From a virus, in IMG/VR virus record IMGVR_UViG_3300027759_000426, positions 1-23,685 of that record: a stretch of 23,685 bases of DNA. One strand, 5' to 3'. The translations under genes were made by a program, and so were the position numbers. Of the stretch, positions 1 through 23,685 are shown in pieces; within the stretch, counting starts at the first letter, position 1, and each line of letters opens with the position of its first letter. The notes beneath the pieces are model-generated. The model saw nothing but the letters and a program-made list of their open reading frames with translations, did not search any database and was not told where the DNA came from.

Positions 1-2
1 AA

Positions 3-65
3 ATTGAATTGGGTGATGATGTGATAGCAGAAATTAAACGACTAAAAGATATTATCAATGGATAA
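3..65 (+). CDS. C-terminal end of a hypothetical protein (5' truncated by window)
   Basis: An open frame enters from the left edge and gives the last 20 residues, ending KRLKDIING. The tail is charged and probably helical. It overlaps the start of the next small gene by 8 bases, a spacing typical of the tightly packed genes that follow. Too little is present to say what the protein does. Confidence 0.5.
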   Translation: MELGDDVIAEIKRLKDIING

Positions 66-132
66 AACAATATATTACTCAATTTTACATTTACTAGCGG
101 GAATTACCGTAGGATATTTAATGTTTTCATAA
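58..132 (+). CDS. Tiny membrane peptide, 24 aa
   Basis: A 24-residue frame starts MDKTIYYSILHLLAGITVGY and ends after MFS. A hydrophobic stretch over about residues 5-22 would span a membrane once. The start codon lies inside the end of the upstream gene in a different frame, suggesting translational coupling. Similar one-helix peptides recur across the window, which supports this being a real gene. Function unknown; a chance frame is possible at this length. Confidence 0.4.
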   Translation: MDKTIYYSILHLLAGITVGYLMFS

Positions 133-192
133 TTAATCAAATAATTTCTTTGGATTTAATAATATTTTTCATATAATTTATAAAAAAAAGAT

Positions 193-435
193 ATGAAACG
201 AAATTTTAAATTTAAAATGTGTCGAGTATTGCGTAACCTAGGATTGTTATGTAAGCCAACGTTACCTAGAAGAAAAGGTCTACGTATTTCTAGAACAATT
301 ATGCCTAACGGGCAAGTTATTGAACATAATGGATTTGTAGAAAAAGCGCCATTAAATAATCAATCGTTTTTATCTGAATTACATATATATCATGAAATTA
401 AAAACTCTGTAAAATATAAAAAATTAAAAAAATAG
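193..435 (+). CDS. Hypothetical basic protein, 80 aa
   Basis: An 80-residue, strongly basic protein (MKRNFKFKMCRVLRNLGLLC... to ...KYKKLKK) with an N-terminal Lys/Arg-rich part and a lysine-rich tail; no membrane segment. Basic charge would suit nucleic-acid or ribosome binding, but no family is recognised. It is preceded by 60 bases of AT-rich DNA without a clear Shine-Dalgarno sequence, and its TAG stop overlaps a GTG that probably starts the next gene. Confidence 0.6.
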   Translation: MKRNFKFKMCRVLRNLGLLCKPTLPRRKGLRISRTIMPNGQVIEHNGFVEKAPLNNQSFLSELHIYHEIKNSVKYKKLKK

Positions 436-593
436 TGTTTATAACTCCATTAACAATAACATGCTTTATTAGATTAATTAATGGCTTGCATGAACCAAAA
501 GTAACATTTGAATCTGAATCAATTACTTTTATTGCAACATTGCTACAAATGTATACATTATGGGTTATAATGCATTTAATAATAAATTTTTAA
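435..593 (+). CDS. Small hydrophobic protein with GTG start, 52 aa
   Basis: The frame starts at a GTG overlapping the previous stop codon (TAGTG) and runs 52 codons to TAA. It reads VFITPLTITCFIRLINGL, then a short polar stretch, then a hydrophobic C-terminal segment around TLWVIMHLIINF. The exact stop/start overlap matches the coupling style of neighbouring genes and fills what would otherwise be a gap. It looks like a small membrane protein of unknown function. The non-ATG start makes it less certain. Confidence 0.45.
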   Translation: MFITPLTITCFIRLINGLHEPKVTFESESITFIATLLQMYTLWVIMHLIINF

Positions 594-606
594 ACTAAAT
601 AATACA

Positions 607-897
607 ATGAACGACACACAATTAGCAGAAGCAACAACCGAAGATCAGCAAAAGGAACTTTTACAACAATTGATCAACTCATTCAATCCAAAAGATTTTA
701 TGACACCATCGCAATTTGAAATTGCAGAATTAAGCCCGGAGCAACTTAACAATGAATATGCATTAGTGCAATCCAAATCTAGCGCTAGAAGTCGCAGCCA
801 AAGAGATTTGATAGTGTCACGTTGGATGTATGAACAAACTAAGGCAGTTGCAAATGAAGTACCAGCTAAAACAAAAAGCAAAAAAAAAGACAGCTGA
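607..897 (+). CDS. Hypothetical protein, 96 aa
   Basis: A 96-residue soluble protein: an acidic and glutamine-rich N-terminal half (MNDTQLAEATTEDQQKELLQ...), a serine/arginine patch (about residues 58-68), and a lysine-rich tail (KTKSKKKDS). Probably largely helical. It is followed after 18 bases by the next gene. No recognised family. The antisense frame over the same stretch is a shadow. Confidence 0.6.
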   Translation: MNDTQLAEATTEDQQKELLQQLINSFNPKDFMTPSQFEIAELSPEQLNNEYALVQSKSSARSRSQRDLIVSRWMYEQTKAVANEVPAKTKSKKKDS

Positions 898-915
898 TAA
901 AGTGTCTGCAAAAGC

Positions 916-1311
916 ATGAAAGATAGAATCCAACTAGATGGAATATGGTATGTTAAAGAAACACCACCTCCAGTATTAGAAATTGATATGCTAGATATTA
1001 CAAATTGTTTGATTTGTGTTTATGAGCCAAACAATTGGTGTTTTGAAGCATCAGTAACATTAAAAGATGATGCAGTACTTGTTAAAGATGTTTACAGCGA
1101 TCCATGGATTGAAGTAACAGATAAACGGCCTGCAAATAGAGCGGATTGGGTTATTGAAAACCTAGACAATCCACATTGGTTTCTTGGTGTTTTAGAGGGA
1201 AGTTCGGAAAGTATGGAAGAAGCAAACATAATGTTTGATGAACAAGGCTTAAAGGAATTTAGATCATTTATTAAACATTTAATTGATAAAGGTTGGTTAA
1301 AGATTGGTTAA
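916..1311 (+). CDS. Hypothetical protein, 131 aa
   Basis: A 131-residue protein without signal peptide or membrane helices. It begins MKDRIQLDGIWYVKE and ends in a helical stretch FRSFIKHLIDKGWLKIG. Tryptophan- and acid-rich composition suggests a compact cytoplasmic beta/alpha domain. It sits in the same run of closely spaced + strand genes, 16 bases before the next start. Family not recognised. Confidence 0.65.
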   Translation: MKDRIQLDGIWYVKETPPPVLEIDMLDITNCLICVYEPNNWCFEASVTLKDDAVLVKDVYSDPWIEVTDKRPANRADWVIENLDNPHWFLGVLEGSSESMEEANIMFDEQGLKEFRSFIKHLIDKGWLKIG

Positions 1312-1327
1312 AGAATATTAAAGAAAA

Positions 1328-1531
1328 ATGATTATGAAAAAGTTAAAGCAAATTGGCAAAGAATTAATAGCACTTACTATAGTTGCAATTGGAGTAAAAC
1401 TAATATCGGTATATTTAACAACCGAATTTGATTTTTTATCTATCCTGTCTGGTATAACCGGATTCACAATATTGTTGCCGGCAATATTAGCATATGTTGA
1501 TATGATTGATGACATCTTAAAAAAGGATTGA
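1328..1531 (+). CDS. Small membrane protein, 67 aa (ATG at 1334 also possible)
   Basis: A 67-residue protein with a lysine-rich N-terminus (MIMKKLKQIGKE) followed by two hydrophobic segments, about residues 12-31 and 38-60, so probably two membrane helices with a charged C-terminus (DILKKD). An in-frame ATG six bases downstream could be the real start. Its TGA stop overlaps the ATG of the next gene (TGATG), indicating coupled translation. Function unknown. Confidence 0.6.
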   Translation: MIMKKLKQIGKELIALTIVAIGVKLISVYLTTEFDFLSILSGITGFTILLPAILAYVDMIDDILKKD

Positions 1532-1779
1532 TGAAAACAGTAGTTTGTATCAATGATAGAAAGCTCCCGGAAGGAGCTGAAGTTGTTAATGGACGAGAAT
1601 ATCAGATACTTGAAGAATTTGTTAATAATTTTGAGCAACGCGTGTTTATCCTTAAAGGCATAAAAAATGAAGGAACCACCACAATGGGTTTACGGTGGGT
1701 AGGATATGATGCAACACGATTTGCTGATTTAGATGCAATTTCAATTGAATCATATGAACATGTATATGCAACAAATTGA
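1531..1779 (+). CDS. Hypothetical small protein, 82 aa
   Basis: Starts MKTVVCINDRKLPEGAEVVN and continues with a probable beta-rich domain (REYQILEEF..., VFILKGIKNEG..., GLRWVGYDATRFADLD). I chose ATG 1531 over an in-frame TTG one codon earlier because the ATG overlaps the stop of the upstream gene. The layout (short strands, an exposed loop, then a sentence of aromatic residues) recalls small SH3-like phage proteins, but this is only an impression. It lies directly before the DNA ligase gene. Confidence 0.6.
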   Translation: MKTVVCINDRKLPEGAEVVNGREYQILEEFVNNFEQRVFILKGIKNEGTTTMGLRWVGYDATRFADLDAISIESYEHVYATN

Positions 1780-1822
1780 TTAATTTGGTTGGATATTATA
1801 TATAAATTTCTTATTATAATGT

Positions 1823-3211
1823 ATGACAATTAAGCAAATATTTGACGAAATAACAAATGAGCCAGGTACCAATCAAAAAATGGTTATCCTGGACAAGTAT
1901 AAAGGCAACATGCTCTTAAAACAAGTATTATACTTGGCTAATTCAAAGCGTGTTAAATTTTATATCAAACAAATTCCTACATATACTAATAGCAATACAG
2001 CGCCGGCAACACTAGAAGATGCCTGCAAATCATTAACTAGATTATCAGATCGACTAGTAACAGGTCATGCAGCAATTGCTGAGTTAATTAACATATGTGA
2101 ATCATTAACTGCAGATGATGCCTATATTATTGAGCGCATCATTGAAAAAGATTGTCGCCTAGGAATGGGTACAACAAACATCAACAAAATATTTAAAGGC
2201 CTCATTGAAGACACTCCTTACATGGGAGCAATTTCATTTGATGAAAAGAAGGCACGTACCATATTTGTGGGCAGGACAAGTGCTTATTCGCAGATCAAAA
2301 TGGATGGACGTTATTGCAATGCAATTGTCCGTAACGGTGACGTTGAATTAGAATCTCGTCAAGGCGAAGCAACCGTAGTAACAGGAGCCACTTTCCTAGA
2401 AGAATTAACAAGATTTCCTGATTGTGTATTGAATGGTGAATTAACAATGGATGGCGTATCACGATATGAATCTAATGGAATTATTGCATCTATCATTAGC
2501 ATCTTAAGCAAAAAGGAATCGCGAGGATTTGATGAGACATTAAAACATATTGCCAAGTTCCAACAAAAACATGGAGATTTTGCATCAGCATTACAATCAA
2601 TTCGATTCACTGTTTGGGATATGATTACAACGGATGAATACTTTGATCAAAAATCATTTGTGCCTTATGAGGATAGAGTAGCTAATTATTCAATGTTATT
2701 GAATAGGTTACAACCTACAATGATATCCGCAGTTAAAATGCAAACGGTTGCTAACTATGAAGAAGCAATCAAACATTTTCAAAAAGCATTAGCTGACGGG
2801 CAAGAAGGAACTATCCTTAAAGCAATCGACGGTGGTTGGAAAGACGGAAAACCAAATTGGCAAATCAAAATGAAACTTGAAATGGATGTGGATCTTCGCA
2901 TTACAGGTTTTAATTATGGCACCGGAAAGAATATCAATGTAATATCATCAGTCAATGCTGAATCAAGTGATGGCAAAGTTGTTACTCGTCCAACAGGAAT
3001 CAATGAAGCAATGATGCAACATGTTACCGACAATCAACAACAACTGCTAGGAACCATATTGGAATGCAAATGCTCCGGATTATCAAAAGATTCAGATGGC
3101 AACTATTCATTGTTGCATCCAGTATTTAAACAGTTACGGGATGATAAAGATACATGTGATGATTTACAATCAATCATTGCAATTGAAAATATGGTTAAAG
3201 GATTAAATTAA
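1823..3211 (+). CDS. ATP-dependent DNA ligase, T4 gp30-like
   Basis: Joins nicks in duplex DNA through an enzyme-AMP intermediate; in phages it seals Okazaki fragments and repair or recombination nicks. The 462-residue length is close to T4 ligase (487). The nucleotidyltransferase motifs are in order: motif I K159-M-D-G (T4 ligase also uses Lys159), motif III LNGELTMDG with E206, motif IV DGQEGTILKA with E328, and motif V WQIKMKLE with K349/K351. Residues 1-150 form the helical N-terminal DNA-binding region and the part after about 352 the OB-fold. The start ATG follows a 43-base spacer, and the stop overlaps the next gene's ATG (TAATG). It is the only clear replication enzyme in the window. 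Confidence 0.95.
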   Translation: MTIKQIFDEITNEPGTNQKMVILDKYKGNMLLKQVLYLANSKRVKFYIKQIPTYTNSNTAPATLEDACKSLTRLSDRLVTGHAAIAELINICESLTADDAYIIERIIEKDCRLGMGTTNINKIFKGLIEDTPYMGAISFDEKKARTIFVGRTSAYSQIKMDGRYCNAIVRNGDVELESRQGEATVVTGATFLEELTRFPDCVLNGELTMDGVSRYESNGIIASIISILSKKESRGFDETLKHIAKFQQKHGDFASALQSIRFTVWDMITTDEYFDQKSFVPYEDRVANYSMLLNRLQPTMISAVKMQTVANYEEAIKHFQKALADGQEGTILKAIDGGWKDGKPNWQIKMKLEMDVDLRITGFNYGTGKNINVISSVNAESSDGKVVTRPTGINEAMMQHVTDNQQQLLGTILECKCSGLSKDSDGNYSLLHPVFKQLRDDKDTCDDLQSIIAIENMVKGLN

Positions 3212-3399
3212 TGCACCCATCACTTAAAGCAATAAAACCTAATTTGAATTTTGATAAACAAGTTCAAGTGATTAGGCCACTTAGGGAAACAACTCAACCG
3301 GTAACAGACATCCCAATTACCGTTACGGCAAACAAGAAAAAAAATAAATCCAAAACAATTGAAACAAATGTTACTGTATTTAATAAATGGTTTAAATAA
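3211..3399 (+). CDS. Hypothetical basic protein, 62 aa
   Basis: Sixty-two residues, beginning MHPSLKAIKPNLNFDKQ, with a lysine-rich central stretch (ANKKKNKSKTIETN) and no membrane segment. Its ATG overlaps the stop codon of the DNA ligase gene, so the two are probably translated together. Low complexity and basic charge suggest a flexible accessory protein. No family recognised. Confidence 0.5.
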   Translation: MHPSLKAIKPNLNFDKQVQVIRPLRETTQPVTDIPITVTANKKKNKSKTIETNVTVFNKWFK

Positions 3400-3405
3400 A
3401 CTAGT

Positions 3406-3549
3406 ATGAATCAACGAACAATCGCAATACATATCACAGCATTTACAGCACTGATACTATGTTTAATACTAATACCCAATCCCATAATGTATCTAATAGG
3501 ATGTTGGCAATTAGGATCATGGATCGGCTATTTAACAGAAAAATTATGA
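3406..3549 (+). CDS. Small membrane protein, 47 aa
   Basis: A 47-codon frame starting MNQRTIAIHITAFTALILCL with one or two hydrophobic stretches (about residues 8-25 and 27-42) and ending YLTEKL. It lies 6 bases after the preceding gene and its stop overlaps the next start (ATGA at 3546-3549). That overlap decides the start of the downstream gene. Too short for most gene finders. Function unknown. Confidence 0.5.
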   Translation: MNQRTIAIHITAFTALILCLILIPNPIMYLIGCWQLGSWIGYLTEKL

Positions 3550-3971
3550 AACTAGAAGTATTTGAAGAAATCCTAAACAAACTTAGGAAACAAACAAACA
3601 AGCAAGATGCCCTGTATGCATTAGATGTAGACCTTATAAACTATTCAGATGACCATAACTCGGTAATAAACATCCTATTAGAAGTGTACTATGGTAAAGA
3701 AGGAGCAGATTGGATTAGTTGGTATATGTGGGAACGAGATGAAAATGGTGACCAATACCAAGCAACAGACAAAGATGGTAATGCAATTTGCTATGATGAC
3801 AAGTCTTTGTGGGAAGAAGTAGAGCAGTGTAGGTTGACCAATACGAAAGAGTATGAGCTACCTCATAAACTAACAGACGAGGAAAGATTACAAGTATTAA
3901 CAATGATACAAAATGGATTAAGTAAACAAGAACCGCCAACACCACCATTAGACAGAAAAATATATAAATAA
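3546..3971 (+). CDS. Hypothetical protein, 141 aa
   Basis: Starting at ATG 3546 gives MKLEVFEEILNKLRKQTNKQ; a frame extension to 3459 would overlap the membrane-peptide gene by 91 bases and is less likely. The protein is acidic, soluble and helical at its N-terminus, with a tryptophan-rich middle (DWISWYMWERDENGDQYQ). Residues 1-80 (helix-rich, with YGKEGADWISWYMWE) recall a short phage accessory family, but I cannot name it. A TATAAATA string lies at the very end of the gene. Confidence 0.65.
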   Translation: MKLEVFEEILNKLRKQTNKQDALYALDVDLINYSDDHNSVINILLEVYYGKEGADWISWYMWERDENGDQYQATDKDGNAICYDDKSLWEEVEQCRLTNTKEYELPHKLTDEERLQVLTMIQNGLSKQEPPTPPLDRKIYK

Positions 3972-3985
3972 TATTGAAGAATAAA

Positions 3986-4342
3986 ATGAAACAAGAGAAA
4001 TGGGATAAACTTCATAATGAACTTGAAGATTTAGATGATGCTTTATTTGGAAAAGCTAAAGTAGCCTTAAGAGAATATTTGTTAGAAAATAAAGAAAAGG
4101 TTGCTAATGATTTAGATGAAATGAAAATTAAATCAAATCAGAATAATATGAAAGAAGAAATAGATGAATTCCTTGATAAGTTATATGCATTATGTTGGGA
4201 ATATCACATTGAAATTAAACCTACACACCCAATACCTGATGATGAATATCCAACTATATCCATTATAAATGGTGATGAAGTTGTAAAATTATTATATGTT
4301 GATGGAGATGGAGAAAATTACTATAATGAAACCTTTAAATAA
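3986..4342 (+). CDS. Hypothetical acidic protein, 118 aa
   Basis: ATG 3986 is preferred over the in-frame TTG at 3974. The first half is a charged, probably coiled-coil helix (about residues 1-60), the second a small folded part with a conserved-looking ending ENYYNETFK. Nearly the same ending (EQYYNKTFKSE) closes the protein encoded at 4896-5081, implying shared or recombined 3' segments. No function recognised. Confidence 0.55.
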   Translation: MKQEKWDKLHNELEDLDDALFGKAKVALREYLLENKEKVANDLDEMKIKSNQNNMKEEIDEFLDKLYALCWEYHIEIKPTHPIPDDEYPTISIINGDEVVKLLYVDGDGENYYNETFK

Positions 4343-4376
4343 CAAGAACAATAGTAACAATTTAAAACAAAAATAA

Positions 4377-4625
4377 ATGAATGAAGTAGAAAGAGAAAGA
4401 GGACCTATGGTAGAGCCATGCCCAATAGATGATTACAAACCAGGCCACAATGAAGTATTGCGGGAGTATGAGATTAGAATTAAGTTTTTAAGCAGAGGAT
4501 GTATTGTAAGTGTAGGATGTAAAGACATTGCATTTGAAAAAATAGCTGATGCAATGACAGCAGTAAATAATTATGTAACTAAACCTTATGATTCACAAAA
4601 TCATTGGCGTAAGATTTTAGAGTAA
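4377..4625 (+). CDS. Hypothetical small phage protein, 82 aa
   Basis: An 82-residue protein starting MNEVERERGPMVEPCPIDDY. Its core, REYEIRIKFLSRGCIVSVGC followed by KDIAFEKIADAMTAVNNYV, reads as two beta strands and a helix and gives the impression of a widespread small phage protein family, though I cannot attach a function. It is followed at once by a truncated copy of the MKTAVEWLVEQ-type gene start. Confidence 0.6.
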   Translation: MNEVERERGPMVEPCPIDDYKPGHNEVLREYEIRIKFLSRGCIVSVGCKDIAFEKIADAMTAVNNYVTKPYDSQNHWRKILE

Positions 4626-4642
4626 CAATTTAAATCAGAATA

Positions 4643-4684
4643 ATGAAACAAACAGCAGTAGAATGGTTAGTAGAAAAAGTATAA
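4643..4684 (+). pseudogene. Truncated 13-codon copy of the MKTAVEWLVEQ-type gene start
   Basis: The frame reads MKQTAVEWLVEKV and stops, closely matching the first residues of the intact gene at 4896 (MKTAVEWLVEQL). The DNA just upstream (TTTAAATCAGAATA) also recurs upstream of the related gene start at 5083. This looks like the scar of a recombination or deletion between repeated cassettes, although a functional leader peptide cannot be excluded. Confidence 0.5.
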
Positions 4685-4701
4685 CTTAAAAACAAATAAA
4701 A

Positions 4702-4899
4702 ATGGAACAATTAAATTTAAAATTACCAATTAAAATTACACCAACAGATAATAATGGCTATGTAATTAAAGATTCAGAAGAATCAGAATACTTTTTTTAT
4801 ACAGATAAAGAAAGTGGAAAATTAATCTATGATGGGTGTTGTGTAACAGTTGAGAATAAAGAAATTGTATTTGAACATATTAAACAACAAGAACAATGA
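4702..4899 (+). CDS. Hypothetical protein, 65 aa
   Basis: A 65-residue acidic protein, MEQLNLKLPIKITPTDNNGY..., with alternating hydrophobic residues suggesting a small beta-rich domain (EYFFYTDKESGKLIYDGC, then CVTVENKEIVFEHI). Its end overlaps the next start by 4 bases (ATGA). No family recognised. The preceding 17 bases are A-rich, with no GGAGG-type Shine-Dalgarno. Confidence 0.55.
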   Translation: MEQLNLKLPIKITPTDNNGYVIKDSEESEYFFYTDKESGKLIYDGCCVTVENKEIVFEHIKQQEQ

Positions 4900-5081
4900 A
4901 AACAGCAGTAGAATGGTTAGTTGAACAACTAATGCCAAAAGTATTAACAGCAGAACAATATTATCATATTGAAAAAGCCAAAGAAATGGAGAAACAACAA
5001 ATAATTGAAGCTAATTGGGAAGCAAGTGAAGATACTGATAGAGCAGAACAATATTATAACAAAACCTTTAAATCAGAATAG
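4896..5081 (+). CDS. MKTAVEWLVEQL-type small phage protein, 61 aa
   Basis: Starts MKTAVEWLVEQLMPKVLTAE and continues as one long amphipathic helix rich in Glu, Lys and Gln (EKAKEMEKQQIIEANWEA), then the tail AEQYYNKTFKSE. From memory, small proteins with this opening occur repeatedly in phages and prophages of Bacteroidota, often in several divergent copies per genome; function unknown. Here one intact copy, one truncated copy (4643) and a related start (5083, MKTAMQELK) lie within 450 bases. Confidence 0.65.
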   Translation: MKTAVEWLVEQLMPKVLTAEQYYHIEKAKEMEKQQIIEANWEASEDTDRAEQYYNKTFKSE

Positions 5082-5082
5082 A

Positions 5083-5349
5083 ATGAAAACAGCAATGCAA
5101 GAATTAAAAGATAAAATTCAACACGCAATAGAACAATTGAATGACGAATTGAATGAGTATAAAGCGGGGTATAAACAATGCTTAATAAACATCCAAAATG
5201 ATATTGATTCTCAAATGTTAGAAATGGAGAAGGAGCAACTTAATGATGCATGTTATGACGGGTATTATCAAGAAGGAATGTATGATACCAAAGCATACTA
5301 TGATAACAAATATAAACAACAATATAAAAAGAATTCCCAAACTAATTAG
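5083..5349 (+). CDS. Hypothetical helical protein, 88 aa
   Basis: I start this gene at ATG 5083 (MKTAMQELKDKIQHAIEQLN) rather than the in-frame ATG 5005, which would overlap the previous gene by 77 bases. The first 55 residues form a probable coiled coil; the tail is tyrosine-rich (YDGYYQEGMYDTKAYYDNKY). The stop codon lies in the left arm of an inverted repeat (5348-5381), so transcription or mRNA decay may be controlled there. Function unknown. Confidence 0.6.
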   Translation: MKTAMQELKDKIQHAIEQLNDELNEYKAGYKQCLINIQNDIDSQMLEMEKEQLNDACYDGYYQEGMYDTKAYYDNKYKQQYKKNSQTN

Positions 5350-5381
5350 TATCCGTAGCAATGTCAATGTTTACGGATACT
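5348..5381 (+). terminator. Inverted repeat after the first gene block
   Basis: AGTATCCGTA (5348-5357) and TACGGATACT (5372-5381) form a perfect 10-bp stem with a 14-base loop right at the end of gene 5083-5349. No T-run follows, so it is either a 3'-stabilising hairpin or a terminator that does not rely on a U tract. It marks the change from gene-dense DNA to the non-coding stretch. Confidence 0.5.
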
Positions 5382-6156
5382 GCAGACAAATACTTGGCAC
5401 GCAACGAATACAAACACATATGCATATGCAAGTATAAGAGATACATATACGTATGCATCAAGTATTGGGTATACATGTAATATCAGTATTTAATTGTATG
5501 CGGGTTCAGCATAAGCCTGGTGTCTATTGTTTTAAATGGGTATCCTATTTTTAGTCCGATACCGCCTAATAAACAGATTCGTGGTTCCGCATGTAACATG
5601 TATTCAGTGTCTAGTATTGAGGTATAGGCATGGTTACCTTTCTTACGGCATCTGCGTATTGTTTACGCGGGGCATAGACTCTTTATCAGACATCCGGATG
5701 TATCTAAAGCCCATACACGCCTAGATGTTCTTAAACACGAACTAAGAGGGTGAAGAGGGAGGCCATAGGATCAGGCTATTTTTAGACGAAATGGCGTTAT
5801 TTTTAGACGAATTCGCCAGGCCTATTTTTAGACGATCGGAATCCGGGTTTTAGACGCAAGCTATTTTTAATGCAACATGTCCTAGTTTTAGACCAATGTG
5901 CGCTGTATATATAGTATATGTGCATGGGTTATTTTTAGACGAAATGGTTCTATTTTTAGTCCAATATGTGGCTTGGGTTCTATTTTTAGGCTATTTTTAG
6001 TGCATATGCCGTTATTTTTAGATGAATTTATCCGATTCGGTTTTAGAAACAACCTCATTTTTAGCACCTTAAGTGCAGGATCGATTCGGTTTACTAGCTA
6101 TACAGAGACCCTATTTTTAGAATGATTGGGCATCTAGGTTTTAGTCTATTTTTAGG
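5382..6156. other. Gene-free stretch with palindromes and TATTTTTAG repeats
   Basis: No convincing gene is seen on either strand; the two short + frames at 5536 and 5898 translate to low-quality, repeat-driven peptides. Palindromes include CATATGCATATG (5417-5428), ATACGTAT (5447-5454) and ACATCCGGATGT (5690-5701). GGTATC (5539-5544) and GATACC (5558-5563) flank the first TATTTTTAG. The rest is occupied by the repeat cluster described separately. Composition is less A-rich than the surrounding genes, so the DNA does not look like decayed coding sequence. A role as replication origin or protein-binding array is the best guess. Confidence 0.5.
5546..6155 (+). repeat. Cluster of TATTTTTAG(ACGAA) repeats
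   Basis: Eleven exact copies of TATTTTTAG start at 5546, 5777, 5798, 5823, 5930, 5951, 5981, 5992, 6013, 6112 and 6147. Weaker versions lie near 5847, 5862, 5883, 6039, 6056 and 6137. All have the same orientation, many continue as ACGAA, and start-to-start distances of 21 (four times) and 11 bases suggest placement on one face of the helix. Resembles iterons or multi-site protein binding arrays in layout; the binding protein is not known. Confidence 0.75.
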
Positions 6157-6209
6157 TTCAACCGTTGCTTTAAGTAGATATCGAAATATTTCTACGGCTG
6201 CGGTTGGAA
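6157..6209 (+). other. Long hairpin after the repeat cluster
   Basis: TTCAACCG (6157-6164) pairs with CGGTTGGAA (6201-6209, one bulged G), enclosing an inner stem GTAGATAT / ATTTCTAC around a short loop. The structure directly follows the last TATTTTTAG copy and precedes the small peptide genes. No T-run follows. It may be a leader structure, a processing site, or an extrudable element of an origin. Confidence 0.4.
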
Positions 6210-6237
6210 TAAGCATTTATTTATCATATTATATGTT

Positions 6238-6330
6238 ATGAGAAGAATGGACTTTATAATGGTAGCAATCTTAACGTTGGTTGTAGCTTTATTAGTAGCT
6301 GCCTATAATTTGATAACAGCCTTACGATGA
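6238..6330 (+). CDS. Tiny membrane peptide, 30 aa
   Basis: MRRMDFIMVAILTLVVALLV followed by AAYNLITALR: a positive N-terminus and one long hydrophobic helix (about residues 6-27). Its stop overlaps the next start (ATGA), pairing it with a second one-helix peptide. Such pairs could act on the host envelope or stabilise a membrane complex, but nothing in the sequence specifies this. Confidence 0.5.
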   Translation: MRRMDFIMVAILTLVVALLVAAYNLITALR

Positions 6331-6431
6331 CTAGCATACGAGCGATACATTTATTGATAGCGGCCGCTGTATTATATACAGTAGTGTCACTAGCATTGAT
6401 ATGGATATTGATTGACACATTGATCGGATAG
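6327..6431 (+). CDS. Tiny membrane peptide, 34 aa
   Basis: MTSIRAIHLLIAAAVLYTVV and a continuing hydrophobic stretch to LIWILIDTLIG, so a single membrane helix with almost no soluble part. It overlaps the preceding peptide gene by 4 bases and is followed immediately by the GC-rich structured RNA region, which may be its 3' untranslated region. Function unknown. Confidence 0.5.
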   Translation: MTSIRAIHLLIAAAVLYTVVSLALIWILIDTLIG

Positions 6432-6575
6432 TCGACGGGGTCCGGGAACAACGCGCTCGAAAGACGCACCCGGCGGATCGGCATTGGATCGCGATATACA
6501 AGGCAGCAGGTTACTCTCTTATCCTAGCTGTCACGACGAACCCGGGTTTCTCTCTTACTCCCGGGTTTTCTTTAT
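6432..6575 (+). ncRNA. Candidate structured small RNA ending in an intrinsic terminator
   Basis: This stretch is much richer in G+C than its surroundings and folds into three hairpins. First, CCGGG / CCCGG encloses an inner stem with a GAAA tetraloop (about 6440-6478). Second, CAGCAGG (6504-6510) pairs with CCTAGCTG (6523-6530, one bulge) around the loop TTACTCTCTTAT. Third is the terminator AACCCGGG / CCCGGGTT, whose loop is TTTCTCTCTTACT. Both of the last two loops carry CTCTCTTA, complementary to the AAGAGAG motif before many downstream start codons. No separate promoter was seen, so it may be a 3' UTR-derived RNA of the small membrane peptides. Confidence 0.5.
6539..6575 (+). terminator. 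Intrinsic terminator with CTCTCTTA loop
   Basis: AACCCGGG (6539-6546) pairs perfectly with CCCGGGTT (6560-6567), followed by TTCTTTATT. It closes the transcript carrying the two membrane peptides and the structured RNA. The 13-base loop is pyrimidine-rich and repeats the CTCTCTTA string of the preceding hairpin. Confidence 0.8.
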
Positions 6576-6606
6576 TCACATGTTATTCACAATTTGCTGT
6601 GTATAA
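6572..6606. promoter_or_regulatory. Three DnaA-box matches
   Basis: TTATTCACA occurs at 6572-6580 and 6583-6591, and TGTGTATAA (TTATACACA on the other strand) at 6598-6606. All match the bacterial DnaA consensus TTATNCACA exactly. They sit between the terminator and the first repeated promoter. TGTGAATAA recurs upstream of two other promoters (8822-8830 and 11492-11500). A host DnaA role in replication start or in promoter control is possible. Confidence 0.5.
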
Positions 6607-6642
6607 CTTGGCAAACATTTTTCAAACATTTCAGCAAAAAGA

Positions 6643-6674
6643 TTAGGATCGCATTGATTTATTCCTTATCTTTA
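6643..6674 (+). promoter_or_regulatory. Repeated promoter, copy 1
   Basis: TTAGGATC at 6643 and TATCTTTA at 6667-6674, with the same 24-base start-to-start spacing as the other 12 copies. The right half of the palindrome is degenerate here. The upstream element is CAAACATTTCAGCAAAAA. An imperfect leader hairpin AATTAGG / CCTTAATT (6684-6705) follows, then the GAGAGAG motif before gene 6727. Confidence 0.75.
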
Positions 6675-6726
6675 TATTATAGGAATTAGGGAGAGACCTT
6701 AATTTAAAATTTAAAAGAGAGAGATT

Positions 6727-7113
6727 ATGAAAAAAGAAGCAAAAGTAGAATTTGGAATTGAGATTGTTAAGCCATGGAGCACGGCAATGTATGATCACAA
6801 TGAGGCATTGGCAGATGTTGTTAAGGCAAAGGTACACGCATTATGGGTTGCGGCTTATGATGCAGCGGAAGCAGAGTTTGTTGATGAAGATGATTTAGGC
6901 AATGAATTTGCAGATATGCAGTGGGATGGCGCTAGCAGTGAAATGGTTGAGATTCAGAAAGCCATTACATATTATGGATATTCAAACCAGAGCATTGGAG
7001 AGGTTGCAGAGGAAGTTGGTACCACATTAGAAGATATGCCATTATACCAATTAAAAGAATTAGTAGAGGAATTAGACATAAAATTAGATACCGGGTTTGT
7101 TGGCTTTAATTAG
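6727..7113 (+). CDS. Hypothetical acidic protein, 128 aa
   Basis: First gene of the promoter-rich block; the start is fixed by the AAAAGAGAGAGATT motif directly before ATG. The 128-residue protein starts MKKEAKVEFGIEIVKPWSTA and is acidic and helical, with segments such as VVKAKVHALWVAAYDAAEAE and a C-terminal helix YQLKELVEELDIKLDTG. No signal peptide or membrane segment. No recognised family; position and regulation suggest an early, host-interacting protein. A tRNA-like RNA follows 12 bases after its stop. Confidence 0.7.
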   Translation: MKKEAKVEFGIEIVKPWSTAMYDHNEALADVVKAKVHALWVAAYDAAEAEFVDEDDLGNEFADMQWDGASSEMVEIQKAITYYGYSNQSIGEVAEEVGTTLEDMPLYQLKELVEELDIKLDTGFVGFN

Positions 7114-7125
7114 CCAGCAACCTCG

Positions 7126-7244
7126 AGTCGGGTGGCGGAATGGTAAACGCTATGGTAAGTAACTGAATCCTAAAGGCAGCAACCTACTGGCAGTAAGTGA
7201 ACCCATACCAGACGTGGATACAGGTTCGAGTCCTGTCCCGACTT
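7126..7244 (+). tRNA. tRNA-like gene with extra sequence in the anticodon region
   Basis: The ends are those of a tRNA: acceptor stem AGTCGGG (7126-7132) with CCCGACT (7237-7243), a Leu-type D arm TGGCGGAATGGTAAACGC, and a T arm ACAGG / CCTGT around TTCGAGT. CCA-GACG-TGG (7208-7217) could be a class II variable arm. Between D arm and variable arm lie about 55 bases instead of 17. ATGG (7152-7155) and CCAT (7203-7206) could be an anticodon stem enclosing 47 bases. Within these, ACCTA / TAAGT (one mismatch) frames the 7-base loop CTGGCAG, which would give anticodon GGC. Amino acid identity is therefore unclear; CCA is not encoded. It may be an intron-bearing, permuted-looking or defunct tRNA. 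Confidence 0.55.
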
Positions 7245-7340
7245 CAAAACAAAGTTAAAGGGAAGTTAACAAAATAAACCGAGGTGAGTCTGCCATAATA
7301 GAATAGAAATAGTCGGTTATAATTCCCGTAACTTTGTTTG
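7245..7340 (+). ncRNA. Long imperfect hairpin after the tRNA-like gene
   Basis: CAAAACAAAGTTAAAGGGAA (7245-7264) pairs with TTCCCGTAACTTTGTTTG (7323-7340) with little interruption, and an inner TAAACCGA / TCGGTTATA adds a second stem, leaving a central loop of about 30 bases. It could end or protect the tRNA-like transcript, or be an independent structured RNA. The arms also resemble the CAAACAAAGTTG element found upstream of the repeated promoters. Confidence 0.45.
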
Positions 7341-7358
7341 AAAAAAGTTTCGAAAAGA

Positions 7359-7390
7359 TTAGGATCCTATCATTATTATACTTATCTTTA
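7359..7390 (+). promoter_or_regulatory. Repeated promoter, copy 2
   Basis: TTAGGATCCTAT at 7359-7370 and TATCTTTA at 7383-7390. No gene starts behind it before the next promoter, 86 bases further on. Between the two lies a 19-base inverted repeat TTTTTTCAAGTTGAAAAAA (7403-7421). The pair may act as tandem promoters for gene 7496. Confidence 0.75.
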
Positions 7391-7444
7391 TATGACGGGC
7401 TGTTTTTTCAAGTTGAAAAAAGTTCAAACAAAGTTGCAAAAAAA

Positions 7445-7476
7445 TTAGGATCCTAACTTTATTATACTTATCTTTA
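7445..7476 (+). promoter_or_regulatory. Repeated promoter, copy 3
   Basis: TTAGGATCCTAA at 7445-7456 and TATCTTTA at 7469-7476, preceded by CAAACAAAGTTGCAAAAAAA. The leader is very short: gene 7496 starts 20 bases downstream after AAAAGAGAGAT, so there is no room for the leader hairpin seen at other copies. Confidence 0.8.
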
Positions 7477-7495
7477 TTAAAATTAAAAGAGAGAT

Positions 7496-7690
7496 ATGAT
7501 ACAACAACAAATTGAAGCTATTGAAGCAAGATTGGAATTCCTAAAGACGGATACCACAAAATGGGTAAGTGCATTTGCTCAGCCCAACGGATGCACTCCG
7601 TATAACCATGGCAATTACTTTCGCAAGTTGGAGCGTAATAGGCTTAAAACAAAGTTGAAAAGTTTGCAAAAAAAGTTGCTAAAAAATTAG
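7496..7690 (+). CDS. Hypothetical basic protein, 64 aa
   Basis: Starts MIQQQIEAIEARLEFLKTDT after AAAAGAGAGAT. The N-terminal third is a coiled-coil-like helix; the middle has a Trp, Asn and Gly-rich piece (AFAQPNGCTPYNHGNYFRKL), and the end is lysine-rich (TKLKSLQKKLLKN). The lysine-rich tail is encoded by the upstream element of the next promoter, and the TAG stop lies inside that promoter's TTAGG, so tail sequence may reflect promoter selection. No family recognised. Confidence 0.65.
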   Translation: MIQQQIEAIEARLEFLKTDTTKWVSAFAQPNGCTPYNHGNYFRKLERNRLKTKLKSLQKKLLKN

Positions 7691-7718
7691 GATCCTAACT
7701 TTATAAACCTTATCTTTA
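7687..7718 (+). promoter_or_regulatory. Repeated promoter, copy 4
   Basis: TTAGGATCCTAA at 7687-7698 and TATCTTTA at 7711-7718. The upstream AAAGTTGCTAAAAAA lies inside gene 7496-7690, whose stop codon it supplies. The leader contains the perfect palindrome GGGAATATTCCC (7733-7744), then GAGAGAG before ATG 7771. Confidence 0.8.
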
Positions 7719-7770
7719 AGTATTAATAAGAAGGGAATATTCCCACAACATGTTATAAATTGAGAGAGTT

Positions 7771-8166
7771 ATGAAAAAAGTAAGTTTAGCAGAACAGTTG
7801 AATGCATTTGCGTCAGGAAGAATAATTGACAGCGAAGGAGATCAAAATGATTGTTTTAACTTTTATGATTGGTTTTGCAAAGATTCAGCATTGGAGCGCA
7901 AAGCAAACATATTATTCCCTAAGGTAAAAAAGTTTATTGAATCGACTCAAGTTGACATCTTAGATACATATGTGTTTTTTAAAAATAATTGTCCGTCGCG
8001 AGGCCCGTTGTATGACGATTTCCGCATATGTGATGAGAACGGAGTTTTATTCACAGTAATCCCTAAATGTGGCCATTCCGGCAAAGCTGAAATATGGGGA
8101 AAGAATGATTCCGGCAAATTTGAATGCTTAAAGCAAGCCGAAACATTTTCGAAACTTTTCTCCTAA
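7771..8166 (+). CDS. Hypothetical protein, 131 aa
   Basis: Starts MKKVSLAEQLNAFASGRIID directly after TTGAGAGAGTT. A 131-residue soluble protein with several Cys residues (NDCFNFYDWFCKDS, NNCPSR, FRICDENG, PKCGHSG, FECLKQ), which could hint at metal binding, although no regular zinc-finger spacing is visible. It has its own promoter and a long leader, so it is probably made early. The stop (TAA) lies 5 bases before the next promoter. No recognised family. Confidence 0.7.
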   Translation: MKKVSLAEQLNAFASGRIIDSEGDQNDCFNFYDWFCKDSALERKANILFPKVKKFIESTQVDILDTYVFFKNNCPSRGPLYDDFRICDENGVLFTVIPKCGHSGKAEIWGKNDSGKFECLKQAETFSKLFS

Positions 8167-8170
8167 AAAA

Positions 8171-8202
8171 TTAGGATCCTAACTTTATATACCTTATCTT
8201 TA
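8171..8202 (+). promoter_or_regulatory. Repeated promoter, copy 5
   Basis: TTAGGATCCTAA at 8171-8182 and TATCTTTA at 8195-8202, immediately after gene 7771. The leader hairpin is GGGA / TCCC (8216-8229) with an ATG in its loop region, followed by CCGACCTAAAAAAAGAGAG before ATG 8249. Confidence 0.8.
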
Positions 8203-8248
8203 TTAAAATTAAAAAGGGAGATGTTTCCCGACCTAAAAAAAGAGAGTT

Positions 8249-8518
8249 ATGACACACAAGGAATTTAAGTTGACAGTCAAAAATGAAATCCTGGAAGATG
8301 CAGGCTATGAAAGAAAAGCAGTGCATTACCGAATAGGCGACGTAGTTACAGTGGATGAGGTAACATTTGATACGTTGCAATCCGGAGGCACCATTCAGCG
8401 ATACACACAAGAAGGCGCGTTTGCATTTGACAAGTATGACTTTGAGAATGAGGTTGCAGTTACAACCATCACCGTCGATTACAGTATACGTAAATTAGGT
8501 CAAAGAAAACAAAAATAA
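8249..8518 (+). CDS. Hypothetical protein, 89 aa
   Basis: Starts MTHKEFKLTVKNEILEDAGY after AAAAAAAGAGAGTT. An 89-residue, probably beta-rich domain (HYRIGDVVTVDEVTFDTLQS, then FENEVAVTTITVDYSIRKLG) with a basic tail GQRKQK. No membrane segment. It is followed after 5 bases by a 34-residue gene with which it probably shares an mRNA. Function unknown. Confidence 0.65.
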   Translation: MTHKEFKLTVKNEILEDAGYERKAVHYRIGDVVTVDEVTFDTLQSGGTIQRYTQEGAFAFDKYDFENEVAVTTITVDYSIRKLGQRKQK

Positions 8519-8523
8519 GAGAT

Positions 8524-8628
8524 ATGAAAAACGTTAAAGTTTATATTCAGGAATTGATTGACGAAGGCATTATTGCCAAAGAAGTAGCAGACCAGTTAAT
8601 ATTTTTAATTAAAAAAATCGAAAAATGA
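8524..8628 (+). CDS. Small helical protein, 34 aa
   Basis: MKNVKVYIQELIDEGIIAKE followed by VADQLIFLIKKIEK: an amphipathic helical peptide with alternating charges, read after AAGAGAT. Its stop overlaps the next ATG by 4 bases (ATGA), so the two are coupled. A gene this short would be missed by length filters; spacing, ribosome-binding motif and composition support it. Confidence 0.55.
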   Translation: MKNVKVYIQELIDEGIIAKEVADQLIFLIKKIEK

Positions 8629-8813
8629 ACGCATTATCAACAACACAGATCAGAGCAGAAATTGTAGAATTAATTAATGCCGGCACGTTAAATGTACCCA
8701 AAATCATTAAATTCTTTAAAGACTTTCGACCGGGAGCAAATCCAACAACGGTTAAGACAGAAGCAAAAGAATTGGTAGCTGAGGTAAAAGCAATAATTAA
8801 GCGAGGTTATTAA
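8625..8813 (+). CDS. Hypothetical protein, 62 aa
   Basis: MNALSTTQIRAEIVELINAG, then TLNVPKIIKFFKDFRPGANP and a C-terminal helix KTEAKELVAEVKAIIKRGY. A small three-helix protein, overlapping the previous gene by 4 bases. The helices and PxxVKTEAK-type turn look like a compact DNA- or protein-binding bundle, but no known family is recognised. Confidence 0.6.
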   Translation: MNALSTTQIRAEIVELINAGTLNVPKIIKFFKDFRPGANPTTVKTEAKELVAEVKAIIKRGY

Positions 8814-8856
8814 AACCAAATTGTGAATAACTTTTTCAAACAAAGTTGCTAAAAGA

Positions 8857-8888
8857 TTAGGTTTCTAACATTATATTCCTTATCTTTA
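8857..8888 (+). promoter_or_regulatory. Repeated promoter, copy 6 (altered palindrome)
   Basis: TTAGGTTTCTAA at 8857-8868 keeps the outer TTAG/CTAA but loses the centre; TATCTTTA is at 8881-8888. A DnaA-box match TGTGAATAA (8822-8830) lies upstream. The leader hairpin is GGGAA-ATGG-TTCCC (8901-8914). Confidence 0.75.
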
Positions 8889-8932
8889 ATTAAATAAAAA
8901 GGGAAATGGTTCCCGACCTAAAAAAAGAGAGA

Positions 8933-9118
8933 ATGGCAAACATCAAAAAGAATTCCGCATTTTTCCAGCAAGATGCATGTATGGGTAAATTGAGCGCAGA
9001 TGCTCGTAAGCCACAAGAACTTAATGCAATTGTAAGAGCCGGGATGCGCGAAGCAGAACGTCAGCGCATTTATAGAGAAGCTCGTGCTTTATTGGAAATA
9101 CCTCGAATCGTAAGATGA
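8933..9118 (+). CDS. Hypothetical basic protein, 61 aa
   Basis: I start at ATG 8933 (MANIKKNSAFFQQDACMGKL), which follows AAAAAAAGAGAGA; an in-frame ATG at 8906 sits in the loop of the leader hairpin and is less likely. The second half is an Arg/Ala/Glu-rich helix (AIVRAGMREAERQRIYREAR). Its end overlaps the next small membrane peptide gene by 4 bases. No family recognised. Confidence 0.6.
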   Translation: MANIKKNSAFFQQDACMGKLSADARKPQELNAIVRAGMREAERQRIYREARALLEIPRIVR

Positions 9119-9228
9119 TATGTGTTATCCTGCAACTAGTCTTAGCAGCTGCAATACTTGCGGTAGTAGTTGTATCATTAATAATTGCAATTGTAACAAT
9201 CGTAGAATCCCGTAACGGAGAAATTTAA
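9115..9228 (+). CDS. Small membrane peptide, 37 aa
   Basis: MICVILQLVLAAAILAVVVV continuing SLIIAIVTIVESRNGEI: one long hydrophobic helix (residues 2-30) and a short charged C-terminus. ATGA overlap with the gene upstream. It resembles the other single-helix peptides in the window; function unknown. Confidence 0.5.
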   Translation: MICVILQLVLAAAILAVVVVSLIIAIVTIVESRNGEI

Positions 9229-9243
9229 TATTAAAAAGAGAGC

Positions 9244-9432
9244 ATGGAAAAGACATCACAACAACAATTTACATTAGCAACAATACAGTATGTTGAAGAG
9301 CTAATAGCTCAGGGTCGATTTGGCGCGGGACTAGAAGAAGAAGTGGAACTCCAAGTTCGGGATGTAGTCGATATGCTATTGTATCAAGATAAAAAAAGTT
9401 TAAAAAAAGTTACCAAAAGATTAGGATCCTAA
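9244..9432 (+). CDS. Hypothetical protein, 62 aa
   Basis: Starts MEKTSQQQFTLATIQYVEEL after AAAAAGAGAGC. A helical domain (YVEELIAQGRFGAGLEEEVE, then LQVRDVVDMLLYQDKK) followed by a lysine-rich tail SLKKVTKRLGS. The tail is encoded by the upstream element of the next promoter, and the TAA stop forms the end of its TTAGGATCCTAA palindrome, the second such gene-promoter overlap in this block. Confidence 0.6.
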   Translation: MEKTSQQQFTLATIQYVEELIAQGRFGAGLEEEVELQVRDVVDMLLYQDKKSLKKVTKRLGS

Positions 9433-9452
9433 CTTTATAAACCTTATCTTTA
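9421..9452 (+). promoter_or_regulatory. Repeated promoter, copy 7 (drives the sigma factor)
   Basis: TTAGGATCCTAA at 9421-9432 (overlapping the end of gene 9244) and TATCTTTA at 9445-9452. The leader has only a weak TATTAAATTAATA palindrome and CAAAGAGAGTT before ATG 9489. Because the gene behind it encodes a sigma factor, the promoter could be self-activated. Confidence 0.8.
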
Positions 9453-9488
9453 AGTATTAAATTAATAGTTATAAAACCAAAGAGAGTT

Positions 9489-10232
9489 ATGAGAAAAAAG
9501 ATTCATGTAGGAAATGGTGCAATTGTTACCGACGTTGCAAGCACAAGACGTTATGTGCAGGAAATTAAAAAATCAGGATCATTGCTTACCCGGGAACAAG
9601 AAAAGGAAATAGCAATAAAGTCCAGCTCCGGAGATATTCCTTCGCGCAACCGCCTAGTAGAAAGCAATTTAAGATTTGCGATCCAGGTAGCCCGACAATA
9701 TCAGGGAATGGGTTTAGAACTTGAGGATCTGATAGGATTTGCAAATGTAGGATTGTTTGAAGCTGCAGAGCGGTTTGATGCAGAACGCAATGTCAAATTC
9801 ATTACCTTTGCAGTATGGTATATCAGAGCCGAGATACAAAAGGCTTTGAATGATTTATCCCGTACGGTGCGTATCCCATCGCATAGAACCGCTACCGAAG
9901 AGTATGGTACCAAAAGCATATCAACACCAGTAGGCGATTCAGAGAATGCAGAAACATATGCGGATCGATTCTTAGCAGCAGATCCTGTCAAAAGCAACAG
10001 AGAGCAGGCCGATATGATGTTTGATATCAATAGGACCTTATCGCAATTGAAGCCGAGACAAGAAGAAGCATTGCGTCGCAATTATGGGCTAGGATTTGAA
10101 TATGCACAAAGCATGGAACAAATTGGCGAGGAGATGGGAATCACAAATGAGCGTGCACGACAGTTGGTTCGCCAGGCAGAGATCGATTTAGCTAAGGTAC
10201 CCGGCATAAAATTGTTGGAACAATACCTGTAA
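9489..10232 (+). CDS. RNA polymerase sigma-70 family factor
   Basis: A sigma subunit directs host RNA polymerase to promoters. At 247 residues it is shorter than a housekeeping RpoD. Residues about 20-53 resemble region 1.2 (RRYVQEIKKSG...LLTREQEKEIA). Residues 54-130 are region 2, with NLRFAIQVARQYQGMGLELE, the DNA-melting stretch ERFDAERNVKFITFAVWYIR and SRTVRIP. Region 3 is short or altered (131-175). Residues 185-235 are region 4 with the helix-turn-helix EQIGEEMGITNERARQLVRQ. The shape resembles short primary-like sigma factors of Bacteroidota. It lies behind repeated promoter 7 and amid twelve others, so it is the obvious candidate to read them (inference). Start fixed by AAAGAGAGTT before ATG. 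Confidence 0.93.
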   Translation: MRKKIHVGNGAIVTDVASTRRYVQEIKKSGSLLTREQEKEIAIKSSSGDIPSRNRLVESNLRFAIQVARQYQGMGLELEDLIGFANVGLFEAAERFDAERNVKFITFAVWYIRAEIQKALNDLSRTVRIPSHRTATEEYGTKSISTPVGDSENAETYADRFLAADPVKSNREQADMMFDINRTLSQLKPRQEEALRRNYGLGFEYAQSMEQIGEEMGITNERARQLVRQAEIDLAKVPGIKLLEQYL

Positions 10233-10259
10233 CATTTTCAAAACATTTCAGCAAAAAGA

Positions 10260-10291
10260 TTAGGATCCTAACTTTATATACCTTATCTTTA
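10260..10291 (+). promoter_or_regulatory. Repeated promoter, copy 8
   Basis: TTAGGATCCTAA at 10260-10271 and TATCTTTA at 10284-10291, with the ACATTTCAGCAAAAAGA version of the upstream element also seen at copies 1 and 10. An imperfect leader hairpin TTAGG / CCTTAA (10302-10319) precedes AAAAAAGAGAGAAT and ATG 10337. Confidence 0.8.
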
Positions 10292-10336
10292 TATAAGGAA
10301 GTTAGGGAATGCACCTTAATTTAAAAAAGAGAGAAT

Positions 10337-10408
10337 ATGTTAGGAACATGTGTGTATGTAAGTTTATTGTTTAGTGTAGTATTAATCCTTAAATTAATAA
10401 GCAAATGA
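10337..10408 (+). CDS. Tiny membrane peptide, 23 aa
   Basis: MLGTCVYVSLLFSVVLILKL followed by ISK, a single hydrophobic helix with a basic end. It is the first gene behind promoter copy 8, is preceded by AAAAAAGAGAGAAT, and overlaps the next gene by ATGA. The ribosome-binding motif at the usual distance makes it more credible than its length suggests. Function unknown. Confidence 0.5.
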   Translation: MLGTCVYVSLLFSVVLILKLISK

Positions 10409-10533
10409 ATCAGAAAGGAATGTCCCCAAAAGAATTAGCGGCACTAATTGAAGCTAACAACAAATTTGCAGCAATAGTGTGTGTAGCGTGTCTAGCGATA
10501 GATGCATGTATTTATGTTGAACTAAATAGTTGA
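10405..10533 (+). CDS. Small membrane protein, 42 aa
   Basis: MNQKGMSPKELAALIEANNK is a short soluble helix; residues 21-40 (FAAIVCVACLAIDACIYVEL) form a hydrophobic, cysteine-rich segment. Overlaps the previous peptide gene by 4 bases and ends 4 bases before the next ATG, within TTGAGAGT. Likely membrane-anchored; function unknown. Confidence 0.5.
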   Translation: MNQKGMSPKELAALIEANNKFAAIVCVACLAIDACIYVELNS

Positions 10534-10537
10534 GAGT

Positions 10538-10684
10538 ATGAAACCAGAATTGAAAGCCCTAGAAGCAAAAGTGAAAGCCTTAAGACAAGCAATGGAACTA
10601 TTTGATATATTCCAGCAAGACGATGAGGTAGGATCGGCATTGGCCGAAGTAGAAGCAGAGTTAGACAAGTTTAAATTCAAATAA
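10538..10684 (+). CDS. Small coiled-coil protein, 48 aa
   Basis: MKPELKALEAKVKALRQAME continues as LFDIFQQDDEVGSALAEVEA and ends ELDKFKFK. Heptad-like Leu/Ala spacing suggests a dimeric coiled coil. The ribosome-binding motif TGAGAGT overlaps the stop of the preceding gene. Part of a four-gene transcript behind promoter copy 8. Function unknown. Confidence 0.55.
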   Translation: MKPELKALEAKVKALRQAMELFDIFQQDDEVGSALAEVEAELDKFKFK

Positions 10685-10692
10685 AAAAGACC

Positions 10693-10875
10693 ATGAAAAA
10701 ATTTGATCGTTATCAAGCAAATCTTAAATTAGTAGATGACCGAGTTATTAGCTATGCGACTCATGTCGCAACCGTCGACGGTGATACCTTAAGGATATTA
10801 GGTACCTGGAGTCAGACAACTACCAAGCACGTCAATTATGTTGCTGCTCAATTAGGCTTAAAAAAAGTTTATTAA
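10693..10875 (+). CDS. Hypothetical protein, 60 aa
   Basis: MKKFDRYQANLKLVDDRVIS then YATHVATVDGDTLRILGTWS and a C-terminal helix HVNYVAAQLGLKKVY. A small beta-hairpin plus helix domain is likely. It follows AAAAAAGACC rather than the exact GAGAG motif and closes the transcript from promoter copy 8. No recognised family. Confidence 0.6.
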   Translation: MKKFDRYQANLKLVDDRVISYATHVATVDGDTLRILGTWSQTTTKHVNYVAAQLGLKKVY

Positions 10876-10899
10876 AATGCAAACAAAGTTGGTAAAAAA

Positions 10900-10931
10900 T
10901 TAGGATCCTAACTTTATATACCTTATCTTTA
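10900..10931 (+). promoter_or_regulatory. Repeated promoter, copy 9
   Basis: TTAGGATCCTAA at 10900-10911 and TATCTTTA at 10924-10931, with CAAACAAAGTTGG upstream. The leader hairpin ATTAGGGA / TCTCTAAT around ATGG (10941-10960) is the longest of the set; then TTGAGAGAAT precedes ATG 10976. Confidence 0.8.
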
Positions 10932-10975
10932 TTATAAGCAATTAGGGAATGGTCTCTAATTTAAATTGAGAGAAT

Positions 10976-11185
10976 ATGAAAGGATTAGAGTTATTAGTAA
11001 TAGGGGAAGAGTTCAAAGTTCAGACTGCATATGCATCTTATACGAACTTAAAGTTTATGGGATTCATTAATGAGAATGATGGTATTGTATTAGCATCATT
11101 TAGTTCCACAAAGTCGTTCCAACCGAGCCGATTCTTTGACATCACAGTGACAAGCAACCAAGTAATAAGTTCAAAACAAAGTTGA
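10976..11185 (+). CDS. Hypothetical protein, 69 aa
   Basis: MKGLELLVIGEEFKVQTAYA, then SYTNLKFMGFINENDGIVLA and SFSSTKSFQPSRFFDITVTS: alternating hydrophobic residues suggest a small beta-barrel. Sole gene between promoter copies 9 and 10; its last codons and stop fall in the CAAAGTTG element of copy 10. No recognised family. Confidence 0.6.
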   Translation: MKGLELLVIGEEFKVQTAYASYTNLKFMGFINENDGIVLASFSSTKSFQPSRFFDITVTSNQVISSKQS

Positions 11186-11203
11186 AACATTTCAGCAAAA
11201 AGA

Positions 11204-11235
11204 TTAGGATCCTAACTTTATTATCCTTATCTTTA
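11204..11235 (+). promoter_or_regulatory. Repeated promoter, copy 10
   Basis: TTAGGATCCTAA at 11204-11215 and TATCTTTA at 11228-11235, with the ACATTTCAGCAAAAAGA upstream version. The leader has the perfect palindrome GGGAATATTCCC (11251-11262), identical to that of copy 4, then AAAAAGAGAGACA before ATG 11285. Confidence 0.8.
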
Positions 11236-11284
11236 TATTAATAATAAAAAGGGAATATTCCCAAAACAATTAAAAAGAGAGACA

Positions 11285-11488
11285 ATGACTAGAAATCAAA
11301 TTATCAAAGCAGCGTGCAAACTTAGCGCCAAATCATTCTTAGAGTTAATGGACCACAATGGCGTTTTCACAACGATCCTGGACCAGGACAATATATTCGA
11401 TGCCAATGACGGATGCCTCAATGTTGATGTAGAAGGAATGCCGGAAGGCGAATCTTTATTGTTCATCAATGGAGATTTTGCAGATTAA
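11285..11488 (+). CDS. Hypothetical acidic protein, 67 aa
   Basis: MTRNQIIKAACKLSAKSFLE, then LMDHNGVFTTILDQDNIFDA and an acidic end NDGCLNVDVEGMPEGESLLF plus INGDFAD. Single gene between promoter copies 10 and 11, starting after AAAAAGAGAGACA. Acidic, DNA-mimic-like charge is notable in the C-terminal half but the function is unknown. Confidence 0.6.
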   Translation: MTRNQIIKAACKLSAKSFLELMDHNGVFTTILDQDNIFDANDGCLNVDVEGMPEGESLLFINGDFAD

Positions 11489-11526
11489 AATTGTGAATAA
11501 CTTTTTCAAACAAAGTTACCAAAAAA

Positions 11527-11558
11527 TTAGGATCCTATCATTATAATCCTTATCTTTA
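11527..11558 (+). promoter_or_regulatory. Repeated promoter, copy 11
   Basis: TTAGGATCCTAT at 11527-11538 and TATCTTTA at 11551-11558. A DnaA-box match TGTGAATAA (11492-11500) and the following ACTTTTTCAAACAAAGTT are shared with copy 6. The leader hairpin GGCA-ATGT-TGCC (11571-11582) replaces GGGA/TCCC by a compensated pair. Confidence 0.8.
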
Positions 11559-11601
11559 ATTAAATAAAAAGGCAATGTTGCCGAACCTAAAAAAAGAGAG
11601 A

Positions 11602-11994
11602 ATGAAAAAAGAACAATTGATTGCGCAGTTAGAGGGAGTAAAAGTATTATCAACGCAAGTTGACATTGACAAAGTAATTGCACTTATCCAGCAATTAGAA
11701 TCGGAGAAGAAAGGCGGGTTGACACAAGACTTGGCTGAGGAGATTGCTAGCCGCATTGAAAGCTCATTGGAGCGTAATGCATCCGAGTTGGTTGACTGTG
11801 ATAGTGCAGAATTTGAACTAAACTATGACAACCGAGTTGAATTGAGAGCCGCGGATGTTAATGTGTCAGAAATTATGGATTTTGTTACCGACTGCCTAGA
11901 CGAGTTTGTTAAGGCGCAACAAGATGAAGAATTGATTCAAGCAGTGTTAGCAGCAGATACAAATGAGGCTGACGAAGATGAGTCTGAAGAGTAA
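11602..11994 (+). CDS. Hypothetical acidic protein, 130 aa
   Basis: Start at ATG 11602 (MKKEQLIAQLEGVKVLSTQV), which follows AAAAAAAGAGAGA; the in-frame ATG at 11575 lies in the leader hairpin. The protein is highly acidic, with a coiled-coil-like N-terminus, a middle part EEIASRIESSLERNASELVD, and a tail ADTNEADEDESEE. Acidic helical proteins like this can act as chaperone-like or DNA-mimic proteins, but nothing specific is recognised. A repeated RNA element starts at its stop codon. Confidence 0.65.
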   Translation: MKKEQLIAQLEGVKVLSTQVDIDKVIALIQQLESEKKGGLTQDLAEEIASRIESSLERNASELVDCDSAEFELNYDNRVELRAADVNVSEIMDFVTDCLDEFVKAQQDEELIQAVLAADTNEADEDESEE

Positions 11995-12042
11995 ATCATA
12001 TCTCTCAATATGAGTCCCATGGGTCGGCAGAAGTGTCGGCCC
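11990..12042 (+). promoter_or_regulatory. Repeated post-gene RNA element, copy A
   Basis: The 24 bases at 11990-12013, spanning the stop codon, are identical to 13337-13360. They contain the hairpin TCATAT-CTCTCA-ATATGA. A second hairpin follows, GGGTCGGCA (12021-12029) with TGTCGGCCC (12034-12042) around GAAG. No T-run follows, but TAAAAAAG comes shortly after, as in copy B. It separates this gene from 12066 and could control read-through, RNA processing or stability. Confidence 0.6.
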
Positions 12043-12065
12043 TTACGGACGTAAAAAAGAGACCT

Positions 12066-12281
12066 ATGTTAAAAGACGCAATTGCATTATTAAGCCAGTT
12101 CGGATTAGTTGACGGTAACACATTACCGGACTCGACACCGGGCACACAGTATCAATTCAGAAGCTGCACACCAAACCTAATTGTTCCGGCACCTGGCCAG
12201 AAAACAGTTATTACCGGCCTTTTAAAGGATCACGGGTATGTGGTTAAACCATTAGGTACCATGTTAAAACTTAGCAAATAA
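12066..12281 (+). CDS. Hypothetical protein, 71 aa
   Basis: Start at ATG 12066 (MLKDAIALLSQFGLVDGNTL), after AAAAAAGAGACCT; an upstream in-frame ATG (12033) would overlap the hairpin. A helical N-terminus is followed by PDSTPGTQYQFRSCTPNLIV and KTVITGLLKDHGYVVKPLGT, a compact domain with a helix-turn-helix-like feel at the end, though not a convincing one. It probably shares the transcript of promoter copy 11. Confidence 0.6.
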   Translation: MLKDAIALLSQFGLVDGNTLPDSTPGTQYQFRSCTPNLIVPAPGQKTVITGLLKDHGYVVKPLGTMLKLSK

Positions 12282-12305
12282 AATGCAAACAAAGTTGCTA
12301 AAAGA

Positions 12306-12337
12306 TTAGGATCCTAACATTATAATCCTTATCTTTA
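12306..12337 (+). promoter_or_regulatory. Repeated promoter, copy 12 (drives the AAA+ ATPase)
   Basis: TTAGGATCCTAA at 12306-12317 and TATCTTTA at 12330-12337, with CAAACAAAGTTGCTAAAA upstream. The leader hairpin here is TAATAA-GAG-TTATTA (12346-12360), AT-only, then CTGAGAGAGT before ATG 12391. Confidence 0.8.
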
Positions 12338-12390
12338 AGTATAAGTAATAAGAGTTATTATTTAGTTAAACAATTAAACCCTGAGAGAGT

Positions 12391-13338
12391 ATGATGAATG
12401 TGTTTGAGCCTGTCCGAATTAAAGGCAAATTATTCGGGAAGAATGTTAAGAGTGGCGAGATTGCTGCAAAAGGTCTTATAAGAGATATCCAATTGCGCAA
12501 TGCCGAAAAGAATCGAGAAGTATTGTTTGTAGCCACAAATGGTAGAGTAACCCGAATGCCGGGAGTAGAAGCAGGAGTATCGGTCACACCAGCAGCTCCA
12601 ATCAAATTGTCTTTTATGACAGTCAGAGAGGCACGTGACCCACAAGAAATGTTTACCAACTTAGCAAGATTGACAAAGATGGTAGGCAGAGGTATTCAAC
12701 CGAGCTTAGTAGTTACCGGAGGTGCCGGCACGGGTAAGACTCACCTAGTAAAGCAAACCTTATCAGATATGGGCTTAGAAGAGTCAACCGACTTTGTCCA
12801 CTTTAAAGGCCGAGCCACACCGGCGGGTTTGTTTATTACCCTGTATGAGAATAGTGACAAGATAATTGTGTTGGATGATTGTGATTCAGTGTTTAAAGAC
12901 GATGATGCAGTCAATATACTTAAAGGAGCACTTGACAGCTATGACAGCAGAAAGATTAGTTACATTACCTCAAAGTCGCTTAAGGATACATATGGTGCAG
13001 AGATACCACGTCATTTTGAGTTTACGGGTAGGATCATATTCATTAGCAATATTGACCAAAGCAAATTAGATGAGGCGATACGTAGCAGAAGCTTTGTAGC
13101 CGACATTGATATGACGCAGGATCAAATGTTTACCAGGATCGAGCAATTGATGCCCAATATGGAGACACGCATACCAATTGTAGCAAAGGAGCAAGCATTG
13201 CAATTAATGAAAGAATTGAATGCCGAGTTTAATGGATTAGATGTTAACCTCCGCAGCTTTATTAAAGCAGCACGCATATGTGCAATGGGCTTTGATAATC
13301 CTAAAATGATGATAGCGGAACAAATCATCGAAGCATAG
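12391..13338 (+). CDS. AAA+ ATPase
   Basis: An ATP-driven remodelling enzyme. The 315-residue protein has a 100-residue N-terminal part, then Walker A GGAGTGKTH (110-118), Walker B IIVLDDCDS (158-166), a sensor-1-like IIFISNID (215-222) and the arginines of EAIRSRSF (228-235) that could provide the arginine finger. The C-terminal part has LNAEFNGLDVNLRSFIKAAR and resembles an AAA lid. Phages use such proteins as helicase loaders, clamp-loader-like or recombination factors; the exact role cannot be read from sequence. Its own promoter and the post-gene RNA element give it separate control. ATG 12394 is an alternative start. Confidence 0.85.
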   Translation: MMNVFEPVRIKGKLFGKNVKSGEIAAKGLIRDIQLRNAEKNREVLFVATNGRVTRMPGVEAGVSVTPAAPIKLSFMTVREARDPQEMFTNLARLTKMVGRGIQPSLVVTGGAGTGKTHLVKQTLSDMGLEESTDFVHFKGRATPAGLFITLYENSDKIIVLDDCDSVFKDDDAVNILKGALDSYDSRKISYITSKSLKDTYGAEIPRHFEFTGRIIFISNIDQSKLDEAIRSRSFVADIDMTQDQMFTRIEQLMPNMETRIPIVAKEQALQLMKELNAEFNGLDVNLRSFIKAARICAMGFDNPKMMIAEQIIEA

Positions 13339-13389
13339 TAAATCATATCTCTCAATATGAAGGGACCGGCGTCGAAAGGCGTCGGTTTC
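13337..13389 (+). promoter_or_regulatory. Repeated post-gene RNA element, copy B
   Basis: Identical for 24 bases to copy A, again overlapping a stop codon (TAG here, TAA there), with hairpin TCATAT-CTCTCA-ATATGA at 13343-13360. The second hairpin differs in sequence but is equally strong: 12 pairs from 13362-13373 with 13378-13389 around a GAAA tetraloop. TAAAAAAG follows in both copies. Conservation of shape with different stem sequence points to an RNA structure. Confidence 0.6.
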
Positions 13390-13425
13390 CTACTGTAAAA
13401 AAGTGCAAACAAAGTTGGCGAAAGA

Positions 13426-13457
13426 TTAGGATCCTAACATTATAATCCTTATCTTTA
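13426..13457 (+). promoter_or_regulatory. Repeated promoter, copy 13
   Basis: TTAGGATCCTAA at 13426-13437 and TATCTTTA at 13450-13457, with CAAACAAAGTTGGCGAAAGA upstream. The leader hairpin is AAGGG-AAAGG-CCCTT (13468-13482), then TAATAAGAGAGTAT before ATG 13509; TAAGAGAG is the exact complement of the CTCTCTTA loops. Confidence 0.8.
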
Positions 13458-13508
13458 TATAAGCAGAAAGGGAAAGGCCCTTAGCATAATTAACTAATAA
13501 GAGAGTAT

Positions 13509-13730
13509 ATGACAAAGAAAGAAATGATTGCCGCAATCCAATTAATTGAAGCTCAAGAATTTTTAAAGCTTAAAGAGTATGATAGCGAGTATGGATGGAA
13601 AGACGCATTAACTGACAGAGCTCGTGTCAGATTTGTAGCAGTATCTGACTTGATGGAAACATTGGGTATTAAACCAGACATAAGACTAAAGGAGTCGGAA
13701 CAAGCAATGGCCATAATATTAAACAAGTAA
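13509..13730 (+). CDS. Hypothetical protein, 73 aa
   Basis: MTKKEMIAAIQLIEAQEFLK, then LKEYDSEYGWKDALTDRARV and RFVAVSDLMETLGIKPDIRL, ending in a helix ESEQAMAIILNK. A fully helical small protein, starting after TAAGAGAGTAT behind promoter copy 13. The next gene follows 22 bases later with its own AAAAAAAGAGAGAAC. No recognised family. Confidence 0.65.
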   Translation: MTKKEMIAAIQLIEAQEFLKLKEYDSEYGWKDALTDRARVRFVAVSDLMETLGIKPDIRLKESEQAMAIILNK

Positions 13731-13752
13731 TAACCCTAAAAAAAGAGAGAAC

Positions 13753-14121
13753 ATGACAAGAGACCAAAGAGAAGCTGCAAAGCAAAGATTATGGAATTTA
13801 GAATTAAGATTGAATGGCATCAATGCATTAACAGAGAATATGTCAGACAAAGGTGGTGCAGAGATTGCTAGCATACTTGAGGAGACGGCAGCAGAGATTG
13901 CATCCATTGAAAAGCAGTTAGCAACCAAATGGGAGTTCCTATTTAATTTTATAGGAGGCGGTTGGAACTCGGAGGTAGCATTCACAAAGGAAGATGCAAT
14001 CGAGCAAGCCTTATTCAAATATGGTCATCCCAATACTCAAACCGGTCTTAGAGTAGACGTTGCTTCATTCAGAGTATCGACTCCAACCGATTACAAAAAT
14101 CAAATGTCGACATTCTATTAA
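13753..14121 (+). CDS. Hypothetical protein with coiled coil, 122 aa
   Basis: MTRDQREAAKQRLWNLELRL opens a helical/coiled-coil region (to about residue 60, EIASILEETAAEIASIEKQL). A folded C-terminal part follows (WEFLFNFIGGGWNSEVAFTK, then EDAIEQALFKYGHPNTQTGL). Last gene of the promoter-rich block, ending 27 bases before a strong terminator. No recognised family. Confidence 0.7.
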   Translation: MTRDQREAAKQRLWNLELRLNGINALTENMSDKGGAEIASILEETAAEIASIEKQLATKWEFLFNFIGGGWNSEVAFTKEDAIEQALFKYGHPNTQTGLRVDVASFRVSTPTDYKNQMSTFY

Positions 14122-14148
14122 GTAACGTCACTAGGGTATAGGGTTAAT

Positions 14149-14175
14149 GGGGGGTGTAATAGCCCCCCTTTTTTT
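14149..14175 (+). terminator. Strong intrinsic terminator closing the promoter-rich block
   Basis: GGGGGG (14149-14154) pairs with CCCCCC (14163-14168) around TGTAATAG, followed by seven T (14169-14175). A textbook Rho-independent terminator, and a clear boundary between the regulated small-gene block and the virion genes. Confidence 0.9.
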
Positions 14176-14451
14176 ATGGGGTAGCCCCCCATGTATTAGA
14201 CCCCTATAGCCCCCCCGAAACATGGGGGGTGGGGTGGGTTTCGTTAAAGGGGTAGATGCCCCCATCTAGATAAGGAAGGTTATATATGCGTTTCTAGCGC
14301 TGAAGAAATTTTTGCGGGGGAAGTAGCCTCTTTATTGTATATGCCATGGCATAGAGGCTATTATAATATATTAGTACGTCTCGGACCTGCCCTACGGTTA
14401 AATCCTCACCTACGCCTTCACCATTATGCCATGTCCCCCATATTTATCATT
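14176..14451. other. Non-coding spacer with G/C tracts and hairpins
   Basis: No gene seen. CCCCCCATG (14185-14193) and CATGGGGGG (14221-14229) form a 9-bp stem; other G4-6 and C4-6 tracts could pair in several ways, and the G tracts could form quadruplexes. TAGCCTCT (14324-14331) and AGAGGCTA (14353-14360) form an 8-bp stem with the palindrome TATGCCATGGCATA (14340-14353) inside. From about 14360 the sequence is unstructured up to the start of the tagged gene. A promoter for the virion genes is expected here, but I cannot place one. Confidence 0.55.
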
Positions 14452-14976
14452 ATGATACGATTAAAACCCATGTTAACGGAAATAAGCATGCAAGGATTGA
14501 CTCCATATGCTACATCATTTCAATGGAGACTTTTTTCTAGTAGTTACATGTATGATACCCGAGTCAATATAGACGGCGTTGACCTTAACATGACCATGTT
14601 ACAGGACGATCCTTATTCCAAATCAGCATCATGGACATTTTCATTTTTTTTACCAAATAAACATAATCCCGGCCGCTTTACATATAATGCATTCGATGCC
14701 GATGCGCCCGACGGCATTTCATATCTTCGCGTCATGTTAACATGCGCGTACGCCGTACGAGACTTTGCAGATACGCATGATGTTGCGGTAATCGATCTAT
14801 CAGGACAAGATTCAGGGTATGGTAAAAGCGCCCAAAAGACTAGAATATATCATGAATTGTTGTTGGCTAACAAGCACATGTTTGCAGACTTTAAAATACA
14901 AAAATCGTTTACTGGTCACTTGTTTCTAATTAGAACACAACAAGCAGATACAACGGGAATCAAGGACGCATCATGA
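14452..14976 (+). CDS. Tagged putative internal head protein, paralogue 1, 174 aa
   Basis: Start set at ATG 14452, giving MIRLKPMLTE, the tag shared with four other proteins; a frame extension to 14335 runs through the hairpin spacer. After the tag, the protein has an aromatic beta-rich region and a conserved C-terminal half: SYLRVMLTCAYAVRDFADTH, VIDLSGQDSGYGKSAQKTRI and YHELLLANKHMFADFKI. The same blocks recur in the next gene, so these are tandem duplicates. By analogy with T4 internal proteins the tag may target it into the prohead and be cut after LTE; this is inference. Stop overlaps the next start (ATGA). Confidence 0.75.
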   Translation: MIRLKPMLTEISMQGLTPYATSFQWRLFSSSYMYDTRVNIDGVDLNMTMLQDDPYSKSASWTFSFFLPNKHNPGRFTYNAFDADAPDGISYLRVMLTCAYAVRDFADTHDVAVIDLSGQDSGYGKSAQKTRIYHELLLANKHMFADFKIQKSFTGHLFLIRTQQADTTGIKDAS

Positions 14977-15518
14977 TACGATTAAAACCGCTTCTTCAAG
15001 AACTTGATATGAGTAACATGCAACCATATGCAACTCAATTTGTGTGGCAGGATCGTTGGAGGGATGGCAGCAGTTGGATGGCTGTCGTTACAGCCGAAGG
15101 CACCACAATTCAATTCAAGATTTCTTCAGAAGGATATTCAGGTACTGCATGGAGCTTTGGCTTTTGGATGCCAACATTAATGGATCCAACCGACTATACC
15201 ACTAGTTCAGCGCGAGGTGATACCAACAACACATTATCATATCTTCGCATATTAAGCACGTGCTTAGAAGCAATACGCGACTTTGCCAACACTCATGACG
15301 TTGAGCGAATAGATATATCTGGCGCAGATAGCAATTACCAAAAAGGCCAACAAAAAACACGCATATATGCCGAGCTCTTCAAAGCCAATGCTGCCATGTT
15401 TCCAGATTTTAACATTACGCAGTCTAATTCACGTGAATTGGTGTTGCAACGCATACAACGCGCGGATGCTACGGGAGTACCAGCAAACATGAAAACAAGG
15501 CAGCATGATCAAGCTTAA
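14973..15518 (+). CDS. Tagged putative internal head protein, paralogue 2, 181 aa
   Basis: Begins MIRLKPLLQE, again the M-I-K/R-L-K-x-x-L-x-E tag. It matches the preceding protein along its length, best at SYLRILSTCLEAIRDFANTH, RIDISGADSNYQKGQQKTRI and YAELFKANAAMFPDFNI. The conserved S-G-x-D-S and Q-K-T-R-I-Y strings point to a fold shared by both, but no enzyme family is recognised. It overlaps the upstream gene by 4 bases and the downstream gene by 14, so the three tagged genes form one translation unit. Confidence 0.75.
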   Translation: MIRLKPLLQELDMSNMQPYATQFVWQDRWRDGSSWMAVVTAEGTTIQFKISSEGYSGTAWSFGFWMPTLMDPTDYTTSSARGDTNNTLSYLRILSTCLEAIRDFANTHDVERIDISGADSNYQKGQQKTRIYAELFKANAAMFPDFNITQSNSRELVLQRIQRADATGVPANMKTRQHDQA

Positions 15519-16077
15519 ATCACTATTAACGGAAATGCCTATACACAAACTAGTATATGGTCAAATTGGGGCAACGGATCGCATCATCATGTCCGCAGAA
15601 CCCACAATAACACCACGCAATGTGGATCAACCCAAGCGTCCGGTATGGAAGCCTAGAGGGCTTTGGTATGCAATTGGTACGGAGTGGATTGATTGGACAC
15701 GTGATAACATGCCCGAATGGGAAACCGATTATGCGCACCGTGCACTAGTAGATACCGCTAGGATACTGCGTTTAGGACATGACATGACCATACAAGAATT
15801 TGAACACCTGTTTGGAGCAGAATATCGAACCATCGAAACTGCCCCGGTATGTACGGCTATCCAATGGTGGAAAGTTAAAGCATATAAAGGCGCCAAATAT
15901 GCTGGTATCGAAGTTGTGCATCCATGGGGCGGCATAGGAAGCTGGCTGCGCACTTGGGACGTTTCAAGCGGGTGCATATGGAATCCTGCAGCCATCAAGT
16001 CAATCGACATGATCACACTTACAAAAACGCCGGCTACCACTGACGGTATTGATACACCCGATAACCCCACCATGTAA
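15505..16077 (+). CDS. Tagged hypothetical virion protein, 190 aa
   Basis: Begins MIKLKSLLTE, the shared tag. The remainder is unrelated to the two preceding genes: KPRGLWYAIGTEWIDWTRDN near residues 49-68, APVCTAIQWWKVKAYKGAKY, and near the C-terminus TWDVSSGCIWNPAAIKSIDM. The strongly patterned tryptophans and the R-G-L-W-Y opening suggest an enzyme-like domain. T4 packages an ADP-ribosyltransferase (Alt) with a comparable tag, and GLWYAIG could be the first strand of such a fold, but the diagnostic residues are not clear, so I leave it unnamed. A stable hairpin follows its stop. Confidence 0.7.
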   Translation: MIKLKSLLTEMPIHKLVYGQIGATDRIIMSAEPTITPRNVDQPKRPVWKPRGLWYAIGTEWIDWTRDNMPEWETDYAHRALVDTARILRLGHDMTIQEFEHLFGAEYRTIETAPVCTAIQWWKVKAYKGAKYAGIEVVHPWGGIGSWLRTWDVSSGCIWNPAAIKSIDMITLTKTPATTDGIDTPDNPTM

Positions 16078-16080
16078 CTT

Positions 16081-16102
16081 GTGCGGTCCTGGAAGGACGC
16101 AC
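16081..16102 (+). terminator. Hairpin after the three tagged genes
   Basis: GTGC-G-GTCCT (16081-16090) pairs with AGGAC-GCAC (16094-16102) with one bulged base. There is no T-run behind it, so it may be a 3' stabiliser or partial terminator. The remaining 80 bases before gene 16184 hold AT-rich DNA with ATATTTAT (16156-16163), then AAGGAAACC in front of ATG. Confidence 0.45.
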
Positions 16103-16183
16103 TTAGACTCAAGCAACTTGCGTTCTACAACGTACTAATGTTTTGATATCAAGTTATATTTATTGTTATAAAACAAGGAAACC

Positions 16184-16741
16184 ATGATAAAATTAAAAAA
16201 CATATTAAGTGAAGCATATGCTTGGGAACGACAAGAAGGTAAGGCATTACCTACGTTAGCAGAAGTTCAAGCTGCATATCAAGCAAAAATGCGAGAAGAT
16301 GCTAACCTAGATCCAGAAGATGATGATCACGAGTATACAGATGACGCAGATCTACCAGAACCATATGATCCGGATGAAGATGACATGTTTGAATCTAAGG
16401 CAGCTAAAGATTATGACGGTGATGGTGAGATAGAATCTGGTTCTGAAGAATATTTAGGATCACGTGATAAAGCTATTAAAGCCGCGACTGATTCTACTGC
16501 TGATGGAAACTATGTTAATAAAGCACGAGCAAAAGCACATTTAACTAAGAAAGACTGCCGTGTATATGGACATGATGCATCTGGTAAGTCGACTAAATTA
16601 AATAGTACTAGCGATGTTGATAATCCTAAATATAAAAAATTTACAATCAGTACTGAATCTGTAAAAGAATCATTAAATTCTAGGATTTTAAATAATCTAC
16701 GAGGTTCAGAATATATTTTGTCAGAAACTTTTAAAAAGTAA
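16184..16741 (+). CDS. Tagged acidic protein with EF-hand-like loop, possible prohead core protein
   Basis: Begins MIKLKNILSE after AAGGAAACC, a good Shine-Dalgarno for this phage. The 185-residue protein has an extremely acidic stretch (about 40-70, many Asp/Glu). It is followed by KDYDGDGEIESGSEEYLGSR (75-94), which has the D-x-D-G-D-G-x-I spacing of a calcium-binding loop. The second half is basic (NKARAKAHLTKKDCRVYGHD) and ends ILSETFKK, with another L-S-E. Comparable DYDGDG segments are, from memory, frequent in structural or core proteins of T4-like marine phages. Tag, charge and place among virion genes suggest a scaffold or internal head protein. Confidence 0.75.
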   Translation: MIKLKNILSEAYAWERQEGKALPTLAEVQAAYQAKMREDANLDPEDDDHEYTDDADLPEPYDPDEDDMFESKAAKDYDGDGEIESGSEEYLGSRDKAIKAATDSTADGNYVNKARAKAHLTKKDCRVYGHDASGKSTKLNSTSDVDNPKYKKFTISTESVKESLNSRILNNLRGSEYILSETFKK

Positions 16742-16745
16742 TAAC

Positions 16746-17120
16746 ATGTTTGAAAAATTAATATCGACGTTAATGGCGTCGAGAGACCAAGCACATGTTT
16801 TCCATTGGCAAACTACCGGTGCAGGTTCATTTGCTATGCATACAGCTCTAAATGCATATTATGATGCAATTCCAGGATTAACCGATGTATTAGTTGAATC
16901 ATATCAAGGTAAGCACGGAATTGTTAACGGCTATACTCCTGCAGAACAATTTGATGAATTTAATAATGGAAACGTTTTAAAATACTTTAAAGGTTTATCA
17001 ATGTATGTAGAACGTGCTTATGATAAATTGGATGCAAAAGATACATATATTTTAAATCAAATAGACAATGTTAAAGAATTGATTTATTCAACAATTTACA
17101 AGCTAGAAAATTTACAATAA
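16746..17120 (+). CDS. Ferritin/Dps-like phage protein (DUF5856-like)
   Basis: The 124-residue protein starts MFEKLISTLMASRDQAHVFH. The H20-W-Q motif, H32 in FAMHTALNAYYDAI and the acids of GLTDVLVESYQG sit on predicted helices as in Dps/ferritin-like four-helix bundles (Dps has the comparable HWN). Length is a little short for Dps (about 150-170), as in the phage DUF5856 family. It may bind DNA or metal inside or around the virion; this role is inferred. It lacks the N-terminal tag of its neighbours, starts 5 bases after the previous gene, and is followed by a terminator. Confidence 0.65.
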   Translation: MFEKLISTLMASRDQAHVFHWQTTGAGSFAMHTALNAYYDAIPGLTDVLVESYQGKHGIVNGYTPAEQFDEFNNGNVLKYFKGLSMYVERAYDKLDAKDTYILNQIDNVKELIYSTIYKLENLQ

Positions 17121-17152
17121 TAAAAAGCGTCTGCTACCTTAGACGGTATAGG

Positions 17153-17185
17153 AAAAACTCGGGGTGTAATGTCCCGGGTTTTTTT
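17153..17185 (+). terminator. Intrinsic terminator after the ferritin-like gene
   Basis: AAAAACTCGGG (17153-17163) pairs with CCCGGGTTTTTTT (17173-17185) around GTGTAATGT, including a G-T pair. The A tract in front makes it usable in both directions. A smaller hairpin CGTCT / AGACG (about 17128-17145) lies just upstream. Confidence 0.88.
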
Positions 17186-17205
17186 ACTGTTTAATATTTA
17201 TTAAT

Positions 17206-17328
17206 ATGATGAATAGGTTATTTGCTTTTATTGTGGGATCATTAATGATAATGGTAGCTGGGTTATATTGTATAACAATTGAAATGTTTTTAATATTAAA
17301 GGGTAACAATGTCAAAAGTAAAAGTTAA
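17206..17328 (+). CDS. Small membrane protein, 40 aa
   Basis: MMNRLFAFIVGSLMIMVAGL, then YCITIEMFLILKGNNVKSKS: one or two hydrophobic segments and a basic tail. It starts 20 bases after a terminator and overlaps the next gene by 20 bases in another frame. ATATTTAT lies only 5 bases before its ATG, so a promoter there could serve only the following genes. Function unknown. Confidence 0.45.
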   Translation: MMNRLFAFIVGSLMIMVAGLYCITIEMFLILKGNNVKSKS

Positions 17329-17452
17329 TGTAGCAAAAACTCATTTAGCAAAACCAAAAGTTAAACGACCTGGAGTTCATGCTAAAACAAAAATTAGTAG
17401 AAGTAAAAATGCAACTAATTATGTAAAGTCTTATATAGCACAAGGAAAATGA
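17309..17452 (+). CDS. Small basic conserved phage protein, 47 aa
   Basis: MSKVKVNVAKTHLAKPKVKR followed by PGVHAKTKISRSKNATNYVK and SYIAQGK. The KRPGVHAKTK...SK...NY core recalls a short basic protein found in many T4-like phages of marine and Bacteroidota hosts, usually near head or recombination genes; function not established. High Lys content suits DNA or capsid-interior binding. Stop overlaps the next start by 4 bases. Confidence 0.65.
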   Translation: MSKVKVNVAKTHLAKPKVKRPGVHAKTKISRSKNATNYVKSYIAQGK

Positions 17453-18687
17453 TAAAATTAAAACATATATTAACAGAGGCGACTGACAATTTGCTGCAAA
17501 CATTTCCTATAGGATCTAAAAATTTCAATATTGGATATGATTCATCAATGAAAGAACCTGAAACGGGTCTTAATCGCGATACTGTTATTCAGAATTCTGA
17601 TTATGGAGATGGCGATGCTGCTCATAGATCTAGAGGCGGACATTTAGGCATTGATATTTTTGCGCCAAACGGTGAACCCGTAGTAGCACCAGTTACTGGT
17701 ATAGTAATTAAGTCATCTAATCAAGACCGTGGTGCAGGAGGCAAATTTGTTACTATTGATAAAAATGGAATTAGTTTTTATCACGCACATTTAGATCAAA
17801 CATATGTTGAAGACGGTCAAGAGGTAAAAGCTGGCCAATTAATTGGAACATGCGGCAATACAGGAAATGCAGCTGGCACACATCCACATGTACATTTTAG
17901 TATATTTCGTACAAAAGAAGGATATAGTCGTGGATCTATTAATCCATGGCCTAGTTTGCAAAATGTAATGTATAATGTAACAAAATCAGATAAAAATTTA
18001 GATGTTTTACATAAAAAATTGCAAAAATTAGGATTTGATTTAGGCAATGAGCAAAAATTTGGTATTAATGGGCCTAAAACTCAAACTGCATTGATTAAAT
18101 TAAATAAAACATACGATCAAAAACAGCAAACAGGCGGACTTACTAGCAAAATTGCATCATTTTTGTCAAGTATTATTAATTCTGATATTGCACAATCAGT
18201 ATTAGGCAATAACAAATCAAAAGATAAGTCAAGCATACAAAATAATGATGTTGCAACCACCGATATGCCATCGCGTGTTATTTCATTCTTAAAAAATAAA
18301 GGTTTAACTACATCGCAAGCATCAGGAATTGCTGGTAATATGGCAGTTGAGTCCGGATTCGAACCTGATGCAGTTGGCGATAATGGCACTTCATATGGAT
18401 TAGTGCAATGGCACGCTGATAGATGGACTAAATTAAAACAATATTGTGCTAAAAATAATTACGATGTATCGTCTGTTAGCGGACAATTGGAATATTTATG
18501 GTATGAATTAAAATCTAACTCTAGATTGGGATATGCTGAATTAATCAAACAAACAAATCCAAGAGATGCAGCGGAAATATTTGCTAAATATTTTGAGAGA
18601 CCCGCTAATATTTCAATAAAGCGCATGGATAATGCAGAAAACTATTATAACGAATATACAAAAAATGCAGCAGACAAAATTGCATAA
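17449..18687 (+). CDS. Tagged virion peptidoglycan hydrolase: M23 peptidase + binding domain + lysozyme-like
   Basis: Begins with the tag MIKLKHILTE, then three cell-wall modules in 412 residues. An M23 (LytM-like) zinc endopeptidase spans about 55-165: H65-x-x-x-D69 in GGHLGIDIFAPNG, H112-A-H114 and the H147-V-H149 pair in THPHVHF supply the metal and catalytic residues. A peptidoglycan-binding-1-like segment is at about 182-222 (LDVLHKKLQKLGFDLGNEQK). A phage tail-lysozyme domain (Phage_lysozyme2-like) runs from about 272 to the end, with E301 in MAVESGFEPDAVGDNG and SYGLVQWHADRW. It would cleave peptide and glycan bonds during infection or lysis. The tag suggests the enzyme is carried in the particle. 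Confidence 0.88.
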   Translation: MIKLKHILTEATDNLLQTFPIGSKNFNIGYDSSMKEPETGLNRDTVIQNSDYGDGDAAHRSRGGHLGIDIFAPNGEPVVAPVTGIVIKSSNQDRGAGGKFVTIDKNGISFYHAHLDQTYVEDGQEVKAGQLIGTCGNTGNAAGTHPHVHFSIFRTKEGYSRGSINPWPSLQNVMYNVTKSDKNLDVLHKKLQKLGFDLGNEQKFGINGPKTQTALIKLNKTYDQKQQTGGLTSKIASFLSSIINSDIAQSVLGNNKSKDKSSIQNNDVATTDMPSRVISFLKNKGLTTSQASGIAGNMAVESGFEPDAVGDNGTSYGLVQWHADRWTKLKQYCAKNNYDVSSVSGQLEYLWYELKSNSRLGYAELIKQTNPRDAAEIFAKYFERPANISIKRMDNAENYYNEYTKNAADKIA

Positions 18688-18698
18688 CAAAGGAACCA

Positions 18699-19223
18699 AT
18701 GAATTTATTTAATATTAACAATCCAAAACACAAACAAATTCTGCGTGAAGAACTAGCACGTGCTAAACGCATTTTACGCGAAGGTTACTCGGCTGATACA
18801 ATTTGGGATAAGATGACCAAAGAAGATCGTGAAACTGCATTATACGTTGCCAAAGCAACTAATCCTGAACAATTAATTGACGTAATATGGGATGAAGTTC
18901 CAGCAGATATTCAAGATTTAATTGACCTATCAGACTTTGAACTTGCAAAAGATGATCGAGAGGGTAGAAATTTATTAAGTGGTATTGATACTGCATTAAA
19001 AACTCCTGGGAACAAACAATTTGTAGACAAATTTTTAAAAAAAATAGGTCGCACGTCTTTGCGAGATATTACAATAAAACAAGCAACTCAATTGAACTTA
19101 GGAATAGGACAATATATTGCTAGCAAAAATAAAAGTTCCGGAATCGATGTTACTAATATTGATTGGAAAGACTATGACGGAACACCAAATACAAGAGATT
19201 GGCGCGGTGGCCGCATAAGTTAG
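18699..19223 (+). CDS. Hypothetical virion-associated protein, 174 aa
   Basis: MNLFNINNPKHKQILREELA begins a charged helix with two L-R-E strings (ILREE, ILREG) in the first 30 residues, possible sites for an L-x-E-cutting prohead protease. The rest is a mixed helical domain (MTKEDRETALYVAKATNPEQ, FVDKFLKKIGRTSLRDITIK) ending in DWRGGRIS. Starts 11 bases after the hydrolase gene with AAAGGAACC in front. No recognised family; a head protein is plausible from place and N-terminus. Confidence 0.6.
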   Translation: MNLFNINNPKHKQILREELARAKRILREGYSADTIWDKMTKEDRETALYVAKATNPEQLIDVIWDEVPADIQDLIDLSDFELAKDDREGRNLLSGIDTALKTPGNKQFVDKFLKKIGRTSLRDITIKQATQLNLGIGQYIASKNKSSGIDVTNIDWKDYDGTPNTRDWRGGRIS

Positions 19224-19224
19224 T

Positions 19225-19443
19225 ATGATTTGGTATAGAAATTATAATGCTATGAATAATTTAAATTTTATTTTGTTGAATGTAACTGATAAAAATGCAA
19301 ATATTATTCCAATGTATGTAAATAAAAATCATATAGTAAGAATATGGGAACGCGATACCAAAATTATAATTGAATTAACAGATTATACAGAATTAGAAAT
19401 TTGCAACGAGAACATAAACATATTTATGGACCGTTTTATGTAA
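19225..19443 (+). CDS. Hypothetical small protein, 72 aa
   Basis: Core MYVNKNHIVRIWERDTKIII followed by ELTDYTELEICNENINIFMD: two or three beta strands and a short helix. The layout slightly resembles FlbD-like small domains (strand, strand, E-x-V/I-x-x-h at the end). ATG 19225 follows the previous stop by 1 base; ATG 19252 is an alternative start. Function unknown. Confidence 0.55.
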   Translation: MIWYRNYNAMNNLNFILLNVTDKNANIIPMYVNKNHIVRIWERDTKIIIELTDYTELEICNENINIFMDRFM

Positions 19444-19478
19444 TGCAAATATTTATATATAAATAAAAAAAGGTTAAC

Positions 19479-19664
19479 ATGACATCACAAGAAATTTATG
19501 AAGTAATGGAGTCTCATTGGACAACATTTAAAGAAAATCACGATCGTTTTACTGATAAAAAAGTAAAAGCAGCTGGCGTTAGAGCTAGAAAATCAATTAA
19601 CGAATTAAAAAAATTAACAAGCAAATATAGATCAACACAATTAGCTGAAGCAAAATCTGCGTAA
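19479..19664 (+). CDS. Histone H1-like (Hc1-type) small DNA-binding protein, 61 aa
   Basis: MTSQEIYEVMESHWTTFKEN then KKVKAAGVRARKSINELKKL. The K-A-A-G-x-R-A-R-K-x-x-x-E-L-K-K-L pattern is that of the short histone H1-like proteins common in Bacteroidota, which coat or compact DNA. At 61 residues it has the normal length. The gene lies between virion genes and overlaps the start of the following large protein by one base, so it may help condense phage DNA. TATAAATA (19458-19465) and AAAAAAGG precede it. Confidence 0.65.
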   Translation: MTSQEIYEVMESHWTTFKENHDRFTDKKVKAAGVRARKSINELKKLTSKYRSTQLAEAKSA

Positions 19665-21544
19665 TGAAAAATCTAGAATATATAATTAAACATGCATTAA
19701 CTAGTCTTAAGGAACAGGCACAACCCGTTGCAAAAGAAACTGATAATGCAAAATCAGACGCTGTTGACTCACCATTTACTCCAGCAGAAGAGAAATTTCT
19801 TGGAAAGTTTGATGCATATGGGACAACTCATATTGGAATTATATATTCACTATCAGATATTGGTATTAGGGAATTTATAACGCGAAGCGGCGCAGACCTT
19901 AATATTAGTCCTGATATTTTAATTAGTTTATTGCGCAAAAAAACAATTAAATTGGTTCCTTACACAGGGTGGGGCAAAAACAATGATTATACAATTGAAT
20001 TGCAATTATCATTGGATGATGTTAAAGGATTAGGAGCACAAGATAAAGCAAAAGCAGAAACAGGAAGTACTGCAAGTGGTGCCGCTTCAGCACCAACCGA
20101 ACCTCCTCCGCCTGGCCCTGAAGTTTCTTGGGTAATTCCATATGGCGAATTAATCAAAGAATCTACAACGATTGCAAAACAATTGATTGCTGAAAAGTCT
20201 AAAAAGAAAAGTCCTGATGCAACCATATATGTTGATAAGTCTCGCATATTAAAACGGTTGCCTAAAGGATATATAACACAATTAGAACGCATTATCGATA
20301 TGATGGGCAAACGCGCACATACCGCACACGAAAAACAACGATTGGTTGCTGACATTCTTGACAACTTAGCAGTTAACTTGAATTTAACAGATAAACAAAT
20401 ACGCAAATCTTTTGAATTTTATAAAAATCAAAACAAACTTAAATCAGTTATTGATGATTTAAATGAAAATATTATTGTTGAGCAATCTATCAAAAAACCG
20501 ATCATATCCCCGGAATATAGAAAAAAATGGTTTGCGAATCAAGGTAAATTAATATTAAAGGTTATTTCATTTTGGGATAAAATTGGAAACTCAATGTCAG
20601 GTGATTATACTGAGGAGGAAGAAGTCTTTTTTAAAACGTGTATGGATACAATATCCAATTACAACACTGCTATCATGATCGATGCAATTGGAACTATAGT
20701 TTATTTAGCAAATACAAATTCCAATAATAAAGCAGAGTACATGTTTATGGATTGGATTCAAGATAATTTTCCCTTAGGTGAAAGTTGGGATCAACTACCA
20801 ATACCAGATGCAAGTTTAGGCAATGCATATTCATTAAAAACATTGTTTGGCGGGCCAGCTCGTCGATTAGTAATTAATGATAATAGTGTAGCTGACTTAG
20901 CCCACGAATTTGTGAAAAGTTTAAACGAAAAAGGAATTGGTCGTTTGGATATATATGGAACCGAAATTGATGATGAAGATCAACTGCAAAAACAATCGCG
21001 AGAAAAACAAATTGCTGCTAAAAAAAAATCACGTAACTGGTGGAATCCGCTTGATTGGATACTATCACATCCGGATTTTAATATGCAAGATTCTCCAAAT
21101 TATAATATGAAGACATTCTATCCGGCATATTCTAAAACAGAGGTTGATAGTGTGATCGGTGCATTATTAGCTCCATTTCGCGCTAAAGGCAGGAAAGCAA
21201 CATTTGTTGATACATTATCTAAAGAACAAAAGATTGCTCGAGGCAAATATGCATTGGCTCAAATTGCTAAACGTGTAAATTCATTTAATCCTAAAGCTAA
21301 AATTAAATGGACTAGTAGTGACCGAGGAAAAATATGGGTTGATTCTAAAGGTGTTGGAATTTATATTGTGCCAGCAAGTCCCGGCAAATTTGCCGGCGGC
21401 AAAAGTATATTATATGCAGATGGCACCTTAAAACTATATGATAAACAAGGTAATCTTAAATTAACAACAAAATGGGGTGCTGAATATGATACTGGCACTT
21501 GGCTTATAACGTGGCCGCCTAACAATCGAAGTCGTATCGATTAA
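19664..21544 (+). CDS. Large multidomain putative virion protein, 626 aa
   Basis: The largest protein of the window. It opens MKNLEYIIKHALTSLKEQAQ, a helix with L-K-E at 15-17 that could be a diverged version of the neighbours' cleavable tag. About 40-120 is one folded domain (EEKFLGKFDAYGTTHIGIIY...). Residues 126-152 are an Ala/Thr/Pro linker with PPPPGP. A helical region follows (about 185-280, RILKRLPKGYITQLERIIDM), then a long middle part. The C-terminal beta-rich part has KGVGIYIVPASPGKFAGGKS and repeats such as YADGTLKLYDKQGNLKL. No membrane helix, no enzyme motif. A structural or internally packaged protein is the best reading; low certainty. Confidence 0.7.
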   Translation: MKNLEYIIKHALTSLKEQAQPVAKETDNAKSDAVDSPFTPAEEKFLGKFDAYGTTHIGIIYSLSDIGIREFITRSGADLNISPDILISLLRKKTIKLVPYTGWGKNNDYTIELQLSLDDVKGLGAQDKAKAETGSTASGAASAPTEPPPPGPEVSWVIPYGELIKESTTIAKQLIAEKSKKKSPDATIYVDKSRILKRLPKGYITQLERIIDMMGKRAHTAHEKQRLVADILDNLAVNLNLTDKQIRKSFEFYKNQNKLKSVIDDLNENIIVEQSIKKPIISPEYRKKWFANQGKLILKVISFWDKIGNSMSGDYTEEEEVFFKTCMDTISNYNTAIMIDAIGTIVYLANTNSNNKAEYMFMDWIQDNFPLGESWDQLPIPDASLGNAYSLKTLFGGPARRLVINDNSVADLAHEFVKSLNEKGIGRLDIYGTEIDDEDQLQKQSREKQIAAKKKSRNWWNPLDWILSHPDFNMQDSPNYNMKTFYPAYSKTEVDSVIGALLAPFRAKGRKATFVDTLSKEQKIARGKYALAQIAKRVNSFNPKAKIKWTSSDRGKIWVDSKGVGIYIVPASPGKFAGGKSILYADGTLKLYDKQGNLKLTTKWGAEYDTGTWLITWPPNNRSRID

Positions 21545-21622
21545 TACATATTTAACATTGGAATCACAAATAAGTTTTCTTATAATATTGATAAGTTATA
21601 ATAATTAAAAACAAATAAAAAA

Positions 21623-21832
21623 ATGAGTTATTACACAGCAAAAGTCCAACTAACGGACGAAGTAGACACTCCAAAGGGTGTAAAAATCAAAAAAACTACA
21701 GAAACATATCTTGTAGAAGCATTATCGGTAACAGAAGCCGAAGCTAAAGTTATTAAAGATTTTACCGGGTACATGTTTGATTTTGAAGTAAAATCAGTAA
21801 ATGCCAGTAAAATTGTTAAAATTTTAGAATAA
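21623..21832 (+). CDS. DUF4494-like protein, 69 aa
   Basis: MSYYTAKVQLTDEVDTPKGV, then KIKKTTETYLVEALSVTEAE and AKVIKDFTGYMFDFEVKSVN. The order strand, K-x-x-E-x-Y-L-V-x-A-L-S-x-T-E-A-E-A, strand matches the DUF4494 family of Bacteroidota and their phages; function unknown. It is preceded by 79 bases of AT-rich spacer and overlaps the next ATG (TAATG). Confidence 0.6.
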   Translation: MSYYTAKVQLTDEVDTPKGVKIKKTTETYLVEALSVTEAEAKVIKDFTGYMFDFEVKSVNASKIVKILE

Positions 21833-22131
21833 TGGGATATGTAGAAGGAAACACGGTAATTGTCACAACAGAAGGCAAAAACCAAGTAGCAGTCGTATTA
21901 GATCGACGAGTTATCAATAAAGTATCCGTATATGATGTTTTATTAGAAAGTCGCACAGCACTAGTTATGATGACTACTAATTCTAGCAATAGAAACTATA
22001 TCAATAAATTATTAACTGCAAAGCTTTGTGATACAGATGCAATTCAAACAACTATTCCATACAAGGAATTGGTAGCAAATGATTTGATTCCACATCTAGA
22101 TGCAAATTCAGCAGGTAAAGCTTCTTGGTAA
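21832..22131 (+). CDS. Hypothetical protein, 99 aa
   Basis: MGYVEGNTVIVTTEGKNQVA and VVLDRRVINKVSVYDVLLES form a beta-rich N-terminal half; the second half is helical and mixed (NYINKLLTAKLCDTDAIQTT). The start lies in the stop of the preceding gene, and its own stop overlaps the next ATG. SH3-like at first sight, but no family is recognised. Confidence 0.65.
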   Translation: MGYVEGNTVIVTTEGKNQVAVVLDRRVINKVSVYDVLLESRTALVMMTTNSSNRNYINKLLTAKLCDTDAIQTTIPYKELVANDLIPHLDANSAGKASW

Positions 22132-22418
22132 TGAAATCTATTGATTCTATACAAAAACATGTTAATAAATATTATCCCGGGGCGATGCTTAATATGTCGC
22201 CTAAGGGTCAATATTATGTTGGATGGCACGATCAAAATTTAAATGACATATTTCTATTCAATGATTGTGATACAATAGAAGAAGCATGGAATAATGCACT
22301 TTTAACCATGCGCACCGAACGTAACATGAACCGTACACATCCTTTAAAGAAAATGATGTCGGAAGAAAAAAAAATGCAAAATAAAGAACGTATTGCTAAT
22401 CGAATTCATAAACGATAA
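22131..22418 (+). CDS. Hypothetical protein, 95 aa
   Basis: ATG 22131 (MKSIDSIQKHVNKYYPGAML) is preferred over a TTG two codons upstream because it forms the TAATG junction used by its neighbours. A small folded part (GQYYVGWHDQNLNDIFLFND, then EEAWNNALLTMRTERNMNR) is followed by a Lys/Arg/Met-rich helical tail. No recognised family. Overlaps the methyltransferase start by one base. Confidence 0.65.
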   Translation: MKSIDSIQKHVNKYYPGAMLNMSPKGQYYVGWHDQNLNDIFLFNDCDTIEEAWNNALLTMRTERNMNRTHPLKKMMSEEKKMQNKERIANRIHKR

Positions 22419-23074
22419 TGGAACAACAAAACTTACAAGACAAAATTTTAGGTATCATTGATACCGCAACGGAAGAAAAACAACGTTGGGATGAATTAAC
22501 GCCGGCGGATCCGGATTACATGATGTATAGTCCAAAATCAGTTGGATATCATGAAATAAATGAACAATTGTATTTGTTCCAAAATTTATTAGTAGGATTC
22601 AATCCTTCACAATCTATTTTAGATATAGGAAGTGGACGTGGTGATATGTGTAATTTCATCACGGAATTTTTTGGAGAACCTGCACCATGGACAGGAATTG
22701 ATCATAATCCAATCATGGCTGATCTAGCTAAAGAAAAATATGGCTATGATACAACCATTGGAGCATTTGAAACCGCAAAATTAAACAAACATGATTGGGT
22801 AGTAGCATCTGGAGTCTTTACTCAACGAAGATGTGAAACTGAAGACAAAGATTTGAAAAAGCTATTTGATGATATTGATATCATGTATGAAGCATCTAAT
22901 ACAGTAGTAGCATTTAATTTATTATCGCCTATAGGAACTAAACACCATGAAGGCTTTTTTTATGTCCATCCAGGACTTATGATGGACCTTCTTATTGAAA
23001 AGTATCGATATGTGACAGTCCGACACAATTATTCAAACGACGTATATACAATATTAATTTATAAATTCCAATAA
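22418..23074 (+). CDS. Class I SAM-dependent methyltransferase
   Basis: The 218-residue protein has the Rossmann SAM-binding motif I LDIGSGRGD (68-76), an acidic end of strand 2 in GIDHNPIM (93-100), and WVVASGVFTQ near the motif IV position. The N-terminal 60 residues form a helical cap. The substrate cannot be told from sequence: no N6-adenine DNA-methylase (D/N)PPY motif is seen, so a small molecule, protein or RNA target is as likely as DNA. The start overlaps the previous stop (TAATG), and the next gene begins 2 bases after its stop. Confidence 0.8.
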   Translation: MEQQNLQDKILGIIDTATEEKQRWDELTPADPDYMMYSPKSVGYHEINEQLYLFQNLLVGFNPSQSILDIGSGRGDMCNFITEFFGEPAPWTGIDHNPIMADLAKEKYGYDTTIGAFETAKLNKHDWVVASGVFTQRRCETEDKDLKKLFDDIDIMYEASNTVVAFNLLSPIGTKHHEGFFYVHPGLMMDLLIEKYRYVTVRHNYSNDVYTILIYKFQ

Positions 23075-23076
23075 CA

Positions 23077-23472
23077 ATGACAACAAAAAGTATTAATCAT
23101 CCATGGGGCGTAAGCGACAAATTTAGAACTCGTTATGGAAATACATGGGCAGATTTAGATTTCGTGTTCGAAGCTAAGATTTCAGCTGAAAATTTTAGTG
23201 ATGACCCAATGAACACAACAATTGGAGAACTGCATATTGCAGGACAACGTATTTTAATGCGATACAAAGATTTAATTGCATATGCAAAATTATATAATAC
23301 ATTGTCTGATAATTTGTACGCCGAAAAACTAAGCAAGGATACTACCATGGAAATTTCCATTAAAGGACGCAATTTTATGTTAAATAAACAAGAAATTGGC
23401 AAATTATCTACAACGTTAGACGATGCAGTAAAAACAGCAATAAAGGGATATCAGTTAGGTTTATATATATAA
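23077..23472 (+). CDS. Hypothetical protein, 131 aa
   Basis: MTTKSINHPWGVSDKFRTRY leads into a beta-rich part (FVFEAKISAENFSDDPMNTT, IGELHIAGQRILMRYKDLIA) and a helical end (TTLDDAVKTAIKGYQLGLYI). No signal peptide or membrane segment. Tightly packed with the methyltransferase gene (2 bases) and with the next gene (4 bases). No recognised family. Confidence 0.65.
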   Translation: MTTKSINHPWGVSDKFRTRYGNTWADLDFVFEAKISAENFSDDPMNTTIGELHIAGQRILMRYKDLIAYAKLYNTLSDNLYAEKLSKDTTMEISIKGRNFMLNKQEIGKLSTTLDDAVKTAIKGYQLGLYI

Positions 23473-23476
23473 TAAA

Positions 23477-23662
23477 ATGCCTATGTCAACGTACGTATTT
23501 TATTATAAAGCAGATAGTACTTGCGAACCCGTAGGCCGCGTAAAAGCAACTAGTTTAGTTGAAGCGCGTATGCATATTATGGAATTGAAGCAGTTACCAG
23601 AAGATGTGATAACTGAATTATTTGAAATAAAACAGGTATTAACTTATGAAACCAATATTTGA
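23477..23662 (+). CDS. Hypothetical protein, 61 aa
   Basis: MPMSTYVFYYKADSTCEPVG then RVKATSLVEARMHIMELKQL and PEDVITELFEIKQVLTYETN: two strands around a helix, reminiscent of small ferredoxin-like folds. ATG 23483 is an alternative start two codons in. It overlaps the partial gene at the right edge by 17 bases. Function unknown. Confidence 0.6.
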   Translation: MPMSTYVFYYKADSTCEPVGRVKATSLVEARMHIMELKQLPEDVITELFEIKQVLTYETNI

Positions 23663-23685
23663 TTTAATGACTGTTAACTATGCAG
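23646..23685 (+). CDS. Start of a gene cut by the window edge
   Basis: Thirteen codons, MKPIFDLMTVNYA, are open to the right edge. The start lies inside the end of the previous gene in another frame. Too little is visible to identify it, and the real start could lie elsewhere. Confidence 0.35.
   Translation, partial: MKPIFDLMTVNYA

Follow-up and report, generated by a model that had tools for sequence, protein, structure and literature searches.

The stretch of DNA analysed here, called the window (G000), is a freshwater virus record of 23,685 bases. By PHROGs and Pfam matches its products include a sigma-70-family factor and an AAA ATPase, together with an ATP-dependent DNA ligase, a peptidase/lysozyme protein and a Dps-like protein (the label is our reading of phrog_858). 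Upstream of the sigma and AAA genes lies a noncoding region in which a nine-base word, TATTTTTAG, recurs in one orientation. The features of this region and the two genes most relevant to it are:

5348..5381, plus strand: hairpin AGTATCCGTA...TACGGATACT, a perfect 10-nt inverted repeat at the upstream edge of the noncoding region
5546..5554, plus strand: lone leading copy of TATTTTTAG, about 230 bp 5′ of the main cluster
5607..5686, plus strand: conserved noncoding block, with GTGTCTAGTA at 5607-5616 and GGGGCATAGACTCTTTAT at 5669-5686, kept in most of 12 aligned sequences
5777..6155, plus strand: main array, 10 exact copies of TATTTTTAG and near copies in a single orientation, consensus [CT]TATTTTTAGAC[CG]AAT
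6094..6107, plus strand: element C, CTAGCTATACAGAG, between the last array copies
6202..6234, plus strand: promoter-like element D, GGTTGGA-N-TATTAT (TTGGAA, 17 nt, TATTAT)
6238..6330, plus strand: tiny ORF whose translation is 30 aa long and hydrophobic (MRRMDFIMVAILTLVVALLVAAYNLITALR)
6327..6431, plus strand: tiny ORF whose translation is 34 aa long and hydrophobic
6505-6529 and 6540-6566, plus strand: two hairpins, seen in the sequence, with conserved pyrimidine loops
6572 (plus strand), 6583 (plus strand) and 6598 (minus strand), together 6572..6606: three strict DnaA boxes, TTATNCACA
6665..6674, plus strand: -7/-10 element CTTATCTTTA of the first presumed early promoter
9489..10232, plus strand: phage sigma-70-family factor (Pfam Sigma70_r1_2, r2 and r4), 3′ of the array in aligned relatives
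12391..13338, plus strand: AAA-type ATPase (Pfam AAA, E 1.9e-4; phrog_1250), 3′ of the array in aligned relatives

Two further observations concern the window's other contents. At 7126-7244 lies what looks like a tRNA gene, with 47 nt in the anticodon arm that depart from the tRNA model; the Rfam tRNA model scores 41.2 bits when the stretch is searched with lax filters, neither ARAGORN nor a whole-window gathering scan called it, and unusually long tRNA matches also occur at loci L128 and L148. Between 14341 and 17500, ORFs 14341, 14973, 15505, 16184 and 17449 share N-termini like MI[KR]LK..L.E, which we take to be reminiscent of the T4 capsid-targeting peptides cut by the prohead protease.

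Megablast with the window found no near phage record, and T4-like core genes (gp17, gp20, gp21, gp23, gp18, gp41 and gp43) were not found within the window itself. Four near-complete phages that carry the array do, however, encode relatives of T4 gp17, gp20, gp21, gp23, gp18, uvsX, gp41, gp43 and gp44 at 22-39% identity, and G003 has a capsid protein that shares 57.5% identity with its counterpart in Flavobacterium phage immuto and 38% with that of the Far-T4 reference RM378. Because of these capsid matches and core genes we call the group Far-T4-like, and the window is probably a fragment of such a phage, an assignment drawn from the core genes and capsid of its relatives rather than from a tree. 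Coding lies almost entirely on one strand in G002 and G003. Far-T4 phages are reported to be common in fresh and sea water, and the T4 core genes for transcription regulation to be undetected in them, so that their infection cycle may differ (PMC4360716). A Bacteroidetes-type host seems likely for the phages described here, because their presumed early promoters look Bacteroidetes-type (PMC6847099), because immuto infects Flavobacterium, because the window ligase shares 52% identity with the ligase of Cellulophaga phages and because Far-T4 viruses have been tied in silico to marine Bacteroidetes (PMC7198788). A host search in genome contigs gave five matches in five differently named bins, none of them usable. 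As an aside, Microcystis phage Mel-JY01 has promoter-like words, TTG...TATCTTTG and TATATTTG, at about 135.1 kb and at 150.7 kb; these resemble Bacteroidetes promoters, and the Microcystis host record may therefore deserve a check.

Exact copies of TATTTTTAG begin at 5546, 5777, 5798, 5823, 5930, 5951, 5981, 5992, 6013, 6112 and 6147, all on the plus strand, and the only copy elsewhere in the window is at 18449 on the minus strand. The first-pass annotation had described about 17 same-strand repeats, 11 exact and about six near. The 11 exact copies and their single orientation stand, but 5500-6200 holds 16 nonamers that match at seven or more of nine positions, and hence five near copies, including TATTTTTAA at 5862, TAGTTTTAG at 5883 and CATTTTTAG at 6056; there are likewise 16 TTTTAG cores within 5549-6155. 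To say that many copies extend as ACGAA was generous, as TTTTTAGACGAA occurs only three times. Distances of 21 bases, said to occur four times, separate exact neighbours three times, the fourth joining the near copies at 5862 and 5883; the distance of 11 bases occurs once. Such a concentration is far above chance: first-order Markov copies of the 891-base region (n = 2000) hold a mean of 0.067 exact copies and a maximum of 2, and third-order copies a mean of 0.65 and a maximum of 5. That the array has no coding explanation holds up, too. In the ORF listing just two ORFs overlap it (5536-5724 and 5898-6125), neither is among the window ORFs matched in other phages, and we take both for chance and the array to be gene-free as far as can be told. 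The G+C content of the region is 0.36-0.40, compared with 0.27-0.31 in the preceding flank.

Is the same array found in relatives, as it should be if it has a role? The sigma factor, used as a query, matched at 40 loci, 33 at 59% identity or more and seven at 42% or less, with some contigs near-identical to one another. Among the 33, 26 have the TATTTTTAG array, always in the orientation of the sigma gene; two (L149 and L150) have an array of a changed word, TATTTTTCG; and the five without an array (L130, L133, L137, L141 and L144) reach just 0.6-4.4 kb upstream of the sigma gene. The array was not seen at the seven loci of 42% identity or less, including L152 (42%), which is organised differently. 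A profile search with the AAA protein kept 80 loci, 39 of which are covered by array counts. Where identity was at least 61% and at least 6.6 kb lay upstream, 18 of 20 loci have five or more copies of TATTTTTAG, and the other two are L348, on the same contig as L150 and with TATTTTTCG, and L355, with a different repeated word; the contigs of these 20 loci are mostly shared with the sigma set. Six AAA relatives whose identity is 41-53% and whose upstream sequence extends for 9 kb or more (L358, L360, L361, L362, L364 and L365) show no array of these words. Reversed copies are absent from all 36 arrays, near-duplicates included, when the array and 200 bases on each side are searched. The array is thus kept in its position, its orientation and its motif, so that the search among relatives proposed in the first-pass annotation has a positive outcome.

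The motifs are under purifying selection, and the spacers between them drift about like synonymous sites. Between the window and L120, whose sigma factors are 98% identical, substitutions affect 0 of 108 motif positions and 49 of 271 spacer positions, while 18 of 124 fourfold sites differ in three nearby genes (a fourth aligned too little) and two compared noncoding or mixed flanks differ by about 4%. The contrast recurs between L123 and L124 (motif 1/99, spacer 27/215) and between L143 and L146 (0/109 and 60/266), and is weaker between L142 and L146 (7/93 and 46/219), an alignment with many gaps. The consensus [CT]TATTTTTAGAC[CG]AAT comes from 374 TTTTAG cores in 27 arrays, the copies having been picked by that core.

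The distances between copies had been read as one or two helix turns. Adjacent spacings of up to 60 bases (n = 204 in 23 arrays) fall 64 times at 21-22 and 27 times at 11-12, never at 14-16 and once at 26-29, and for all spacings in the 23 arrays R at 10.5 is 0.43 against a null of 0.09. A helix-turn spacing is visible, but it is owed to the 21-22 peak: with spacings of 20-25 left out, the periodicity is not significant (p = 0.16). For that reason we do not lean on helical phasing, and we treat the two-turn spacing as a preference, not a rule.

Several features around the array recur as well. Alignment shows a hairpin like that at 5348..5381 in L120, L123, L142, L143 and L146; it has no T-run and is therefore not a plain terminator. 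The isolated leading copy, 221-231 bp ahead of the cluster, is repeated in L120, L123, L124, L142, L143 and L148. For the downstream elements we used the 31 array loci whose sequence continues for 1.2 kb or more beyond the array: 29 have element C (CTAGCTATACRGAG, with up to two mismatches), element D (GGTTGGA-N17-TATWAT) lies 3′ of the array in 26, the hairpin-loop motif is found in 24, and an early promoter (TTATCTTTA or TTATATTTA) follows within about 1.1 kb in all 31. Some genomes have a few further copies of the element D class away from arrays. The hairpin at 6540-6566, followed by TTTCTTTATT, looks like a terminator; a simple terminator scan with a loop limit of 8 did not call the hairpins at 6505-6566. 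The loops of these hairpins carry CTCTCTTA, complementary to AAGAGAG in the leaders of some early genes, and could serve antisense control. The DnaA-box matches said to adjoin the array are present, but 3′ of it (6572, 6583 and 6598) and not inside; in the segment 3′ of the array, nine of 16 distinct loci have at least one DnaA box and seven have none.

Beyond these elements the early promoters begin. The window has 13 CTTATCTTTA elements, from 6665 to 13457, and none 5′ of the array. Every element of this kind in G001, G002, G003 and G005 (13, 7, 8 and 5, respectively) lies within about 10 kb downstream of the array, as do three of the six in immuto. That these promoters are early is our reading of their place and form. 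In the relatives checked, the array marks the upstream limit of the early region. Most of the 13 near-identical promoters in the window also hold a 12-bp palindrome, TTAGGATCCTAA, between their presumed elements; by its form it resembles the operator of a dimeric regulator.

The position of the array is more constant than its word. L149 and L150 keep C-like and D-like elements around an array that reads TATTTTTCG, with spacings of 11 and 21 bases judged by eye. In immuto, two noncoding clusters of ACCCGTT, mostly 12 bp apart, lie at 66.3-66.9 kb, directly 5′ of early promoters; ACCCG occurs there 15 times on one strand in 800 bases and never reversed, the whole-genome counts being 33 and 30, and the relatives L208, L250 and L324 have the same layout. 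Among the matches listed, a scan for the ACCCGT pattern gave apparently mostly unrelated 12-base repeats, and three loci passed a noncoding filter: L208 and L250, which are immuto-like, and L221, which looks like a coding repeat. Separately, L355 has repeated TATATATAGTATT / TAGTAGTAC at 5040-5400, at the array's place 5′ of the first early promoters. We tentatively propose, as possible rather than probable, that Far-T4-like phages share a master locus that heads the early region, an array of 7-9 bp sites in one orientation whose architecture is fixed and whose word is replaced from lineage to lineage (TATTTTTAG, TATTTTTCG, ACCCGTT, perhaps TATATATAGTATT), the site set co-evolving with its protein; such a locus would represent a phage origin, or a genome-organising site, of a new class.

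What, then, does the array do? Its conservation in position, strand and motif, together with the selection on its motifs, supports a protein-binding array, and we consider it very likely that the copies are one-orientation sites for a sequence-specific DNA-binding protein. Sites in duplex DNA are indicated because the word is under purifying selection, the spacers are neutral, no RNA structure is evident and the word changes coherently between lineages. As to the purpose of the binding, an iteron-like replication origin is our first choice, held with rather less than even confidence, because the array stands at the start of the early region beside a promoter-like element, because many loci have DnaA boxes and because T4 oriE offers a precedent. 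The protein would load head to tail onto the duplex, presumably oligomerising, to form a nucleoprotein complex at the head of the early region, and would coat the array with the help of element C and perhaps of host DnaA. Directly downstream, D, if active as a promoter, would open the DNA or supply a short primer transcript, which could end at the terminator-like hairpin at 6540-6566.

The first-pass annotation had offered an origin, a packaging site or a large binding array and named a switch in GC skew as support for the origin. The binding array gains support from conservation and selection, but the origin stays a candidate, and the skew switch is absent: the raw sign is unchanged through the array and fourfold sites show no step, although coding and transcription on one strand may dominate the skew. 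No AT-rich unwinding segment stands out, the array region being richer in G+C than the preceding flank. None of the ten window proteins scanned with Pfam belongs to a Rep family, although an initiator of an unfamiliar kind, or one encoded elsewhere, is possible; among the ten, only the sigma factor and the AAA protein have to do with DNA or RNA synthesis. The ORFs that G001, G002, G003 and G005 have in common include no convincing candidate for the cognate binding protein, nor do eight G003 proteins compared with PHROGs. A literature search, with subscription journals mostly outside its reach, found no description of this array.

An activator, repressor or silencer could instead fill the array and act on D, on the adjacent early promoters or on both, as a multi-site enhancer or switch. 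We think such transcription control possible but rather doubtful. Of the 31 loci, 26 have D after the array and all 31 have an early promoter no more than about 1.1 kb away, the early promoters cluster solely downstream of it in four near-complete genomes, and at L345 the array, element C and D lead directly into a gene. However, D-type promoters also occur without an array, immuto has an array without D or C elements, terminator-like hairpins separate the array from the first early promoter at most loci, and 10-20 sites are many for a single promoter. Read as RNA, a transcribed array would offer UAUUUUUAG sites to an RNA-binding protein or form a folded noncoding RNA, which we judge very unlikely: the window shows no evident terminator just 5′ of the array, which would allow read-through, and hairpins with conserved loops lie 3′ of the array, but shuffled sequences fold at least as well as the array (z = +0.47), Rfam has no match inside it, the preference for spacings of 11-12 and 21-22 points to duplex DNA, and the immuto array sits between terminator-like hairpins, one upstream and one downstream. 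That the copies are tandem promoter-like or sigma-decoy elements is the least probable reading of all. It is prompted by the likeness of TATTTTTA to the Bacteroidetes -7 element TAHHTTTG, the reported consensus of F. johnsoniae (PMC6847099), and by its standing one base off the phage early element TATCTTTA. Yet a TTG lies 19-25 bases upstream of only 11 of 159 copies (0.07, background 0.11), compared with 46 of 162 early promoters, and tandem promoters were rejected since the array copies are without a -33 element. The AG end, moreover, is nearly fixed (in the 11 exact copies; the 374 cores were themselves picked by AG), the L149 word is TATTTTTCG and the immuto word, ACCCGTT, is unrelated.

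Two further readings concern packaging and DNA partition or condensation. Rings of small terminase might bind the array as a pac site and so mark the start of headful packaging, a less favoured and unlikely reading to which the sets of direct repeats at SPP1 pac, and the spacing of adjacent helix-turn-helix motifs in small-terminase rings at about one turn of B-DNA, nevertheless lend some appeal (both described in PMC4737164). Among the 68 ends of the 34 array contigs, 11 lie within 1 kb of the array, contig ends being a proxy only; these ends, which may be physical ends or products of assembly, are scattered on both sides, some of them inside arrays, as expected of assembly breaks, and in G003 the array at 6.1-6.8 kb is about 54 kb from the relative of gp17 (terL) at 60.3 kb. 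A centromere-like or condensation site comparable to plasmid parC, tubC or parS arrays is highly improbable. Short direct repeats grouped in blocks and filled by a small protein match the geometry described for ParR, TubR and omega (PMC5016525), but the Pfam scan of ten window proteins revealed no partition gene, and the use of such a site in an apparently lytic phage is not obvious. We keep the origin as the preferred role for the binding array. A conserved array at the boundary of the early region is a concrete place for testing how Far-T4 phages begin replication or switch transcription, and since an isolate with an analogous array exists in immuto, testing is possible in a laboratory host, Flavobacterium sp. 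LMO8. The replaced words would permit a search for a co-evolving DNA-binding protein.

How does the array compare with known systems? T4 oriE also belongs to a T4-superfamily phage and has evenly spaced short direct repeats with an early-mode promoter near them, the role of its iterons being described as ill defined (PMC3016281). Near oriE the sole regular repeat that we found is a 12-mer, GTTGAAGGTAAT, recurring about every 24 bp at ~79.4 kb inside gene 5. These repeats correspond to L192 5427-5541, with a 24-base period, and we take them to encode the C-terminal octapeptide repeat of gp5. The T4 12-mer thus lies in coding sequence, whereas our array is noncoding and differs in motif, spacing and gene context; with repeat and context so different, we rejected homology to the oriE iterons. 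Iteron origins of plasmids and of the ICP1 satellite PLE likewise consist of noncoding repeats, and PLE RepA is reported to bind its repeat (PMC7145576), but for our array no adjacent Rep gene was found, its copies are more numerous and its spacers are irregular. In plasmid parC, tubC and pSM19035 parS, too, short direct repeats come in blocks, which a small protein occupies (PMC5016525), but no partition genes were recognised among the ten window proteins scanned, and this phage is apparently lytic. At the pac sites of SPP1 and SF6, too, direct repeats lie close to promoters, and an oligomeric protein binds them (PMC4737164), whereas our array is far from the large terminase gene and the contig ends share no base. 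The array of immuto, detected in this analysis, is analogous. Its word is ACCCGTT, its 12-bp period is near-strict, and we found neither a sigma nor an AAA relative in that phage; yet it occupies the same boundary position, in one orientation and in two clusters, and is followed by CTTATCTTTA early promoters just as the array of the window is.

Follow-up and report, generated by a model that had tools for sequence, protein, structure and literature searches.

Antisense pairing at a translation start site that blocks 30S binding has been shown for RNAIII of Staphylococcus aureus (PMC2837412) and is supported for NfeR1 of Sinorhizobium meliloti (PMC10746234). RNAIII is a structured RNA whose hairpins occlude the ribosome binding sites (RBSs) of several mRNAs (PMC2837412). 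It also encodes a small peptide. NfeR1 is one of the cuckoo/alpha-r14 small RNAs (sRNAs), in which an identical unpaired antisense motif is carried by several hairpins with very different stems; the motif copies are redundant and act at the initiation region to silence translation (PMC10746234). Phages themselves encode the antisense RNAs c4 (P1 and P7) and sar (P22), which pair near the RBS of a phage mRNA, in the case of c4 probably through sequence held in loops (PMC12197685). The T4 repressor RegA competes with ribosomes on ~30 mRNAs, either at the AUG or immediately 5' of it, and adds this control to the transcription program (PMC3014915).

We analyzed a 23,685-nucleotide stretch of viral DNA (hereafter the window), which is a 23.7-kb IMG/VR virus record without a near match among named phages. 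The window contains a locus for which we propose a noncoding RNA (ncRNA) that is, by analogy, a multi-loop start-site antisense RNA, cuckoo-like in architecture and RegA-like in function but made of RNA. The cuckoo/alpha-r14 sRNAs are bacterial (Alphaproteobacteria) and direct CCUCCUCCC against the general Shine-Dalgarno sequence, whereas the phage RNA would direct CUCUCUUA against a private tag on its own clustered genes. One test of kinship, an identical loop motif on several hairpins with divergent stems, is met; the other, a loop CCUCCUCCC against the canonical Shine-Dalgarno sequence, is not, since the loop CUCUCUUA complements AAGAGAG. We conclude that the phage ncRNA is not a member of the cuckoo family, being alike in architecture and different in motif, host, and target logic. 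RNAIII acts on chromosomal targets via their Shine-Dalgarno sequences, and the phage ncRNA, whose window version may also encode a small peptide, has no Rfam match. Both c4 and sar differ in having one target each (ant), in belonging to temperate phages, and in lacking a multi-gene tag. RegA is a protein that recognizes A+U-rich starts, whereas the agent proposed here is an RNA that would read a shared tag by base-pairing; RegA (PF01818) was absent from the clade contigs that we searched, while the T4 positive control was found (E 2.3e-75). Our searches of the open-access literature for phage RNAs of this kind turned up nothing beyond a general review, which is weak evidence of novelty.

RESULTS

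Source phage, relatives, and probable host

With the sigma factor as the query we retrieved 40 related loci, and ~23 related IMG/VR contigs entered the comparisons below; these loci are related, so the counts are not independent events. The ncRNA carriers appear to be a family of uncultured phages from freshwater. The terminase, taken from one relative's contig, is 55% identical to those of Flavobacterium phage immuto and 'Microcystis' phage Mel-JY01, and its next matches are T4-type phages at ~30%. The window itself encodes a DNA ligase, a sigma factor, an AAA ATPase, and a phage tail lysozyme/M23 peptidase.

We regard a Bacteroidota host as likely, though it is not shown, because of two lines of evidence. 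A gene for ribosomal protein bS21 is present in 5 of the 7 clade contigs tested (the two without it are fragments of 68 and 101 kb), as well as in the diverged L048 contig, and the predicted hosts of lake phages encoding bS21 are Bacteroidetes (PMC9723584). The promoter box of Bacteroidota is TAnnTTTG, and TTATCTTTA, the 3' end of the promoters that precede the tagged genes, is close to it. A scan of genome contigs for hosts returned only a 'Helicobacteraceae' MAG with a 66% relative, probably a mis-binned phage contig and so uninformative on the host.

Two tandem hairpins present one invariant loop

On the + strand of the window CTCTCTT has two copies, at 6514 and 6550, which are also the positions of the two copies of CTCTCTTA, one in each of the tandem hairpins H1 and H2 (Table 1). 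H1 is the interrupted, weaker hairpin, with the motif in its apical part; H2 has a stem of 9 pairs (6538-6546/6560-6568) that encloses the loop TTTCTCTCTTACT and is followed by the T-tract. Relatives that reach the region carry one or two CTCTCTT copies, nearly all within hairpin loops at the upstream edge of the block of tagged genes (the regulon). Two loop hairpins occur in the window and in about half of the relatives, and one in the remainder.

Folded by itself, the interval 6432-6580 is no more stable than its shuffles (z = -1.0); support for RNA structure comes from covariation, not from the fold energy of the window RNA. In the 25 hairpins that we listed, the closing pair is always G-C and compensatory substitutions fall at positions 3-9. 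Among the 19 distinct hairpins used for the covariation count, 90.6% of stem cells are paired, 8 of the 9 pairs have changed on both sides, and doubly changed cells number 47 against 16.4 in shuffles, with no shuffle in 500 as high; the signal disappears when the partner is shifted by one column. CTCTCTTA is invariant among 22 aligned hairpins, and some loops outside these 22 end in CTCTTT or CTCTTC. The loop 9-mer CTCTCTCTT is found, on the regulon's strand of five contigs of 100-169 kb, only at the ncRNA; we relied on this count because the pattern TTCTCTCTTA overlooks loops with four CT units, which makes its zeros in clade contigs uninformative. The diverged contigs L047 and L048 keep the promoter and a weaker tag, and the loop hairpins are absent from their usual place.

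These data bear directly on the simplest rival explanation, an ordinary terminator after a micro-ORF operon with a chance likeness to purine-rich RBSs. In its favor, purine-rich starts always have pyrimidine-rich complements, and the fold energy is unremarkable. Against it stand the invariant loop on covarying stems and the uniqueness of the loop on the regulon's strand in long contigs. The comparative data have already largely refuted this explanation, and we consider it all but excluded.

Table 1. Positions of the ncRNA, its promoter, and the features of the adjoining regulon in the window
Feature	Position	Strand	Basis
Promoter-like box of the ncRNA, GGTTGGA-N18-TATTATATG (class B)	6202..6235	+	Comparable position in 23/23 contigs; degenerate in L025 and L043
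Predicted ncRNA (~335 nt), running from the promoter box through the intrinsic terminator	6240..6573	+	Inferred from conserved box and terminator; 5' end approximate
Micro-ORF 1, 27-aa hydrophobic peptide MDFIMVAILTLVVALLVAAYNLITALR	6247..6330	+	ORF in window
Micro-ORF 2, 34-aa hydrophobic peptide, overlapping ORF 1 (ATGA)	6327..6431	+	ORF in window
E1, structured domain of the ncRNA	6431..6482	+	Covariation, 11 distinct sequences
H1, hairpin displaying CTCTCTTA	6502..6532	+	Fold and relatives
H2, hairpin displaying CTCTCTTA, then T-tract: intrinsic terminator and second antisense loop	6538..6573	+	Fold and relatives
Regulon promoters (class A), 13 near-identical 32-nt copies of TTAGGATC...CTTATCTTTA	6643..13457	+	Motif count in window
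Class A promoter starts	6643, 7359, 7445, 7687, 8171, 8857, 9421, 10260, 10900, 11204, 11527, 12306, 13426	+	
Start-site tags, GAGAG at most 5 nt before ATG, 15 genes	6715..13755	+	Motif count in window
Tagged starts	6727, 7496, 7771, 8249, 8933, 9244, 9489, 10337, 10538, 10976, 11285, 11602, 12391, 13509, 13753	+	
Phage sigma factor, tagged regulon member	9489..10232	+	PHROG 351, E 1.3e-41; Sigma70 regions 2 and 4
Second-type antisense element CATATCTCTC, directly past a stop codon (tag and AUG in reverse complement)	11997..12006	+	Kept at this locus in relatives
Second-type antisense element CATATCTCTC, directly past the AAA ATPase gene	13344..13353	+	Kept at this locus in relatives

The complement of the loop marks the start sites of one gene block

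All 11 copies of AAGAGAG on the + strand of the window lie within 6715-13743. Ten end 1-5 nt upstream of the ATG that opens an ORF of 25 aa or more, and the eleventh (10327) sits before a 23-aa ORF starting at 10337; on both strands together the motif has 13 copies, compared with 2.15 expected. The looser form GAGAG-(0-5)-ATG marks 15 starts, all in 6717-13758, and none elsewhere in the window. Variants of the tag occur at two further regulon starts (8524 and 12066), and the regulon genes at 8625, 10405, and 10693 have no tag. The window has few tags of the eight-base form TAAGAGAG (13498). Most read AAAGAGAG or TGAGAG, which usually leaves the final A of the loop without a partner, and most tags pair with 7 loop bases, not 8 or more.

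Relatives repeat this arrangement. At their loci 251 of 299 AAGAGAG copies end 0-9 nt upstream of an ATG ORF (near-identical contigs included), and in contigs of 140-169 kb AAGAGA-(0-4)-ATG is concentrated in the ~10 kb adjoining the ncRNA. Loops and tags are kept together in the clade contigs that reach the region. Five loci (L028, L031, L035, L039, and L042) have tags without loops, but their contigs stop near or before the expected ncRNA position, so they are not counter-evidence. In the outgroups, Flavobacterium phage immuto and 'Microcystis' phage Mel-JY01 (the closest cultured phages by terminase), the tag is unclustered and the motif, where present, lies outside hairpin loops. Mel-JY01 (PP395634) also has, at 124227 (locus L089), a CT-rich sequence, TTCTCTCTTACTCTCTCTCTCTTATAC, that resembles two fused loops without a comparable stem.

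The earlier note, written from the letters of the window without database searches, had described two successive hairpins with the same loop motif, one of them an intrinsic terminator, and this held (H1 and H2). Its claim that the complement precedes most starts between 6.7 and 14.1 kb and is missing elsewhere held as well, with GAGAG-(0-5)-ATG confined to 6.7-13.8 kb and three regulon genes untagged, while its eight-base tag had to be corrected to the usual 7-base pairing. Loops lost in relatives that retain GAGAG would, by its own account, have refuted the idea; the opposite was seen.

That the tag and loop are common to the clade allows a rival reading in which the RNA acts mainly on other phages or on the host, silencing the tagged genes that related phages bring in on superinfection, or host mRNAs whose starts are similar: one phage's RNA should act on another's mRNAs. 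Every phage, however, has its own tagged genes beside the RNA, and we judge this reading very unlikely as the main role.

The tag lies 0-5 nt from the AUG and is not a standard Shine-Dalgarno sequence. Bacteroidia ribosomes do not use Shine-Dalgarno pairing, the 16S tail being held by bS21, bS18, and bS6 (PMC9976891). Given its closeness to the AUG, its departure from the standard sequence, and the indifference of Bacteroidia ribosomes to such pairing, the tag is better explained as a target site than as an ordinary RBS. We think it likely, with the reservation that a Bacteroidota host is only probable, that the tag is an address label.

Other features of the regulon deserve mention. A tRNA-like sequence of ~117 nt (GUCGGG...GGUUCGAGUCCUGUCCCGAC) lies inside it at 7127-7243, for which neither ARAGORN nor Rfam made a call in the window; L040 has Rfam tRNA matches of 99 and 112 nt (9724-9822 and 5868-5979). 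Several regulon leaders carry a short hairpin (e.g., GGGAAAUGGUUCCC or GGGAAUAUUCCC) between promoter and tag, near 8213-8233, 8899-8919, 11250-11264, and 11568-11584, which could conceivably stabilize mRNA 5' ends.

Complementarity singles out the loops at most loci

A first antisense scan was swamped by low-complexity matches; hence, for every 14-nt site on the regulon's strand we counted the start sites to which it is antisense and ranked the sites by this count. The loops are the top site in 15 of 23 loci and tie with the second element described below in two more, hitting 5-22 start sites (22 genes in L027, 19 in L044, and 16 in L032, for example). In the window and four other loci they are outranked by T-rich low-complexity sites. 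Conserved complementarity to the translation start sites of several genes, a criterion for a trans-acting antisense sRNA, is thus met.

In the window, the mean duplex energy of H1 is -9.2 kcal/mol with the regulon starts and -3.7 kcal/mol with those of other genes; the corresponding values for H2 are -9.9 and -3.6 kcal/mol (p about 1e-6). Thermodynamics alone is nevertheless a weak argument, because shuffled loops also bind purine-rich start sites (means of -5.5 and -6.3 kcal/mol, with 2 and 4 of 300 binding as well as the observed loops). TAAGAG tags account for 129 of 283 at loci whose loops end in CUCUUA and for 8 of 54 where they end in CUCUUU or CUCUUC. Base-by-base covariation of loop and tag remains no more than suggestive: the loci are related, the window itself is an exception, and both partners are so conserved that little covariation can be seen.

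Predicted extent of the ncRNA and two promoter classes

All 23 contigs inspected have a box, GGTTGGA-N18-TATTATATA, 190-430 nt 5' of the first loop. This class B box also precedes the DNA ligase gene (1823 in the window, and in relatives too) and is unlike the class A promoters of the regulon. Because the ncRNA shares its box class with the DNA ligase and not with the regulon, the ncRNA and the regulon probably belong to different temporal classes, an inference from sequence; the order, regulon before ncRNA, is our own tentative suggestion. A second criterion for a trans-acting antisense sRNA, its own promoter and intrinsic terminator, is met at the sequence level only.

Between the box and the loop hairpins lies E1, in which 93% of cells are paired and doubly changed cells number 20 against 7.2 in shuffles (0 of 500 as high). 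E1 has no Rfam match. None of the families of Rfam 15, RNAIII and c4 antisense RNA included, matches the window at the gathering threshold, and a permissive threshold applied to 6150-6730 gave only sub-threshold matches (E 1.9 and 2.3).

Micro-ORFs for hydrophobic peptides lie between box and hairpins in the window, L021, L036, L040, L041, and L044. L024 and L027 have no small hydrophobic ORF within 120 nt of the box and have structured sequence without a clear ORF there. Across many but not all relatives (L021, L036, L040, L041, L044, and L048) the 5' part of the ncRNA encodes peptides of 27-64 aa that vary in sequence and retain hydrophobicity. A further conserved element absent from Rfam, E2 (stem, AACCACAAGC, stem, GCUAACACCUC, stem), lies between promoter and hairpins in L024, L025, L026, L027, L032, L040, L041, L044, and L046.

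Directly 5' of the ncRNA promoter, the window has a TATTTTTAGA repeat array (5548-6155) with 12 TTTTTAG on the + strand in one orientation, and such an array is 5' of the ncRNA in every relative read (L025, L026, L027, L029, L032, L037, L040, L043, and L045). Each repeat is similar to TAnnTTTG, the -7 box of Bacteroidota; the array could bind a protein, belong to an origin, or act as a set of decoy promoters. In the diverged clade, a long conserved intergenic stretch lies upstream of the ncRNA promoter (GAGUGGGCAAAGAGUCAGAAAAUCUGAAUUAUAAUUAUUAAGCAUAGUUCUUGGGUUG...; L047 7209-7440 and L048 7763-7960) and might be another structured RNA.

A second antisense element also covers the start codon

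CATATCTCTC is the exact complement of GAGAGATATG, i.e., the tag plus the start codon, and besides its two places in the window regulon it occurs within the ncRNA of L024, L025, L027, L043, and L045. No shuffled version in 300 bound the regulon starts as well. The diverged contigs that lack loop hairpins, L047 and L048, carry CATATCTTTTAATTTT(T)CATATCTCT and a terminator 3' of the sigma gene, and in L047 this sequence matches the contig's own start sites (...TTAAAAGATATG and ...AAGAGATATG). No other case comes as close as L047 to antisense and target having changed together, and this one rests on a single clade. Small conserved hairpins lie directly 3' of the CATATCTCTC elements in the window (12007-12050, GGGUCGGCAGAAGUGUCGGCCC; 13354-13400, ACCGGCGUCGAAAGGCGUCGGU) and at the same loci in relatives.

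The loops could instead be protein-binding sites or part of a specialized terminator, with start-site complementarity as a by-product, and the same pyrimidine-rich loop on both hairpins, one of them a terminator, can be read in this way. However, a hairpin loop and the linear CATATCTCTC, two unlike elements, are both antisense to these start sites, CATATCTCTC extending over the AUG as well, and the tag is missing from the other genes of the window and unclustered in the outgroups. We consider this alternative very unlikely.

DISCUSSION

The hairpins, the conserved loops, the covarying stems, the regulon-confined tag, and the two promoter classes are shown from sequence. From them we infer, as likely, that an antisense RNA acts in trans to keep one class of the phage's own genes from being translated; transcription, base-pairing, repression, and timing are all inferences. 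The earlier note had placed a small RNA at 6432-6575, which held in part, since that interval also contains E1 and the RNA likely starts near 6240. Its separate transcript gains support from the promoter-like box in 23/23 contigs, with transcription unproved, and its proposal of loop-to-RBS regulation is supported, with pairing and the direction of regulation likewise unproved. Its comparison with RNAIII is fair as mechanism, the nearest architecture being that of the alphaproteobacterial cuckoo/alpha-r14 sRNAs.

We propose the following scenario. The locus would produce an ncRNA of ~335 nt with its own promoter, E1 as a middle domain, and two terminal hairpins whose loops present CUCUCUUA. 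These loops would pair with the GAGAG tag right before the AUG of about 15 adjacent genes, and this pairing would block 30S binding and lower translation of the gene class as a block. The CAUAUCUCUC elements after two regulon genes may supply extra antisense sequence to the same start sites. Because its promoter class is that of the DNA ligase and not that of the regulon, the ncRNA likely ends one expression wave as the next class comes on.

An RNA that pairs with the tags might instead activate or stabilize the mRNAs, or act mainly by triggering cleavage by a double-strand RNase. The sequence evidence would be identical, and repression of coa by RNAIII combines a ribosome block with cleavage by RNase III (PMC2837412). 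Pairing within 0-5 nt of the AUG, together with a second element that covers the AUG, favors a block, and we consider activation or cleavage unlikely.

Beyond a translational block, a bolder reading is that the phage has an RNA-only counterpart of RegA, in which a private tag on a gene class, a multi-loop ncRNA, and 3'-UTR antisense elements form a joint switch-off in a host that ignores Shine-Dalgarno sequences, leaving the tag to serve as an address; we could argue this reading as readily against as for.

The phage sRNAs in the review that we consulted act on one target or a few, and T4 RegA, the known repressor that acts on translation of a phage gene class at many targets, is a protein. 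The loop/tag rule is simple and testable, and its sequence signature can guide a search for similar circuits in other phages. If our reading is true, base-pairing would control a whole gene class, and both the address and its reader could be read off the sequence; the setting would be T4-like phages that probably infect Bacteroidota and that mostly encode bS21 as well.
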